Assembly: GCF_030161095.1 (NCBI RefSeq)
Contig: NZ_BSPP01000010.1
Coordinates: 310,001-374,000, forward strand
DNA length: 64,000 nt
DNA from: Cypionkella aquatica
GTDB lineage: Bacteria; Pseudomonadota; Alphaproteobacteria; Rhodobacterales; Rhodobacteraceae
Direction: 5' to 3'
In this document: one piece after another, positions 1-64,000 of the stretch
How positions within the stretch are numbered: the stretch's first letter is position 1
How the letters are laid out: every line of letters begins with the position of its first letter
Position numbers and translations under genes: made by a program
The notes under the pieces: model-generated
The model's database searches: none
Told to the model about the DNA's origin: nothing
The model's input: the letters and a program-made list of their open reading frames with translations, nothing else

Positions 1-2
1 GC

Positions 3-692
3 ACCGATCAGTTGGGCCGCGACATGCTGCAACGGATGATTGCAGCGGGCAAAGTGTCCTTGGCGGTCGGCTTTGTCGCAATGATCATCGCCATCGTGTT
101 CGGCACGCTGATCGGGGTGCTGGCGGGGTATTACCGCCGCTTGGATGGGCCGCTGATGCGGCTGACGGATATGTTTCTGGCGCTGCCGCTGATCCCGTTG
201 CTGCTGGTGATCATGATGCTGTTCCGCGACCGCACCGCAAGCATTCTGGGCCCGGAATTGGGCGCGTTCACCCTGATCGTGTTTGCCATTGGAATCACCT
301 CGTGGATGCAAGCGGCCCGGATTGTGCGCGGCGAAGTCTTGGCGCTGAAAGAGCGCGAATATGTCCTCGCGGCGCGCTCGATTGGCTCGGCTTCGCGCCG
401 CATCATCACCCGGCACATTCTGCCCAACGTGGTCTCGCCCGTGATGGTGGCGGCTACCTTGGGCATTGCCGAGGCGATCATCACCGAATCCGTGCTGTCG
501 TTCCTTGGCCTTGGCTTTCCGCCCGATTTCCCCACTTGGGGACGGCTGCTGTATGATGGGCTGTCCTATATGCAGGTCTACCCCGAGCGGGTGATCTGGC
601 CCGGCCTTGCGATCTCGTTGACGGTGCTGTCGGTCAACTATATCGGAGACGGATTGCGCGACGCTTTGGACCCGCGCATCCGGGGGCGCTGA
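3..692 (+). CDS. ABC transporter permease, DppC/OppC type (5' end outside window)
   Basis: Inner-membrane permease of a peptide/nickel-type ABC importer. The frame is open from the first bases, and the first visible residues (TDQLGRDMLQRM) match the region just before the first core helix in DppC proteins, so the start lies upstream. About five hydrophobic segments are visible. The EAA loop that docks the ATPase is clear (EYVLAARSIGSASRRIITRH), followed by the SFLGLGFPP motif typical of DppC/OppC. Roughly 230 residues remain of about 280-300. The partner permease, binding protein and ATPase must lie outside the window. The asparaginase gene follows after 6 bp and may be cotranscribed, which would fit uptake of an amino-acid or peptide substrate; that link is inference. 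Confidence 0.9.
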   Translation, partial: TDQLGRDMLQRMIAAGKVSLAVGFVAMIIAIVFGTLIGVLAGYYRRLDGPLMRLTDMFLALPLIPLLLVIMMLFRDRTASILGPELGAFTLIVFAIGITSWMQAARIVRGEVLALKEREYVLAARSIGSASRRIITRHILPNVVSPVMVAATLGIAEAIITESVLSFLGLGFPPDFPTWGRLLYDGLSYMQVYPERVIWPGLAISLTVLSVNYIGDGLRDALDPRIRGR

Positions 693-698
693 TATTCT

Positions 699-1625
699 AT
701 GAAGCTATTGTTGATCCACACCGGCGGCACCATTGGCATGGTGGCAACCGAAGCAGGCTTTGCACCGGCCGAGGGCGTGATCGAGGCGGCCTTGGCCGAT
801 CTGGGCGCGCGCGATGTCACCCTGCTGCCGTTGTTGCCGCTGATTGATTCCGCCCAAGCCACCCCTGCCGACTGGAACCGCATCGCGCAGGCCATCGTCG
901 ACAATCACAACGATTACAATGGCTTCATCGTTACCCATGGCACCGATACGCTCGCCTTCACGGCCAGTGCCTTGTGCTTTGCGCTGGCGGGGCTGCAGCG
1001 CCCGGTGGTGCTGACCGGATCAATGCGACCGTTGACCGTGGCAAAGTCGGATGGCTTGCAAAACCTGTCCGACGCCCTGCACGCCGCGAAAACTGCGCCG
1101 CCCGGCGTCTGGGTGCAATTCGCGGGTCAGCTTTTGCATGGGGCGCGGGTCCGCAAGGCGCATAGCTCGGCGCTGGATGCGTTTACCGCCAGCCGCAGCG
1201 CCAAGCCGCCGTTGCAACCCGGCAAGATCGCCAGTTTCACCGCCTACAAGCCCGCTGAAATCGGCATCCTCAGCATGGCCCCCGGCCAATCCGAGGCTTA
1301 TCTCTCGCATGCGCTGTCCAGCTTGGACGCCGTGGTGCTGCGGGTTTTCGGTGCGGGCACCCTGCCAGAAACCGCCGCCCTGCGCGCGGGCCTGCTGGCG
1401 GCGCAATCCCGGCAAACCCCCGTCATCGCCATCAGCCAATCGCCCAAAGGCGGCGTGGCGCTTGGCACCTATGCCGCGGGCGATCTGATGCTGCAAGCGG
1501 GCGTGATCGACGGTCGCGACATGACGCCAGAGGCTGCCTATACCAAGCTTTACCATGTGTTGAGCCTGCCCGAAGATCAGCGCCAAACTACGCTTGCCCG
1601 CAATATCGTGGGCGAGTGCAGCTAG
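699..1625 (+). CDS. L-asparaginase (type I-like)
   Basis: Predicted cytoplasmic amidohydrolase converting L-asparagine to aspartate and ammonia. The first catalytic threonine motif is at the N-terminus (IHTGGTIGM, about residues 6-14) and the second is in VTHGTDTLAFTAS (about residue 78). Length is 308 aa, near the usual 320-340, and no signal peptide is seen, which favours the cytoplasmic type. The ATG at 699 follows the permease stop by 6 bp, and the purine-rich GGGGGCG just upstream can serve as ribosome binding site. A different amide substrate within the asparaginase/glutaminase family cannot be excluded from sequence. Confidence 0.88.
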   Translation: MKLLLIHTGGTIGMVATEAGFAPAEGVIEAALADLGARDVTLLPLLPLIDSAQATPADWNRIAQAIVDNHNDYNGFIVTHGTDTLAFTASALCFALAGLQRPVVLTGSMRPLTVAKSDGLQNLSDALHAAKTAPPGVWVQFAGQLLHGARVRKAHSSALDAFTASRSAKPPLQPGKIASFTAYKPAEIGILSMAPGQSEAYLSHALSSLDAVVLRVFGAGTLPETAALRAGLLAAQSRQTPVIAISQSPKGGVALGTYAAGDLMLQAGVIDGRDMTPEAAYTKLYHVLSLPEDQRQTTLARNIVGECS

Positions 1626-1670
1626 ACTGCAATCCTCGCCGCAAGGCGTGGAGCGGTGATATCCTCGCAG

Positions 1671-1738
1671 CGCCGCCCCGGACTTGATCCGGGGCCTCAC
1701 CTCACAGCAACACGCCCCGGATCAAGCCCGGGGCGGCG
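1671..1738. repeat. Long GC-rich inverted repeat (CGCCGCCCCGG family)
   Basis: Left arm 1671-1695 and right arm 1714-1738 are complementary apart from one mismatch, with an 18-base loop. The same repeat occurs at 57209-57277. It sits between the 3' ends of two convergent genes (asparaginase and the DUF3422 gene), where it could help end transcription in both directions, but there is no clear T-run here. It looks like a dispersed palindromic element. Confidence 0.75.
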
Positions 1739-1766
1739 GCGGGAACGGGGCCAAGACCGCCAAAGG

Positions 1767-3041
1767 TCACTGCATCCCGGCCTTGATCCGTCGCAAGGCC
1801 CCCCAAACACCCAGCACCACCAAGGGCGTCAGCACCGCCATCGCCACGCCCTTAGAGACGCCAAATTCTTCGATCAGCGGATAGGCGACATAGCCCGCCA
1901 GCGAGACCGCATAATAGCTGATCGCCACCACAGACAAGCCTTCAACCGTGTGCTGCAAGCGCAGGGCAAGATCGGCGCGGCGGTCCATGCTTTCCAGCAG
2001 TTTCTGGTTCTGGGCGGATCGTTCGACATCCACCCGCGTGCGCAGCAACTCCGCCGCGCGCTGCGCCCGTTCCGCCATCGAGACCAACCGCGCCTCGGCT
2101 GATTTCACCGTCCGCATCGCCGGATCATAGCGCCGCATCATGAATTCGCCAAAGGTCTGCCGCCCCTGCACACGCTCTTCGCGCAGGGCCGCAATGCGCT
2201 GGTTCACAATCGCCTCATAGGCCCCGGTTGCACCAAAGCGAAACGAGTGCTGCACCGCCAAGGATTCCAACTCCGCCGAAATCGCCAGCAATTCATGCAA
2301 AGCTGATTCCGCAGGGCGCGCCACGCCGTCAAGCCCCGACACCAAATCCGACAATCTTGGATCAAGCGTATTCAACCGCCCCGTCAGCCCACGCGCCCGC
2401 ATCAGGCCCAGCATCGACATGGCGCGGTAAGTCTCAACCTCGCACAACCGCTGCACAATCCGGCCAATACGGCGCGCGCCAGTATCGGGGCGCACGAACA
2501 CCGCAAACCGCATGTTGCCCGCCGGATCAATGCGGAAATCACCAGCGATCAGCGCAGCCCCTTCCACCACCCGCGCCACCGCAAGGCTTTCGGGCACGAA
2601 CCATTCTTCCAGCTTGGCCAGCATCGCGGCCTCGTCTTCCATCATCTCGACCCGGATCAGCACCGCTGCCACACGTTTGCCGGGGGCCTGCTCGACCCAA
2701 TCTTCGGGGAAAACCTCCATCTCGGCGGGATCAAAGGCGCGGCTTGAAAGCCCCGGGGTGAAGGCAGAATAGGTCACAAACTCGGTATGGCTTTCCCATT
2801 TGACATCCGCCCGTCCCAGCGGCCCCGAGAAATGCGTGGCATCGGGCTGCGGATGCGCCGAGGCATGCCTGTCCAGCAGCGCCAGCAGATGCGCGCGGTC
2901 CAAACGGCGGTCGCGGTTATGCGCCTCTTGTGGTTCCTTGATGGCGATATAGGCGGCAACGCAGGGGGCGCTCAGCGCTGGAAACGGGCGGGCGTGCAAT
3001 TCGTTGACAAGAGCGTAACGCAGCGGGTGGTCGGTGTTCAT
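1767..3041 (-). CDS. DUF3422-family membrane-anchored protein
   Basis: Protein of 424 aa that I recognise as a DUF3422 member from its N-terminus (HPLRYALVNELHARPFP) and the following KWESHTEFVTYSAF segment. Two hydrophobic helices lie near the C-terminus (ISYYAVSLAGYVAYPLI and VAMAVLTPLVVLGVWGAL), so a large cytoplasmic part with a C-terminal membrane anchor is likely. The frame is open 47 codons further upstream, but the ATG at 3041 starts directly before the conserved domain and has a GAGG upstream. The biochemical function of the family is not known to me. A palindrome at 3111-3126 lies in its upstream region. Confidence 0.8.
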   Translation of the reverse strand: MNTDHPLRYALVNELHARPFPALSAPCVAAYIAIKEPQEAHNRDRRLDRAHLLALLDRHASAHPQPDATHFSGPLGRADVKWESHTEFVTYSAFTPGLSSRAFDPAEMEVFPEDWVEQAPGKRVAAVLIRVEMMEDEAAMLAKLEEWFVPESLAVARVVEGAALIAGDFRIDPAGNMRFAVFVRPDTGARRIGRIVQRLCEVETYRAMSMLGLMRARGLTGRLNTLDPRLSDLVSGLDGVARPAESALHELLAISAELESLAVQHSFRFGATGAYEAIVNQRIAALREERVQGRQTFGEFMMRRYDPAMRTVKSAEARLVSMAERAQRAAELLRTRVDVERSAQNQKLLESMDRRADLALRLQHTVEGLSVVAISYYAVSLAGYVAYPLIEEFGVSKGVAMAVLTPLVVLGVWGALRRIKAGMQ

Positions 3042-3110
3042 CAAGCGCCTCGGGTCAGGACATTCGCGCGATCTGGCAAAGTTTTCAGCAAAACTGCCAG
3101 CGCTTTCAAA

Positions 3111-3126
3111 GCATACCGGGGTATGC
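3111..3126. promoter_or_regulatory. Inverted repeat upstream of the DUF3422 gene
   Basis: GCATACC-GG-GGTATGC has perfect 7-bp arms about 70 bp upstream of the start at 3041, overlapping a shorter GCTTT-C-AAAGC. It could be an operator. No regulator is suggested by the neighbourhood. Confidence 0.35.
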
Positions 3127-3142
3127 ACACAGGTTGTTGCAA

Positions 3143-3175
3143 GAAAAGCAAAACCCCGGCGTCTCCACCGGGGTC
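3143..3175 (-). terminator. Rho-independent terminator after pntB
   Basis: Read on the minus strand, ACCCCGG and CCGGGGT form a 7-bp stem around an 8-base loop, followed by TTTTGCTTTTC. It lies 35 bp past the pntB stop and before the DUF3422 gene, so it ends the pntAB transcript. Confidence 0.75.
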
Positions 3176-3209
3176 TGGCCATAGGCTGGGTGATCTCACG
3201 CAGCTTGCC

Positions 3210-4643
3210 TCAGTCAATCATCGGCAACAAAGCATCCAGAGATTTCTTGGCATCGCCATAGAACATCCGGGTGTTTTCCTTGTAGAACAGCGGGTTCTCG
3301 ATGCCCGAATACCCGGTGCCCTGCCCGCGCTTGGAGACAAACACCTGCTTGGCTTTCCAACATTCCAGCACCGGCATGCCCGCGATGGGCGAGTTCGGAT
3401 CTTCCTGTGCTGCCGGATTGACGATGTCGTTAGAGCCGATCACGATCGCCACATCCGTTGTCGGGAAGTCGTCGTTGATCTCGTCCATCTCCATCACGAT
3501 GTCATAGGGCACCTTGGCCTCGGCCAGCAGCACGTTCATATGCCCCGGCAAACGGCCAGCCACCGGGTGAATGGCAAAGCGCACGGTTTTACCGGCCGCC
3601 CGCAGCTTGCGGGTAAGCTCGCTGACCGATTGCTGCGCCTGCGCCACCGCCATGCCGTAACCCGGAATGATGATGATGCTGTCGGCTTCGTTCAGCGCAG
3701 CCGCCACCCCTTCGGCGTCAATCGCAATCTGCTCACCCGTCACCTCCATCGCAGGGCCGGTGGTGCCACCAAAGCCGCCAAGGATCACGCTGACAAACGA
3801 GCGGTTCATCGCCTTGCACATGATATAGCTCAGGATAGCACCCGAAGAGCCCACAAGCGCGCCCACCACGATCAAAAGGTCATTCGACAACGAAAAGCCG
3901 ATCGCCGCTGCCGCCCAGCCGGAATAGCTGTTCAGCATCGACACCACCACCGGCATATCCGCGCCGCCGATGCCCATGATCAGGTGATAGCCGATGAACA
4001 GCGCCGCCACCGTCATGCCCAGCAGCGCCAAAGTGCTGCCCGATTGCAGATAAACCACCAGCAAAACCAGCGACACAATCGCCGCCGTGGCGTTCAGCAG
4101 ATGCCCGCCTGGCAGCTTTTTCGCTTTGCCATCAACTTTGCCCGCCAGCTTGCCAAACGCAATCACCGAGCCGGTAAAGGTCACAGCCCCGATGAACACG
4201 CCAAGGAACGTCTCCACCCGCAGGATCGACAACTCTACCGGTGCTTTATGCGCGATAACAGCCGCGAAACCCTCCAAAGCCGCGCGTGCGGCCTCATCAA
4301 GGCCCGCCACCCGCACCATCTCGATATGGGTGTTATAGCCGATGAACACCGCCGCCAAACCGACAAGACTGTGCATCGCCGCTACCAGCTGCGGCATTTC
4401 CGTCATTTGCACCTTTTGCGCGACATACCAGCCAATCGCGCCACCGGCTGCGATCATAACCAGCGAAATCAACCAGTTGCTTGATCCCGGCCCGTACAGC
4501 GTGGCCGCAATCGCCAGCGCCATGCCAAAGATGCCATACCAGACCGCGCGCTTAGCGCTTTCCTGCCCGGACAACCCGCCCAAAGATTGAATGAACAAAA
4601 CGGCTGCAACCACATAGGCTGCCGTGGTGAATCCATATTCCAT
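3210..4643 (-). CDS. pntB: NAD(P) transhydrogenase subunit beta
   Basis: Beta subunit of proton-translocating transhydrogenase, which uses the proton gradient to reduce NADP+ with NADH. The 477 aa match the usual length. The first 260 or so residues contain about eight or nine membrane helices (domain II). The C-terminal NADP(H)-binding domain III shows [28 protein letters not shown] and the conserved end [13 protein letters not shown]. The gene follows pntA by 12 bp in the same direction and ends at a clear terminator, so pntAB forms a two-gene operon. NADPH made here could serve flavin reductases such as the aminobenzoyl-CoA fusion enzyme elsewhere in the window, though that is general metabolism. 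Confidence 0.96.
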
Positions 4644-4655
4644 ATGCCCGCTCCC

Positions 4656-6233
4656 TTACGACTTCTGGAACATGGCAAGCATCCGCCGTGTCACCATGAA
4701 GCCGCCGAAAATATTGATCCCCGCCATGAACACCGACAAAGCGCCCAAGATCACCACCAGCCAGTTGCCCGAGCCGATCTGCATCAAGGCCCCCAGAATG
4801 ATGATCGAGGAAATCGCGTTGGTCACCGCCATCAGCGGCGTGTGCAGGCTGTGACTGACGTTCCAGATCACCTGAACGCCGACGTAGACCGAAAGCACGA
4901 ACACGATCAGATGCGACATGAACGCTGCTGGTGCATAAAGCCCCGCCAACATGATCAAACCGCCGCCAATCACCAGCATGCCGACCTGATTGCGGGTGGC
5001 CAGTTTGAACGCTGCGACCTCTGCCGCGCGCTTTTCTTCCGGCGTCAGCTCCTTGACCTTTTCCTTCGGCTTTTGCACCGCAATTGCCGCGATCTTCGGC
5101 GGCGGAGGCGGGAAGGTGATCTCATGCGCCTTGGCAACCGTCGCCCCCCGGATCACATCATCGCCCATATTGTGATCAATCACACCGTCTTTCTTTGGTG
5201 TAAGATCGGTCAGCATGTGCCTGATATTGGTAGAATAAAGCGTAGACGCCTGCGCCGCCATCCGGCTGGGGAAATCGGTATAGCCGACAATCGTGACGCC
5301 GTTGTCAGAAACGATTTTCTGATCCATCACCGTCAGATCGCAGTTACCGCCACGCTCCGCCGCAAGGTCAACCACCACCGATCCGGGCTTCATCGCAGCC
5401 ACCATATCGGCGGTCCACAGCTTTGGCGCAGGCCGTCCGGGGATCAGCGCGGTGGTGATCACGATGTCCATCTCTGGTGCCAACTCGCGGAACTTCGCCA
5501 GCTGCTTGGCCGCGAAGGCCGGGCTGGAAGGTGCCGCATAGCCGCCCGTCGCAGCTCCATCCGGCAACTCGCTGGCATCAAACTCCAGATAGACGAAACT
5601 CGCACCCATCGATTCAATCTGCTCGGCCACTTCGGGGCGCACGTCAAACGCATGCACAATCGCGCCCAACGAAACGCTGGTGCCAATCGCCGCCAGCCCC
5701 GCAACGCCCGCACCCACGACCAGCACTTTCGCCGGAGGCACCTTGCCAGCCGCCGTCACCTGCCCCGTGAAGAACCGCCCGAAATTGCTGCCCGCCTCGA
5801 TCACGGCGCGGTAGCCCGCAATATTCGCCATCGACGACAAAGCGTCCATCTTTTGCGCGCGCGAAATCCGCGGCACCATGTCCATCGCCACCACGGTAGC
5901 GCCACGCTCCTTGACGATCTCTAAAAGCTCGGGGTTCTGCGCCGGCCAGAACATCGAGATCAGCGTCTGCCCGTCGCGCAACGCCTGCGCCTCGGCCACT
6001 TCCGGTCCGCGCACCTTCACCAAAACATCAGCGGCCGCGACCACATCGGCAGCTGTGGCCAGAACCTCAACCCCGGCGGCTGCATATAAAGCGTCGGAAA
6101 ACCCCGCCTTTGCCCCCGCTCCGGCCTGAATGACACAAGTATGTCCCAGTTTCACCAGTTGCAGCGCCGAATCCGGGGTCATCGCCACCCGGTTCTCGCC
6201 CACAAAAATCTCGCTCAAAGCACCTATTTTCAC
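4656..6233 (-). CDS. pntA: NAD(P) transhydrogenase subunit alpha
   Basis: Alpha subunit of proton-translocating transhydrogenase. Domain I binds NAD(H) and carries the Rossmann motif [13 protein letters not shown]; a Lys/Pro-rich linker (about residues 370-400) leads to three or four C-terminal membrane helices. I place the start at the GTG at 6233 ([20 protein letters not shown]) because family members begin at this point and GGGGGAA lies a few bases upstream. The open frame runs further to 6452 but that part has no family features. The predicted 525 aa is close to the 510 aa of the E. coli protein. It is a single fused alpha chain, not the split form seen in some alphaproteobacteria. Confidence 0.94.
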
Positions 6234-6616
6234 TGTGTTCCCCCGTCGTTTGCGCGGTTCAAGGAGCAACCGTGACCGCCAAATCCCCCAGAGGCTTACC
6301 ATCGCAGCCCGATAGTTCAACGCCTGATTGCCGCTTCTGGTCAAAAACCTGTCGGCTTCGATGGGTAAGGCAGGCTTGCCCCACCAAACACTTGGCTTTC
6401 CAAGGCAAAAGTTCCGGGCGAAACCCCTGTATCGGACGATTATTTTGATCAAACTTTTGGCTCAATATCAAACACATAGGGCCTCTCGCGATGATAGCGC
6501 AAACATCGGGCGGCCAAAGATCACCCCTCGAATCGAAACAATTTCAAGCTTGAAATTTCAAGCCAATCCGCCTAATGCTGACCACATCCCACCCCACTGA
6601 CGCCAAGGACCCGCCC
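6234..6616. other. Divergent intergenic region between pntA and kynU
   Basis: 383 bp between two divergent starts. I see no convincing gene in it; short open frames on both strands lack ribosome sites and family features. It must hold the pntA promoter and the kynU promoter. The only striking element is the palindromic site at 6536-6563 close to kynU. Confidence 0.6.
6536..6563. promoter_or_regulatory. Palindromic operator candidate upstream of kynU
   Basis: The perfect 16-bp palindrome ATTTCAAGCTTGAAAT occupies 6541-6556, and an extra half-site ATTTCAAGCC overlaps its right edge (6554-6563). It lies 54-81 bp before the kynU start. Bases 6536-6559 are identical over 24 bp to 33500-33523 in the divergent promoter region of the 2-aminobenzoyl-CoA island. 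The shape fits a MarR-type dimer site, and a marR gene (30012-30440) lies in that island; this pairing is inference. Confidence 0.65.
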
Positions 6617-7810
6617 ATGACCGATTTCGCCGCCACCAAAGCTCAGTTTCACCTGCCCGAAGGCATGATCTATCTGGACGGCAATTCGCTGGGCCCACTG
6701 CCGCGCGCGACGGCGGCGCGGGTGGCACAGACGGTGACGGCAGAATGGGGCGACATGCTGATCACGGCCTGGAACAAGGCGCAGTGGATGGACAAACCAA
6801 TGCGCGTAGGCGACCGCATCGCGCGGCTGATCGGGGCCGAGGCGGGCCATGTGGTGATGGGCGACACGCTGTCGATCAAGGTCTATCAGGCGCTGGCATC
6901 TTGTCTTGAGATGAACCCGACGCGGAAGGTGATCCTGTCTGACACCGGCAACTTCCCGTCCGATCTCTACATGGCAGAGGGCCTCTGCCGCACCTTGGGC
7001 AACGGCTACACCCTGAAAACCGTCGCCCCCGAAGATGTTCTGGACGCGATAGACGATACAATCGCCGTCACCATGATCACCGAAGTCGATTACCGCACCG
7101 GGCGGCGGCATGACATGGCCGCCATTACCGCCCGCGCCCACCAGCACGGAGCACTCACGATCTGGGATCTGGCCCACAGCGCGGGCGCGTTTCAGGTGGA
7201 ACTCGCCAAATGCAACGTCGATTTCGCGGTCGGCTGCACCTACAAATACCTCAATTCCGGCCCTGGCGGCCCGGCCTTCATCTACGTCGCCCCCCGCCAT
7301 GCCGAAGTCGCCCGCCCGGCGCTGTCGGGTTGGCAAGGCCACGCCGCCCCCTTCGCCTTCGATCTCGACTACCGCCCCGCGACAGGGGCCGAGCGGATGC
7401 GCGTCGGCACCCCGCCGATCCTGCAACTGGCCGCCTTGGAAGCCTCGCTCGACATCTGGGACAGCGTCGATATGGGCGCGCTGCGCAAAACCGCGCTGGC
7501 ACTGCAAGACCAATTCATCGCAGGCATCGAGGCCGCCTGCCCGACCCTGACCCTCGCCACCCCCCGCGCGCATCAAGAACGCGGCAGCCAAGTCAGCTTC
7601 CGCCACCCCGAAGGCTACGCCATCATGCAAGCCATGATCGCGCGCGGCGTGATCGGCGATTTCCGCGCCCCCGATATCATCCGCTGCGGCTTCATTCCTC
7701 TGTTCATCGACGCCAGCGATGTTGCAAAAGCCGTCGAAATCATCGCAGATATCATGCAAAACAACCTCTGGGACCGTCCCGAATACAAAACCCGCGCGAA
7801 AGTCACCTGA
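6617..7810 (+). CDS. kynU: Kynureninase
   Basis: PLP enzyme that hydrolyses kynurenine to anthranilate and alanine in the tryptophan degradation pathway. The N-terminal YLDGNSLGPLPR motif is diagnostic. WDLAHSAGAF holds the Asp that binds the PLP ring nitrogen, and K210 in GCTYKYLNSGPGG is the Schiff-base lysine. Predicted 397 aa, normal for the bacterial enzyme. The ATG at 6617 is chosen over one 14 codons upstream because AAGGA lies 8 bases before it. kynA follows downstream on the same strand. The palindromic site at 6536-6563 probably controls transcription. Confidence 0.95.
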   Translation: MTDFAATKAQFHLPEGMIYLDGNSLGPLPRATAARVAQTVTAEWGDMLITAWNKAQWMDKPMRVGDRIARLIGAEAGHVVMGDTLSIKVYQALASCLEMNPTRKVILSDTGNFPSDLYMAEGLCRTLGNGYTLKTVAPEDVLDAIDDTIAVTMITEVDYRTGRRHDMAAITARAHQHGALTIWDLAHSAGAFQVELAKCNVDFAVGCTYKYLNSGPGGPAFIYVAPRHAEVARPALSGWQGHAAPFAFDLDYRPATGAERMRVGTPPILQLAALEASLDIWDSVDMGALRKTALALQDQFIAGIEAACPTLTLATPRAHQERGSQVSFRHPEGYAIMQAMIARGVIGDFRAPDIIRCGFIPLFIDASDVAKAVEIIADIMQNNLWDRPEYKTRAKVT

Positions 7811-7821
7811 TGCCGCTTCGG

Positions 7822-7894
7822 TCATCCTCTCTGCTTAAATATCCCCGCCGGAGGCTCTTGCCGCCAGCCGCGGATGCCTCCGGCGGGGATATTT
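7822..7894. repeat. REP-like inverted repeat between kynU and kynA
   Basis: Perfect 19-bp arms, AAATATCCCCGCCGGAGGC at 7837-7855 and its complement at 7876-7894, separated by a 20-base loop. The left arm and its 15-base leader (7822-7855) are identical over 34 bp to 18019-18052. It belongs to the same dispersed family as 36586-36699, 38231-38288 and 61021-61070. Its position inside kynUA suggests it could reduce read-through or stabilise upstream mRNA. Confidence 0.8.
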
Positions 7895-8051
7895 TGACCA
7901 GTGCGAAAGCCACAAGTGCAGCCCTCTGCCGCCCTGCCGGATGGATCGCCCTGTGGCGCACCATCGGCACACTTTCCGTGCTGAACCGCCAATCTCATTC
8001 CATCGCCTGACGCCCCATATGGGGAAACCGCAAGTGACAGGAGAGAATGAC

Positions 8052-8921
8052 ATGACCAACGATCCCAAACCCGGCTGCCCGATGCACGCGGCACCTTACA
8101 ATCCCGCAACCGAAGGCGCGCAAATGTCCTTCGATGGCCGGATGTCCTACGGCGATTATCTGCACATCGACCAGATCCTTTCAGCCCAACGGCAACTGAC
8201 TCCGGCGCATGACGAGATGCTGTTCATCATCCAGCATCAAACATCTGAACTGTGGATGAAGCTGGCCCTGCACGAGTTGAACGCCGCCCGCCAAGCCATC
8301 GCCGCGTCGCGCACGCCGGAAGCGTTCAAGATGCTCGCCCGGATCAGTCGCATATTCGAGCAGTTGAACAATGCCTGGGATGTTTTGCGCACCATGACCC
8401 CGTCGGACTACACCACCTTCCGCGAAGGCTTGGGGCAATCTTCGGGGTTTCAGTCCTGGCAATACCGCCTGATCGAATATGCCGTCGGCAACCGCAATCT
8501 GGCCATGCTGAAACCCCACGCTCATCGCGCTGATCTGACCGCGCTGCTGGAAGCCGAACTCGCCCGCCCCAGCCTTTATGACGAGGCGTTGCGCCATCTT
8601 GCCCGCGCGGGCTTGCCAGTGCCCGATGACGTGCTGAACCGCGACCTCCGGCAGCCGTGGGTGGTGCATGAGGGGGTGCAGCGGGTCTGGGAAACCGTCT
8701 ACCGTGATCCCGCCCAGCATTGGCAGGCTTATGAGTTGGCCGAGAAACTGGTGGATTTCGAGGATTACTTCCGCCGCTGGCGCTTTAACCATGTCACCAC
8801 GGTCGAGCGCGTCATTGGCCTTAAGCGCGGCACTGGCGGCACCGGCGGCGTCAGCTATCTGCGTCGGATGCTGGATGTGGAGTTGTTCCCCGAACTCTGG
8901 CATCTGCGCACGACTTTGTAG
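8052..8921 (+). CDS. kynA: Tryptophan 2,3-dioxygenase
   Basis: Haem enzyme that opens the indole ring of L-tryptophan to N-formylkynurenine, the first step of the kynurenine pathway. Motifs [10 protein letters not shown] (active-site His), [17 protein letters not shown] and the C-terminal [13 protein letters not shown], which binds the substrate carboxylate, are all present. The ATG at 8052 gives 289 aa, the usual length, and GGAGAG lies a few bases upstream; the longer open frame from 7941 overlaps the palindromic repeat and is unlikely to be coding. The stop codon lies inside the first unit of a 25-bp tandem repeat. No formamidase (kynB) gene is adjacent. Confidence 0.96.
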
Positions 8922-9010
8922 CAGCGCGCATTGCACGACTTTGTAGCAGCGCGCATTGCACGACTTTGTAGCTGCGCGCATTGCACGACCTTGTGATTAT
9001 TCGCGCATTG
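8907..9010 (+). repeat. 25-bp tandem repeat overlapping the 3' end of kynA
   Basis: The segment CGACTTTGTA occurs at 8911, 8936 and 8961, with a diverged copy (CGACCTTGTG) at 8986, so the period is exactly 25 bp over about four units. The first copy encodes the last residues and stop of KynA. Because 25 is not a multiple of three it cannot extend the protein. Units are nearly identical, pointing to recent slippage or duplication. Confidence 0.85.
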
Positions 9011-9068
9011 GAAACATCGGGCTTTGACCTTGCTTTTCGCCTGATCTAGCGTCTTTACAAGAGAATCT

Positions 9069-9095
9069 GGGTGGCACGCTACGCCACCCCCCTTT
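9069..9095 (+). terminator. Possible terminator between kynA and the L,D-transpeptidase gene
   Basis: GGGTGGC and GCCACCC form a 7-bp stem with a 7-base loop, followed by CCCTTTTG. The T-run is short. It may end the kynUA transcript, or be a leader hairpin for the next gene, whose start is at 9112. Confidence 0.45.
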
Positions 9096-9111
9096 TGTGA
9101 TGGGCTGACGG

Positions 9112-10173
9112 ATGCGTTTTTTGACGGTTAAACTTTTGGCAGCGACAGCTTTGTCGCTGACACTCGCGGCCTGCGTGCCCGGTGCAGTGCCTTTGGACGG
9201 GGCCACCCCCGGCGTGGCACAGGCTCCGGTGCCGACCGATAACGTGGCGCATTACATGGGCGTCACCGACGATGGCTTTACCGTGCCGACGGTTCCGGTG
9301 GAAAAGGTGCCTGCCGCCTATCAGGTGCAGCAGGTTGAGTTTGCCAGCGCCGAAGCGGTGGGCACCATCATCATCCACCCCGCTGAAAAGCATCTCTACT
9401 ATATCAACGGCAAAAACACCGCGTTGCGCTATGGCATTTCGGTTGGCAAAGCTGGCTTCCAATGGGCAGGTGTCGCCGATATCACAAGCCGCACGCATTG
9501 GCCGAAATGGACTCCGCCGCCAGAAATGATCGAGCGCAAGCCCGAACTGGCCAAATGGGCCAAGGGCCAACCGGGCGGTCCGACCAATCCTTTGGGCGCG
9601 CGCGCGTTGTATCTGACCACCAATGGCGTCGATTATGGCTACCGCATCCACGGCACGCCGGAATGGTCGTCGATCGGCAAGAACGCCTCTTCGGGCTGTA
9701 TCCGCATGATCAACCAAGACGTGATGGATCTGTACAACCGGGTGCAAGATGGCGCCAAAGTCGTGGTTCTGAACGCCGATGGCACATACCCCGACAAGCT
9801 GAAACTGCCGCCACCCGCGCCGAAAAAGAAAAAACCCGCAGTCGCGCCGGTTGAAGCTGTGGCACCTGTGCTAACCGCAACCCCAACCATGTTGCCGGGG
9901 GCCGCGACCCTGCCAACAGCACCAACTGCGGCAACGGCACCAGCCGCAACTGGCACGATGTCCCCCGCCGAGACGATGGCACCAGATGCAACCATGGCCC
10001 CTGCAGAGACGATGGCCCCTGCAACCACGGTCCCCGCTGCAACCGTAGCGCCCGCAGCCCCTGCCCCAGTGGCGACGGCACCCGCAGCCACGGCACCCGC
10101 CGCAGCGCCCGCCACGACCACTCCCAGCACCTGCACGCAGCCCCTGGTCAATGGCCTGTGCCCGCAGCCTTAA
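9112..10173 (+). CDS. L,D-transpeptidase (YkuD) lipoprotein
   Basis: Cell-wall enzyme expected to make 3-3 peptidoglycan cross-links or attach lipoproteins. Residues 1-21 form a lipoprotein signal with lipobox LAAC (Cys21). The YkuD catalytic motif lies in YRIHGTPEWSSIGKNASSGC followed by IRM, with the His and the nucleophilic Cys. After the domain (about residue 230) comes a Lys-rich stretch and roughly 100 residues of Ala/Pro/Thr/Met low-complexity sequence with AETMAP-like repeats, perhaps a spacer through the periplasm. The last residues contain two cysteines (STCTQPLVNGLCPQP). A strong terminator follows. The tail length probably varies between strains. Confidence 0.88.
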   Translation: MRFLTVKLLAATALSLTLAACVPGAVPLDGATPGVAQAPVPTDNVAHYMGVTDDGFTVPTVPVEKVPAAYQVQQVEFASAEAVGTIIIHPAEKHLYYINGKNTALRYGISVGKAGFQWAGVADITSRTHWPKWTPPPEMIERKPELAKWAKGQPGGPTNPLGARALYLTTNGVDYGYRIHGTPEWSSIGKNASSGCIRMINQDVMDLYNRVQDGAKVVVLNADGTYPDKLKLPPPAPKKKKPAVAPVEAVAPVLTATPTMLPGAATLPTAPTAATAPAATGTMSPAETMAPDATMAPAETMAPATTVPAATVAPAAPAPVATAPAATAPAAAPATTTPSTCTQPLVNGLCPQP

Positions 10174-10207
10174 GGCCGCAACCGTAAACCACTAACAATG
10201 CCAATAG

Positions 10208-10239
10208 AAAAACCCGCCTCAATCCGAGGCGGGTTTTTT
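10208..10239. terminator. Bidirectional Rho-independent terminator
   Basis: AAAAACCCGCCTC and GAGGCGGGTTTTTT form a long stem around AATCC. It lies between convergent genes (L,D-transpeptidase and D-lyxose isomerase) and has A- and T-runs on both sides, so it works for both strands. Confidence 0.9.
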
Positions 10240-10260
10240 GCTTTTGCAAGCGCTGCTAAG

Positions 10261-10944
10261 TTACAGCCACTTGTCGTAATCGCTGACCAGCAGATGGGTC
10301 GGGGCCACATCCTCGTCAATATCGGCAAAACGGCCAATGGGCTCGCGGAACACATTGTCGGTCACATCGTCATTGACGGTCGATACCTCGCCAATCAGCA
10401 CATCGCCACCCTCGCCCCAAAACGCGTGCCAATCCCCCGGCATCAGCGTCACGGACTCACCCGGAGCCAGCCGCAGCTTGTCGCCCGGTTTATAGGCCCG
10501 TTCGATCCCGTCACACCGCACCACGCCGCCGCGATCCTCTGCCCAGTTGCCCGCGTCGTCCGAGCCATAAAGCTCCACGATCAAAGTCGCCCCGCCGCGG
10601 TTGATGATATCCTCGGCCTTGATGACATGGGTATGCATCGGCGACAGCTGATCCTGCCGCGAAATCAAGAGCTTCTCGGCATAGCACATGCCACCGCCAC
10701 GTTGCAGATCGTCCAAAGAGCCATTGCGCAAGGTGAACAGAAACAGCCCCATCTGATCAAACCGACCCTGACCGTAATCGGTGATATCCCAGCCACAACG
10801 GCCCTCGATCACGCGGCCTGCGATCGGTTTATGCGCCTTAAATTCCTCTGGCGACCAGTTGGCAAACGGCGGCAACACAAAGCCATATTGGCGCACCATC
10901 TCTTCTGCGCCAGCCATAATCTCATTGATACGCGACCGCTTCAT
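10261..10944 (-). CDS. D-lyxose/D-mannose isomerase (cupin fold)
   Basis: Predicted sugar isomerase interconverting D-lyxose and D-xylulose (often also D-mannose and D-fructose), a single-domain cupin metalloenzyme. The N-terminus (MKRSRINEIMAGAEEMV, LPPFANW) and the metal-binding region around MHTHVIKAEDIINRGG match my memory of the family, with further ligands in DWHAFWGE. Length is 227 aa. The start at 10944 is preferred to the in-frame ATG at 10950 because GGGAGG lies six bases before 10944 but abuts 10950. It appears to be a single-gene unit; no sugar transporter lies beside it, so the physiological substrate is open. Confidence 0.8.
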   Translation of the reverse strand: MKRSRINEIMAGAEEMVRQYGFVLPPFANWSPEEFKAHKPIAGRVIEGRCGWDITDYGQGRFDQMGLFLFTLRNGSLDDLQRGGGMCYAEKLLISRQDQLSPMHTHVIKAEDIINRGGATLIVELYGSDDAGNWAEDRGGVVRCDGIERAYKPGDKLRLAPGESVTLMPGDWHAFWGEGGDVLIGEVSTVNDDVTDNVFREPIGRFADIDEDVAPTHLLVSDYDKWL

Positions 10945-11055
10945 CTTCATCCTCCCAAGAATCTCGCCGCAGTATACCGTCAATGTTTGCGCCAACAACG
11001 CCAATCAGGATCGGAATTCGCGCGAATTCCGGCACGATTTTCGCGCGAAAATCGG

Positions 11056-11283
11056 CTATGACAACCGCCTGATCGGTTCATTGTTGCAAAAAATCACAAA
11101 CTGCCCGGCGTTTTCCACCACGGGAAATCCCCGCCGCTTGGCTTCCGTCAGAAACGCATCACGCCCGATGTAGTGCTCCACATCCCGAACCTTGCGCCTG
11201 ACGATGGCACCACGCGCCGCCGCCTGCGAGCCAAAAAGCTCCAAGAAAAATTGCTGCGGGCTGATCGGAGGCAAAGCGGACAT
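11056..11283 (-). CDS. Small conserved-looking protein, function unknown
   Basis: Protein of 75 aa (MSALPPISPQQFFLELFGSQ onward) rich in Arg, with the segment VVENAGQFVIFCNNEPIR at the C-terminus. I recall similar short proteins in Rhodobacter relatives, sometimes misannotated as a phosphoribosylanthranilate isomerase; it is far too short for that enzyme. It has no membrane segment or known motif. A GTG start six codons upstream (11301) is possible; neither start has a strong ribosome site. Base use and codon bias look like neighbouring genes, which supports coding. Confidence 0.55.
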   Translation of the reverse strand: MSALPPISPQQFFLELFGSQAAARGAIVRRKVRDVEHYIGRDAFLTEAKRRGFPVVENAGQFVIFCNNEPIRRLS

Positions 11284-11316
11284 GCAGATATCTTGCCGCA
11301 CTTTGGTTAAAAAACC

Positions 11317-12186
11317 CTAAACGCGCGCCGCCCAAGCCCGCACGGCATCGCCAAAGGCGGTGAACAACGGCCGCGACACCGGGTCATTGGCGGCGTTCCA
11401 CTCAGGGTGCCATTGCACCGACAGCGTAAACCCCGGCGCATCCTGCACATATAGCGCTTCGGGGGTGCCATCGGGGGCTGTGCCATCAATCACAATCCGG
11501 CTGCCCACCCGCGCCACACCCTGACCATGCAGGGTATTTGTCATCACCTCGGCAGCACCCATCATCCGGGCGAACACCCCGCCGGGGTTAAAGCTGACCA
11601 CATGGCGATGCGCGAACACCTCTTCCATCGTGCCCTCGGGCGGCATGCGGTGGTTCAAGCGCCCCGGCAGATCCCGGATCTCGGGGTAAAGCGAGCCGCC
11701 CATCGCCACATTGACCTCTTGAAACCCCCGGCAAACCCCCAAAAACGGCTGCCCGCTGTCGACACAAGCCCGGATCAGCGGCAAAGTGATCGCATCACGC
11801 CCCCGGTCAAACGCGCCATGCGCCGGGGTTTCCGGCTCGCCATATTCATCGGGATGCACATTCGGGCGCCCCCCGGTCAGCAAGAACCCATCACAGGCCG
11901 CCATCAGATCGGCCACCGAGACGAAACGTGGATCAGCTGGCACGATCAGCGGCACGCAGCCCGCCACTTCTGCCACCGCTTCCGAGTTGATGTGACCCGC
12001 CGCATGCACCTCGTAGCGATCATTCATCATATGCGCATTGCCGATGATCCCAACCACCGGGCGGCGCTGCGGTGCCGCCCTGCCCAAGCTGGGTGCCGTC
12101 AGTTTGGGCAAGGGAGTGTCGGGTTTCGCAAGATCGGGCTTAACAAGATCGTGTTCCGCAAGATCGGGCATCGCAAGATGGGGCAT
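11317..12186 (-). CDS. Class I glutamine-amidotransferase-like peptidase (C26, PuuD-like)
   Basis: Predicted gamma-glutamyl hydrolase family enzyme. The nucleophile elbow is FLGVCRGFQEVNVA and the catalytic His/Glu pair is in VQWHPEWNA; TGGRPNVHP forms the oxyanion region. Relatives include PuuD, which splits gamma-glutamyl-GABA in putrescine breakdown, but no other polyamine gene is near, so substrate is open. The core fold begins at RRPVVGIIGN. Before it the frame reads through a pentapeptide repeat (PDLAx) encoded by a 15-bp tandem repeat that carries several candidate ATGs (12171, 12186); open frame extends to 12255. The start is therefore uncertain; 12186 gives 289 aa with AGG about 8 bases upstream. 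Confidence 0.75.
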   Translation of the reverse strand: MPHLAMPDLAEHDLVKPDLAKPDTPLPKLTAPSLGRAAPQRRPVVGIIGNAHMMNDRYEVHAAGHINSEAVAEVAGCVPLIVPADPRFVSVADLMAACDGFLLTGGRPNVHPDEYGEPETPAHGAFDRGRDAITLPLIRACVDSGQPFLGVCRGFQEVNVAMGGSLYPEIRDLPGRLNHRMPPEGTMEEVFAHRHVVSFNPGGVFARMMGAAEVMTNTLHGQGVARVGSRIVIDGTAPDGTPEALYVQDAPGFTLSVQWHPEWNAANDPVSRPLFTAFGDAVRAWAARV

Positions 12187-12189
12187 GAC
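12130..12189. repeat. 15-bp tandem repeat at the 5' end of the C26 hydrolase gene
   Basis: Four units of 15 bp start at 12130, 12145, 12160 and 12175, each beginning AAGAT(C/G)G. Being a multiple of three, they encode a five-residue repeat around PDL on the minus strand. Two units contain an in-frame ATG, so copy-number change would alter the N-terminus or the start without shifting frame. Confidence 0.75.
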
Positions 12190-12411
12190 GGGCCTGCTTT
12201 GATAATCTGCCCCCAACATAGCAAACCACATGGCAAGATGAAGGGCCAAAGCCACACTCTGCCCGCCATCTTGTCACATCTGCCTGATTTTGCGCCACTG
12301 CAGCGGCCCAATCGCAGGCCCCGCCCCCGCAATGCGCCGAATATTATCGCAAACCCGGTGGACCAACCTTGCCGCATTGCCTAAACAAGCGCCAATCCAG
12401 CAGGAATTTCG

Positions 12412-13314
12412 ATGCCAAGCGTCCGTCCCCCACCCGCATCGCCGCTGATCGGCGTCGCTTTCATGCTTGGGGCGATGGCAAGCCTGCCCCTGATCGACGT
12501 TTTCGCCAAGCTCCTTGGCCAACAAGGCGTGCCTGTGCTGCAAATCGTCTGGGCCAGACTGGCGGTCGGAGCGGTGGTGGCGCTGCCCTTCGCGCTTGGC
12601 CATCGCAGCCCGAAAGGCCTGATCCCGGATCGCCCGCTCTATCATTGCTTTCGCTCGGGCTTCCTGATCCTCGCCACCTTCTGCTTTTTTCTGGCGCTGA
12701 AATTCCTGCCCATCGCCGATGCCTTGGCGATCTTCTTCGTGCAGCCATTGGTCGTCACCGTGCTGTCAGTGCTGGTGCTGAAAGAGGCGGTGCCGCGCAA
12801 CCGCTGGGCCGCAGTCGCCGTGGGATTTATCGGCACGCTGATCATCATTCGCCCCGGCTTTGTCGCGCTGAACCCCGGCAGCCTGCTGGCCTTGGCCGCA
12901 GGCAGCTTCCTTGCGATCTATTTCGTGATGACCCGGCATATCGCTGGCCGCGCCCCGGCGATGGTGACAACCTTTCAAACCAATGCTGTTGGCGGCTTGA
13001 TGCTCAGCCTTGCGATGCCCTTCATCTGGCATCCCCCCACCGCAACCCAATGGCTGATGTGCGCGGGCCTTGGCGCGATTGCCACCTTCGGCCACTACCT
13101 GATCGTGCGCGCCTATGACTACTCCGAAGCCTCGCTGCTGGCCCCGCTCGCCTATACCGAGATGATCGTCGCCACTGCCGCAGGCTGGTATTTCTTTAAG
13201 GACTTCCCCGATGCGATGACCTTCCTTGGCGTCGCGGTGCTGATCGCCTGCGCGCTTTACATCACCCTGACTGAACGCAGCCGCCCCACGCCAGAGGCGA
13301 TCGAGCAGCCCTGA
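12412..13314 (+). CDS. EamA/DMT-family transporter
   Basis: Integral membrane protein of 300 aa with ten predicted helices in two EamA repeats, typical of drug/metabolite transporters that export amino acids, nucleosides or similar small molecules. The first repeat starts at GVAFMLGAMASLPLIDVFAK; its last helices show AIFFVQPLVVTVLSVLVLKE, and the second repeat ends at GVAVLIACALYITLTE. The ATG at 12412 has AGGAA upstream. It is divergent from the C26 hydrolase. No substrate can be inferred. Confidence 0.88.
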   Translation: MPSVRPPPASPLIGVAFMLGAMASLPLIDVFAKLLGQQGVPVLQIVWARLAVGAVVALPFALGHRSPKGLIPDRPLYHCFRSGFLILATFCFFLALKFLPIADALAIFFVQPLVVTVLSVLVLKEAVPRNRWAAVAVGFIGTLIIIRPGFVALNPGSLLALAAGSFLAIYFVMTRHIAGRAPAMVTTFQTNAVGGLMLSLAMPFIWHPPTATQWLMCAGLGAIATFGHYLIVRAYDYSEASLLAPLAYTEMIVATAAGWYFFKDFPDAMTFLGVAVLIACALYITLTERSRPTPEAIEQP

Positions 13315-13362
13315 CGCAAAGTGCTTCAAAGCAACCGCCCGCCGCCTGCCACCGCGCAAGGT

Positions 13363-13414
13363 GAGTATTTGGAAAAGAGCAACTCGAAAGCAGCTTGCTC
13401 TTTGCGAAATACTC
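13363..13414. repeat. Imperfect long inverted repeat downstream of the EamA gene
   Basis: GAGTATTT...AAAGAGCAA (13363-13382) pairs with TTGCTCTTT...AAATACTC (13395-13414). It is followed by CCCGCGGAG, resembling the AAATACTCCCGCCGGAGGC variant at 38231, so it may be a diverged relative of that palindrome family. It lies between convergent genes. Confidence 0.6.
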
Positions 13415-13524
13415 CCCGCGGAGCGTTCCACACCGCCCCCAAGCCCAATGCCAAACAACGATGCCCCGGCAGAGCGGTTTTGGCGGCCTCGATGGCGGCC
13501 AAAACCGCACCACCTGCCAGCTGC

Positions 13525-13947
13525 TCAGGCGCGCGAGAACCGCAATACCCCGGCAATCCCCGAAGCGCCGCCGTTATCTGCGCTGTGATTAACCCCATCC
13601 ACCACCACAACTTCGGCAAAATCAAACGGAGATACCCCCGCCAGACAAGCCACATTGATGCCCAACTGCTCTGGGTTCGAGCGCCGCTGATGATGCGTGT
13701 AGATGCCGCAGGTCTTGCAGAAGTAATGCCGCGCGGTCTTGCTGTTGAATTGATAAAGGCTCAGATGATCCGCGCCCTGCACAAAACGGATGTCGCCAAC
13801 CTGCGCCGAGACCGCAATCGCCCCGCGCATCCGGCAATAGGAACACGAACACCGCCGCGCCGTGTTGAACCCATCGCTCAGCCGCACATGAAACTGCACA
13901 GCGCCACAATGACATTGGCCAAAATGCGCGGTGTCACTGGTCTCCAT
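13525..13947 (-). CDS. GFA-family zinc protein (glutathione-dependent formaldehyde-activating-like)
   Basis: Small 140-aa protein of the GFA/DUF636 family, zinc-binding folds related to glutathione-dependent formaldehyde-activating enzyme. The ligand cysteines are visible in QCHCGAVQF, RRCSCSYCRMRG and FCKTCGIYTHH. Most family members have no proven reaction, and the name should not be read as formaldehyde metabolism here. It is monocistronic by position. The ATG at 13947 fits the usual N-terminus just before the first Cys motif. Confidence 0.85.
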   Translation of the reverse strand: METSDTAHFGQCHCGAVQFHVRLSDGFNTARRCSCSYCRMRGAIAVSAQVGDIRFVQGADHLSLYQFNSKTARHYFCKTCGIYTHHQRRSNPEQLGINVACLAGVSPFDFAEVVVVDGVNHSADNGGASGIAGVLRFSRA

Positions 13948-14130
13948 AGCATCCCCCTTTCGCTCTGCCCAAACTCAGGCTCACAGCCTGCATTTAAAAC
14001 GACGGATCACGTCCAAAACCCCTGATCGCCGATCCCGATCCTGGCAATGCGGCACCGGCAGGACAATTGCATCCCCGGCAGCGCGATCCTGGCCGCCTCG
14101 ATGGCGGGCAGGATCGCCCCTCCTACAGGG

Positions 14131-15339
14131 TCACCCCCCCGCGCCAGCCGCAACCACAGCCGCCGCCGCAGCCAGTGCCCCCGGACCATGCGGAATATCC
14201 AGCGCGATCATCCCCGCCTCCATCACCGCCACAGCCCCCAAAGTCATATGCGCGTTGACATGCCCCATATGCGCCACCCGCAAAAAGCCATGGTAAGCCG
14301 GGTCCGAACTCGGCGCCATGCCAAGCCCGATCCCCAAAGTCACCCCAGCCTTATGCTCGCACCATTGCCGCAACCGCGTCGCATGCGGAGCGCCAAACCG
14401 CGCCGCCGTCACCGAGCGTCCACGATGGGCCGCATCCGCCACGTTCATCCCAATGGCAGGATTGCCCGAAGACCAGCAGTCAAACGCTGCCCAGACCGTG
14501 CGCGCCAGACACTCATGCCGCGCCCAGACCGCAGGCAAACCCTCGTCCAAAATCATGGTAAGCGCCTCGCGCAACCCATAAAGATGATGCGTGGGCGCAG
14601 TGCCATTCCACAGCTGCCAGAACTCTGCCCCATCGGCGCGCGGCGTCCAATCCCAATAGGGTGAGCGTAGATCCGCCGCCGCTGTCGCCGCCCGCGCCTT
14701 GTCGGAAAACCACACGAACCCCATGCCCGGCGGTGTCATCAAGCCCTTCTGGCTGGCGGCCACCGTGATATCGACCCCCCAGTCATCCATGCGGTATTCA
14801 TCGCAGCCCATACTGGCAATGCAATCCACCGCCAGTAAAGCCGGATGCCCGACCAGATCCATCACCGCCCGCAGCGCCGCCACATCGGTGCGGATGGTCG
14901 AGGCCGTGTCCACCTGCGTCGTCAGCACCGCCTTGATCCGGTGCGCGGGATCCGCCCGCAGCGCGGCCTCAACCAAGCCCATATCCATCGGTGCGGATTT
15001 CCCGAAATCCAGCACCTCGACCTCGATGCCCACCGCCCGCGCCGAATTGGCCCAACCAATGCCAAACTGCCCGGTCGCCAGCACCAAAGCCTTGTCCCCG
15101 CGTGAGAACATATTGGCGTTCGCCGCCTCCCAGACCGCATGGCCGTTGCCAATGTAGGCCGCAACCGATCCCTTGGTCCCGGCCACCGCCTTTAGATCCG
15201 GCCACAGCGAGTCGACCAGCGCATAAAGATCGCCCTCATAGATATTGGGGGCTGCGCGGTGCATCGCCGCAAGCACCCTGTCGGGCATCACAGAAGGGCC
15301 GGGAATGGCAAGGTAAGCGCGGCCGTTGGCAAGGGTCAT
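14131..15339 (-). CDS. Class V aminotransferase (serine/alanine-glyoxylate type)
   Basis: PLP enzyme of the alanine-glyoxylate / serine-glyoxylate / serine-pyruvate group, 402 aa. The start YLAIPGPSVMPDRVLAAM is typical; VDCIASMGCDEY contains the ring-nitrogen Asp, and K198 in AASQKGLMTPPG is the PLP lysine. The family transfers the amino group of serine or alanine to glyoxylate, relevant to photorespiration-like or serine-cycle metabolism. No serine-cycle gene is adjacent. The C-terminus is low in complexity (Ala-rich) and may be extended relative to relatives. Confidence 0.87.
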   Translation of the reverse strand: MTLANGRAYLAIPGPSVMPDRVLAAMHRAAPNIYEGDLYALVDSLWPDLKAVAGTKGSVAAYIGNGHAVWEAANANMFSRGDKALVLATGQFGIGWANSARAVGIEVEVLDFGKSAPMDMGLVEAALRADPAHRIKAVLTTQVDTASTIRTDVAALRAVMDLVGHPALLAVDCIASMGCDEYRMDDWGVDITVAASQKGLMTPPGMGFVWFSDKARAATAAADLRSPYWDWTPRADGAEFWQLWNGTAPTHHLYGLREALTMILDEGLPAVWARHECLARTVWAAFDCWSSGNPAIGMNVADAAHRGRSVTAARFGAPHATRLRQWCEHKAGVTLGIGLGMAPSSDPAYHGFLRVAHMGHVNAHMTLGAVAVMEAGMIALDIPHGPGALAAAAAVVAAGAGG

Positions 15340-15432
15340 GTCAGGCTCCAGATATAGACGTCACATGGCTATCGGGGCACTGATGCCGCGTCAATCGCCA
15401 GCCGCCACACCGCCGTTGCTGCCCCACCACGC

Positions 15433-17250
15433 TTGCCCTTGGCCGACGCGCAAGCTAGACCAAAGCAACGCCAGCCCCCAACCGACGCGCAACCGAAAGC
15501 CTCGCCTTTGTCCGCAGCCTCCGCCAACCCCAGCCTGTTCCGGCGCTTTTGGGCGAATTATATCCATCGGCACAGCTGGGGCATCCTGTTGTGCCTGCTG
15601 TTGATGATCGTCGAAGGCAGCGCGCTTGGCGGCCTGTCCTACCTGCTGAAGCCTTTGTTCGACGTCGTCTTCACCCCCGGCGGCGAAACCGCGCTCTATG
15701 GTGTGGGGTTCGCCATCTTCGGTCTGTTCGCCGCACGCGCCTTCACGGTGGTGGTGTCGCGGACCTTGATCTGGTCGATCTCGCAAAAAGTCTCGGCCGC
15801 GATGCAATCTGATCTTTTGCGCCATATCCTGACGCTGGACGCGCCATTTTTTCAAACCAACCCGCCCGGCGTGCTGATCGAGCGCGTGCAAGGCGACACC
15901 GCCGCCGTGCAAGGCATCTGGAGCGCTTTGGTCACCGGCATCGGCCGCGATCTGTTGGGGCTGGTGGCGCTGATGGCGGTCGCGGTCTCGATTGATCTGC
16001 GCTGGACGCTGGCGGCGCTGATCGGCGCACCCTTGCTGATCCTGCCCGCCGCCCTCCTGCAACGCTATGTGCGGCGCAAATCGCGCGAACTGCGCGAGCA
16101 AGCCGGCCAACGCGCCACCCGGCTCGATGAGATTTTTCACGGCATCAACGCAGTTAAGTTGAACCGGATGGAAGATTACCAGACCACCCGCTTTCGCAAC
16201 GTGCTGAAAACCATCCGCCGCGCCGAAGTGCGTTCGGTGTTTGGCCGCAGCCTGATGCCGGGGATGATTGATCTGGTGACGGGCCTTGGCTTTTTCGCCG
16301 TGCTGCTGATGGCAGGGGATGAGATTTCCTCGGGCCAGCGCACCACCGGCGATTTCATGTCGTTTTTCACCGCAATGTCGCTGACCTTCCAGCCTTTGCG
16401 CCGTCTGGGGGAAATGTCTGGCACTTGGCAAGTCGCCTCCGCCAGTCTGGAGCGGATCTATGCCCTGCTCGACTCCCGCCCCGCCTATCCGCGCCCGCAG
16501 ATCAGCGGCACCGTGCCCGCCGCAGGTCCACCCGAAATCCGCTTTGACAATGTGACCTTCGCGCATGGCGACCAAGCGGTGCTGCACGGGCTGTCCTTTG
16601 TTGCCGAGGCTGGCAAAACCACCGCCCTTGTCGGCGCGTCAGGCGCGGGCAAAAGCACGGTGTTTCATCTGCTGACCGGGCTGCTGGAACCCGCTTCGGG
16701 TGCTATACTGATCGGCGGTGCCACAACCACGCAGATGTCGCTGGCCGATCAGCGCGCGCTCTTTGCCACCGTGACCCAGGATTCCGCGCTGTTTGATGAG
16801 ACGTTGGCTGAGAATATCGCCCTTGGCCGCGCGGTTGATCCCGATGCGCTGGAACGCGCGCTGCAAGCCGCCCATGTGGTGGACTTTCTGCCAGCCCTGT
16901 CGCGCGGAGTGCAAACCCCGGTCGGGCCGCGCGGCTCGGCCTTGTCGGGCGGTCAGCGGCAGCGGGTCGCGATTGCGCGCGCGCTGGTGCAGGACGCCCC
17001 GGTGCTGCTGTTGGATGAAGCCACCTCGGCGCTGGATGCCCAATCTGAATCGGTGGTCGCGGGGGCCTTGGCTTTGGGCAGCTTGGGCCGCACCACATTG
17101 GTGATCGCCCACCGCTTGGCCACAGTGCGCGATGCCGACAAAATCGTGGTGATGGATCACGGCAGGGTTGCGGAAACCGGCACGCATGACCAACTTCTGG
17201 CACAGGGCGGGCTTTATGCCGGGCTCTACCGCCTGCAATTCAAGGACTAG
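15433..17250 (+). CDS. MsbA-type ABC exporter (fused membrane and ATPase domains)
   Basis: Half-transporter of 605 aa that should act as a homodimer in the inner membrane, flipping lipids or exporting hydrophobic molecules. About six helices span residues 45-310. The ATPase shows Walker A VGASGAGKST, signature LSGGQRQRVAIARAL, Walker B VLLLDEATSALD and the H-loop LVIAHRLATV. The start is uncertain: I see no ATG before the first helix in this frame, so the TTG at 15433 is taken, without a good ribosome site. The YgfZ-like gene follows after 3 bp, so the two form an operon. An MsbA role in lipid A export is possible but not shown. Confidence 0.88.
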   Translation: MPLADAQARPKQRQPPTDAQPKASPLSAASANPSLFRRFWANYIHRHSWGILLCLLLMIVEGSALGGLSYLLKPLFDVVFTPGGETALYGVGFAIFGLFAARAFTVVVSRTLIWSISQKVSAAMQSDLLRHILTLDAPFFQTNPPGVLIERVQGDTAAVQGIWSALVTGIGRDLLGLVALMAVAVSIDLRWTLAALIGAPLLILPAALLQRYVRRKSRELREQAGQRATRLDEIFHGINAVKLNRMEDYQTTRFRNVLKTIRRAEVRSVFGRSLMPGMIDLVTGLGFFAVLLMAGDEISSGQRTTGDFMSFFTAMSLTFQPLRRLGEMSGTWQVASASLERIYALLDSRPAYPRPQISGTVPAAGPPEIRFDNVTFAHGDQAVLHGLSFVAEAGKTTALVGASGAGKSTVFHLLTGLLEPASGAILIGGATTTQMSLADQRALFATVTQDSALFDETLAENIALGRAVDPDALERALQAAHVVDFLPALSRGVQTPVGPRGSALSGGQRQRVAIARALVQDAPVLLLDEATSALDAQSESVVAGALALGSLGRTTLVIAHRLATVRDADKIVVMDHGRVAETGTHDQLLAQGGLYAGLYRLQFKD

Positions 17251-17253
17251 ATC

Positions 17254-18003
17254 ATGCTGGGTGAAACCGCCGCCGACCGCCGCGTCTACACCGTCACCGG
17301 GGCCGATCGGCTGACATTCCTGCAAGGCATGGTCAGCAATGATGTGCTGCCCTTGGGGCGCGGCGATGGCGCGGTTTGGGCAGCGCTGCTGACCCCACAA
17401 GGCAAATATCTCGCCGATTTTCTGCTGATCGCCCAAGGCGACCGCCTGCTTTTGGACATCAAAGACAGCATTGCCGAACCCACCATCCGCCGCCTCTCAA
17501 TGTATCGCCTGCGCGCCGATGTGCAATTTGCCGCCAGCGATCTGAAGGTCGCGCGCGGCTTGGGCGCGACCCCGCCCGGCGCGATCGCCGACCCGCGCCA
17601 CCCGGCGCTTGGTTGGCGCGGCTACGGCGCCGCTGGTGGCGCACCCGAGATCGACTGGGACGCCATCCGCGTCGCCCATTGCATCCCCGAGTCCGGCATC
17701 GAGCTGATCCCCGATGACAGCTACCTGCTGGAATCCGGCTTTGAACGCCTGCACGGCGTCGATTTCCGCAAGGGCTGCTATGTCGGCCAAGAAGTCACCG
17801 CCCGGATGAAGCACAAGACCGAGCTGAAAAAGGGCCTGATCACCGTCAGCATCGACGGCGCAGCCCCCCCCGGCACCCCAATCTTGCAAGGCGAGAAACC
17901 CGCAGGCACCCTGTTCACCCAATCTGGCAACAAAGCCATCGCCTATTTGCGCTTTGACCGCAGCGATAACCTCACCGCAGGCAGCGCGAAAATCACGCTG
18001 TAA
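17254..18003 (+). CDS. YgfZ/CAF17-type folate-binding protein
   Basis: Protein of 249 aa related to the GcvT aminomethyltransferase fold, acting with tetrahydrofolate in repair or assembly of certain Fe-S enzymes. The signature KGCYVGQEVTARMKHK (about residues 174-189) contains the conserved Cys of the YgfZ family. GcvT itself is larger (about 360 aa) and lacks this Cys motif, which excludes a glycine cleavage role. It directly follows the ABC exporter gene in the same operon; a functional link between the two is not obvious. Confidence 0.88.
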   Translation: MLGETAADRRVYTVTGADRLTFLQGMVSNDVLPLGRGDGAVWAALLTPQGKYLADFLLIAQGDRLLLDIKDSIAEPTIRRLSMYRLRADVQFAASDLKVARGLGATPPGAIADPRHPALGWRGYGAAGGAPEIDWDAIRVAHCIPESGIELIPDDSYLLESGFERLHGVDFRKGCYVGQEVTARMKHKTELKKGLITVSIDGAAPPGTPILQGEKPAGTLFTQSGNKAIAYLRFDRSDNLTAGSAKITL

Positions 18004-18018
18004 TCCCTGCGCAATACC

Positions 18019-18052
18019 TCATCCTCTCTGCTTAAATATCCCCGCCGGAGGC
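18019..18052. repeat. Single arm of the GCCTCCGGCGGGGATATTT repeat family
   Basis: These 34 bases are identical to 7822-7855 upstream of kynA, including the TCATCCTCTCTGCTT leader, but here no complementary arm follows. It lies between the convergent ygfZ-like and IMPase-like genes. Confidence 0.75.
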
Positions 18053-18080
18053 ATCCGACCTTTCAACCTATGCCCAAACC

Positions 18081-18896
18081 TCAAACCGCAAGCGCCGCAT
18101 AATCCCGCGCCACCCGCGCCCAAGTTGCCTCGGAATTGGCCACCACCAACACCCCGAACCGCCGCGCCAGATCATAGGCACCGCCATCCAGAAACCGCGC
18201 CACGCCGCCCGCCGCCTGCACCGCAAGCACCCCCGCCGCATGGTCCCACGGATGCGGCTCTGGCCCCGAGATCACAAATTCCACATGCCCCTGCGCCATC
18301 AGCCGATATTCATGGCACGAACAGCGCAAGGATGTGACCCGGCCATACGCCAGCCCCGCCAACACCGCCGCCCGCTTCTGCGTGGCCTCAAACAGCCCCA
18401 CCGGAATAAAGCCACACATCTGCGCCGGGTCCGCAACATCAGACACCCGCAACTGGGCTGCGCGCCCATCCGCCTGCACAAACCGCGCAGGCCCGCCCGC
18501 CACCACCTCGACCCAATCATCGCACAGCGGATCATACAGCAGGCCATAGCGCGCCACACCGTCCTGCACCGCCACCGCGATCATGCCAAAGCTCGCCAGC
18601 CCCTTGGCAAAGTTCCAGGTGCCATCGACGGGGTCCACGATCACCTGCCACCTTGGTCCCGCCATCGCCCCGCGCAGGCCCGGATCCGCCGCGACAGCCT
18701 CTTCGCCCAGCACCCGCGCCTCGGGCCAGCTTTGCGCCAGCAATGCGCCGATCATCGCCTCGGCCTCGGTATCAGCCACCGTCACCAGATCGGCAAAATC
18801 GCGTTTCTGGCTGACCTCGCCCACCTCAAGGGCGCGAAACCGGGGCAACACCACCGCTTTGCCCGCCGCCCGCATCGCCTGCAACACCTGATCCAT
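18081..18896 (-). CDS. Inositol-monophosphatase-family phosphatase
   Basis: Mg-dependent sugar-phosphate phosphatase of the IMPase/FIG superfamily, 271 aa. Metal ligands are in LGEEA, in IVDPVDGTWNF (the DPVDGT motif) and in HPWDHAAG near the C-terminus. Substrates in this family include inositol-1-phosphate, histidinol phosphate and 3'-phosphoadenosine phosphate; the sequence alone does not decide. Histidinol-phosphatase (HisN) is a candidate because alphaproteobacteria use this fold for it, but no his gene is adjacent. It lies downstream of efp, separated by a terminator. Confidence 0.83.
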   Translation of the reverse strand: MDQVLQAMRAAGKAVVLPRFRALEVGEVSQKRDFADLVTVADTEAEAMIGALLAQSWPEARVLGEEAVAADPGLRGAMAGPRWQVIVDPVDGTWNFAKGLASFGMIAVAVQDGVARYGLLYDPLCDDWVEVVAGGPARFVQADGRAAQLRVSDVADPAQMCGFIPVGLFEATQKRAAVLAGLAYGRVTSLRCSCHEYRLMAQGHVEFVISGPEPHPWDHAAGVLAVQAAGGVARFLDGGAYDLARRFGVLVVANSEATWARVARDYAALAV

Positions 18897-18915
18897 CGCA
18901 TCCGCCCCCTGCCAA

Positions 18916-18942
18916 ACAAAAGGCCGCCCAAAAGGACGGCCC
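18916..18942 (-). terminator. Rho-independent terminator after efp
   Basis: On the minus strand GGCCGTCC and GGGCGGCC form a GC-rich stem followed by TTTTGTTT. It lies 28 bp past the efp stop and just before the phosphatase start, separating the two genes. Confidence 0.75.
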
Positions 18943-18969
18943 TGAATTTATCTATACCAAACCCGGCAC

Positions 18970-19533
18970 TTATGCCCGCTCGGAATATTCCATCAGCTCG
19001 GTATGCACGATGATATCTTCATCCGGCCCGATGAACGGCGGGATCATGATGCGCACGCCATTGTCCAAAATCGCCGGCTTAAAGCTGCTGGTGGCCGTCT
19101 GGCCCTTTTGCACAGGCTCGGTTTCAACAACCTTGCATTTTACCTTTTGCGGCAGGCTGACGTTAAGCGGCTCTTCACCGAAATAGTTCACGGTCGCCGT
19201 CATGCCATCTTGCAGGAACGGCCGACGGTCGCCCAGCAGGTCAGCATCAATTTCAACTTGCTCGTAGGTTTCCGCATCCATGAACACCAAGCGCCCGTCG
19301 GTCTCATACAGGAATTGCTGGTCCTTATTCTCCAGCTCGACCTTTTCGACCTTGTCTTCCGACCGGAACCGCTCGTTCAACTTGCGCCCGTCGCGCAGGT
19401 TTTTCAGCTCTACCTGAGCGAAAGCCCCACCCTTGCCCGGTTTGACATGGTTGACCTTGACCGAGGCCCAAAGCCCCCCATCGTGTTCAATGATGGTGCC
19501 CGGCTTGATTTCGTTTCCGTTTATCTTCGGCAT
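18970..19533 (-). CDS. efp: Elongation factor P
   Basis: Translation factor that relieves ribosome stalling at proline stretches. The 187 aa match the family. The N-terminal KOW-like domain carries PGKGGAF with Lys34, the position that EpmA lysylates in many bacteria, and the two OB domains follow; [20 protein letters not shown] is typical of domain II. Several proteins in this window are very Pro-rich (for example the 1,073-aa protein at 39171 and the L,D-transpeptidase), the kind of client that needs EF-P. It has its own terminator and is divergent from the small DUF6280-like gene. No epmA or epmB is in the window. Confidence 0.97.
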
Positions 19534-19747
19534 TGTGGCAAAACCTTGTCAAAAGGTTGAAATGAGTTAAGCGCCCCCTATATATCGGGTTCGACCGCCA
19601 AGCAAGACGACTAGATACAGTAGGATGTTTTCCAAGCTATGCGCGCACCGCAACTTAGGTATGCAAAACTTAGCCCCCCGAATCGTTATCAAAACGTTAC
19701 AAGCGCGGAAGTTACGGAAAGACAAGAGCAAGAAAAAGGACGATGTG

Positions 19748-20074
19748 ATGTTCGATACGGTTGACAGCACAGCCTTCAACTTTGAGCAAGGCCAGCGGGC
19801 GCGCAAGCTTTTTGCGGCGGTGGTTTTGGCTGCTTTGGATGATGCCATTGCAGACGACAAGAAATACGGCAACGGCCCTGATCAGATTGCGCGTTGGGCG
19901 CGGTCGCGCGATGGGCGTGAAGTTTTGTCCTGTTCGGGCATCGACCCGAACGAGCGTGTGGTCAAGGGCCTGATGGAATTCGTCTCCAAAGGCGTGCGCA
20001 CTTCGGTGGCATTGTCGCGCGAAGAATCCGAGCGCCGTCACGCGCTGGAGTTGGAGCATGCCGAGGCTGCATAA
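19748..20074 (+). CDS. DUF6280-like small protein
   Basis: Protein of 108 aa that I recognise as a Rhodobacterales-conserved small protein, to my memory assigned to DUF6280. The core (RARKLFAAVVLAALDDAIAD, then YGNGPDQIARWARSRDGRE) is alpha-helical and soluble with no membrane segment. The ATG at 19748 is chosen because AAAAAGGA lies just upstream; the frame is open to 19625 but that part resembles a leader. Function is unknown. The strong palindromic terminator that follows and the strong ribosome site suggest an actively expressed monocistronic gene. Confidence 0.75.
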   Translation: MFDTVDSTAFNFEQGQRARKLFAAVVLAALDDAIADDKKYGNGPDQIARWARSRDGREVLSCSGIDPNERVVKGLMEFVSKGVRTSVALSREESERRHALELEHAEAA

Positions 20075-20123
20075 GCCCGCGCTGTGACAGTTTAAGCTGC
20101 GCCAGACCAAGCAGTGAATTGAT

Positions 20124-20152
20124 AAAAAGACGCGCCCTAGGGCGCGTTTTTT
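20124..20152. terminator. Bidirectional Rho-independent terminator
   Basis: Perfect palindrome CGCGCCCTAGGGCGCG flanked by AAAAAGA and TTTTTTA, between convergent genes (DUF6280-like and PopZ-like). Confidence 0.9.
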
Positions 20153-20220
20153 ATGTGGTATCTTGGCTGCGGCGCGTCCGAACTGGCACTGTCAAAGGCA
20201 CATAAGCCGTTCAAAAAGCG

Positions 20221-21153
20221 CTATTCAAACTCTTGCGCCGCCAAGGCCCGCGCGATTTCTGCCCGCACCAGTTTGCGGATGTTGCGGGTGATGCGTTCGC
20301 CCATCTTGCCCGCCAATTCTTCGCGCAGCATGTCACGCACCAATTCGCGCAGCACATCCTCGTCAAACCGCATGCCAAGATTGAACTCATCTTCCTCAGA
20401 CGCCATCGCATCGTCGCTGCGGGGGTCAGGTTCAGCCAATTCGGCGATCACGCTGGCTTCGGCTTCATCTGCCCAGATCGGATCAGGTTCGACCGTGCCA
20501 TGCAGCGCCACAGCGGGTGCGTCACTCTCATCCGAGCCATCCTGCTGCGCCCAACCCGGCATATCCAAAGCGGCAGTCTCGGCCTCATATTCAAAATGGT
20601 CATGGCGCTGTGCTGCGTCTTCGGCCAAAGCCTCGCCAAAATCGCCTGCATCCTCTTGTGGCATCGACCACGGATTGCCGAGCACATCTTGCGTCTGCGG
20701 CGCGGTGTCGCCGATCTCGGCCTCCCAATCATCGGGGGCGGCATCGACCGCCGCACCGACGCTGGCCACCACACCGCCCAGATCACGACCACCGCCATGC
20801 TGCGCGCCACCCACAGCCAACGGCTCTTCTTCGCCCAAATGCACGCGCGGCACGGCCACGAACATCGGCATCGCATCCGGCGCGGGCATCAGCACCGTCG
20901 TCTGTGCCAACGGCGGCACCATTTCAGCCATCGGCGCTTCCGCGACTGGGGTCTGCGCAACGGCCGCTTCCGCTGGCCGCGTCACCGCACCTTCTGCCCC
21001 AACCTCAGCCTGCACCACGCGCAGCGCGGGCGTCAGGATCAGCTTGTCACCCACCGCCACCGCACGCGGGCTTGGCCGCATGTCATCGGACACCAGCCTG
21101 CGAATAGACGACAACACATCCTCAATCTCGGTCGAACTCAACGGCTCTGACAT
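20221..21153 (-). CDS. PopZ-like polar organising protein candidate
   Basis: Protein of 310 aa with three parts. Residues 1-30 hold a helix, EIEDVLSSIRRLVSDDM, that closely resembles the N-terminal MEEILASIRRII(S/A)-type helix of PopZ, which binds client proteins. The middle (about 40-255) is acidic, Ala/Pro-rich and probably disordered. The end (about 255-310, FDEDVLRELVRDMLREELAG then RNIRKLVRAEIARAL) is helical, like the PopZ oligomerisation region. PopZ forms condensates at cell poles and anchors the chromosome origin in Caulobacter. The similarity is one of architecture and short motif, so assignment is tentative. The start at 21153 precedes the conserved helix. Confidence 0.55.
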   Translation of the reverse strand: MSEPLSSTEIEDVLSSIRRLVSDDMRPSPRAVAVGDKLILTPALRVVQAEVGAEGAVTRPAEAAVAQTPVAEAPMAEMVPPLAQTTVLMPAPDAMPMFVAVPRVHLGEEEPLAVGGAQHGGGRDLGGVVASVGAAVDAAPDDWEAEIGDTAPQTQDVLGNPWSMPQEDAGDFGEALAEDAAQRHDHFEYEAETAALDMPGWAQQDGSDESDAPAVALHGTVEPDPIWADEAEASVIAELAEPDPRSDDAMASEEDEFNLGMRFDEDVLRELVRDMLREELAGKMGERITRNIRKLVRAEIARALAAQEFE

Positions 21154-21279
21154 CAAACGCTGCCCTACGCATTTCAAACTTTGTTATTCGTCTCCAGTGT
21201 AGCGACAGAACCCGGCCATGACAAGGAATTGGCGCAATACCCAGAACGATCAAGCGGATAGAGTGCCAAGCAGTTTAAC

Positions 21280-21316
21280 GAAAACGGCCCCCGCACCGCA
21301 TCCGGGCAGGGGCCGC
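21280..21316 (-). terminator. Rho-independent terminator after the tolC-like gene
   Basis: On the minus strand CGGCCCCTGC pairs with GCGGGGGCCG, followed by TTTTCG. It lies 28 bp beyond the TolC-like stop at 21344. Confidence 0.7.
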
Positions 21317-21343
21317 TTGAAAATCAGACCGATCAGAACCGAC

Positions 21344-22738
21344 TTAATTGCCGATCTTCTTCAAAATCTTGTCCAGCTTCTTGCCGCGGGTCGAGGTCAG
21401 CGGCGCCGATTTGACCGCGTTGTAATAGGCAGTCGGATCGAAGGTCGGGATGCCAAGGTTCAGCTGTTCAGCGGTCAACTGGCCCATGCTGGACAGCAAT
21501 TGATAGACACCAACATAGCGGCTGGCCTCGGATTGCAGCTTGTCGGCGCGGGCCGACAGCAACTCCTGCTCGGCGTTCAGCACATCAAGCGTGGTGCGCG
21601 CGCCCAAGGTGGCCTCTTCGCGCACGCCGTCAAACGCCTTTTGCGCCGCCGTCACCTGCAAACCGCCAGCCTGGATCGAGGCTTGCTGCACCATCAGGTT
21701 GGACCAAGCCTGCCCCACCGCTTCGGACACATTCACCACCGATTGCAACTGCGCGGCCGCCGTGGCCTCTTTGCCCGCCAAGGCTTGCCGATACAAAGCC
21801 GAGCGTTCGCCACCCTGATAGATCGTGTCGCTGAACGTCACCGATCCCACCGTGTTGCCCGAGCCGCTCAGCCAGTCTTCCGTCACCGACAACTGGCTGC
21901 TGACCGTTGGCAAAAACGCCGCTTCCGCGATCTTGACGCGGATATCCGAGATTTTCACCTCGTGCCCCGCCTGAATGATCACGGGATGGTTGCGCACAGC
22001 AATCGCCCGCGCGGCTTCTTCCGATTTCGCCGCGAAAGGCAGCTTTGGCAGACCGGAAAGGTTGCTTGGGTAATGGCCGATTGCCGCCTTATACCGCTCG
22101 CGCGCCACTTCCAACGCGCCTTGCGCCGCAGCCAGACCCGATTGCGCCGCCGCACGGCGGGCTTCGGCCAAAGACACATCGGTCAGCGTCACTTCGCCGA
22201 CATCAAAGCGGTCGCGCGCCGCCTGCAATTCCTGACTGATCAGCCGCACGTTGGATTCGCGCAACGACACGATCTCGGCCTGCAAACGCACATTGACATA
22301 AGCCGACACAGCATCCAGCAACACCTGTTGCTCGATATTGACCAGCGACGCCCGCGTGGCCAGCACGCTTTCTTTTGCCGCCTCAACCGCCAACTTGCCG
22401 CGCCCGCCCGCATAGATCACAAATTGAGCGGTCACGCCGACGGTGGCATCCTTGGTTTCCGTGTAAAACGGCCCGCTCACACCGCCAAAAGCGCTGGTTC
22501 TGAATGCGTTATCCAGCTTGGTCCAGCTGGCCTGCGTCACAAAGCTGACCACCGGCCGCAACTGCGCCAAGGCAATCGCCGCATCTTCATCCGATGCCCG
22601 CAGCACCGCCTGATTTTGATCCAGCAAATGCGAGGTTTTGTAAGCCGAGATCAGCGCATCCGCCAAAGTCTCTGACCGCGCGGCGGGGGCCGCCACCATT
22701 GCTGCCGTCACCGCCACTGCTGCCCAGAACTTCTGCAT
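21344..22738 (-). CDS. TolC-family outer membrane efflux protein
   Basis: Outer-membrane channel-tunnel protein for type I secretion or multidrug efflux, 464 aa. Residues 1-22 are a signal peptide ending AARSETLADAL. The two OEP repeats are visible, for example VSLAEARRAAAQSGLAAAQG in the first half and TLDVLNAEQELLSARADKLQ in the second, both typical coiled-coil entrance segments. The ATG at 22738 is preferred over one 25 codons upstream because it starts the signal peptide and has GAGG before it. A PCMT-like gene lies immediately upstream in the same operon, an arrangement I recall in related genomes. No inner-membrane pump is adjacent. Confidence 0.92.
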   Translation of the reverse strand: MQKFWAAVAVTAAMVAAPAARSETLADALISAYKTSHLLDQNQAVLRASDEDAAIALAQLRPVVSFVTQASWTKLDNAFRTSAFGGVSGPFYTETKDATVGVTAQFVIYAGGRGKLAVEAAKESVLATRASLVNIEQQVLLDAVSAYVNVRLQAEIVSLRESNVRLISQELQAARDRFDVGEVTLTDVSLAEARRAAAQSGLAAAQGALEVARERYKAAIGHYPSNLSGLPKLPFAAKSEEAARAIAVRNHPVIIQAGHEVKISDIRVKIAEAAFLPTVSSQLSVTEDWLSGSGNTVGSVTFSDTIYQGGERSALYRQALAGKEATAAAQLQSVVNVSEAVGQAWSNLMVQQASIQAGGLQVTAAQKAFDGVREEATLGARTTLDVLNAEQELLSARADKLQSEASRYVGVYQLLSSMGQLTAEQLNLGIPTFDPTAYYNAVKSAPLTSTRGKKLDKILKKIGN

Positions 22739-22816
22739 CACGACCTCATATATCTGCTCGCGCATTTTGCGCTTGTTGTCAGTGGCCAGATCACGCCCGG
22801 CCACCCCGTCCATCTT

Positions 22817-23464
22817 TTACAGCGCGAAAGCCGGCGCCTTGGCAAAGCCCGCCAACACCGGTGCCGTCGCATTGAACGCAAAGCGCCAGCTGACCCGACC
22901 ATCGGCCTTATGCCCGATCTTGACCGAGCCCAGCGGCCCCTGCATGTAAATCGCCGCGATCCGGCCACCTTCGGCCAGTTGCGACAGCAAAGCTTCGGGC
23001 ACGTCATGCACGCCGCCTTCGATCAGGATGATGTCATAGCTGCCAGCCGACCCGGCCTCCAGCGCGCCCGTCACCACCGACACATTGCCCACGCCCTGCC
23101 CGCCCAAAGAGCCTTGCGCAGCCCCCGCCAGCCCGGCATCAGCCTCAACCATCACGACCGAGGCCACCATGCGCGCCAAGACAGCCGCGCCATAGCCCAA
23201 ACCGCCCGCAATATACAAAGCCCGATCCGTGGGCTGCACATCCAGCGCATCCAGCATCTTCGCCAAAGTGCGGGCCTCGACCATCACACGGCCAGCGCCG
23301 ATCTCAATGTTCTCACCAACATAGGCGGCTTCGATTTTGGAATGGGGCACATAGGCCTCACGCTGCACCGACAGCATCGCCGCGATAATCGGAAATTTTG
23401 TGACATCCGAAGGCCGAACCTGAGTATCGACCATTGTCACGCGGCGGGCAGAAAAATCGCTCAT
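22817..23464 (-). CDS. PCMT-like (protein-L-isoaspartate O-methyltransferase family) protein
   Basis: SAM-dependent methyltransferase fold of 215 aa. The N-terminal ARRVTMVDTQVRPSDVTKFP and VGENIEIGAGRVM match the PCMT family subset found beside tolC in alphaproteobacteria. The SAM-binding glycine loop is weakened (YIAGGLGYGAAVLARMV instead of a GTGSGY-type loop), so true isoaspartyl repair activity is doubtful; a methyltransferase with another substrate or an inactive relative is possible. Stop and the tolC-like start are about 78 bp apart on the same strand, so cotranscription is likely. Confidence 0.8.
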   Translation of the reverse strand: MSDFSARRVTMVDTQVRPSDVTKFPIIAAMLSVQREAYVPHSKIEAAYVGENIEIGAGRVMVEARTLAKMLDALDVQPTDRALYIAGGLGYGAAVLARMVASVVMVEADAGLAGAAQGSLGGQGVGNVSVVTGALEAGSAGSYDIILIEGGVHDVPEALLSQLAEGGRIAAIYMQGPLGSVKIGHKADGRVSWRFAFNATAPVLAGFAKAPAFAL

Positions 23465-23576
23465 CGTCTAAACTCACCAGTCTAGTTTGCGTCTCTTTCC
23501 TCTTGCCACATCTGATCGGACAGAGCAACGCCCCATCGCAACCGCGCGGCGATTGTGATGCGGCATTGGCCGCCAG

Positions 23577-24548
23577 TCAGCTTGCGCTGCCGCTAAATCT
23601 GGCACCAACCCAGCCCGAAGCCCGCCTGCCCAACTCTTTGAACTTGTCAGTGGCTCCGTCCAGTTTCGCGCGCCACACCGGATCGGGCTGCTGGCCTTCG
23701 GTGACTTTGAAAAACACCTGCAACAGACAGGCAATCGCAAACGGCTCGATCAGCGCGGCCTTCACCGCCCAAGCGAACAGAATGGCGAACACAAAGCCCC
23801 CCGCCGACCACGATCCCGGCAAAAGGTAAACCACCAATGCCGCCGGGGCCAACATCACCAGAAACACCACGAACGACAGCGCATAGCTGAACAAGGTCAA
23901 CCAAGCCGCGTTGATCATCAAAGGCCTGGCATTTTGCGCATAAAGCACCAGCCCATCCTGCGCCGAGGCCCAAGGATTTTCCGCCTTTGTCTTGATGCCA
24001 TGCGCCAAAATCACCTCATCGACCAACCCGACCGAGACTTTCAGATACGCCCGCACCACCCCCATCAACTGATCCACGCCCGGAATCGGCAGAAAATTCA
24101 GGATGCCTTGGATCAATCCCGTGACCACGCCCACCACCCCCTTGATCAACCGATCCAGCGCAAACAGGGCCGAGGCTTCGCCAAACCGCGCCTTCACCAC
24201 CGCCGTCGCATGTTCAATCTGCCCACGCCCGCCCGGCACCGCGCCGCCCTGCATGATCTCGACCATCACCGCGATATGGCCGGCCTTCACGATATACAGG
24301 ATATAATCACGCACGAAAAACAGCACACCCGCCGTCGCCGCAAAGCCAAACAGCCCACCGTAAAAGGTCGAGCTGACCTGAAAATCACCATCGCCAAACG
24401 CGCCGACACCCCAGCCAATCCCCGCCCCGGTGCCCGTCGCCAGAATAAACGCCGCCGAGATGCCAAAATAGACGATCACCCGAAACAGCACAAAAGGCGC
24501 TGTGCGCCGCATCAGGCCAAGAGCCTGCGACATCGAAAAGTCCCACAT
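23577..24548 (-). CDS. Integral membrane protein, function unknown
   Basis: Protein of 323 aa with about five or six hydrophobic segments: near residues 20-45 (LFRVIVYFGISAAFILATG), 60-85 (GGLFGFAATAGVLFFVRDYI), 140-160, and a C-terminal group (LTLFSYALSFVVFLVMLAP, GGFVFAILFAWAVKAALIEP). I do not recognise a catalytic motif. The ATG at 24548 is chosen over 24560 because GGAG lies eight bases upstream. It is followed by the convergent-free gap to the methyltransferase gene and appears monocistronic. Confidence 0.7.
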   Translation of the reverse strand: MWDFSMSQALGLMRRTAPFVLFRVIVYFGISAAFILATGTGAGIGWGVGAFGDGDFQVSSTFYGGLFGFAATAGVLFFVRDYILYIVKAGHIAVMVEIMQGGAVPGGRGQIEHATAVVKARFGEASALFALDRLIKGVVGVVTGLIQGILNFLPIPGVDQLMGVVRAYLKVSVGLVDEVILAHGIKTKAENPWASAQDGLVLYAQNARPLMINAAWLTLFSYALSFVVFLVMLAPAALVVYLLPGSWSAGGFVFAILFAWAVKAALIEPFAIACLLQVFFKVTEGQQPDPVWRAKLDGATDKFKELGRRASGWVGARFSGSAS

Positions 24549-24725
24549 GAAAATCTCCAAATAAATTGCCGCTCAACAGGCTCAGAATTCGCCCGCACCG
24601 CGCGCAAAGCAAGAAGATTTATCAACGGCAGTTCGAGATAAATTTTCAGCAGGCGTTGGATGGAAACCCAAGATTAACCCAAACAGCCGCAAACTCAGGC
24701 AGCAGATCCCCTACAGGAGCCTTCA

Positions 24726-24899
24726 ATGCCAAGCCTTAGCCCGACCGACGAGCTGTCAGAAATCCGCGCCACTCTGGCCCGCTTGAAAACCCGCGAGGCC
24801 AGTCTGTGCGCTGCATTGCACCTGGCGGCACAACATCCCACAGCCCCCGCGCCGCGTCCGGGCTGGCCGATCCAACGCGCAGGCACAGAGTTGCACTGA
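24726..24899 (+). CDS. Small 57-aa protein, function unknown
   Basis: Short reading frame beginning MPSLSPTDELSEIRATLARL with an excellent ribosome site (AGGAG seven bases before the ATG). The N-terminal half is an amphipathic helix (ELSEIRATLARLKTREASL), the rest is Ala/Pro-rich. I recall small Rhodobacterales proteins that begin in the same way. Function is unknown. Without a comparison the evidence is only start signal, composition and the lack of a competing gene. Confidence 0.5.
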   Translation: MPSLSPTDELSEIRATLARLKTREASLCAALHLAAQHPTAPAPRPGWPIQRAGTELH

Positions 24900-25086
24900 A
24901 ACCCTTGCGAAAATCGCGGTGCCAAATCCAAATCGCAAAACAGCCATTGGGCGCAAAAACCACAACATGTTGTGGAAAATGCCCCAATAATCCGCCCAAA
25001 TACACAAGTCTGTCCCCGCTGGGACAGAATCCGTCGCAAGATACCGCCGCAAAGCCACCCATGACACCGTCACGCGACGCGAAACC

Positions 25087-26706
25087 CTAGGCCCCGTCGC
25101 GCAGCCGGAATCGCTGGATTTTCCCGGTCTGGGTTTTCGGCAAAGCCTGCACAAACAGCACGCTGCGCGGATACTTATAAGGCGCGATCACCCGCTTTAC
25201 ATGATCTTGCAGCGCCTTGATCATCACCGCATCGCCCTCCCGCCCCGGCGCCAGCACCACATGCGCCTCGACAATCTGGCCGCGCTCTTCATCCGCCCGC
25301 CCAATCACCGCACATTCCAGCACATCCGCATGGCCAAGCAGCGCCGCCTCGACCTCTGGCCCCGCAATGTTATAGCCCGCCGAGATGATCATATCGTCCG
25401 AGCGCGCGGCAAAATGGAACCGCCCCTCGTCATCCTGCCAGAAACTGTCCCCGGTCAGGTTCCAGCCATCTTTGACATATTTATCCTGCCGCACATCTGC
25501 CAGATACCGACACCCGGTCGGCCCCCGCACCGCCAAACGCCCCACCTCGCCGCGCGGCAATTCCGCCATATCCGCACCTACAATCCGCGCCTGATACCCG
25601 GTCACTGGCCGCCCCGTGCAGCCGGGGCGATGATCCTCAAACCGGTTGGTCAGAAAGATATGCAGCATCTCGGTCGCGCCAATGCCATCCAGCATCGGCT
25701 TGCCGGTTTTCGCCATCCACTCCTCATAAACCGGGGCAGGCAAAGTTTCCCCCGCCGAAACCGCAGCCCGCAAGCTGGACAAATCCGCCCCCTCAGCCAT
25801 CGCCTTCAGCATCACCCGATAGGCCGTGGGCGCGGTGAAACACACCGTCGCCTTATGGGTCTGGATCAGCTCGATCATATTGCCCGGCGTCGCCTGCTCC
25901 AACAACGCCGCCGCCGCGCCAAAGCGCAACGGAAACACCGCCAAACCGCCCAATCCAAAGGTAAACGCCAAAGGCGGCGAGCCTACGAACACATCCTCTG
26001 GCACAACATTCAGCACTTCTTTCGCATAGCCATCCGCGATGATCAGAATATCGCGGTGAAACGCCATGGCCCCCTTCGGCTCTCCGGTGGTGCCGCTGGT
26101 GAACCCGATCAGCGCCACATCATCGCGCCCGACTTTCGGCGCCACAAACCGCACCGGCTTCGACAAAGCCGCCCGATCCAGTTCCGCATCGTGGTTCGCG
26201 GTGCCGTCAAACCCGACCACCGTTTTCAAAAACCCCGAGGTTTTGGCGCAAGCTACCAATTCCTCCATCAGCCGCGTATCGCACAAAGCCAAAGCGATCT
26301 CGGCCTTATCGACAATCTGGCCCAATTCGCCCGCCCGCAGCATCGGCATGGTGTTGACCACCACCGCCCCCGCCTTGGTCGCACCCAACCAACAGGCCAC
26401 CATCGCCGGATTGTTGGCCGACCGAATAAGCACACGATTGCCGGGCTTTATGCCGTAATCTTCAACCAACACATGCGCGATGCGGTTCGACCAATCGGTG
26501 AGTTCTTTATACGTCCGCTGCCGACCGTTGCCGATCAGCGCCGTATGGTCGCCAAAGCCCTTTTCCACCATGCGATCCGTCAATTCGACCGCAGCATTGA
26601 TGTAATCGGGGTAGTCAAACCCATCCAGCAAATATTCAGGCTGCTGATCCGCAGGCGGCAAACGGTCACGGGTGAAGGTGTCGCTATGTCCAGTTGGTCC
26701 CAACAT
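25087..26706 (-). CDS. Aryl-CoA ligase, probably 2-aminobenzoate-CoA ligase
   Basis: AMP-forming acyl/aryl-CoA synthetase of 539 aa. The phosphate loop is GFTSGTTGEPKGAM, the adenylate motif DGIGATEMLHIF, the hinge region GWNLTGDSFWQD and the C-terminal catalytic lysine in LPKTQTGKIQRF. Length and the sequence around YRVMLKAM resemble benzoate/2-aminobenzoate-CoA ligases. With the monooxygenase/reductase fusion in the same operon, anthranilate (2-aminobenzoate) is the most likely acid; benzoate or salicylate are alternatives. Its ATG at 26706 overlaps the ridA stop by one base (a GTG at 26709 would overlap by four). It is the last gene of the minus-strand operon. Confidence 0.82.
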   Translation of the reverse strand: MLGPTGHSDTFTRDRLPPADQQPEYLLDGFDYPDYINAAVELTDRMVEKGFGDHTALIGNGRQRTYKELTDWSNRIAHVLVEDYGIKPGNRVLIRSANNPAMVACWLGATKAGAVVVNTMPMLRAGELGQIVDKAEIALALCDTRLMEELVACAKTSGFLKTVVGFDGTANHDAELDRAALSKPVRFVAPKVGRDDVALIGFTSGTTGEPKGAMAFHRDILIIADGYAKEVLNVVPEDVFVGSPPLAFTFGLGGLAVFPLRFGAAAALLEQATPGNMIELIQTHKATVCFTAPTAYRVMLKAMAEGADLSSLRAAVSAGETLPAPVYEEWMAKTGKPMLDGIGATEMLHIFLTNRFEDHRPGCTGRPVTGYQARIVGADMAELPRGEVGRLAVRGPTGCRYLADVRQDKYVKDGWNLTGDSFWQDDEGRFHFAARSDDMIISAGYNIAGPEVEAALLGHADVLECAVIGRADEERGQIVEAHVVLAPGREGDAVMIKALQDHVKRVIAPYKYPRSVLFVQALPKTQTGKIQRFRLRDGA

Positions 26707-27110
26707 CACATCGCCTCCGGTATAACGGCCGTCGCCTCAATCTCGACCTTGGCGCGGTCCTCGACCAAAGCCACCACTTGCACCAGCGCCATCGCTGGAT
26801 AATGCCGCCCGATCACCGCTTTATAGACAGCGCCCAAGCCCTTCAGGTTGCTCAGGTATTCCTGCTTGTCGGTCACATACCAAGTAAGCCGCACAAGATG
26901 CTCTGGCCCCGCCCCGGCACAGGCCAACACTTCGACAATACCGCGCAAAGCGGCCTCGACCTGGCCCACGAAATCATCAGTTTCAAACTCCTGATCCGCG
27001 TTCCAGCCGATCAATCCGCCCGTAAACACCATCCGCCCCGAGGCCGCGACGCCATTGGCATAGCCGCGCGCGGCTTTCCAGTTTTTCGGGTGCAAAATCT
27101 CATGGCTCAT
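26706..27110 (-). CDS. RidA/YjgF-family enamine/imine deaminase
   Basis: Small trimeric protein of 134 aa of the RidA family, which speeds hydrolysis of reactive enamines and imines to ketones and ammonia. The conserved region FTGGLIGWNADQEF, the LVRLTWYVTDKQEY segment and the C-terminal VEIEATAVIPEA fit. RidA normally uses an Arg near residue 105; in this copy the corresponding segment is DRAKVEIEA, so the Arg appears present. Its placement in this operon suggests it removes the amino group from the cyclic enamine made from 2-aminobenzoyl-CoA. Start and upstream stop overlap (ATGA), showing tight translational coupling. Confidence 0.85.
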   Translation of the reverse strand: MSHEILHPKNWKAARGYANGVAASGRMVFTGGLIGWNADQEFETDDFVGQVEAALRGIVEVLACAGAGPEHLVRLTWYVTDKQEYLSNLKGLGAVYKAVIGRHYPAMALVQVVALVEDRAKVEIEATAVIPEAM

Positions 27111-27517
27111 GCCGCGTCCTCCATATAAGCCTGCAGGCGCTCCCGCATCGCATCCGGCCAAGCGGCCGATTTCATCCCATCAATCCACACCAGCACCAGC
27201 GCCACCCGCAGCCGCACCTCCGCGCCCATGTGGCCTTCGATGCGAAGGCTGACCGACGATCGCCCCAGCTTTTCGACCTTCAGCGAAAACAGCACCTTAT
27301 CGCCCAGCCGCGAGGGCGCGACAAATTCCGCAGTCAGCGAAACCGTCGGCACCCCGTTGCTTGCATTTTGGTGCATCGACGCAAAACTGCGCCCCACCAC
27401 ATCGTTGAAAAAGTTCTCAACGACCGAGTTTGTCATCTCGAAATAGCGTGGATAAAACACGATCCCCGCCGGGTCGCAGTGGTTGAACTCAATCTGGGTG
27501 AGGCGCTGATAAACCAT
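27107..27517 (-). CDS. Hotdog-fold acyl-CoA thioesterase (4-hydroxybenzoyl-CoA type)
   Basis: Thioesterase of 136 aa with the diagnostic catalytic segment FNHCDPAGIVFYPRYFEM, in which the Asp is the catalytic residue of the Pseudomonas-type 4-hydroxybenzoyl-CoA thioesterase family. It would hydrolyse aromatic or alicyclic CoA esters, perhaps releasing CoA from dead-end aminobenzoyl or ring-reduced products and so preventing CoA depletion. It overlaps ridA by 4 bp and follows the cupin gene by 3 bp, so it belongs to the operon. Confidence 0.88.
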   Translation of the reverse strand: MVYQRLTQIEFNHCDPAGIVFYPRYFEMTNSVVENFFNDVVGRSFASMHQNASNGVPTVSLTAEFVAPSRLGDKVLFSLKVEKLGRSSVSLRIEGHMGAEVRLRVALVLVWIDGMKSAAWPDAMRERLQAYMEDAA

Positions 27518-27520
27518 GGC

Positions 27521-27970
27521 TCAGTCGTTGGCTTCGGGCGGCAGGAAATCCACATCATGCGCCGCCGAGGTCGCAACCACTTCGGGAATATCGGTCATGT
27601 TGTGCAGTTTTTCGAACAAAGCCTCCAGCTTGCCCGCAGGCGAGACCCAGAACAGCGCACGGCACGGCTTGTCGGATTTGTTGAAATAGCCATGCGGAAT
27701 TCCGCGCGGCATCCGCACCAGATCACCGGCGCGGGCGGTCTGCCATTTGCCATCAAGCTTCAGCTCCAACTGGCCTTCCTGCACCAGAATGAACTCGTCC
27801 TGCGTGTGATGGATATGCACAGGCACAAACTGCCCGGCCTCGCTGTTGGTCTCAAAGCTGTAGGTGCTGTCGCACGAGGCTTTGGGGAAATACCGCTGAC
27901 CAAGGATGTTCAGCATCCGGCCATGATAGGCCGCGCCATTTGCGGTGATACCGCCGTCAAGATCTGCCAT
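27521..27970 (-). CDS. Cupin-domain protein
   Basis: Single-domain cupin of 149 aa. The first cupin motif, VHIHHTQDEFILVQEGQLEL, and the second, PRGIPHGYFN, supply a His/His/Glu/His metal site. The N-terminal TYSFETNSEAGQFVP segment resembles cupins found with aromatic catabolism genes. It may be a ring-modifying dioxygenase, an isomerase or a metal-dependent hydrolase; sequence does not tell. It sits in the minus-strand operon between the acyl-CoA dehydrogenase and thioesterase genes. Confidence 0.8.
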   Translation of the reverse strand: MADLDGGITANGAAYHGRMLNILGQRYFPKASCDSTYSFETNSEAGQFVPVHIHHTQDEFILVQEGQLELKLDGKWQTARAGDLVRMPRGIPHGYFNKSDKPCRALFWVSPAGKLEALFEKLHNMTDIPEVVATSAAHDVDFLPPEAND

Positions 27971-28005
27971 TTTAGTCCTCCTTGAGTGAACACAAAATTA
28001 TCAAA

Positions 28006-29142
28006 TTATCCCAGAATACTGCGCGCAATCACCACCCGCTGCACGTCCGATGCACCTTCATAGATGCGCAAAGCCCTGATTTCGCGGTAAAGCGCCTCAA
28101 CCACCACGCCATGCCGCACGCCGTCGCCGCCATGCAGTTGCACCGCCATGTCGATCACTTTCTGCGCGGCCTCGGTGGCGTATAGCTTGGCCATCGCGGC
28201 CTCTCGGCTGACCCGAGCAGCCCCCTGATCCTTGACCCATGCCGCGCGGTAAATCAGCAGGGCCGCTGCATCAATCTGCAACGCCATATCGGCAATATGC
28301 CCCTGCACCATCTGCAATTCAGACAGCGCCGCCCCCTGAATCCGCCGCGATTTCACCCGCGCCAAAGCCTCATCCAATGCCCTGCGCGCAAAGCCCAAAG
28401 CCGCCGCGCCCACGGTGGATCGAAACACATCCAACACCGACATCGCGATCTTGAAACCATCCCCGGCCTTCCCGATCAGCGCGGATTCGGGCAAAATCAC
28501 ATCCTGCAACGCCAGATGCGCCAAAGGATGCGGTGCGATCACCTCGATCCGCTCCACCACCCGCAGCCCCGGCGTATCGGCAGGCAGCAAAAACGCCGAC
28601 AGCCCCTTGGCACCCGGCGCTTCCCCGGTGCGCGCAATGATCACATAAACATCGGCAATGCCACCATTCGAGATATAGGTCTTCTCGCCGTTCAGCACCC
28701 AACCACCCTGCCCGCGTAAGGCCGTGGTGCTGGTCGCCGCCACATCCGACCCCGAGGCAGGTTCCGTCAGTGCAAACCCCGCAATCGCCGTCCCCGCCCG
28801 CGTCCGCACCAGCCATTCCCGCTGACTATCCGAGCCGAACAGCGACACCGCCCCCATGCCAAGCCCCTGCATCGCAAAGGCAAAGTCCGCCAGCCCATCA
28901 TGCCGCGCCAAAGTCTCGCGGATCAGACACAAGCTGCGCACATCCAGCTTTTCGCCCGCAGCGGCGGCCGAGTGCTGCAACCACCCCCCGGCACCCAAAC
29001 CAGCCACCAAACCCCGGCAGGCCGCATCAACATCGCCGTGATCGACCGGCAGATTTGCCCCAGCCCAAGCCTCCAACGCCGCCGCCAAAGCCCGATGACG
29101 GTCCTCAAAAAACGGCCAACTCAGAAAACTCTCATCCGCCAT
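28006..29142 (-). CDS. Acyl-CoA dehydrogenase
   Basis: FAD enzyme of 378 aa that introduces an alpha,beta double bond in an acyl-Co[15 protein letters not shown] and [10 protein letters not shown] are the FAD/substrate signatures, and the C-terminal [20 protein letters not shown] includes the Glu used as catalytic base in medium/short-chain members. In this operon the substrate is probably an alicyclic or ring-opened CoA ester formed after 2-aminobenzoyl-CoA reduction. A GC-rich stem-loop at 29164-29190 lies just before it in the transcript, which could set its level relative to upstream genes. Confidence 0.9.
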
Positions 29143-29163
29143 GTTTCATCCGTTCCTAAATAT

Positions 29164-29190
29164 CCCGGGGTCCGGGGCAGCGCCCCGGGG
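29164..29190 (-). promoter_or_regulatory. GC-rich stem-loop inside the minus-strand operon
   Basis: CCGGGG-CAGCG-CCCCGG, extended by further complementary GC pairs, lies in the 63-bp gap between the crotonase and acyl-CoA dehydrogenase genes. Read on the minus strand it is followed by ATATTTAGG rather than a T-run, so it is a weak terminator or an mRNA stability element more than a full stop. Confidence 0.45.
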
Positions 29191-29205
29191 CTTGCCGAAA
29201 GCGCC

Positions 29206-30015
29206 TTAATCCCCCGCAAACACCGGCTTTTCCTTGGCCACGAACGCCCGATAAGCCCGCTCAAAATCCTTGGTCTGCATACAGATCGCCTGCGCCTGCG
29301 CTTCGGCCTCAATCGCCGCCAGCAGCCCCATATCCCATTCCTGCAAAAGCTGAGTTTTGGTCACACCATGCGCAAACGTCGGCCCCGCCGCCAACCGCCG
29401 CGCCAGAACCATCGCCTCGGCTTCCAGATCGGCGCTGTCATGCAAAGCGTTCCAGAACCCCCAGCGCTCGCCCTCCGCCGCCGTCATCACCCGGCCCGTG
29501 TAAAGCAATTCCGCCGCCCGGCCCTGCCCGATGATGCGCGGCAGCATCGCACAAGCGCCCATATCGCAGCCCGCAAGCCCCACCCGCGTGAACAGAAACG
29601 CGCATTTCGCTTCCGGGGTCGCCAGCCGCATATCGGCGGCCATCGCCAAAATCGCGCCCGCCCCGACCGCCACACCGTCCACTGCCGCAATCACGGGTTT
29701 CCCGCAGGAAATCATCGCCTTGACCAGATCGCCGGTCATCCGGGTGAACGCCAGCAAGTCCTTCATCGGCAGCCCGATCAGCGGCCCGATAATATCATGC
29801 ACATCGCCGCCCGAGCAGAAATTGCCGCCATTTGAGGCCAGCACCACCACATCCACATCATCCGCATAGACCAGATCGCGGAACAGATCGCGCATCTCGG
29901 CATAGGACTCGAACGTCAGCGGGTTCTTGCGCTCGGGCCGGTTCAGCCGCAGCACGGCGACGCGATCAGAGACCTCCCACAGAAAATGCACAGGGCTGAT
30001 ATCTGCCAGTTTCAT
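29206..30015 (-). CDS. Crotonase-family protein lacking both hydratase glutamates
   Basis: Enoyl-CoA hydratase/isomerase superfamily protein of 269 aa with the first oxyanion-hole region [10 protein letters not shown]. Where classic hydratases have GGGxE, this protein reads GAGAI (Ile122), and where they have QPE it reads FTR (Arg144); both catalytic Glu are missing. Asp151 in [16 protein letters not shown] sits where dienoyl-CoA isomerases keep an Asp. It is therefore unlikely to be a plain hydratase; an isomerase or a ring hydrolase is more plausible. Its start overlaps the marR stop (4 bp). Confidence 0.85.
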
Positions 30016-30440
30016 TTGCCCATCCTTTTCAAAATCTCGGTCAGCGCGTCCAGATCAGCCTCGGACAAACCGCCAAACAACCGGTCCACCGCGCGTTCAT
30101 GATCAGCCGCCAGCCCCTCAAACTGCGCCAGCCCTTCCGGCGTCAGCGCCACAAAAACCGTGCGGCGGTCCTGCTCGGATTGCGTGCGCCGCACCAAACC
30201 GTCTTTTTCCAACCGGTCCACCACCGCCGTCGCATTGCCGTTGGACACCAGCAGCATCCGGCTCAACTCAGACATCGTGACGCCATCCCGCCGCCGATAC
30301 AGCGCCGCCAGCACGTCAAAGCGCGGCAAGGTGGTGTCGTGCTTCACCCGCAAAAACTCGCGCAGATGGCTTTCCGAGCCGCGCGTCACCCCCAGCATCC
30401 GTATCCACATCTTCAGCCGACGCTTGGAAAGCTCGCTCAC
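30012..30440 (-). CDS. MarR-family transcriptional regulator
   Basis: Winged-helix regulator of 142 aa. The DNA-recognition region is [20 protein letters not shown] with the wing in [21 protein letters not shown]. The start is the GTG at 30440, which overlaps the SDR stop; the frame continues open to 30956 but that part lies inside the SDR gene and is not coding. MarR proteins of aromatic catabolism usually repress their operon until a CoA thioester or the acid binds. The palindrome pair at 33500-33536 in the divergent promoter and at 6536-6563 before kynU are the obvious binding-site candidates. Confidence 0.9.
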
Positions 30441-31177
30441 ACCTCGCCCCCCGCAATCGTCACGGCCTGCCCGTTCACGCCTTCCGACCCCGGCCCGCAC
30501 AAAAACAACGCCATCGCGGTGACTTCCGAAGGCGCAATCAGCCGTCCCTGCGGGTTCATCGCCGCCAGCACTGCCCGCGCCTCGGCCAGCGATTTCCCGG
30601 TTTTCTCGGCAATCACCTCGACCGAGTGATCGGTCATCGGCGTGTCCAGAAACCCCGGACATATCGCGTTCACCGTCACCGGACGCCGCGCGATTTCCAA
30701 CGCCAGCGACCGGGTCAGCCCCACCACGCCATGCTTCGCCGCCGCATAGGGTGCCACCTTGGCATAGCCCTTCAGCCCCGCCGTCGACGCGACCGAGATC
30801 AACCGCCCCCAGCCCGGCATCTGGTTCAGCCCGTCGCGCAGGGTCAAGAAAACCCCGGTCAGATTGACTGCGATCATCACATGCCACTGCGCAAGACTGG
30901 TCTTCGCCATCACCGTCGAATCCGCAGCCCCCGCATTGGCGATCACCACATCGCATAGCCCCGCCTGCTGAAACATCGCCCGAACCGAGGCTTCATCCGT
31001 CACATCCGCCTGCACCGCCCGTATCCCCGGCGCGGCAGCCGCAACCGCCTGCAGCGCGTCCAGCCTGCGCCCGGCGATCACCACCTCGGCCCCGGCTTGC
31101 GCAAAGCCAATCGCAAGGTTCTCGCCTGCGCCCGAGCCACCGCCAGTAATCAGAACCCGTTTGCCAGACAGCGTCAT
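30437..31177 (-). CDS. Short-chain dehydrogenase/reductase
   Basis: NAD(P)-dependent SDR of 246 aa. The cofactor motif is [14 protein letters not shown], the structural NAG motif is IANAGAADS, the active-site Tyr-Lys is in YAAAKHG with the Ser in ISVASTAG. Within the operon it probably oxidises or reduces a hydroxyl/keto group of a ring-derived CoA intermediate. Its ATG at 31177 overlaps the stop of the upstream fusion gene (ATGA), and its stop overlaps the marR start, so translation is coupled on both sides. Confidence 0.9.
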
Positions 31178-33456
31178 ACCCGGATCACGCCTTCCGATTT
31201 TTGGGCCAATCGCTGCGCCTGATCGCGGCCCGCATAATAGGGCTTCGGCCACGCTGTCGCAGTGTCGCCCAGCGCCACCGATTGATGCAAAGTCCAGTAC
31301 GGGTCAGCCAGATGCGCCCGCGCCAAGCAGACCAGATCGGCCCGACCTGCCAGCAAGATCTGGTTCACCTGATCGGCCTCGGTGATATTGCCCACCGCCA
31401 TTGTCGCCAGACCAGCCTCATTCTTGATCCGGTCGCTGAATGGCGTCTGGAACATCCGACCATAGACAGGCTTTGCCTCGGTCGAGGTCTGGCCCGCCGA
31501 TACATCAATGATATCCGCGCCTTCCGCCGCGAACATCTGAGCGATCAGCACAGCCTCGGCTGGCGTCACGCCACCTTCAGCCCAATCGTTGGCCGAGATA
31601 CGCACTGCCATCGGCTTTTGTCCCGGCCAATAGCGCCGCATCTCGCGGAACACTTCCAGCGGATAACGCATCCGGTTTTCCAAGCTGCCGCCGTATTCAT
31701 CGTCCCGCACATTCGACAGCGGCGAGATGAAGGACGAGATCAGATAGCCATGCGCCGCGTGCAATTCGATCATATCGAACCCTGCCGCTTCGGCCATTTC
31801 GGTGGCTTTGATGAAATGGCGCAGCACCGTGTCCATATCATCGCGGTCCATCGCTTTCGGCACCTGATTGCCTGTCTGCCATGGGATGGCGCTTGCACTC
31901 AGCAGCGGCCAGTTGCCCGACACCAGCGGCGCATCGGCATCCGCCCAGCCCACTTGCGTCGAGCCCTTCCGCCCCGCATGCCCGATCTGGCAGCAAACCT
32001 TGGCCTGCGTTTCGGCATGGATGAAATCGACAATGCGCTTCCAACCCAGCATGTGCTTTTCAGAATAAAGCCCCGGACAGCCGGGCGTGATCCGCGCATT
32101 GGCGGTCACACAGGTCATTTCGGTATAAACCAGCCCAGCGCCGCCTTTGGCGCGTTCGGCGTAATGCACGAAATGCCAATCGGTCGGCGTGCCTTCCACC
32201 GCGCGATACTGCGCCATGGGCGAGACGACGATGCGGTTGTCCAAAGTCATGCCACGCAACTGAAACGGAGTGAACATCGGCGCGCGCCCCGGTTTGCCGC
32301 CATGTTGCGCCGCAAACCAATCTTCCGCGCTGCGCAGCCAAGCCGGATCGCGCATCCGCAAGTTTTCATGACTGATCCGCTGCGAACGCGTCAGCAGCGA
32401 ATAGGCAAACTGTGGTGCTGGCATATCGAGATAGCGCTCGACCTCCTCAAACCACTCCAGCGAGTTGCGCGCCGCCGATTGCAGCCGCAAAACTTCCACC
32501 CGCCGCTCTGACTGATAGCGCTCAAACGCCGCCTGCATGCTCGGTTCGGAATGAAGATACTCAGCCAAAGCAATCGCGCTATCAAACGCCAGCCTTGTGC
32601 CAGAGCCGATCGAGAAATGGCTGGTCGCCGTCGCATCGCCCATCAGCACGACATTCTCGTGATACCATTGCGCGCAAATCACCCGCGGAAACTGCATCCA
32701 CACCGCCGAGCCGCGCAAATGCGCCGCGTTCGACATCAGATCATGGCCGCCAAGGTGACGCTCAAAGATCTTGCGGCAGGTTTCCACGGTTTCTTCCTTG
32801 GACATCGCCTCAAAGCCCCACAACTCCCAAGTGTCGGCGCTGCATTCGACGATGAAGGTCGCGGTGTCTTTGTCGAACTGATAGACATGCGCCCAGACCC
32901 AGCCATATTCGGTTTTCTCGAAGATGAAGGTGAAGGCGTCGTCGAACTTGGCATGCGTGCCCAGCCAGACGAATTTGCACTTGCGCAGATCAATATCGGG
33001 CTGGAACACATCGGCATATTCGCGCCGCACAAGGCTGTTCAAGCCATCGGTCGCCACCACCAGATCAAACTCGCGGCGATATTCCTCGGCCGATTTGAAC
33101 TCGGTCTCAAACCGCAGATCCACACCCAATTCGCGCGCCCGCGCTTGCAGTAAGATCAGCAGCGCCTTACGGCCAATGCCCGCAAACCCATGCCCGCCCG
33201 ACACCGTGCGCAAGCCGTTGTGCACCACCGCAATATCGTCCCAATAGGCAAACTGGCTGCGAATGGCATCGGTGCTGACCGGATCGTTCTTTGCCATCCG
33301 CCCCAAGGCATCATCCGACAGCACCACGCCCCAGCCAAAGGTATCATTGGCCTTGTTGCGCTCCATCACCACGACCTCATGGGCCGCATCGCGCAGCTTC
33401 ATCGAGATCGCAAAATACAGACCCGCCGGACCACCGCCCAAACACAGAACCTTCAT
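31174..33456 (-). CDS. 2-aminobenzoyl-CoA monooxygenase/reductase-like fusion (FAD hydroxylase + Old Yellow Enzyme)
   Basis: Two-domain flavoenzyme of 760 aa. The N-terminal half starts with the FAD Rossmann motif [13 protein letters not shown] and shows the [18 protein letters not shown] motif of salicylate-hydroxylase-like monooxygenases. The C-terminal half begins at [15 protein letters not shown] (about residue 395) and is an Old Yellow Enzyme with [16 protein letters not shown] and [14 protein letters not shown]. This domain order is that of 2-aminobenzoyl-CoA monooxygenase/reductase of Azoarcus evansii, which hydroxylates and then reduces the ring of 2-aminobenzoyl-CoA with NADH and oxygen. 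Salicyl-CoA 5-hydroxylase is a related alternative. The start at 33456 has GGAGGG upstream. Confidence 0.9.
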
Positions 33457-33499
33457 GGCAATCCCTCCAATGCGTTTAGGACAGCCTGCCATCCCCTCA

Positions 33500-33536
33500 A
33501 AACAATTTCAAGCTTGAAATTTCTCGCTTGAAATTT
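33500..33536. promoter_or_regulatory. Palindromic operator candidate in the divergent promoter region
   Basis: The palindrome ATTTCAAGCTTGAAAT (33505-33520) is followed by a second half-site CGCTTGAAATTT (33525-33536). It lies 44 bp from the fusion-gene start (33456) and about 26 bp before the crotonase start (33562), so it could control both operons. Bases 33500-33523 equal 6536-6559 exactly. Confidence 0.7.
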
Positions 33537-33561
33537 TCCCGCCCTGCCGCATAGTGCAGCG

Positions 33562-34320
33562 ATGGAAAACCTGATCCTCACCCATCACGGCGCTTGGCTG
33601 CAAATCACCCTGAACAGGCCTGCGGTCAAGAACGCATTGAACACCGCCACTTTAGCCGCCTTGGCGCAAGTGCTCGGCGATGCCGCAACTGATCCCAACA
33701 TCCGCGCCGCTTTGATCCACGGCGCCGATGGCAATTTCGCCGCAGGCGCCGACATCAGCGAAATCGAGCATAAAACCAGCGCAGAGGCCGCCACCGATCC
33801 CCGCAAAGCCCATTGGGCCAGCATCCGCGCCTTCCCGAAACCGCTGATCGCCGCCGTCGACGGTTTTGCCCTGGGCGGTGGCCTCGAACTGGCCCTGATG
33901 GCCGACCTGATGGTGCTAGGCGAGACCGCCAAACTCGGCCTGCCCGAAACCAACCTTGGTCTGATCCCCGGCGCAGGCGGCACGCAGCGCCTGCTTGCCC
34001 TGATCGGCCGCGCCCGCGCCAGCCGGATGGTGCTGACAGGCGAAATCATCGACGCTGCAACCGCCCACGCCTGGGGCCTCGCCGCCTATCTCAGCACAGG
34101 CTCCGCCCTCACCGAAGCCATGACCCTCACCGCAAAAATCGCCAACCGCGCGCCCCTTGCGCTGCAAGCCGCCAAAGCCGCGCTGGTGACGGGCGACGAA
34201 GCCCAACGCGCCTTCCCGCAAGAACGCGCCGCCTTTGAATCGCTGATGGACACTGCCGACAAAGCCGAAGGCATCGCCGCCTTCCGCGCCAAACGCAAAC
34301 CCGATTTCAAGGGCGCGTAA
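33562..34320 (+). CDS. Enoyl-CoA hydratase
   Basis: Crotonase-superfamily hydratase of 252 aa. Unlike the paralogue at 29206 it keeps both catalytic glutamates, in ALGGGLELALMADL and LGLPETNLGLIPGAGGTQR, so it should add water to an alpha,beta-unsaturated CoA ester. First gene of a plus-strand operon divergent from the fusion gene, with only 105 bp between the two starts and a shared palindromic site. Its TAA overlaps the ATG of the dehydrogenase gene by one base. Confidence 0.92.
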   Translation: MENLILTHHGAWLQITLNRPAVKNALNTATLAALAQVLGDAATDPNIRAALIHGADGNFAAGADISEIEHKTSAEAATDPRKAHWASIRAFPKPLIAAVDGFALGGGLELALMADLMVLGETAKLGLPETNLGLIPGAGGTQRLLALIGRARASRMVLTGEIIDAATAHAWGLAAYLSTGSALTEAMTLTAKIANRAPLALQAAKAALVTGDEAQRAFPQERAAFESLMDTADKAEGIAAFRAKRKPDFKGA

Positions 34321-35429
34321 TGCACAGCATCGGCATCATAGGGCTCGGCACCATGGGCCTCGGCATCGCGCAGGTTTTTGCACAAGCGGGCTTTCCCACC
34401 ATCGCCACCGACGCCCACGCGCCTGCCCGCGAAACCGCGCGGCACCGCATGGCAGATGCGCTGCAATCCCGCATCACTGCCGGAAAACTCACCACCGAGG
34501 CCCGTGACGCCACTCTTGCCAACCTGCAGATCGCCGATACGCTCGCCGATTTCGCCGCTTGCACCCTGATCATCGAAGCCATTGTCGAGCGCGCAGACGC
34601 CAAACAATCGCTGTTCGCCAGCCTCGAAGCGGTCGTCCCCGCCACCACGATCCTCGCCACCAACACCTCGTCTATCCCGGTGGCAACCATCGCCGCCACG
34701 GCAAAACACCCCGAGCGCATCCTCGCCCTGCACTTCTTCAACCCGCCCACAGCGATGAAGCTGGTCGAACTCGCCCCCCATGCAGGCACCTCGGCGCAAG
34801 CGCTGACGCTCGCCCGCCAAATCACCGAAGCTGCGGGCAAAACCGTCATCCAATGCCCCGACCGCCCCGGCTTCATCGTCAACCGCTGTGCGCGCCCCTA
34901 TTACGGCGAGGCCCTCGCCCTCCTGGAAGAGGGCCACCCCGCCGCCGAGATCGACGCCGCGATGATGGCCGCCGGATACCGCCTTGGCCCCTTCGCTTTG
35001 ATCGACCTGATCGGTGCCGACATCAATCTTGCCGCGACCGAAGGCTTGTCCGCCGCGATGCAAAACCACCCGCGCTACCGGGTTTTCCCAGCCCTCAAAG
35101 CCCAAGTCGCCTCTGGCCATCTGGGCCGCAAATCCGGCCAAGGCTTCATCCACCCCGCGAAAACCGAACCCAAAGCCAACGCGGAAATCGCCCTGCGCAT
35201 CGACTCCACCCTGATCAACGAAGCCGCTTGGCTGCTGGCCGAAGGCGGCACCACGCCCGAAGGCATTGATACGGCGATGAAACTGGGCCTGAACTTCCCG
35301 CGCGGCCCGTTTGAGGCGCTTGAGCTTCACACCGCGCCCAAAGTCCTCGCCACCCTGCAAACCCTTGCCGTCAAAGCACCCGCCCCGCTGCAACCCCGCT
35401 ATGCCCCTGCTCCCTTTCTCATCCGGTGA
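34320..35429 (+). CDS. 3-hydroxyacyl-CoA dehydrogenase
   Basis: NAD-dependent dehydrogenase of 369 aa. The NAD motif is GIIGLGTMGLGIAQVF; the catalytic His/Glu region is LHFFNPPTAMKLVEL, and NTSSIPVATIA is conserved. It is longer than the 280-residue single form because a second partial helical C-terminal domain follows (from about residue 300), as in PaaH-like proteins. It would oxidise the hydroxyl introduced by the preceding hydratase. The class V PLP gene follows within 5 bp. Confidence 0.9.
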   Translation: MHSIGIIGLGTMGLGIAQVFAQAGFPTIATDAHAPARETARHRMADALQSRITAGKLTTEARDATLANLQIADTLADFAACTLIIEAIVERADAKQSLFASLEAVVPATTILATNTSSIPVATIAATAKHPERILALHFFNPPTAMKLVELAPHAGTSAQALTLARQITEAAGKTVIQCPDRPGFIVNRCARPYYGEALALLEEGHPAAEIDAAMMAAGYRLGPFALIDLIGADINLAATEGLSAAMQNHPRYRVFPALKAQVASGHLGRKSGQGFIHPAKTEPKANAEIALRIDSTLINEAAWLLAEGGTTPEGIDTAMKLGLNFPRGPFEALELHTAPKVLATLQTLAVKAPAPLQPRYAPAPFLIR

Positions 35430-35434
35430 ATCCT

Positions 35435-36559
35435 ATGTCTGAAGTCTATTTCCTCTACCATTCCATCGGCATGTATCCCGGCAAAACCGAAGATCTCGCT
35501 TCCGCCATGACCGAATTTGCAGGCGTCTGGGGCAAACCAGATGACAGCCAATGGGCCTATGCGCTGGGAAAACGCCAGAATTTCATCGACCGCTGGCGCG
35601 CCATCCTGAACGCCGCCCCGCAAAGCATCACCGCCACCGAAAACGTCACCGCCGCCTTCCACGCCCTGCTGACCTCGCTGCCCGAAAGCCATCTGAAAGG
35701 CCGCAAAGTGCTGGTCGGGGCCGATTGCTTCCCGTCCAACCACTTTCTGCTGAACGGTATGGCCGAGAAATACGGCTTCACCCTGCACACCGTGCCGCTG
35801 CGGCAAGGCATGGGCTATGTCGAGGATGACGACTTTATCGAGGCTTGGACGCCAGATGTTGGCCTTGCTTTGCTGACATGGGTATCCTCGCTGACCTCGC
35901 ACCGCATTGATCTCAAACGCATGGTCGCACATGGCCGCCGTATGGGCAGCCTGATCGGCACCGACATCACCCAAGCGGCAGGGCTGATCCCCTATGACGT
36001 GCTGGCCCCCGAGGTTGATTTCACCGTCTCCACCAGCCTGAAATGGATGTGCGGCACCCCCGGCGCAGGGATTCTTTATGTCAGCCCGCGCCTGACCCCG
36101 CATCTGACCCCCGAATTGCGCGGCTGGTTTTCGCAAGCCAACCCGTTCAACTGGGACATCACCGCTTTCCAATACGCCCCCGACATTCGCCGCTTTGACA
36201 ATGGCACCCCCGGCACGATGGCGGCGCTGGCAAGCCTGCCCGCCTTGGATTGGCATGCAACCCAAGACCAAGCCGCGCTGTTGGCCCACAACCGCCGCCT
36301 GACCGCACGCATCATCGAGGCCGCTGACGCGCTGAACCTGACCCTGCTGACACCGCGCGCGCCAGACAAACGCGGCGGCTCAATCATGCTGCGCCTGCCC
36401 GACACCCACCCCGCCGCCGAGGTGGTCACCGCCCTGCGCGCCCAAAGCATCACCACCGACGCGCGCAGCCAAACCCTGCGGCTGTCGCCCGGCAATCTCA
36501 CGACGATGGCAGGCACCGAGACTTTGATCGCCGCCCTGACCAAACTTTTGCGCGCCTGA
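35435..36559 (+). CDS. Kynureninase-like class V PLP enzyme
   Basis: Fold-type I PLP protein of 374 aa. D177 in GTDITQAAG should bind the ring nitrogen and K203 in TSLKWMCGTPGAG is the PLP lysine, matching the arrangement of KynU at 6617 (DLAHSAG, K210). It lacks the kynureninase N-terminal YLDGNSLGP motif, so it is a paralogue with another substrate. It closes the plus-strand operon with a hydratase and a hydroxyacyl-CoA dehydrogenase, which implies a role in 2-aminobenzoyl-CoA breakdown, possibly C-C cleavage or removal of the amino group. A GTG at 35426 is an alternative start overlapping the previous stop. Confidence 0.85.
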   Translation: MSEVYFLYHSIGMYPGKTEDLASAMTEFAGVWGKPDDSQWAYALGKRQNFIDRWRAILNAAPQSITATENVTAAFHALLTSLPESHLKGRKVLVGADCFPSNHFLLNGMAEKYGFTLHTVPLRQGMGYVEDDDFIEAWTPDVGLALLTWVSSLTSHRIDLKRMVAHGRRMGSLIGTDITQAAGLIPYDVLAPEVDFTVSTSLKWMCGTPGAGILYVSPRLTPHLTPELRGWFSQANPFNWDITAFQYAPDIRRFDNGTPGTMAALASLPALDWHATQDQAALLAHNRRLTARIIEAADALNLTLLTPRAPDKRGGSIMLRLPDTHPAAEVVTALRAQSITTDARSQTLRLSPGNLTTMAGTETLIAALTKLLRA

Positions 36560-36585
36560 AACCATAGCGCGGCGGCACGGTCGAA

Positions 36586-36699
36586 GCCTCCGGTCGGGAT
36601 ATTTGACCCAATGTGAAATGAGAGGGCTTGCGCTGTCGGCGATGCAGCACGCACGGCACTTCCTGCTTTCGCACTGGGTCAAATATCCCCGCCGGAGGC
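36586..36699. repeat. REP-like inverted repeat with 64-base loop
   Basis: Left arm 36586-36610 (GCCTCCGGTCGGGATATTTG and on) and right arm 36675-36699 are complementary over 25 bp with one mismatch. Same family as 7837-7894. It sits at the 3' end of the kynureninase-like operon. Confidence 0.8.
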
Positions 36700-36809
36700 T
36701 TCAAGTTCGGCCCAGAGCAAACCGGGTCGCAATAAAATTCCCCACCAAAGCATTAAGAAAGCATGAACACCCCCCTGCTAACCCCTTGAAAAGGCATAAA
36801 CCGCTCATC

Positions 36810-36825
36810 TGTCCACGCGTGGACA
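36810..36825. promoter_or_regulatory. 16-bp palindrome upstream of metY
   Basis: TGTCCACGCGTGGACA is a perfect palindrome 73 bp before the metY start, with TTGAAA 25 bp further upstream as a possible -35 element. It is an operator candidate; the regulator is unknown. Confidence 0.45.
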
Positions 36826-36897
36826 CCACGCCGTGTTTGCCATTGCCCAACGCTCGCCCCGCGCCTACCCTGTGCCCATTCCATCAGGGAGGATACC

Positions 36898-38184
36898 ATG
36901 AGCAACCCCTTAGGCTTCGATACCCTTGCCATCCACGCAGGCACCGCACCAGACCCCGCAACGGGCGCGCGCCAAGTCCCCATTTATCAAACCACAGCCT
37001 ACGTTTTCCGCGACGCCGACCACGCCGCCAAACTCTTCAATCTGCAAGAAGTCGGCTACATCTACTCCCGCCTGACCAACCCCACCGTGTCAGCCCTCGC
37101 CAACCGGGTCTGCGCGCTTGAAGGCGGCGCGGGGGCGATTTGCTGCTCTAGTGGCCATGCGGCGCAAATCATGGCGTTGTTTCCGCTGATGGGGCCGGGC
37201 CTGAACATCGTCGCGTCGTCGCGGCTATACGGCGGCACGATCACCCAGTTCAGCCAGACCATCAAACGCTTCGGCTGGTCAGCGAAATTCGTCGATACCG
37301 AGGACCTGCTGGCGGTCGAGCACGCCATCGACGAAAACACCCGCGCGATCTTTTGCGAGACCATCGCCAACCCCGGCGGCTATGTCAGCGATCTTGATGC
37401 GCTCGCCCGCATCGCGGATCAGGCGGGCATCCCCCTGATCGTCGACAACACCACCGCCACACCTTACCTGTGCAAACCCATCGAGCATGGTGCGACGCTG
37501 GTGGTCCATTCCGCCACCAAATACCTGACTGGCAACGGCACGGTGACGGGTGGCGTGGTGGTGGATAGCGGCAAGTTCGACTGGTCGGCTTCGGCTAAAT
37601 TCCCCAGCCTCAGCCAGCCCGAACCTGCTTACCACGGCCTTGCCTTCCATCCAGCCTTGGGCGCGATGGCCTTCACCTTCCACTCCATCGCCGTCGGCCT
37701 GCGCGATCTGGGCATGACGATGAATCCGCAGGGCGCGCATTACACCTTGATGGGGATTGAGACCCTGTCGCTTCGCATGCAGCGCCATGTTGAAAACGCC
37801 AAGATCGTAGCCGACTGGCTGGATCAAGACCCGCGCGTGGAAACCGTCACCTATGCCGGTCTGCACTCTTCGCCCTACCGCAAGCGGGCAGAGAAGATCA
37901 CGCCGAAAGGGGCTGGGGCATTGTTCACCATCGCGGTGAAGGGCGGCTATGATGCCTGCGTCAAGCTCGTCGATAACCTGAAACTGTTCAGCCATGTTGC
38001 CAATTTGGGCGACACCCGCAGCCTGATCATCCATCCGGCCTCGACCACCCACCGTCAGCTGGAGGAAGACGCTCAGATCCGCGCGGGGGCTGCGCCGAAT
38101 GTGGTCCGGCTGTCGATTGGCATTGAAGATGTAAAAGACATCATTGCGGATTTGGATCAGGCGCTGACGGCTGCCACCGCGTGA
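36898..38184 (+). CDS. metY: O-acetylhomoserine sulfhydrylase (aminocarboxypropyltransferase)
   Basis: PLP enzyme of 428 aa that makes homocysteine from O-acetylhomoserine and sulfide, the direct sulfhydrylation route to methionine. The start FDTLAIHAGTAPDPATGARQ and YSRLTNPT are typical, and the Schiff-base Lys lies in HSATKYLTGNGTVTGG. Length and the long insertion after the PLP Lys are typical of MetY rather than the shorter cystathionine gamma-synthase. GGGAGG precedes the ATG. A strong terminator follows at 38191, so it is monocistronic. Confidence 0.93.
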   Translation: MSNPLGFDTLAIHAGTAPDPATGARQVPIYQTTAYVFRDADHAAKLFNLQEVGYIYSRLTNPTVSALANRVCALEGGAGAICCSSGHAAQIMALFPLMGPGLNIVASSRLYGGTITQFSQTIKRFGWSAKFVDTEDLLAVEHAIDENTRAIFCETIANPGGYVSDLDALARIADQAGIPLIVDNTTATPYLCKPIEHGATLVVHSATKYLTGNGTVTGGVVVDSGKFDWSASAKFPSLSQPEPAYHGLAFHPALGAMAFTFHSIAVGLRDLGMTMNPQGAHYTLMGIETLSLRMQRHVENAKIVADWLDQDPRVETVTYAGLHSSPYRKRAEKITPKGAGALFTIAVKGGYDACVKLVDNLKLFSHVANLGDTRSLIIHPASTTHRQLEEDAQIRAGAAPNVVRLSIGIEDVKDIIADLDQALTAATA

Positions 38185-38190
38185 CGCCAG

Positions 38191-38230
38191 AAAACCCGGG
38201 CTTAGATCGCGCCCGGGTTTGCTCTTTTTG
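38191..38230 (+). terminator. Rho-independent terminator after metY
   Basis: AAACCCGGGC and GCCCGGGTTT form a 10-bp stem around a short loop, followed by GCTCTTTTTG. It starts 7 bp past the metY stop and could also serve the convergent gene. Confidence 0.8.
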
Positions 38231-38288
38231 AAATACTCCCGCCGGAGGCATCCGGGAGGGGCCACAGAAGCCTCCGGCGGGGATATTT
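38231..38288. repeat. REP-like inverted repeat
   Basis: AAATACTCCCGCCGGAGGC (38231-38249) pairs with GCCTCCGGCGGGGATATTT (38270-38288) with one mismatch. Located between the convergent metY and SIMPL genes; same family as 7837-7894. Confidence 0.8.
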
Positions 38289-38309
38289 AAGAACGGATGA
38301 AATGCTAGG

Positions 38310-38999
38310 TCAGTCAACGATCTCGTAGGTGACGGTGACAGCCGCGCTCATTCCGATCTGGCCCGAAGCGACCGGCACCGCAGATGCCGCCTTGGCCTCG
38401 TCGCGGAACATCGGCATTGGCGCGCCGTAACCTGCGTTTTCAGAGATCGCTTCGACCTTGCCAAGCTTTACCCCAGCGGCCGCGGCGAACAATTCAGCGC
38501 GGGTTTTGGCATCGGCCACGGCGGCTTTGCGGGCCTCGTCCTGCGCCGGGCGGGGGCTTGCAAGATCAAAGGTGATGCCGTTCAGCGTATTCGCGCCATC
38601 GGTGATGCTGGCATCAAGCACGCTGCCCAAGCTTTCCAACGCCCGCACCCGCACGCTGAGCATGTTGGACGCCACATAGCCCGCAATCTTCGGCGTCGAG
38701 CCGGATTCGTAGCCGACCCAGTTCGGATTCAGCGACAGGTTCGAGGTTTGCAGATCACGGTCCTCGATCCCCGCCGATTTCAGCCGATCAATCACCGCTT
38801 GCAGGGCTTTCGAGTTGGCGGCCATCGCCTCGGCAGCTGACGCGCCATCGGTGGTGACCCCGAGCGAGATCGTCGCCATGTCGGGGGTGACCTGAACGGT
38901 GGCTTCCCCCGTCACGGTAATCACATTATCGGCAAGTGCCGGGGCCGCAATTGGCAGGACAAGGGCGGCGGACAGCAACAGGGTCTTCAGAACACGCAT
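38310..38999 (-). CDS. SIMPL-domain (DUF541) secreted protein
   Basis: Periplasmic protein of 229 aa with a signal peptide (MRVLKTLLLSAALVLPIAAPALA, residues 1-23). The mature part begins ITVTGEATVQVTPDMATISL, the hallmark of SIMPL/YggE-like proteins. YggE is linked to oxidative stress in E. coli; the molecular role is not settled. The ATG at 38999 follows GGAGG by seven bases. It is divergent from the large bitopic protein gene. Confidence 0.9.
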   Translation of the reverse strand: MRVLKTLLLSAALVLPIAAPALADNVITVTGEATVQVTPDMATISLGVTTDGASAAEAMAANSKALQAVIDRLKSAGIEDRDLQTSNLSLNPNWVGYESGSTPKIAGYVASNMLSVRVRALESLGSVLDASITDGANTLNGITFDLASPRPAQDEARKAAVADAKTRAELFAAAAGVKLGKVEAISENAGYGAPMPMFRDEAKAASAVPVASGQIGMSAAVTVTYEIVD

Positions 39000-39170
39000 G
39001 GGAACCTCCAAAAGTTATGCGTCTTAGGTGTAGTGCTATGACGCGCGCCGCAAGCCAATCCTTGGACCCGGCTTGCGTTTTTCTTTCCTTCGGCAAAAAG
39101 CTGCTATAGGAAGGGCCCAACCTTGCAGCGCGCGTTTCCTGCGGTGCCCTCCATGTGCTAGACCCGTGAT

Positions 39171-42100
39171 ATGAAACCAGCTTTTGCACTCGATTTCCGC
39201 GATGACACGATCAGTTTGCTGCACCGCTCGGGAAGTGGTTGGCAACTTGTTGGTGCCGTACCACTTGACACACCCGATCTGACCGAGGCTTTGGGCTATT
39301 TGCGCGCCACAGCGCTTGGCCTATCGCCGCGCGGGATGGCCACCAAACTGGTGATCCCGAACGAACAGATCCTGTATCTGACTTTGCATGCGCCCGGCCC
39401 CGATCCAGACAGCCGCGCCGCGCAGGTGGCCGCAGCGCTTGAGGGGCGCACCCCCTATGATGTTGCCGATCTGGCCTATGATGTCAGTGGTGATGGCGCG
39501 GATGTGCAGGTTGCGGTGATCGCCAAGGAAACTTTGGCCGAGGCCGAGGCCTTTGCGACCGAGCACCGGCTGAACCCGATTGCCTTCGTCGCGGCGCCTG
39601 ATGGGGGCGTCTTTGCAGGCGAGCCGTGGTTTGGGCTGTCGTCGCTTGCGCCCTCGCTGATGGCGGCGGGGGGCGAGGTTGAACGCGATGCGGCACCTGT
39701 GATGATGGTGGCGCGCGGGTTTGCGGCAACTGCGCCGGTTGAGACCGAAGCTGTGGTTGAACCAGAAGCTGTGGCAGAGGTTACTGCGGACGCCGAGGCT
39801 TTGGTTGAGTCTGAATATGTCGCAGAACCTGAGTTTGTCGCAGAAGCCGAATTTAGAGCAGAACCTGTCGCGGAAATCGTGGCAGAGCCTGTGCCTGAAG
39901 TCACCGCTCAGCCCGAGTTGGCGCTGGAACCTGCACCAAAGCCAACACCTGCTTCCGCGCCAGAGCCGTTTCCCGAGGCATACCCGGACGCAGAGGCCAG
40001 CCAATATGTGCCTTTTGAAAGCAAAGCCTCTGAAGCCGAAGCCGTTGGGCGTGAAGCCCAGTCGCGCGATCTGCAACCGCGGCCGCTGCGCGCGTCGGAG
40101 CCGGTTTTTATCGAGCCGCGCCGACCATCGGCTGATGGCGGCGACGATGATCGCACGCTGATTGCGGCTTTGGCCGATACGCTGTCTGCGCCCATCGCGC
40201 AGCCTGCGCCGCCGCCACCCGTGAAACCGGCACCACCGAAGCCGCTGCCCGAGGTTGAAGAAGCCCCGATGGCGCTGGATGTCGCCGATGACGAGGCCGA
40301 CAATGACACCGCGCAAGACGCAGAGCCGCAAGGGGCCGATGTCATCCGTGCGGCGCTTTCGGCGCAATCTGCATCGGGGCAACCCAATTCTGGGCAAACT
40401 GTCTCGCCGCAGTCGGCGCGGGTGATTGATCCGGCAATTGACGATGATTTGCCGCCAATGCATCCGGCATCGGCCTTGGGCGCGTTTTCAAGCCGCCGTC
40501 AGGCCAATGACCCTCTGCCCAGCAAGGCTCCGGCTTTGGGTGGGGCGAAGGATGGCGGGCAGCGTTCGGTTGGGGCAAAGCCGCTGGCCGGGCCACCGCC
40601 GTCAGCACAGCGTCCGGGCATCCAGAAGCCTGAGGCCCTTGCCAAGGCAACAAAGCCCGCAAAGTCCGGGCTGCGCGGCTTGTCGTCTTTCGTGTCTTCT
40701 GCAAGCACAGCGACAGCGTCAGGGACAGCCAAGCCGCGCAGCAAGGTTGCGATCCCCTCCGCCTTGCCGCCGCTGAAATCCACCAATGCGGCGTCGGCCA
40801 GTGCCACGTCACAAGCCACCACCCCACCACGCCCTGCTGCGGCGCGCGCGCCCGGCGGGTTTGCCGCGCGCGAGCCGGTGCGGGGCAAGCCGCGCTATCT
40901 GGGGCTGGTGCTGACGGTTGTGCTGCTGTTCTTGTTGGCGATGGTTGCGGCATGGTCGTCTTACACGATGGGCGCTTGGAATGCCTCAAGCGAGCAGCCA
41001 GTGCAGGTTGGCGATGCGGGGGGCGATGGCTCTGACGGGGTAAGCAGTGACGCGGGGACCGACTTCCCGGATGCCAATGACGAGATGTTGGCCGATATGC
41101 AGGACCCGGCTGCGCTGTCGGATACCGCTTCGGTCAGTGATCCCGGGGCAGCGCCTGTCGAAGAGGTGGTCAATCCGCCTGCCGAATTCGAGGATGCTGC
41201 ACAGGCTGGCGATCAGCAAGCGGGCGATCTGGCCGCTGGGACGGCCACTGAACCTGCGCCGACCTTGCAGGTTGCCGCCGAAACTCCTGCCCCGGTCAAT
41301 CCGACAGCGGGCACCGATGATGAGATCTTTCTGGCCTCGATGGATGCAGCGCCTGCTGCTTCTGACCCGTTGACGCTGAACCAGCCGCTGCCGCAGGGCG
41401 ACAGCCTGCCCTCTGCACAGCCCGCTCCTCCGCCGTTTGGCACGGTGTATCAGTTTGAACCGAATGGCACGATTGTGCCAACGCCCGAGGGTGTGATCAC
41501 GCCGGAAGGTGTGGTTTTGCGCGCAGGCAAGCCCGAGGTGGTGCCGGGTGTGCGCACCGCTGCCGTTATCGCTGCCGCCGCTGCGTTGAAACCAGCACCT
41601 GCGGATGCTGCGGCTTTGGTCGATCCTGCCGCCGTTGCCGCAGCGGTCGCAGACGCACAAGCCGAAGCGCCGGTCTATGCCGACCCCGCGCTTGCCGGCA
41701 AAAAACCAAAGCTTCGCCCTGCCGGATTGGCCGCCCCAACTGCCGATCAAGGCGCGCTGGCCCCTGCGGTTGACACCCGGCTGGCTGGTCTGCGCCCCGC
41801 GGCACGCCCCGGCGCTATTCTCGCCGCTGGGCGTCAGGCGCAACAAGCCTCTGCTGCGGCCTCTTTGACCGCACAGGCCGAGGCGATCACCCAAGCGTCG
41901 GCGGTGAGCGGTGGCTCGAAGCTTGCCATCGCGATCAGCCGCAAACCTGCCGCCCGCCCGCGCGATCTAAGCCGTGCGGTCGAGGCCGCCGTCGCAGCCG
42001 TCGCCCGGGAGCCGCAACCAGAGCCCGAAGCCGAGGTTGCCGCCGTGGCACCGTCGCGCAAAGCCCAGCCAGAGCCGGAAAAGAACGGAGCCGCAGAGGC

Positions 42101-42392
42101 TGACAATGAGCCCGAGATCGCCTCTGCCGCGCCGAAGATCCCAACCAAGGCGACAGTGGCAAAGCAGGCGACCTTCAAGAACGCGATCAACCTGTCAAAG
42201 CTTAACCTGATCGGCGTTTATGGCACTCAGTCCAAACGCTATGCTTTGGTGCGCACCGCCAATGGCCGCTACAAAAAAGTGCGGGTTGGCGATACGATTG
42301 ACGGCGGTGGCCGCGTCGCAGCCATCACCGCGACCGAGGTGCGCTATCAAAAGGGTGGCCGTCTGGTCGCCTTGGCGATGCCGAAAAGCTGA
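39171..42392 (+). CDS. Large bitopic protein: PilM/GspL-like N-domain, TM helix, PilP/GspC-like C-domain
   Basis: Protein of 1,073 aa. Residues 1-165 (FALDFRDDTISLLHR, then KLVIPNEQILYLTLH and AALEGRTPYDVADLAYDV) resemble the actin-like cytoplasmic domain of GspL/PilM. Residues 165-570 are Glu/Pro/Ala-rich linker. One helix at about 576-600 (YLGLVLTVVLLFLLAMVAAW) crosses the membrane. After a second long Ala/Pro linker, residues 1005-1073 (LNLIGVYGTQSKRYALVRT, GRYKKVRVGDTIDGGGRVAA) match the small beta domain of PilP/GspC. The layout suggests a one-chain alignment complex linking cytoplasm to outer membrane. No other secretion or pilus gene is in the window. Assignment is by pattern only. Confidence 0.7.
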   Translation: MKPAFALDFRDDTISLLHRSGSGWQLVGAVPLDTPDLTEALGYLRATALGLSPRGMATKLVIPNEQILYLTLHAPGPDPDSRAAQVAAALEGRTPYDVADLAYDVSGDGADVQVAVIAKETLAEAEAFATEHRLNPIAFVAAPDGGVFAGEPWFGLSSLAPSLMAAGGEVERDAAPVMMVARGFAATAPVETEAVVEPEAVAEVTADAEALVESEYVAEPEFVAEAEFRAEPVAEIVAEPVPEVTAQPELALEPAPKPTPASAPEPFPEAYPDAEASQYVPFESKASEAEAVGREAQSRDLQPRPLRASEPVFIEPRRPSADGGDDDRTLIAALADTLSAPIAQPAPPPPVKPAPPKPLPEVEEAPMALDVADDEADNDTAQDAEPQGADVIRAALSAQSASGQPNSGQTVSPQSARVIDPAIDDDLPPMHPASALGAFSSRRQANDPLPSKAPALGGAKDGGQRSVGAKPLAGPPPSAQRPGIQKPEALAKATKPAKSGLRGLSSFVSSASTATASGTAKPRSKVAIPSALPPLKSTNAASASATSQATTPPRPAAARAPGGFAAREPVRGKPRYLGLVLTVVLLFLLAMVAAWSSYTMGAWNASSEQPVQVGDAGGDGSDGVSSDAGTDFPDANDEMLADMQDPAALSDTASVSDPGAAPVEEVVNPPAEFEDAAQAGDQQAGDLAAGTATEPAPTLQVAAETPAPVNPTAGTDDEIFLASMDAAPAASDPLTLNQPLPQGDSLPSAQPAPPPFGTVYQFEPNGTIVPTPEGVITPEGVVLRAGKPEVVPGVRTAAVIAAAAALKPAPADAAALVDPAAVAAAVADAQAEAPVYADPALAGKKPKLRPAGLAAPTADQGALAPAVDTRLAGLRPAARPGAILAAGRQAQQASAAASLTAQAEAITQASAVSGGSKLAIAISRKPAARPRDLSRAVEAAVAAVAREPQPEPEAEVAAVAPSRKAQPEPEKNGAAEADNEPEIASAAPKIPTKATVAKQATFKNAINLSKLNLIGVYGTQSKRYALVRTANGRYKKVRVGDTIDGGGRVAAITATEVRYQKGGRLVALAMPKS

Positions 42393-42685
42393 GAGCCGCG
42401 CCTGCGCGCCTTGCGTGCGCGGCTATGCCAGCTGTGACCGGATCGTAGCCAACCCTGCCCTATTTCGTCACCTATTGCTTGAGCAGCCGCAGCAGCCGCC
42501 AGAATTTTCTGGCATTTGCGATAGGATACTTTGGGGTCTGGCGCTGTGCCGCTATCAGCTTGCATGAGGCAGCGCGCCCCCGACCCTGCCAACCGCTTCG
42601 TCTGCAAATTTGAAATCCAAACAAATCTTGAACCCCGCCAAATCTTAAACCCAGCCAAATCTGCCCCACCCCAGACTGAAAGTGC
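42393..42685. other. Intergenic region between the bitopic protein and the antiporter
   Basis: 293 bp. No gene seen. Near the end is a degenerate direct repeat of about 17-18 bp: CCAAACAAATCTTGAACCCC, GCCAAATCTTAAACCCA, GCCAAATCTGCCCC (about 42617-42670), just before the antiporter start. It may be part of the antiporter promoter. Confidence 0.5.
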
Positions 42686-44653
42686 ATGATGGAAAGCTTT
42701 CTGCTGCAAGCCTCAATCTACCTTGGTGCCGCCGTTTGCGTGGTGCCTTTGGCGGTGCGCCTGGGGTTGGGCTCGGTGCTGGGATATCTGGCGGCGGGGA
42801 TTTTGATGGGGCCGATCTTTGGCCTTGCCGGTGCCGAAACCGCCGATCTGCAGCATTTTGCCGAGTTTGGCGTCGTGCTGATGCTGTTCCTGATCGGGCT
42901 GGAACTGGAGCCGAAATCGCTGTGGGAGATGCGCCACAAGCTGCTGGGCATGGGTGGCGCGCAGGTGGTGCTGACCACGGCGGCGGTGGCGGGCGCGCTG
43001 ATCTGGTTCGGGCAGTCGCCTGCGGTGGCTTTGGTTTTGGGGATGATGGCCTCGCTTTCGTCGACCGCTATCGTGCTGCAAACCCTGTCGGAAAAGAACC
43101 TGATGCGCAGCATGGGCGGGCGATCGGCGTTTTCGGTGTTGCTGACGCAGGATATGGCGGTGATCCCGATGCTCGCGGTGATTCCGCTGCTGGCGCTGCC
43201 TGATCTGATTGGGCCAAACGCGGCGATTTATGGCGTCAGCAATCCACTGGATGTGGTGGACACCCATGATGCAGCCTCGCCCTTGATCACCACGATGCAG
43301 GCGCTGCCCGGTTGGGCGGCGGGGCTGTTGACGCTGGCCATTGTCGCCGGGATCGTGCTGGCCGGGCATTACCTGAGCCGCCCGATTTTCCGCTTTGTCC
43401 ATGCCGCGAAACTGCCCGAAATGGGCACGTTCATCAGCCTGCTTATGGTGCTTGGCACTGCGTTCTTGATGACTCTGGTCGGCCTGTCGCCAGCTTTGGG
43501 CACATTTGTGGCGGGCGTGGTGCTGGCGAACTCGGAATTCCGGCATCAGCTTGAGGCCGATCTGAAACCGTTCAAGGGTCTGCTGCTGGGGTTGTTTTTC
43601 ATGACCGTCGGCGTCGGCATCAACTTTGCCATGCTGGCCCGCGAGCCTTTCACCGTGCTGGGGCTGACGCTGGGCTTGATGCTGCTGAAAGGTGTGATCC
43701 TGTTGGGCATCGCTTGGGTGTTCAAACTGAAGCGGCAGGACCGTTGGCTGTTCTCGCTTAGCCTTGCGCAGGGGGGCGAGTTTGGCTTTCTGATCGTCAG
43801 CATTGCGCGGGCCGAAAGTGCTTTGCCGCTGGCGGCGGGGCAGATGGGGCTGCTGGTGATCAGCTTGTCGATGCTGCTGACACCGCTGCTGTTCATCGGC
43901 TATGATTGGCTAAGCGCGCGCTTTGCGCAGCGGGTGCCGGATCAGGCCCCGGATGAGATCAACGAAAAGGGTCGGGTGATCATCGCGGGCATCGGGCGGT
44001 TTGGGCAGGTGGTCAATCGGCTGATCCGCACCTCTGGCATCCCGACGGTGGTTTTGGACAATGACATGACCACGATTGAAACCATGCGCCGCTTTGGCAT
44101 CAAGGGGTTTTTCGGCGACCCTGCCCGCCCCGAACTGCTGGAGGCCGCAGGTCTGGCCGAGGCGCAGGTGATCGTGATTGCAGTAGATGACCGCGACACC
44201 GCCAGCCGGATCGTGCGTTATGCCAGATCGCGTCGCCCCGATATTCACATCGTGGCACGGGCGCGTGACCGGGTGCATGTCTACGAGCTGTATCAGGCTG
44301 GGGCGGATGACATCGTGCGCGAGACCTTTGACAGCTCGATCCGGGCGGGGCGGTATGTTCTGGAGAATATGGGCTTCTCTGAATACGAAGCGGCCAAGGT
44401 CAGCCAAGCCTATTTCCGGGTGGACCGCGGGGCGATGCGCGATTTGGCAGAGGTCTGGGTGCCGGGCCAGCCCACCCATCTGAACGAGGCCTATATCGCG
44501 CGCGCCAAGCAGTTGGACCGGGATCTTGAAACCGCGCTGATGGAGGAGTTGCACGAGGTCAAACCGATGGCCGCCGAAGAGCCGCCAGAAGTTTTGCAAG
44601 CCATGTTGTTCCCCGATATGGAAGACATCGCAGAGCGTCCTACAGACCGATAA
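42686..44653 (+). CDS. CPA2 monovalent cation:proton antiporter with TrkA-N domain (KefB/KefC-like)
   Basis: Inner-membrane antiporter of 655 aa, probably exporting K+ or Na+ in exchange for protons. About twelve helices fill residues 5-400, with the CPA2 motif GLELEPKSLWEMR and the unwound-helix region GMMASLSSTAIVLQTL. The cytoplasmic RCK/TrkA-N domain begins VIIAGIGRFGQVVNRLI and ends near residue 540; KefC-type systems are held closed by glutathione there. The ATG at 42686 or its neighbour at 42689 starts the protein; neither has a strong ribosome site. No KefF/KefG partner is adjacent. Confidence 0.9.
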   Translation: MMESFLLQASIYLGAAVCVVPLAVRLGLGSVLGYLAAGILMGPIFGLAGAETADLQHFAEFGVVLMLFLIGLELEPKSLWEMRHKLLGMGGAQVVLTTAAVAGALIWFGQSPAVALVLGMMASLSSTAIVLQTLSEKNLMRSMGGRSAFSVLLTQDMAVIPMLAVIPLLALPDLIGPNAAIYGVSNPLDVVDTHDAASPLITTMQALPGWAAGLLTLAIVAGIVLAGHYLSRPIFRFVHAAKLPEMGTFISLLMVLGTAFLMTLVGLSPALGTFVAGVVLANSEFRHQLEADLKPFKGLLLGLFFMTVGVGINFAMLAREPFTVLGLTLGLMLLKGVILLGIAWVFKLKRQDRWLFSLSLAQGGEFGFLIVSIARAESALPLAAGQMGLLVISLSMLLTPLLFIGYDWLSARFAQRVPDQAPDEINEKGRVIIAGIGRFGQVVNRLIRTSGIPTVVLDNDMTTIETMRRFGIKGFFGDPARPELLEAAGLAEAQVIVIAVDDRDTASRIVRYARSRRPDIHIVARARDRVHVYELYQAGADDIVRETFDSSIRAGRYVLENMGFSEYEAAKVSQAYFRVDRGAMRDLAEVWVPGQPTHLNEAYIARAKQLDRDLETALMEELHEVKPMAAEEPPEVLQAMLFPDMEDIAERPTDR

Positions 44654-44762
44654 ATGGCGCTGATTTTATCCCCGCTGGGACAGATTTACATATGTGGTAG
44701 TTTACGGAAATTTAACCACACAATCGAGTGGTATGCAGGAATAAGCGCCATCCAGATCAACC

Positions 44763-44795
44763 AAAAACGGCGGCCCGATGGACCGCCGTTTTTTG
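44763..44795. terminator. Bidirectional Rho-independent terminator
   Basis: ACGGCGG and CCGCCGT form the stem, with AAAAA before and TTTTTT after. It separates the convergent antiporter and CarD genes. Confidence 0.85.
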
Positions 44796-44824
44796 GAAAC
44801 TTGACGCAGATCAGATAGGCTTGA

Positions 44825-45334
44825 TCAAGCGGCGCGGCCGATCAGCACATCGCCAACCTTCTTCTGCGCGCCTGCCTCATCCACGCCCGACACAGCCGCG
44901 ACTTCGCGGGTCAGACGCTCTAGCGCTGCTTCATAAAGCTGACGCTCGGAATAAGATTGCTCGCGCTGATCATCGCTGCGGTGCAGGTCGCGCACCACTT
45001 CGGCAATTGCCATCAGATCGCCCGAGTTGATCTTTTGTTCATATTCCTGCGCCCGACGCGACCACATCGCGCGCTTGACGCGGGCCTTGCCCTTCAGCGT
45101 GTCCAAAGCCTTGGTCACCAGATCCGGCGACGACAACGAGCGCATGCCAACATCGGTGGCCTTATGGGTCGGCACCCGCAGGGTCATCTTGTCTTTTTCA
45201 AACGAAATCACGAACAGTTCCAGCACGAAACCGGCGACTTCCTGTTCTTCGATAGAGACAATACGGCCAACGCCATGCGCAGGATAAACAACAAACTCGT
45301 TAGGACGAAAATCAGGCTTCTTCGATTTGGTCAT
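44825..45334 (-). CDS. CarD/CdnL-family transcription factor
   Basis: RNA-polymerase-binding regulator of 169 aa. The Tudor-like RNAP-interaction domain is at the N-terminus (NEFVVYPAHGVGRIVSIEEQE), followed by a helical C-terminal DNA-contact domain (KARVKRAMWSRRAQEYEQKI). In alphaproteobacteria such proteins stabilise promoter complexes at rRNA and growth genes, often conditional on DksA/ppGpp. Monocistronic, ended by the 44763 terminator. Confidence 0.92.
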   Translation of the reverse strand: MTKSKKPDFRPNEFVVYPAHGVGRIVSIEEQEVAGFVLELFVISFEKDKMTLRVPTHKATDVGMRSLSSPDLVTKALDTLKGKARVKRAMWSRRAQEYEQKINSGDLMAIAEVVRDLHRSDDQREQSYSERQLYEAALERLTREVAAVSGVDEAGAQKKVGDVLIGRAA

Positions 45335-45625
45335 TCAGTCGCTTCCTCGGCAAGAGCCTGTTCCGCAAAAAACATCACCGCCCCAGGAATTCATCCCGAG
45401 CAAACGGCTTATCTTTTCGACTAGATTTTCACCCCAAGCTGGCAGCTTTGAGGTTTGTGCAGGCATCCGTGTTTATTTGTAAACAACGTATAACACAGAA
45501 TCGCCCCGATTCCAACCGCCGCGAAACAGGGCGTTGGGCACACTAAGGCTTGGAATCATTAGGCTTTTACGGTTCTGCCCGATTCGTGAACCGGATTGGT
45601 GCGAATCAGTGCAAGGGTGCGCGGC
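45335..45625. other. Intergenic region between carD-like gene and fdxA
   Basis: 291 bp without a gene. It has one weak stem (GATTCG ... CGAATC, about 45580-45607) downstream of the fdxA stop that could slow transcription. No tRNA could be folded from it. Confidence 0.5.
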
Positions 45626-45964
45626 TCAGTTGCCCTGCCCTGCCGCTTCCGAGAAATACTTTTCGCGCTTGCCGGTTTCGCCGTCACGCTCCTCATAGCC
45701 CGGCAGCGGATCTTTTTTGGTCACGATCACTGGCCACATTTCGGAATATTTGCGGTTGAAGGTGACCCAAGCATCCATGTCCGGCTCGGTATCCGGGCGG
45801 ATCGCATCGGCGGGACATTCGGGTTCGCAAACACCACAGTCGATGCATTCATCCGGGTGGATGACGAGCATGTTTTCGCCCTCGTAGAAGCAGTCCACCG
45901 GGCAGACTTCGACGCAATCGGTGTATTTGCAGGCAATGCAGTTGTCGATCACAACGTAGGTCAT
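45626..45964 (-). CDS. fdxA: 7Fe ferredoxin FdxA
   Basis: Small electron carrier of 112 aa with one [3Fe-4S] and one [4Fe-4S] cluster. The cysteine pattern C9-x2-C12-x4-C17-x3-CP-x2-C25 and the second [12 protein letters not shown] follow the Azotobacter ferredoxin I pattern. The C-terminal extension ([19 protein letters not shown]) is usual for alphaproteobacterial FdxA. It lies beside carD and the S4 and Suv3-like genes, a gene neighbourhood I recall from related alphaproteobacteria. Confidence 0.93.
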
Positions 45965-46011
45965 GGATGGGCTCCTATCTCAGCGTCGTCTGACTACTAA
46001 AGCCAGACGGA

Positions 46012-46329
46012 TCATTCAAGCGGTGCATCGGCGGTTGGCGCAAGATCGTGATAAAGCTGCTGCGCTTCTTCCGCCGGGCCACGACGATCTGACAGCGCCA
46101 GCACCCGGATCACCCGGATCGCGCGGCCCTGCGGAAAGGTCAGCGTATCGCCTGCCATCACCGCATGGCCCGGCTTTTTGCAGCGCTGGCCGTTCAGGCG
46201 CAAATGGCCGCTTTCGATAACTTCGGATGCAAGCTCGCGGTTCTTGAAAAACCGCGCCGCGAACAGCCATTTGTCCAGCCGCAACTTCGGCTGGACATCT
46301 TTTGCGGGTTTGGCACCGGGACCAGCCAA
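46012..46329 (-). CDS. S4-domain RNA-binding protein (Hsp15-like)
   Basis: Protein of 105 aa with the S4 fold, LRLDKWLFAARFFKNRELAS then GHLRLNGQRCKKPGHAV, like heat-shock protein Hsp15 (HslR), which rescues stalled 50S-tRNA complexes. The start is a TTG at 46329, since no ATG precedes the domain. It follows the Suv3-like helicase gene by 13 bp on the same strand, so both are probably cotranscribed, linking two RNA-related functions. Confidence 0.82.
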   Translation of the reverse strand: MAGPGAKPAKDVQPKLRLDKWLFAARFFKNRELASEVIESGHLRLNGQRCKKPGHAVMAGDTLTFPQGRAIRVIRVLALSDRRGPAEEAQQLYHDLAPTADAPLE

Positions 46330-46342
46330 ACCTAACCGCCCG

Positions 46343-49252
46343 TCAGAGCTTGCTTTTCAGCGCCATCAGGGCCGCGAAGGGATTGTCTGGGTCAATCGGC
46401 TTTTCGGCGCGCGGTGGGCGTTGTTCGTAGGTTTTCGGCTTGTTATCGCGGTCGCCCGGCTTGCCACCATACGGTTTGTTGCCCTTGTAGCCTTCGCGCT
46501 TTTCACCATCACGGCGCGGGCCGCGATCGGATTTGTCGCCTTCGGGGCGCGGGCCACGATCAGGCCGTGGACCACGATCTGCGGCTGGCGCATCGCCTTC
46601 CTTCTTGGGGCCGCGATCAGGCCGTGGGCCACGATCCGGGCGTGGGCCACGGTCTGCGGCTGCCGGAGCATCAGCGCGCGGCGCACGTTCCGGGCGCGCG
46701 GGGCGTTCTGGACGTGGGCGCGGTTTGGGTGCCCAAGTGAAGGTGTAGAACGACTCCATCTCGGGGGCCGCTTCCGGGTCAGGCTGCACGAAGGCCGATT
46801 CGCCTTCGGGGATCGGCTGGATCGGGGCATCGGGATCGACGGCAACCGGGATCGGTGCGGCTTTGACCTTTGGACGCTCGGCCTTCTCGCCCTTATAGCC
46901 CAAACCGCCCATCAGGTCGCTGAACTGCTCCAGCGTCATGCCGGTGATCGACAGCATGTCGGGCGTGGCTTCAAAACCTGCGCGGCTGTCTTTGGTGCGC
47001 AGGATGTCGGCCAGACGTTCCAGCATATCAATGCGGATCGCGCGCGCGCCTGCCGGGTGGTAGCCCGCCAGAGTGTAGTGCATTTTCGGCACGGCGGGGA
47101 TGTTCGGGATCGTCACCAGACCCGGAGGCGGGCTTTCGGGGAATTCATCCAGACCATTCCACAGCGACCACAGCACCAAGCGCAGACGGGTCGGCGCGGG
47201 TTTCAGCAAAGCAGGCAGGAAGACGGTGAACTGACCAAAACGCACGCCATGCTTGCGCAACGCGCCGCGGGCTTCCTGATCCAGCTCTTTGACTTCATTG
47301 GCGATATTCTCGCGCGGGATCACGCCCAGACCTTCGGCCAAGCGGAACGCGAAACCGCGTGCAAGACCGGTGAGGGTTTCATCGCGGCCCATCGCCAGCA
47401 GGGGTTCAAAGTTGGCGGCCACCTTGCGGTCGATGAAATGCTGCAGACGGCGGCGCACTTTGTCTGCGACATCGGGGCCTGCTTCGTCATCGACGAAAGC
47501 CTCGACAGCGGGACGGGCAGGTTCAGCGCCTTTGACCAGCTTGCCCATCGCTTGGGTGCCCCACATCAGGCCGCCCTGCTCGGTAAAGTCCAATTCGGTA
47601 TCGGGCGCGTTATAGAACCGATCCGCCCGCAGGTGGAATTCGGGCTTTAGCGCCGCAAATGCGGCTTGCCGCAGCGTGGCGGCTTCCTCATTCGATTCGG
47701 TCGTATCCTGACGGAAACGGAACCCCTCAAGACGGCCGACGAATTCGCCTGCTACCGTCACTTCGCCTTTGTCATTCACCTCGGCCACGAGGGTCTCCTT
47801 CTGCTTCAACCGCCGCAACAGCACGGACGTGCGCCGGTCAACAAATCGTTGAGTCAGGGCTGCATGCAGCGCATCTGACAGTCGGTCTTCTACTGCACGC
47901 GTCTCGGCGCGCCAATGGCTTTCGTTGTCGACCCAGCCCTTGCGTTGCGCAACATAGGTCCAGGTGCGGATATAGGCCAGCCGTTTCGAGATGGTATCAA
48001 TGTCGCCGCCCGCTTTATCTATCCGGGCGATGGCCTTTTCCAGCCAATCCGACGGGATCCGGGTCTGCGCAAGGCCCCTGCCCGTCAGGAAATCGAAGAT
48101 GCGGGCCAGCAGGGTGACATGCTCATTCCCCGCCGCATTGCGGAAATCGGGGATGCGGCAAACCTCCCACAGCAGTTTGATGCGCTGCGGGGTGTTCAGT
48201 TTTTCTTTAACCTCGGGCAATTCGGACAGGTATTTCAGCGCCAGCACATCATCGGCATCGCGCGCACGGGCGAGCCATTTGTTTTGGGTGGGGGCTTCAA
48301 GGCTGCGGATCAGGCGATCAACGCTGCCAAATTCCAGCGCGTGATTGCGCCATTCAAGTTTGCGCACCGGGTCAAAGCGATGCTCCTGAATCGCCTCGAC
48401 GGTTTCATCCTCCAGCGGGCGCACCTCGCCTGTGACGCCAAAGGTGCCGTTTTCCTGATAGCGCCCGGCGCGACCTGCGATCTGTGCCAATTCCTGCGGA
48501 TACAAAGCCCGCATCCGGCGGCCATCGAATTTAGAGGTCGCGGCAAAGGCGATGTGCTTGATGTCCAGATTGAGCCCCATGCCAATCGCATCGGTTGCCA
48601 CCAGATAATCGACATCGCCGTTCTGATAGAGTGCCACCTGTGCGTTGCGGGTGCGGGGGCTTAAGGCGCCCATCACCACGGCACAACCGCCCTTGGTACG
48701 GCGGATCAGTTCGGCAATCGCATAGACGTTTTCCACCGAAAACCCAACGATAGCAGAGCGTTCGGGCATCCGGCTGATCTTTTTCTGGCCGGTGTAGGTC
48801 AGTTCGGAAAACCGCTCTCGTTTGACGAATTGCACATTCTTGACAAGGCCAGCAATTGCAGGCCGCATGGTTTCGGCGCCCATAAACAGGGTTTCGTGCA
48901 GGCCGCGCGCGCGCAAAAGCCGATCTGTAAAGACATGCCCCCGCTCGGGGTCGGCGCAAAGCTGGATTTCATCCACCGCCACAAAATCAGCGCCAAGGTC
49001 CAAAGGCATGGCTTCCACAGTGCAGACCCAATATTGCGCACGGTCGGGCACGATGCGCTCTTCACCCGTCACCAGCGCCACCACTGACGGGCCGCGAGAG
49101 GCCACGATACGGTCGTAGACCTCGCGCGCCAGCAGACGCAGCGGCAGGCCGATCACCCCCGTGCGGTGGCCCAGCATGCGCTCTATCGCGTAATGCGTTT
49201 TCCCGGTGTTGGTCGGCCCAAGCACCGCCGTCACCTGTCCGGCAGCCGTCAT
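46343..49252 (-). CDS. Suv3-like RNA helicase with RG/DRGP-repeat tail
   Basis: Superfamily 2 helicase of 969 aa related to mitochondrial Suv3. Walker A is GPTNTGKTHY (residues 12-21), the motif II box is DEIQ (94-97), motif VI is AQIAGRAGRYQENG, all with Suv3-type spacing. The middle carries the Suv3 C-domain. Residues from about 835 onward are Arg/Gly/Pro/Asp-rich with repeated DRGPRP units and many Lys, likely a disordered RNA-binding tail. A PNPase-linked or degradosome role is possible by analogy. It precedes the S4 protein gene. Confidence 0.88.
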   Translation of the reverse strand: MTAAGQVTAVLGPTNTGKTHYAIERMLGHRTGVIGLPLRLLAREVYDRIVASRGPSVVALVTGEERIVPDRAQYWVCTVEAMPLDLGADFVAVDEIQLCADPERGHVFTDRLLRARGLHETLFMGAETMRPAIAGLVKNVQFVKRERFSELTYTGQKKISRMPERSAIVGFSVENVYAIAELIRRTKGGCAVVMGALSPRTRNAQVALYQNGDVDYLVATDAIGMGLNLDIKHIAFAATSKFDGRRMRALYPQELAQIAGRAGRYQENGTFGVTGEVRPLEDETVEAIQEHRFDPVRKLEWRNHALEFGSVDRLIRSLEAPTQNKWLARARDADDVLALKYLSELPEVKEKLNTPQRIKLLWEVCRIPDFRNAAGNEHVTLLARIFDFLTGRGLAQTRIPSDWLEKAIARIDKAGGDIDTISKRLAYIRTWTYVAQRKGWVDNESHWRAETRAVEDRLSDALHAALTQRFVDRRTSVLLRRLKQKETLVAEVNDKGEVTVAGEFVGRLEGFRFRQDTTESNEEAATLRQAAFAALKPEFHLRADRFYNAPDTELDFTEQGGLMWGTQAMGKLVKGAEPARPAVEAFVDDEAGPDVADKVRRRLQHFIDRKVAANFEPLLAMGRDETLTGLARGFAFRLAEGLGVIPRENIANEVKELDQEARGALRKHGVRFGQFTVFLPALLKPAPTRLRLVLWSLWNGLDEFPESPPPGLVTIPNIPAVPKMHYTLAGYHPAGARAIRIDMLERLADILRTKDSRAGFEATPDMLSITGMTLEQFSDLMGGLGYKGEKAERPKVKAAPIPVAVDPDAPIQPIPEGESAFVQPDPEAAPEMESFYTFTWAPKPRPRPERPARPERAPRADAPAAADRGPRPDRGPRPDRGPKKEGDAPAADRGPRPDRGPRPEGDKSDRGPRRDGEKREGYKGNKPYGGKPGDRDNKPKTYEQRPPRAEKPIDPDNPFAALMALKSKL

Positions 49253-49267
49253 ATCTGTGGCCCTGCC

Positions 49268-49828
49268 CTATAGGTCTTTGCCCTGAAGCTCGGTTTCAAT
49301 CCGGCTTACGGCTTCTTCGACGCCCGGCGCATGCGGGTCTATTTTCAGTGTGGCTTTATATACTTCCAGCGCCTGCGCGGGCTCGCCGAGTTCTTCAAAG
49401 ATTGAGCCCAGACCCGATAAAGCCCCGAAATGCCGCGGATTCAGCGTCAGCACATGGCCAATATCGGAAATCGAGGGGCCAAATTCGCCCAGTTGATAAT
49501 AGGCGGTGGCGCGGGCGTTCCAGCCTTCGGCGAAATCTGGCGCATGGTCGACCAGCGCGGTCAGATGCTGCACGGCCACATCGGGCTGGCCGTTCGCCAT
49601 CGCCTCTTTGCCGCGCTGCAACAACAAATCCATCGCCGGAGAGCCAGATTTCGACCATTCCATCCAGATATCGGATTCAATCTGCGTCGCATCTGCCGCA
49701 TCGGCCTTTTGCAAACGGGCGAAAAGATCGTCGAGTTTGGCGGTTTGGGCGGTGGCTGGCAGGCATGACAGAAAAACCAGCACAAATGCCGCAACGATAC
49801 GATTGTGTAACCCATGATGCGCTTTCAT
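49268..49828 (-). CDS. TPR-repeat periplasmic protein
   Basis: Protein of 186 aa. A signal peptide (about residues 8-28, VAAFVLVFLSCLPATAQ) is followed by three or so TPR units (for example AEGWNARATAYYQLGEFGPS then RHFGALSGLGSIFEELGEPA). It should be a periplasmic scaffold. The start is the ATG at 49828, right before the signal; upstream open frame is not coding. It lies downstream of the helicase gene but divergent to the SCP2 gene, and its function is not known. Confidence 0.75.
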   Translation of the reverse strand: MKAHHGLHNRIVAAFVLVFLSCLPATAQTAKLDDLFARLQKADAADATQIESDIWMEWSKSGSPAMDLLLQRGKEAMANGQPDVAVQHLTALVDHAPDFAEGWNARATAYYQLGEFGPSISDIGHVLTLNPRHFGALSGLGSIFEELGEPAQALEVYKATLKIDPHAPGVEEAVSRIETELQGKDL

Positions 49829-49891
49829 AAAGGTATAGGTAACGCAATGGGCGGGAAATTCCAGCCCTGCCCGCGCAGACAGGAGAATGTG

Positions 49892-50179
49892 ATGAGCGAT
49901 GTGATCTCTACCGCCGTGGAAGCCTTGGCGAAAAAGCTGCCGAATGGCTTTGATGGCGTGGCAAAGTTCGTGCTGGAAGGGGAAGGCGCGATCATGGTGG
50001 ACCCTGACGGTGTGCGGGCGGGCGACGAGGCTTCGGATGTGACGCTGACTGCGACGCCAGAGGTGTTTCAGGCGATGCTGGCGGGCGATATGAACCCGAC
50101 CACGGCGTTCATGACCGGCAAGCTGAGTGTTGAGGGCAGCATGGGCCTTGCGATGCAACTTGGCGCGGCGATGTCGTGA
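49892..50179 (+). CDS. SCP2 sterol-transfer-domain protein
   Basis: Protein of 95 aa with the SCP2 lipid-binding fold, GVAKFVLEGEGAIMVDPDGV then LTATPEVFQAMLAGDMNPTTAFMTGKLSVEG. SCP2 proteins carry fatty acyl-CoA or lipids. The ATG at 49892 has AGGAGA directly upstream. Its TGA overlaps the GTG of the alpha/beta hydrolase gene, so the two are translationally coupled and may share a lipid substrate. Confidence 0.88.
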   Translation: MSDVISTAVEALAKKLPNGFDGVAKFVLEGEGAIMVDPDGVRAGDEASDVTLTATPEVFQAMLAGDMNPTTAFMTGKLSVEGSMGLAMQLGAAMS

Positions 50180-51108
50180 CGGCTCCGCTGTTTCAGGGCG
50201 TGGCTGAGGGGCCAGAGGGCGGGTGCGCCTTTTGGCTGATGGCTGCGGATGGCGTGCGGATCAGGGTCGGATTGTGGACGCATCCGGGGGCAAAAGGCAC
50301 TGTGCTTTTGCTGCCGGGGCGGACGGAATATGTCGAAAAATATGGGCGGGCAGCGGGCGATTTGCGCAAGCGTGGCTTTGCGACTTTGGTGATTGATTGG
50401 CGCGGTCAGGGCCTTGCCGACCGGGCTTTGGATGACCCGATGAGCGGCCATGTCACTGATTTTGCTGAATATCAGATGGATTTCGATGAGATGGTCGGCT
50501 TTGCACGCGCGCAAGGGTTGCCCGAGCCATATTTCATGATGGCCCATTCGATGGGTGGCTGTATTGGCCTGCGGGCGCTGATGCGGGGGGCACCTGTGAA
50601 GGCGGCTGCATTCTCGGCACCGATGTGGGGAATTTTGATTGCGGCATGGATGCGGCCGATGGCGGTGGCGCTGACCACGGCCTCGCGCTGGTTCAAGTTT
50701 GACGGGCGCTATGCGCCGGGGACAGGGGCAACATCGTATGTTTTGACCTCGGCTTTTACGGGTAATTCGCTGACCACTGATGCCGAGATGTGGGACTACA
50801 TGCGCAGTCAAGCCTTGGCGCATCCCGAACTGGGATTGGGGGGGCCTAGTCTGGGATGGCTGAAGGCGGCTTTGAGCGAATGTCATGCGCTTACCTTGCT
50901 GAAATCGCCCGCCGTTCCTGCTTTGACGGCCTTGGGCACGCAGGAAAAGATCGTGGATGTGGCGCCTATTCATGCGCGGATGGCGGCGTGGCAGGATGGT
51001 CGTTTAGACCTGTATCCGGGGGCCGAGCATGAGGTGCTGATGGAGCGGGCGGCGTCAAGAACACGGTATTTTGATACCACAGCGGAACTGTTTTCAAGCC
51101 AGCGCTAA
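50176..51108 (+). CDS. Alpha/beta hydrolase (lysophospholipase/monoglyceride-lipase-like)
   Basis: Hydrolase of 310 aa with nucleophile Ser in FMMAHSMGGCIG, acid in the strand near LGTQEKIVDV and His in YPGAEHEVLMERAA. The early VLLLPGRTEYVEKYGRAAGDL and VIDWRGQG are typical of PldB/monoacylglycerol lipase-like proteins. GTG start at 50176 overlaps the SCP2 stop. A lipid substrate shared with the SCP2 protein is inference. Confidence 0.87.
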   Translation: MTAPLFQGVAEGPEGGCAFWLMAADGVRIRVGLWTHPGAKGTVLLLPGRTEYVEKYGRAAGDLRKRGFATLVIDWRGQGLADRALDDPMSGHVTDFAEYQMDFDEMVGFARAQGLPEPYFMMAHSMGGCIGLRALMRGAPVKAAAFSAPMWGILIAAWMRPMAVALTTASRWFKFDGRYAPGTGATSYVLTSAFTGNSLTTDAEMWDYMRSQALAHPELGLGGPSLGWLKAALSECHALTLLKSPAVPALTALGTQEKIVDVAPIHARMAAWQDGRLDLYPGAEHEVLMERAASRTRYFDTTAELFSSQR

Positions 51109-51201
51109 GCCTTGAGTTTGGGCTGGGTTAACAAAAGCTGAACGACCCATAAAACGGCCATATAGGGGCCAGATATGGCCCCTATGAATTCCGGCGGCTG
51201 A

Positions 51202-51927
51202 TTACAGGGTGATCTGGGTAAATCCGTCGCGCAAAGCCTTTGACCAAGCTTCGGACATGGCGCGGAAACTTTCGTCGCCCGCCTCAATCCGGCGCTTGCG
51301 GCCCACGCGCAGCGCGTCCTTCTCGATCACGCAGAGATCCAGCGGCATGCCGACCGACAGGTTCGAGCGCAAGGTCGAATCCATCGACAGCAACACCGCT
51401 TTTTCGGCATCGGCCAAAGACGTGGCAGGCTTTACGACGCGGTCGAGAATCGGTTTGCCGTATTTATGTTCGCCGATTTGCAAAAACGGGGTGTCCTCGG
51501 TCGCCTCGATAAAGTTGCCTTCAGGATAGATCAGGAACAGCCGCATTGCGCCGCCCTTGCGCTGTGCCGCGACGATCATGCTGGCCGAAGCGCTTTGCTT
51601 CATCGTGGCCATTTTCTCGTCGATCTCTTGCCGGACGCGCGACAGCATATCACCGATGATCGACGCCACTTTCAGCATCGTCGGGGCTTTCAGGATCGAG
51701 GTGGATTCGGTCGAATCGGGGTCATCAATCGCCTCGCGCAGCCGCGCAAGGGTGGTTTGCGTCACCGAAAGCGAGCCTGCGGTGACGATGGAAATCACCC
51801 GCTCGCCCGGTTGTTCAAAATGAAACATCTTGCGGTAGATTGCGATGTTATCCAGACCCGCATTGGTGCGAGTATCCGACAGCAACACCATGCCAGCATT
51901 CAACAAAAGTCCGACGCAATAGGTCAT
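51202..51927 (-). CDS. Anbu proteasome-type peptidase
   Basis: Bacterial proteasome-like peptidase of 241 aa. After removal of the initiator Met the N-terminus is Thr (MTYCVGLLLNAGM), as required for an N-terminal-nucleophile hydrolase, and SDTRTNAGLDNI and the lysine-containing segment near residue 33 fit the Anbu (ancestral beta subunit) family. Anbu forms HslV-like rings; its substrates are not known. It ends the four-gene operon with ATP-grasp, alpha-E and transglutaminase genes. Ribosome site GGAG lies 8 bases before the ATG. Confidence 0.9.
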   Translation of the reverse strand: MTYCVGLLLNAGMVLLSDTRTNAGLDNIAIYRKMFHFEQPGERVISIVTAGSLSVTQTTLARLREAIDDPDSTESTSILKAPTMLKVASIIGDMLSRVRQEIDEKMATMKQSASASMIVAAQRKGGAMRLFLIYPEGNFIEATEDTPFLQIGEHKYGKPILDRVVKPATSLADAEKAVLLSMDSTLRSNLSVGMPLDLCVIEKDALRVGRKRRIEAGDESFRAMSEAWSKALRDGFTQITL

Positions 51928-51954
51928 GGCTGCTCCGATTTCAGTCGAGAGACC

Positions 51955-52764
51955 CTATTGCTCTTGGGTTTGGACCGCAACCGTCACGGACAAGATTTCC
52001 GCACCCGAACCGCGCGAAATACCACGAATGGGGGCTGCATCTTGTGCATCAAGGCCAGATCCGATCCGAATATAGCGCGCATCGGGGCAGCATTGGTTGG
52101 CGGGGTCAAAGCCGATCCAACCGATTCCCGCGACATATAACTCGCCCCAAGCGTGAGCGGCCTCGTGATCCATGCCATCCTGACCCGATTGCAGATAGCC
52201 CGAGACATAGCGCGCCGGGATGCCGCCGGCGCGGGCGGCTGAAATGAGCGCCTGCGCGTGGTCTTGGCAGACACCTTCGCCCTGCGCCAAGGCCTGCGCT
52301 GCGGTGGTTTGCGCGCGGGTGGTGCCGGGTTTGTAGGCGATTGCTGCGGAAATGGCCTCCATCAGCGCGTGACAGCCCGACAGCGGCGAGTCTGCAGCGG
52401 CGATCAACTGGCCAAGTTCGATCAGGGCGGCATCGGCAACCGTGGTGTCGGTGTCGCGCAGATAGGCTTCGGGCGGCACGATTTCCTTATGGCCGCGCAA
52501 GATGCCCGCCAGATCGGTGGTCAGCACCCGGCCAGAGACGCGCACTTCGATCTCATCGACAGGGCCTGCGACCGTCCAGCCCTGCACCCAATCGCCTGCA
52601 CCATCGCGGAACGCGCTGCCCATGGTGCCGCCGGTCATCGTCACCGACCAATCGAGCACCTGTTGGCCATCGAATTTCGACGGCATCAAACGATGGCTTT
52701 GCACCACCCCGCGCACCGGGCGGTCATATCGGTAATGGGTGACATGGTCGACGCTGAGCAGCAT
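51955..52764 (-). CDS. Transglutaminase-like cysteine protease-fold protein
   Basis: Protein of 269 aa with N-terminal beta domain (LLSVDHVTHYRYDRPVRGVV) and the transglutaminase core. The catalytic triad appears complete: Cys in GEGVCQDHAQAL, His in AAHAWGELY and Asp in GWIGFDPANQ. Proteins of this group are predicted to hydrolyse or ligate peptide amides. The ATG overlaps the alpha-E stop (TAATG). It belongs to the ATP-grasp, alpha-E, transglutaminase, Anbu operon. Confidence 0.9.
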   Translation of the reverse strand: MLLSVDHVTHYRYDRPVRGVVQSHRLMPSKFDGQQVLDWSVTMTGGTMGSAFRDGAGDWVQGWTVAGPVDEIEVRVSGRVLTTDLAGILRGHKEIVPPEAYLRDTDTTVADAALIELGQLIAAADSPLSGCHALMEAISAAIAYKPGTTRAQTTAAQALAQGEGVCQDHAQALISAARAGGIPARYVSGYLQSGQDGMDHEAAHAWGELYVAGIGWIGFDPANQCCPDARYIRIGSGLDAQDAAPIRGISRGSGAEILSVTVAVQTQEQ

Positions 52765-53711
52765 TATTGCATATCCCCCGACAGGTAAGAGTTGTGGATG
52801 ATCGCGCCCAGACCTGCGGCCTCGCCGATGAAGCGCGATAGAAACTCGTGCAGGCCTTCTTCAAAAATCTGCTCGGTGCTCTGATTTTCCAGATTGTGCA
52901 ACAGGCTGGCAGCAACGCTTTGCGCCTCGGTCTCGCGGCCATAGAGTTTCGCAAGACGGGTGAGGTGGTTGTTCATCCCAGCCATGCAGGTGATCAGGCT
53001 GCGCGGACATTGTGGGTTCAGGATCAGGAAATGCGCGATTTTGGCCGAGGTGATCTCGCCGCCGTAAGCCCAATGAAAGGCGCGGCTGGCCGACATGGCG
53101 CGCAACAGCATCGACCATTGATCGTTATCAAGACCCGACCCGACATAATCGGCGCGCGGCAAAAGGACGTAGTATTTCACATCCATCAGACGAGCGGTGC
53201 TGTCGCCGCGCTCCAGATAATAGCCCATGTTCAGCATGTTATAGCCATCATTGCGCAGCTGGGTCGCATCAATTGCGCCGCGCACCATGGCGGTGTGACG
53301 GGTGACCCATTCGGTCAGGCGCGACAACTCGCGCATGCCGGTTTGCGCCTCAATCTGGCGGAGCTCTTGAAACGCGGTGTTCAGCGCATCCCAGACTTGC
53401 GTGGTCAAAGCGGTGCGGATGATGCGGGCGTTTTCGCGGGCATTGGTGATACAGGCGGCGACGGAATTGGGATTGTCGCGGTCGAAAAACAGATATTGCT
53501 CGATCTGCGCCTGCGCCGGTGCACCGTATTTGGCGGCATAGCCATTGGCGTTACCGCTGGCACGCAGCAGGCTGTCCCAATCGTTGCGATAGCCTTGCGC
53601 GGTGGGCAGCAGCGAAATCCGCGCGCCAACTTCCAGCAGGCGGGCAGCGGTCTCGGCACGCTCCATATTGCGGGCGATCCAGTAGAGATTGTCGGCGGTT
53701 CTTGAAAGCAT
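52764..53711 (-). CDS. Alpha-E (DUF403) protein
   Basis: All-alpha protein of 315 aa. The N-terminus MLSRTADNLYWIARNMERAE is the family hallmark, with GYYLERGDSTARLMDVKYY later repeating the pattern. Iyer, Aravind and co-workers grouped alpha-E proteins with circularly permuted ATP-grasp and transglutaminase proteins in predicted peptide-synthesis operons; a biochemical function is not established. It starts 3 bp after the ATP-grasp stop and overlaps the transglutaminase start. Confidence 0.92.
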   Translation of the reverse strand: MLSRTADNLYWIARNMERAETAARLLEVGARISLLPTAQGYRNDWDSLLRASGNANGYAAKYGAPAQAQIEQYLFFDRDNPNSVAACITNARENARIIRTALTTQVWDALNTAFQELRQIEAQTGMRELSRLTEWVTRHTAMVRGAIDATQLRNDGYNMLNMGYYLERGDSTARLMDVKYYVLLPRADYVGSGLDNDQWSMLLRAMSASRAFHWAYGGEITSAKIAHFLILNPQCPRSLITCMAGMNNHLTRLAKLYGRETEAQSVAASLLHNLENQSTEQIFEEGLHEFLSRFIGEAAGLGAIIHNSYLSGDMQ

Positions 53712-53714
53712 GAT

Positions 53715-55127
53715 TTACTCCGACAATACCCAAGTGTCTTTGACGCCGCCACCTTGGGATGAGTTCACCACCAAAGAGCCCTCGCGCAGCGCCACCCGCG
53801 TCAGGCCACCGGGGACAAGTTCGATGCGCTCGCCCACCAGACAATAAGGCCGCAGATCAACGTGGCGCGGGGCGATGCCTTCTTCGACAAAGGTGGGCGT
53901 GGTCGAGAGTGCCAAGGTCGGCTGCGCGATATAGTTGCTGGGATCGGCCTTGATCAGCAGGCGAAATTCTTCAATCTGCTGCTTGGTCGATTTCGGGCCA
54001 ACCAACATGCCGTAACCGCCCGAGCCGTGGACCTCTTTCACAACCAATTCGTGCAGGTTTTCATCGACATATTTCAGATCAGACGCCTCGCCGCATTTCC
54101 ACGTCGGCACGTTGTTCAAAAGCGGCTCTTCGCCCAAGTAAAACCGGATCATTTCCGGCACATAGGTGTAGACCGCCTTGTCATCGGCCACCCCTGCCCC
54201 CGGTGCCGAGCAGATCGACACCCCGCCAGAGCGATACACATCCATCAGCCCCGGCACGCCGAGCATGGAATCGGGGCGGAAGCACAAAGGATCAATGAAC
54301 GCGTCATCAAGGCGGCGGTAGATCACATCAACGCGCTTTGGGCCTTCGGTGGTGCGCATGTAGACGAAAGCGCCATCGACGAACAAATCCTGACCCTCGA
54401 CGAGTTCAACGCCCATCAGGTCCGCAAGGAAGGAATGTTCGTAGTAGGCCGAGTTGAAATGGCCCGGCGTCAGGATCACCACCGTCGGGGCGCGGTCGCA
54501 TTTGGCGGGGGCGACCGAGGCGAGGGTGCGGCGGAGTTTGTCGGGGTAGCTGTCGATCGGCTCGATGCGGTTTTCGCGGAAGAGATCGGGGAACATCCGC
54601 ATCATCATCTCGCGGGATTCCAGCATATAGGACACGCCCGAGGGGGTGCGGCAGTTGTCTTCCAAAACGTAGAACTCACCCGGCCCGGTGCGCACGATGT
54701 CGATGCCAACGATATGAGAATACACACCTTTTGGCGGCACAAATCCGCAGACTGATTTCTCGTAAGCGTCGTTCTGATAGACCAGCTTGCCGGGGATACG
54801 GCCCGCGCGCACGATCTCACCACGGCCATAGACATCGACCAGAAACGCATTCAAAGCGCGGGCGCGTTGTTTGATGCCACGTTCCAGTTTCGCCCATTCG
54901 CTGTGGGTGAAGACGCGCGGAAACATATCGAAGGGGATCAAACGGTCGGGGTCGCCGCCTTCGCCGTAAACCGCAAAGGTGATGCCGATGCGGCGGAACA
55001 ACGCCTCGGCCTCGGCCTGTTTGGCCAGCCGGATGTCGGCGGGCATATCCGCACTCCACCCTTCCAGACCGGCATAAGGCGGGCGCACCGCGTTATTCTG
55101 GAACATTTCGTTAAAATAAGGGGTCAT
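53715..55127 (-). CDS. Circularly permuted ATP-grasp (DUF404/DUF407) protein
   Basis: Predicted carboxylate-amine ligase of 470 aa. The early MTPYFNEMFQNNAVRPPYAGL and the C-terminal SSQGGGVKDTWVL are signatures. ATP/Mg-binding segments include VLEDNCRTPSGVSYMLE and VVKEVHGSGGYGMLVGP. Such enzymes join amino acids or peptides with ATP. It is first in the operon with alpha-E, transglutaminase and Anbu genes, and is divergent from pepF. GGAAAAG-type signal upstream of 55127 is weak. Confidence 0.92.
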   Translation of the reverse strand: MTPYFNEMFQNNAVRPPYAGLEGWSADMPADIRLAKQAEAEALFRRIGITFAVYGEGGDPDRLIPFDMFPRVFTHSEWAKLERGIKQRARALNAFLVDVYGRGEIVRAGRIPGKLVYQNDAYEKSVCGFVPPKGVYSHIVGIDIVRTGPGEFYVLEDNCRTPSGVSYMLESREMMMRMFPDLFRENRIEPIDSYPDKLRRTLASVAPAKCDRAPTVVILTPGHFNSAYYEHSFLADLMGVELVEGQDLFVDGAFVYMRTTEGPKRVDVIYRRLDDAFIDPLCFRPDSMLGVPGLMDVYRSGGVSICSAPGAGVADDKAVYTYVPEMIRFYLGEEPLLNNVPTWKCGEASDLKYVDENLHELVVKEVHGSGGYGMLVGPKSTKQQIEEFRLLIKADPSNYIAQPTLALSTTPTFVEEGIAPRHVDLRPYCLVGERIELVPGGLTRVALREGSLVVNSSQGGGVKDTWVLSE

Positions 55128-55349
55128 GCCGTGCCGCCTTTTCGTGCTGATTGAAACAAGTAAATGCTGCGGGCAAAGCGCCGTAAAGGGCAGAAGATTG
55201 AAAGCGCTTCGATTTTCACTGATCCGCCCGAAATAGCCGCAAAACGACGCTTAATTTTTAGGCAAACCGCTTTGAACACCTTTCTGCGCGCGACCTTGCA
55301 CTGGGGGGCCATTGCCCCCTAGATACGTTCAACAATGAATGAGGTTCTG

Positions 55350-57203
55350 ATGTCGTATACCCTGCCCCGCCCGATGGCACGTCCCGGCCAGCAACGCCCG
55401 GTTTTCGATGCCCGTATTGGCTCGAACTCGTTTGGAGATCTGCCGGATTGGGATCTGAGCGACCTGTATCCAGCCCCCGATGCGCCGGAATTGCTGCGTG
55501 ATATGGCGTGGCTTGAGACGGCTTGTGCTGATTTCGCCGCGAAATATGAGGGCAAACTGGCAGGGCTGTCAGCCGCTGAGATGTTGGACTGTGTTGCCGC
55601 CTATGAGGCGATTGATGTGACGGCAGGGCGGATCGGGTCTTACGCGGGCCTGCGCTATTACCAGAACACGATGGATTCCGAGCGCGCCAAATTCATGGCG
55701 GATGTGCAGGACAACATCACCAATTTCACCACGCCTTTGGTGTTTTTCAGCCTTGAGTTCAATCGGTTGGATGATGGGGTTTTGGCGGGTCTGACGGCTG
55801 CAAACGCGGATCTTGCCCGCTACACTCCGGTATTTGAACGGATGCGCGCGATGCGGCCGCATCAGTTGTCGGATGAGATGGAAAAGTATCTGCACGACGC
55901 GTCGGTGGTCGGCGCATCTGCGTGGAACAAGCTGTTTGACGAGACAATGGCGGGGCTGATGTTTTCGGTCGCGGGCGAAGAAGAAGAGCTGAACCTTGAG
56001 GCGACGCTGAACCTGCTGACCGACAGTGATCGTGCCAAGCGCGAAGCGGCAAGCCATGCGCTTGCGGCGGTTTTTGACAAACATATCAAGCTGTTCGCGC
56101 GGGTTCATAACACTTTGGCGAAGGAAAAGGAAATTGAGGATCGCTGGCGCAAGATGCCCAGCCCGCAATATTCGCGCCATTTGGCGAACCATGTCGAACC
56201 CGAAGTGGTCGAGGCTTTGCGCAACGCGGTTGTGGCGGCCTATCCCAAGCTGAGCCACCGTTATTACAAGCTGAAAGCCAAATGGATGGGGCTTGACCGC
56301 TTGCAAACATGGGACCGCAACGCGCCTTTGCTGACCGAGGCACCGCGACTTGTGAACTGGGCGGAAGCCACTGAAACCGTGCTGTCGGCCTATGCCGCTT
56401 TTGACCCGCGGATGGCCGAGATAGCCAAGCCGTTCTTCACCGATGGCTGGATTGATGCGGGCGTCAAACCCGGCAAGGCTCCGGGGGCGTTTGCGCATCC
56501 GACGGTGACGACGGTGCATCCCTATGTGATGCTCAATTATTTGGGCAAGCCGCGCGATGTGATGACCTTGGCGCATGAATTGGGCCACGGCGTGCATCAG
56601 GTTCTGGCGGCGGGTCAGGGTGAACTTTTGTCCTCTACCCCGCTGACTTTGGCGGAAACTGCCTCGGTGTTTGGCGAGATGCTGACCTTCCGCAAGCTGC
56701 TGGACGGCGCGAAGACCCCGGCCGAGCGAAAGACCCTGCTGGCGGGCAAGGTCGAGGATATGATCAACACCGTGGTGCGCCAGATCGCGTTCTATGATTT
56801 TGAATGTAAGCTGCATGCGGCACGGGCAGAAGGTGAGCTTACGCCGGATGACATCAACATCCTGTGGATGAGCGTTCAGGCGCAATCCTTGGGCGAAGCC
56901 TTTGATTTCGCAGATGGATATGAGACCTTCTGGGCCTATATCCCACATTTCGTCCACTCGCCGTTCTACGTCTACGCCTATGCGTTTGGCGACGGTTTGG
57001 TGAACGCGCTTTATGCCGCCTATGCCGATGGGCTGCCGGATTTCCAAGAGAAGTACTTTGATATGCTGAAAGCGGGCGGATCGAAGCACCACAAGGAATT
57101 GCTGGCCCCGTTTGGGCTGGATGCCAGCGATCCGAAGTTCTGGGACAAGGGCCTGTCGATGATCGCAGGCTTTATCGACGAGTTGGAAGCGATGGAAGAC
57201 TGA
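55350..57203 (+). CDS. pepF: Oligoendopeptidase F (M3 family)
   Basis: Zinc metallopeptidase of 617 aa that cuts short peptides in the cytoplasm. The zinc site HELGH is at residues 409-413 (LAHELGHGVHQ), and the third ligand lies in AETASVFGEM about 25 residues later. The N-terminal helical half (DLSDLYPAPDAPELL) fits the M3B subgroup. The ATG at 55350 is preferred to 55335 because GAGG lies before it. It is divergent from the ATP-grasp/Anbu operon; both deal with peptides, so a link is possible. Confidence 0.92.
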   Translation: MSYTLPRPMARPGQQRPVFDARIGSNSFGDLPDWDLSDLYPAPDAPELLRDMAWLETACADFAAKYEGKLAGLSAAEMLDCVAAYEAIDVTAGRIGSYAGLRYYQNTMDSERAKFMADVQDNITNFTTPLVFFSLEFNRLDDGVLAGLTAANADLARYTPVFERMRAMRPHQLSDEMEKYLHDASVVGASAWNKLFDETMAGLMFSVAGEEEELNLEATLNLLTDSDRAKREAASHALAAVFDKHIKLFARVHNTLAKEKEIEDRWRKMPSPQYSRHLANHVEPEVVEALRNAVVAAYPKLSHRYYKLKAKWMGLDRLQTWDRNAPLLTEAPRLVNWAEATETVLSAYAAFDPRMAEIAKPFFTDGWIDAGVKPGKAPGAFAHPTVTTVHPYVMLNYLGKPRDVMTLAHELGHGVHQVLAAGQGELLSSTPLTLAETASVFGEMLTFRKLLDGAKTPAERKTLLAGKVEDMINTVVRQIAFYDFECKLHAARAEGELTPDDINILWMSVQAQSLGEAFDFADGYETFWAYIPHFVHSPFYVYAYAFGDGLVNALYAAYADGLPDFQEKYFDMLKAGGSKHHKELLAPFGLDASDPKFWDKGLSMIAGFIDELEAMED

Positions 57204-57208
57204 AGCCG

Positions 57209-57285
57209 CGCCGCCCCGGGCTTGATCCGGGGCCTTGTGGCATAAAAACGCCGCCCCGGATCAGGTCCGGGGCGGCGTCTTTTTA
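57209..57285 (+). terminator. Terminator after pepF made of a dispersed inverted repeat
   Basis: The repeat of 1671-1738 recurs here: arm 57209-57233 and a second, self-complementary part CGCCGCCCCGGATCAGGTCC and on (57249-57277). The latter ends in TCTTTTTAT, giving a strong terminator for pepF, and would also serve the convergent oxidoreductase gene. Confidence 0.8.
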
Positions 57286-57302
57286 TCAGTCAACTCAAGT
57301 GC

Positions 57303-58292
57303 TTACAGGCTGATGTTCACGCCGACTTTGTAAACGGTATCCATCATCGCTTGCGTGCCTTTGACAAATTCCAGCGGGCACGGATAAGCGACACCCTCGC
57401 GGATCGAACGGCCAAAAGCCTCAACCTGCAGCACATAATGGCTGGAGGTCGGGAAACGCTCGGTGGTGACTTTGTTGCCGTTCTGGTGCAGTTCAATCTC
57501 GGCAATGTCGTTGTAGTTGGCGTTGAACGGGCCGCCGTCAAGGCGGATCATGCCCTTGTCACCTTGGAACACCACGGTTTGGCGATTATAGGCGCGCATC
57601 GAAGTCATCGAGCCATAGGTGAAGCGGCCATGCGGACCGTCCATGATGCCTGCAACTTGGGCGAAAGTATCGACGCCGTTTTCAAGGATCAATCGCGCAG
57701 AAATATCAACGGGTTCGGACCCGGTGGTGAAGCGCGCACAGCCAAAGGTATAGACGCCGATATCGCGCAAGGAACCGCCGCCTGCGTCAGGGCGGTTGCG
57801 GATATTGGTGAGGTCTTCCAGACAGAAGGTGAAGGCGGCATCGACGTGGCGCAACTGGCCGATCTCACCCGCCTCAAGCCATTTTTTCGCCAGCTGCCAC
57901 TGTGGGTGATGCACGATCATATAGGCTTCGGCCGCCAGCAAACCGCTGGCATCGCGGGCGGCGATGATCTGATCAATCTCGGAGGCTTGCAGCGCGATTG
58001 GCTTTTCAGTCAGCACATGCTTGCCCGCGGCAAGGGCTTTCAGCGTCCATTCGACATGCAGATGGTTCGGCAGTGGAATATAGACCGCGTCAATCGACGG
58101 GTCAGCCAGCAAAGCCTCGTAGGTGGAGTGGATTTTCAGGCTGGGGCAAAACGCCTGAAAACCAGCGGCTTTTTCCGGGCTGGAGGTCGCCAAAGCCGCA
58201 AGCTCTGCGCCCTTCGCTGCGTGAATCGCCGGAGCCATTTGCTCTTTCGCGAAATTCGCAGCCCCCAAAACACCCCAACGCACTGGCTTCAT
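57303..58292 (-). CDS. Gfo/Idh/MocA-family oxidoreductase
   Basis: NAD(P)-dependent sugar or polyol oxidoreductase of 329 aa. The Rossmann motif is VRWGVLGAANFAKEQM; the family motif EKPIALQASEI contains the catalytic Lys, and GGGSLRDIGVYTFGCAR follows. Substrate is unknown. The ATG at 58292 has AGGGGGAAG upstream. It stands alone; the pssA gene begins beyond it on the same strand. Confidence 0.88.
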   Translation of the reverse strand: MKPVRWGVLGAANFAKEQMAPAIHAAKGAELAALATSSPEKAAGFQAFCPSLKIHSTYEALLADPSIDAVYIPLPNHLHVEWTLKALAAGKHVLTEKPIALQASEIDQIIAARDASGLLAAEAYMIVHHPQWQLAKKWLEAGEIGQLRHVDAAFTFCLEDLTNIRNRPDAGGGSLRDIGVYTFGCARFTTGSEPVDISARLILENGVDTFAQVAGIMDGPHGRFTYGSMTSMRAYNRQTVVFQGDKGMIRLDGGPFNANYNDIAEIELHQNGNKVTTERFPTSSHYVLQVEAFGRSIREGVAYPCPLEFVKGTQAMMDTVYKVGVNISL

Positions 58293-58352
58293 GATCTTCC
58301 CCCTGATGTGATGGCGCAAGCCTAGCGGGATGGCCATGTTAGCGCAACCAGC

Positions 58353-59126
58353 TTAGGCCTCGTTCTGGGGATCTTCACTGATTTTGCGCGGTTTTTTGAT
58401 GAACGTATAGGCCAAGGCCACCAGATAAGCGCAATCGACCAAGGCCAGAGTGATCCAAGGATAGGTCAACAGGGCCGCCACAACGCCGACAAAGGCCAAG
58501 AGCACAAAGCTGACATTTTCGGCATAGATCGTGGCGCGTTTGAACGACGGGGTGCGAAACCGCCCCACCATCAGCGCGCCAACGCAGGCCATCCAAAGCG
58601 CGACCAGCCAGGTTGCATGCGGCTGACCATCGCCCAGCGCAAAGGCCAGAAACATCGGCAGCATCACCAGCAGCGCGCCCGCAGGCGAAGGCACACCTTG
58701 GAAGCTGTTGGAATCATTGTCAGGTTGGCGGTTGCCAATGTTAAAGCGGGCAAGGCGCAACAGGCAGGCGACGGCATAGATCAGGCAGGCGATCCAACCT
58801 TCGGCCCGCATGCCTTGCAGCGCCCAAAGGTAGGTGATCAGCGCAGGCGCGACACCGAAGTTGACGAGATCGCACAGGCTGTCAAGTTCAGCGCCCATGT
58901 CGGATTCGCTTTTCAGAAAGCGCGCAAGGCGACCATCAAGGCCATCCATCACCGCCGCCGCAATGATCAGCGCCACGGCCAGACCAAAACGGCCCTCAAT
59001 CGCAAACCGCACCCCGGTCAGGCCCGCACATAGGGCCGCGACGGTCATGAAATTCGGGATCAACTGCACGATATGCAGCTTTTTGCGCGGACGTCGGCCA
59101 GATTGGGGGGATGGCAAATCGCTCAT
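58353..59126 (-). CDS. pssA: CDP-diacylglycerol-serine O-phosphatidyltransferase
   Basis: Membrane enzyme of 257 aa that makes phosphatidylserine from CDP-diacylglycerol and serine, the first step to phosphatidylethanolamine. The CDP-alcohol phosphotransferase motif DG-x2-GR-x8-G-x3-D-x3-D is seen in [11 protein letters not shown] and GAELDSLCD (residues 60-86). About six to eight membrane helices follow. Its start overlaps the psd stop by 4 bp, so psd and pssA form one operon. Confidence 0.92.
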
Positions 59127-59815
59127 TCGCGGCTGGCCGCGCGGCGCAGCATATCGCGGTCCAGCTCGGCCAGAACGGTTTCGCCGCCAACCATGGTTTG
59201 ACCGACAGCCACCAGCGGCTCTACCCCGTCTGGCAAATAGACATCAAGGCGCGAGCCGAAGCGGATCAGACCAAAGCGTTCGCCGGTGCGCAGGGATTGG
59301 CCCTCGGACACAAACGGCACGATGCGGCGGGCGACAAGCCCCGCAATCTGCACCACGATCAGGTGGCGCCCATCGGGAAGTTCCAGCAGCAGGCTGTTGC
59401 GCTCGTTATCTTCAGACGCTTTATCGAGCGAGGCGTTAAAGAATTTACCCGGACGATAGGCCATTTTGGCGATGCGTGCGGCAATCGGCGCGCGGTTAAC
59501 ATGGCAGTTGAACACCGACATGAACACCGAAACCCGGGTGAGCGCATCATTGCCCGCGCCCAGTTCCGGCGGCGGCACCGCGCGTTCGATCAGGCTTACC
59601 ACGCCATCGGCGGGCGAGACGATCAGGCCGCGCCCCTGCGGGACCGAGCGTTTCGGATCACGGAAAAAGTAGTAGCACCAGACGGTTGCACCGACGCCCA
59701 GCCAACCCAGCGGATCCCATATCCAGAACAGCACCAAGGTGATCGCGGCAAAGATCGCCACGAATTTATAGCCCTCTCGGTGCATTGGTTTCAGGAAGGT
59801 TTCCAGCATGGTCAT
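59123..59815 (-). CDS. psd: Phosphatidylserine decarboxylase (short, PSD-A type)
   Basis: Membrane-associated enzyme of 230 aa that decarboxylates phosphatidylserine to phosphatidylethanolamine. It cleaves itself at a Gly-Ser bond, giving a pyruvoyl cofactor; the site is GS in [11 protein letters not shown]. Length and N-terminal hydrophobic segment ([18 protein letters not shown]) match the short alphaproteobacterial type. Start at 59815 (or 59809) is chosen by family length. Cotranscribed with pssA. Confidence 0.92.
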
Positions 59816-59919
59816 TCGGAGCGCCCTTTTATGGCCCGGCAGTTTGATCCGGCTGTTTAGCCGCTGTGCCGGGCTGACGCAACCTTTGGGCGCTGTTTTA
59901 CGCCCAAAGGAGTTTGCAT

Positions 59920-60816
59920 TTACGCAGGCACAACCATGCCTTTGCCCAGCGCCAGCGAACGCATCCGCTCTTGCAGCTTTTCAAAGGCGCGCACTTCGAT
60001 CTGGCGAATACGCTCACGGCTGACGCCGTAGCTTTCCGACAGCTCTTCCAAAGTGATCGGGGTTTCCGACAGACGGCGCTTCATCAGCACGTCTTTTTCC
60101 CGATCATTCAGCGCCGACATAGCCTGATGCAACAGGTTCATCCGCGTATCGAATTCGTCGCGTGCCTCGTAATCGCCGGCTTGGTCGCTGTCTTCATCTT
60201 CCAGCCAATCCTGCCATTGCGTGGTGCCTTCGCCGTCCGAGCCGACGGTGGCATTCAGCGAGGCATCGCCGCCGGACAGACGCCGGTTCATATCGACGAC
60301 TTCATGCTCAGACACGTTCAGATCGGTGGCGATGCGGGTCACATTTTCGGGCCGCAGATCGCCCTCTTCCAACGCGCCGACCTTGGCTTTGGCCTTGCGC
60401 AGATTGAAGAACAGTTTTTTCTGCGCCGAAGTGGTGCCAAGTTTCACCAACGACCACGAGCGCAGGATGTATTCCTGAATCGAAGCCCGGATCCACCACA
60501 TCGCATAGGTCGCCAACCGGAAGCCTTTTTCGGGGTCAAAGCGCTTGACCGCTTGCATCAGGCCGACATTGGCTTCGGAAATCACCTCGGCTTGCGGCAG
60601 ACCATAGCCGCGATAGCCCATCGCGATTTTGGCGGCCAGACGCAGGTGGCTGGTGACCATCTTATGCGCCGCCGGGCTGTCTTGGTGATCAACCCAGCGC
60701 TTGGCCAGCATATATTCTTCTTCGGGTTCCAGCAGCGGGAATTTGCGGATTTCCTGCATGTAACGGTTCAGCCCCTGTTCCGGGCTTGGTGCTGGCAGAT
60801 TGGCATAGGTGCTCAT
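59920..60816 (-). CDS. rpoH: RNA polymerase sigma factor RpoH
   Basis: Sigma-32 type factor of 298 aa controlling heat-shock genes. Region 2 shows [20 protein letters not shown] and [19 protein letters not shown]; the RpoH box is [12 protein letters not shown]. Region 4.2 is [26 protein letters not shown]. Alphaproteobacteria often have two RpoH copies; which one this is cannot be told here. It lies downstream of no operon partner, with the psd gene after it on the same strand but 100 bp away. Confidence 0.94.
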
Positions 60817-61101
60817 GTTTGACGCTCCCTCGTTAGCCCGGTGCAGTTTCGCCCCCGGGGCATCGCAACTTATGTATGCCGGACGCAGGGTTCAAGCATC
60901 CTGCACACAACTTGTTTAACGAAAGATGGTTCCGTTTCCGTCGCAGCGAAAGGTTTGTAACATTCCGGTCACGGGAATGTCAGGGCAAGCCGCGTTTTGG
61001 TCATCCTCTGTGCCTGATTATTTCCACCGGAGGTATCCTACATGGGCCATAGGAGCCTCCGGTGGAGATTTTAGACCATTGTGAATGGCCACGGTGGCAA
61101 T
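60817..61101. other. Intergenic region between rpoH and the pseudouridine synthase gene
   Basis: 285 bp. It holds the rpoH promoter region on the rpoH side and a REP-like inverted repeat (61021-61070). No gene seen. Confidence 0.5.
61021..61070. repeat. Diverged REP-like inverted repeat
   Basis: TTTCCACCGGAGG (61021-61033) pairs with CCTCCGGTGGAGAT near 61057-61070. A diverged member of the AAATATCCCCGCCGGAGGC family, between rpoH and the pseudouridine synthase 3' end. Confidence 0.6.
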
Positions 61102-62154
61102 TCAGGTCTTGCCGAGCGCGGCAAGAAGGCCTTGCAGGTCGGCGGGCAAGGGTGAGGTGAATTCGAGCATCTCGCCCGTCACCGGATGCGCGAAGCCAAG
61201 GCTGGCGGCGTGCAGGGCTTGGCGCGGGAAGCTGTTTCCAAGCTCGGCCACTTCGGGGCCAAACAGTTTTGGTGAGACCTTTTTCTTGCCGCCATAGGTC
61301 TGATCGCCGATCAGGCCGTGGCCCGCATAGGCCATATGCACGCGGATCTGGTGGGTGCGGCCGGTTTCCAGCCAACATTCGACCAAGGCAGCACCCCCAC
61401 GGAAATCCTCGACCACGCGGGCGCGGGTGACGGCGTGACGGCCCGAGTGCCAGACGACGGCTTGGCGTTGGCGGTCGGTTTTGTGCCGCTCCAGATGGGT
61501 GGCGATTTTCAGGATGCCACCAGCCTCAAAGCTGATGCCTTGCAGGCCACGGATGCGCGGATCATAGGCCGAGGGCACGCCGTTCACCACTGCCATGTAG
61601 TGACGGTTGACGGTGTGGGCCTCGAACTGCGCAGCGAGGCCGTGATGGGCGCGGTCGGATTTGGCGACCACCAGCAGGCCGGTGGTGTCTTTGTCGATGC
61701 GGTGGACAATGCCGGGGCGACGTTCGCCGCCGATGCCCGACAGCGTATCACCGCAGTGGTGCAAAAGCGCGTTCACCAGCGTGCCCGAGGGCGTGCCGGG
61801 GGCGGGATGCACCACCATGCCTGCGGGTTTGTCGATCACGATCAGATCGCCATCTTCCCAGATCACCGACAACGGGATATCTTCCGGCAAAGTCGCTACA
61901 TCAACGGCGGGAGCGAGGATAAGGGTGTAAACCTCGCCCTCTTTCACCTTGGTTTTTGGATCGGTCACAGCCTGCCCGCCGCGCAACACATCGCCCTCGT
62001 CGATCATCTTCATCAAACGCGAGCGCGATAGCGCTGCATGCTCTGGCACTGCGGCGGCAAGCGCCTTATCAAGGCGTTGCGGGGCGTCTTCACCGATCGT
62101 GATGATCAGCTGACCGCCCGCGCCTGCGTCTTCGTCTTCAAAAGGGCTCGCCAT
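61102..62154 (-). CDS. RluA/RluD-family rRNA pseudouridine synthase
   Basis: Enzyme of 350 aa that isomerises uridines in 23S rRNA. An N-terminal S4 domain (RLDKALAAAVPEHAALSRSR) is followed by the catalytic core with Asp154 in IVHRIDKDTTGLLVV. RluD-like, though RluA or RluC specificity is not excluded. The ATG at 62154 gives the usual length; the frame continues open to 62391 but lies antisense inside the divergent gene. The start codon overlaps the start of the divergent DUF6476 gene within CATG. Confidence 0.9.
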   Translation of the reverse strand: MASPFEDEDAGAGGQLIITIGEDAPQRLDKALAAAVPEHAALSRSRLMKMIDEGDVLRGGQAVTDPKTKVKEGEVYTLILAPAVDVATLPEDIPLSVIWEDGDLIVIDKPAGMVVHPAPGTPSGTLVNALLHHCGDTLSGIGGERRPGIVHRIDKDTTGLLVVAKSDRAHHGLAAQFEAHTVNRHYMAVVNGVPSAYDPRIRGLQGISFEAGGILKIATHLERHKTDRQRQAVVWHSGRHAVTRARVVEDFRGGAALVECWLETGRTHQIRVHMAYAGHGLIGDQTYGGKKKVSPKLFGPEVAELGNSFPRQALHAASLGFAHPVTGEMLEFTSPLPADLQGLLAALGKT

Positions 62155-62470
62155 GACTGACACTCCGATCGAGCCGGGCTTGCCGCCCTCGCTCCGCTTG
62201 CTGAAAGGGTTGGTGATCGTGCTGATGATCACCATGATTGTCGGTGTCATAACCGTGGTCGCGCTGCTTGTCACCCGCATGCCGGATATGCGCGCCCGCG
62301 CGCCGGAGTTGCCCACAAGTTTGCAGATGCCCAGCGGCGCTGTGGCGCAGGCAGTGACGATGGGCACGGGCTGGATTGGCGTGGTCACCACTGATCAGCG
62401 GATTTTGATTTTTACGCCGCAGGGGCAGTTGCAGCAGGAAATTGCCATCGCTCCAAACCCCGTGCCCTAG
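62153..62470 (+). CDS. DUF6476-like single-pass membrane protein
   Basis: Protein of 105 aa with one helix at about residues 18-42 (LLKGLVIVLMITMIVGVITVVALLV) and a periplasmic beta-rich part with VTMGTGWIGVVTTDQRILIF. I recall this small protein, assigned to DUF6476, beside rluA-type genes in Rhodobacterales. Function unknown. Start shares CATG with the divergent pseudouridine synthase start. Confidence 0.8.
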   Translation: MTDTPIEPGLPPSLRLLKGLVIVLMITMIVGVITVVALLVTRMPDMRARAPELPTSLQMPSGAVAQAVTMGTGWIGVVTTDQRILIFTPQGQLQQEIAIAPNPVP

Positions 62471-62534
62471 TGGTTTTGCTTGACCACTGGCCGCGCGTGA
62501 TCTTTGCTATCTGCGACGGTTGCGGGGTGCAAAG

Positions 62535-64000
62535 ATGAGGATGTTGCGATTTATCCTGCCCCAAGGCGACACCGCCCGCGCAGAAATTGAGCAACAAGTT
62601 CAGCTGTTGCTGCGGGTAGAGCCGACGCGGCTGCTGACCACCTCGGTGGCCTTTTTACTGACGGCGGTGTTTTTGCCGATCTGGCTGGCGCTGGGCGCGA
62701 TGGGGCTGGATTTGCTGTTGGAAAGCCTTGGCCTGAGGCTGATGCGCAATCTTGATCCGGCGCGGCATCGGCTGCGCTATCTGGCGGCACTGGGCACGGT
62801 CATTCTGAGCGAGGTCAGCTTTGCACTGCCCTGTCTGCTGATCTGGCAACAGGAGGGCGACTTTGCCAAGGCGACAGCGGTGGGTTTGCTGAGCATGACG
62901 CTGTTTCAGCTGAGCACGGTGCGCGCAATCCATCTGCCGTTTGGGATGGCGGGGGCGATTGGGGCCGGATTGGTCGCGGCGATTGGCAATGGCTATTACT
63001 GGTGGCATCAGCAATCTTTACTGGGGTTTGCGATCTCGAGCATGGGGTTGTTGGCAGCACTGGCTTACGCGTTTGGTGCGATGTTTTCCAACCATGCGCT
63101 GCATGTCGAACTGATGCAGCGCGGCGTCAAAGCCGATGCGGCGAACCGCGCCAAGGGGCGGTTTCTGGCACAGATGAGCCATGAGTTGCGCACGCCCTTG
63201 AATGCAATCGTTGGCATGGGCGAGGCCGAATTGGCGCAAAGCCCCGATCCGGCTGCGCGGGCGCGGATGGGCACTTTGGTCGGCTCGGCCATGGATCTGG
63301 CGGCGATCCTTGATGACATTTTGCAAATGGCGGCGGTGGAAGAACAGCAACTGCCGATCCGCCCGGTGGTGGCGCAGCCTCGGGCGGTGATCGAGGCCAC
63401 GGTGGCTTTGTTTCAGCCGGTGTTTGATCGGGCCGGGCTGTGGCTGCGGCTGGATTTTGTCGATCTGCGCCAAGCGGGCGGCGCAGCTGCGTTGCAGGTG
63501 CCAGAGCATGCGGAATTTGATCCGCAACGGCTGCGGCAATGCCTGTCGAACCTGTTGTCCAATGCGCAGAAATTTACCCAGACGGGGGGCGCATCGGTCC
63601 GGGTCAGCTATCGACCGCAAAGCCTGCGCGCCCCTGGCAAACCAGCGTTCGGGGTGTTGCAGATTGATGTCTTGGACACTGGCAGGGGCATCTCGGCCAT
63701 CGAGCGCGCGACGCTGTTTCGCCCGTTTCAGCGCGGAGACAGCACGCATGCCGGGTCAGGCTTGGGGCTGGCAATCAGCCGGGGCATTGCACAACAGATG
63801 CAGGGCGATCTGGAGTGTCTGCCCAGCCCGACCGGGGCTTTGTTCCGGCTCACCCTGCCGATCCGTCCTGCGGAGATCACCCAGAGCACGCCGGCTGTGG
63901 CAATGGATTTGACCGGTAGGCATATTCTGGTTGTCGATGATATTGCCACCAATCGGCTGGTGGCTGCGACCTATCTGCGCGGCATGCAGGCGCGGGTCGA
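62535..64000 (+). CDS. Hybrid sensor histidine kinase (3' end outside window)
   Basis: Membrane sensor kinase, incomplete at the window edge (488 codons seen). About five or six hydrophobic segments fill residues 30-190 (for example LLTTSVAFLLTAVFLPIWLA and LLGFAISSMGLLAALAYAF). The dimerisation/His box is FLAQMSHELRTPLNAIVGM near residue 216. The ATPase has LSNLLSNAQKFTQTG, DTGRGI and GSGLGLAIS. From about residue 463 a receiver domain starts (HILVVDDIATNRLVAATYL). It is thus a hybrid kinase; a phosphotransfer partner would be elsewhere. An ATG at 62541 is an alternative start. Confidence 0.88.
   Translation, partial: MRMLRFILPQGDTARAEIEQQVQLLLRVEPTRLLTTSVAFLLTAVFLPIWLALGAMGLDLLLESLGLRLMRNLDPARHRLRYLAALGTVILSEVSFALPCLLIWQQEGDFAKATAVGLLSMTLFQLSTVRAIHLPFGMAGAIGAGLVAAIGNGYYWWHQQSLLGFAISSMGLLAALAYAFGAMFSNHALHVELMQRGVKADAANRAKGRFLAQMSHELRTPLNAIVGMGEAELAQSPDPAARARMGTLVGSAMDLAAILDDILQMAAVEEQQLPIRPVVAQPRAVIEATVALFQPVFDRAGLWLRLDFVDLRQAGGAAALQVPEHAEFDPQRLRQCLSNLLSNAQKFTQTGGASVRVSYRPQSLRAPGKPAFGVLQIDVLDTGRGISAIERATLFRPFQRGDSTHAGSGLGLAISRGIAQQMQGDLECLPSPTGALFRLTLPIRPAEITQSTPAVAMDLTGRHILVVDDIATNRLVAATYLRGMQARV

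Follow-up and report, generated by a model that had tools for sequence, protein, structure and literature searches.

PilM of the type IVa pilus is a separate soluble protein of about 350 aa whose nucleotide cleft is complete; PilP is a lipoprotein; GspC of the type II secretion system (T2SS) begins with its own short cytoplasmic tail and transmembrane helix (TM). Such alignment-complex proteins are usually thought of as parts of secretion or pilus machines. The traffic ATPase of the known machines is brought in by GspL, probably also by PilM, and PilP and the homology-region (HR) domain of GspC bind the N0 domain of the secretin (PMC4471445, PMC3169554), with Val118 and Val129 of Vibrio cholerae GspC at the GspC-GspD interface (PMC3169554). 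Here we describe a protein of Cypionkella aquatica in which both ends of such a complex are fused in one chain that is kept throughout the family Rhodobacteraceae, including members with neither secretin nor ATPase. A search of the open-access literature (subscription journals lay outside its scope) on GspC/GspL, PilP, PilM or SIMPL in Rhodobacter, Roseobacter or Rhodobacterales returned nothing relevant and no description of such a fusion; the domains are already known, and their combination and machine-independence have not been described as far as we have found.

The gene lies in a window of 64,000 nucleotides (contig NZ_BSPP01000010.1, positions 310,001 to 374,000, forward strand), where an intact open reading frame with an ATG start at 39171-42392 (+) encodes 1073 aa; its parts are listed in chain order in Table 1. 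The original prediction had described one membrane helix and two long Pro/Ala/Glu-rich linkers, and this layout holds. Hydropathy gives a single peak, preceded by six K/R in 25 residues and followed by none in 40, and an N-in/C-out topology is therefore predicted; of the 49 homologues whose TM peak is clear, 48 have the same positive-inside bias. N-domain, TM and C-domain share a single ORF in 58 homologues, including those 49, among which total length ranges from 466 to 1515 aa, the cytoplasmic linker from 8 to 526 aa and the periplasmic linker from 191 to 790 aa.

Table 1. Features of the fusion gene and of its divergent neighbour, in window coordinates
Feature	Residues	Position	Strand	Evidence
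N-terminal cytoplasmic domain, predicted GspL/PilM subdomain I	1-165	39171..39665	+	AF2 model, fold matches, profile, dN/dS
Cytoplasmic Pro/Ala/Glu low-complexity linker	166-573	39666..40889	+	Composition, variable length, low identity
Single transmembrane helix, predicted N-in/C-out	~574-600	40890..40970	+	Hydropathy peak, flanking charges
Periplasmic low-complexity linker	601-985	40971..42125	+	Position between TM and HR domain
[KR]PxxRP motif 1, KPKLRP	845	41703..41720	+	Motif scan
[KR]PxxRP motif 2, RPAARP	875	41793..41810	+	Motif scan
[KR]PxxRP motif 3, KPAARP	925	41943..41960	+	Motif scan
C-terminal periplasmic PilP/GspC HR beta-domain (by profile and model)	~986-1073	42126..42389	+	PF04351, model, dN/dS
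SIMPL (DUF541) exported protein, candidate partner only		38310..39011	-	PF04402 E 1.6e-58; divergent upstream in most loci

Purifying selection on both terminal domains is strong. In comparison with a near Cypionkella relative, identity is 84% in the N-domain, 98% in the C-domain and 53-72% in the linkers (53% in the cytoplasmic one). The dN/dS ratios against near relatives are about 0.10-0.15 (N-domain) and mostly near 0.02 (C-domain), the latter reaching 0.12 against the most distant C-domain compared. A chance open frame or composition artefact is ruled out by these ratios and by the same architecture in the 58 homologues; long ORFs on the opposite strand over the linkers were taken as high-GC shadow frames.

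The C-terminal end had been called PilP/GspC-like, which database profiles and structure prediction confirm. Pfam PilP (PF04351) matches the isolated domain directly at 26.4 bits, above its cut-off of 25.6, T2SSC (PF11356, E 4e-5) and TIGR03021 pilP_fam (E 4e-8) fall just below theirs, and PilP is matched by 37 of 41 homologues. The model of the domain (pLDDT 72) matches the folds of PilP (3jc8, 2lc4) and GspC-HR (3oss_C), the latter with a TM-score of 0.83 over the target and an rmsd of 1.3. By profile and predicted fold the C-domain is thus an HR beta-domain of PilP and GspC. It resembles known examples (2lc4, 2y4x, 3oss, 7oio) in fold, in profile and in the disordered arm ahead of the small beta-domain, but it ends a protein of more than 1000 aa and, in some carrier species, is present where no secretin is found.

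The N-terminal end had been called PilM/GspL-like from its motifs. That reading went beyond what a plain search of the single sequence supports and stands with a family profile and a structure model. Searches of the single N-domain against Pfam and NCBIfam returned nothing relevant, and a family alignment was needed; a sequence-only search of the PDB gave a best GspL match at E 0.09 with unrelated matches scoring alike, and was not used alone. An AF2 model of the N-domain, built from a shallow alignment of six sequences (pLDDT 63.5), found GspL cytoplasmic domains or PilM in all of its best eleven PDB fold matches (top match 4pht, E 5e-7), with FtsA lower; neither end of the protein was predicted to adopt a fold other than the one proposed. 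The actin-like cytoplasmic fold of GspL/PilM is thereby found by both fold search and profile, at modest model confidence, but the complete two-domain fold (about 240 aa in GspL, 350 aa in PilM) is not. The conserved region ends near residue 165, where the low-complexity linker begins, and predicted secondary structure stops about where actin-like subdomain I stops. As modelled, the N-domain would be only about the first half of GspL/PilM, and since the second half is missing a nucleotide cleft in the fusion protein is unlikely.

Compared with GspL (4pht, 1yf5), the fusion shares the fold and profile similarity of the N-domain, its cytoplasmic location and the single TM after it, but keeps only about the first 165 residues. 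The PilN-like ferredoxin domain that follows the TM of GspL (PF05137) is absent from the fusion and present in the T2SS GspL controls, and long linkers and the C-terminal HR domain stand in its place. With PilM (5eox, 5eq6) the N-domain shares its fold, but here it is a half-domain joined to a membrane protein. A similar domain was also seen in another setting in one Rhodobacteraceae genome, where a gene at L163:2900-4552 (+), not far from a resolvase-like ORF, encodes a MerR-type DNA-binding domain (PF13411, E 8e-17) followed by a GspL/PilM-like domain (N-profile E 9e-26).

We searched 289 class-level genomes with a profile built from 62 Rhodobacteraceae N-domains. Outside the family it matched at nine places, spread over eight genomes, the best with E 9e-10. 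Eight of these places are open frames of about 360-390 aa that all carry a PilN domain, and most have a PilM/T2SSL match, some of these below threshold; they are GspL-type proteins. The ninth (L091), outside the eight frames scanned, is a 544-aa frame within a T2SS-type gene cluster. The C-domain profile likewise matches GspC/PilP-type genes in other alphaproteobacteria. In six fully read non-Rhodobacteraceae loci GspL (N-profile) is followed by a gene of GspM size, which in the one case tested matches T2SSM_b, and then by a small HR-type gene (C-profile), with a GspD-sized ORF next wherever the stretch reaches that far. GspL and HR-type genes therefore lie two apart in the order L-M-C-D, and the fusion carries both ends of the L-M-C block in that order. 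This layout suggests the collapse of an L-(M)-C block: the fusion would derive from a GspL-GspM-GspC stretch of an operon in the family's ancestor, and flexible linker would have taken the place of GspM and of GspL's PilN-like part.

The periplasmic linker contains a repeated motif, [KR]PxxRP, that the original prediction missed. Its preferred context is roughly aLaxLRPxxRPxxL. In the linkers of 39 homologues it was observed 87 times against 2.6 expected from shuffles (maximum 6), about a 33-fold excess, and at least one copy is present in 55 of 59 proteins. The motif belongs to the periplasmic side, with 110 copies in 17,981 periplasmic linker residues vs 6 in 12,856 cytoplasmic ones. A survey of 464 kb (about 11%) of the window's own genome found only one other plausible protein with at least two copies, an Extensin-like_C protein (PF06904) at L131:8446-9501 (-), with three copies in an N-terminal linker that reads as exported. 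One might guess that this protein and the fusion linker share a wall-related ligand.

The fusion is near-universal and usually single-copy in the sampled Rhodobacteraceae. Its N-domain was found by query in 138 of 150 family genomes, to which the profile adds four (142/150), and an order-level draw, in which all genomes belonged to Rhodobacteraceae, was positive in 121 of 121 near-complete genomes. No long fusion was seen outside the family among the 289 alphaproteobacterial genomes of the class-level sample, so that the protein is, as first proposed, typical of this lineage. With the C-domain as query 99 of 101 family genomes match, some through a free miniprotein or at contig ends. For a homologue carried by a Paroceanicella plasmid the annotation says no more than "hypothetical protein". 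Two distant homologues have their N- and C-domains on separate neighbouring ORFs (L038, 2908-3576 and 3540-4391; L063, 5857-6663 and 5366-5833), which may represent a split gene or a sequencing frameshift.

A second, short C-domain ORF is present in roughly a quarter to a third of the 101 family genomes. Two that were read, L157:2341-2601 (+) and L158:2338-2592 (+), encode miniproteins of about 85-95 aa that consist of a free HR domain and show no sign of a signal peptide or TM; both sit between purF-type and SDR/surE-type genes. HR-like domains in Rhodobacteraceae may therefore also act in the cytoplasm, where a PilP-like domain would be unexpected.

An old block of conserved synteny comprises MetY, the divergent SIMPL gene, the fusion, a KefB-type antiporter, CarD and FdxA. 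Of the loci with enough flanking sequence, most have SIMPL divergently upstream; several distant loci lack it. As a functional partner of the fusion it was not accepted, the case being one of synteny that MetY and the KefB-type gene share equally, and it is kept as a lead.

The gene had been proposed to stand alone, with no other secretion genes nearby, and for the two diagnostic genes this is correct: the window's genome has a single secretin and a single full-length T2SSE ATPase, which lie no more than about 4 kb apart on contig 7, and the window is on contig 10. The ORFs round them look like TadZ, CpaD and TadB, a Tad-type naming taken from reading the sequences and not from family searches. 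Across the family, secretin is present in 134 of 150 genomes and absent from 16, an absence that sequence-only methods could overstate if a secretin were very divergent. Among genomes of at least 95% completeness, eleven carry the fusion gene with no secretin (G067, G071, G103 and eight that also lack any T2SSE match: G030, G045, G056, G095, G118, G126, G137 and G149). Seven of those eight were verified to encode both domains; in the eighth, G030, the gene is cut off by a contig end. The genome of G045 is a single contig. In the other direction, G105, also of Rhodobacteraceae, carries the fusion in addition to a T2SS cluster equipped with GspL-type, HR/T2SSB-type and GspD genes of its own. The fusion thus neither depends on secretin/ATPase machines nor replaces them, in support of the proposed stand-alone status.

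These genomes also bear on two machine-bound explanations. A fused GspL-GspC serving a degenerate type II system, as a functioning or relict component, would account for the homology of both ends to genes two apart in T2SS operons. We regard it as very improbable and rejected the fusion as a T2SS component, because the T2SS-bearing G105 has separate L- and C-type genes besides the fusion and other carriers have neither secretin nor ATPase; nor is strong constraint expected of a relict. Nor is the fusion encoded together with a T2SS secretin, traffic ATPase and pseudopilins, its conserved neighbours being SIMPL and the KefB-type antiporter, and a type IVa pilus (PilMNOPQ) with PilQ secretin and PilB ATPase is likewise not found in the window's genome, whose sole secretin and full-length ATPase lie in the Tad-type locus. 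That locus, together with secretin in most family genomes, is what commends an accessory role in the Tad/Flp pilus, in which the HR domain would dock the Tad secretin and the GspL-like domain the TadA ATPase, making an alignment complex for the Tad machine. As a general role this is unlikely: the fusion does not co-occur strictly with the Tad/Flp secretin and ATPase, given the secretin-less carriers, eight of them also with no T2SSE and one of these on a single contig, and in the window's genome it is not beside the tad genes. The fusion could still moonlight with Tad where Tad is present.

A different proposal makes the protein an organiser of cell division or polarity, with the actin-like N-domain as a truncated FtsA-type adaptor and the periplasmic part binding the wall with no outer-membrane partner. 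FtsA is among the lower fold matches, near-universal conservation suits a housekeeping role, the MerR-linked domain described above indicates that a similar N-domain can act as a module, and [KR]PxxRP recurs in the extensin-like protein. GspL and PilM score far above FtsA, however, subdomain II with its share of the nucleotide cleft is absent, and no division gene was among the conserved neighbours read, and we think this proposal has little chance of being right.

We consider it fairly probable that the fusion is a stand-alone trans-envelope tether of Rhodobacteraceae, exapted from the alignment platform of the T2SS or type IV pilus. The word tether is drawn from the architecture, and it is from the same layout that we infer the scaffold function first suggested. 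The binding ends persist in several species that lack their usual partners, so they presumably bind something else. The GspL-like domain would dock a cytoplasmic partner, the linker with its [KR]PxxRP repeats would cross the periplasm and attach to the wall, or to a protein associated with it, and the HR domain would dock a periplasmic or outer-membrane partner other than, or besides, a secretin. The protein would in this way keep an outer-envelope factor at one site with a factor of the cytoplasm or inner membrane. Against a tether speak the modest confidence of the N-domain model (pLDDT 63.5), the several-fold variation in linker length, the homologues with almost no cytoplasmic linker and the short free HR-domain ORFs, whose domain may work in the cytoplasm.

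A further proposal, to which we give slightly less than an even chance, is that the fusion represents an envelope-spanning system of a kind not yet described and shared by the whole family. It would be a T2SS alignment platform that has collapsed and operates with no pilin, motor or secretin, and its repeated periplasmic [KR]PxxRP motifs would hold a cytoplasmic factor to the wall or outer membrane. Envelope-spanning proteins of the TonB/TolA type also consist of a TM, a stalk and a small C-terminal domain. The fusion is like them in its single TM, long low-complexity periplasmic stalk and small C-terminal domain, but its C-terminal domain is of another family and its cytoplasmic half is large; the likeness is one of layout, and homology is not claimed.

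Both ends of the alignment complex are thus in one chain and are kept in species without the machines, and a single gene is therefore enough to test what alignment-complex proteins can do alone. Near-universal yet only partly named by plain family searches, or annotated as hypothetical, the gene is likely to encode a housekeeping envelope factor of the Rhodobacteraceae, which are abundant bacteria.
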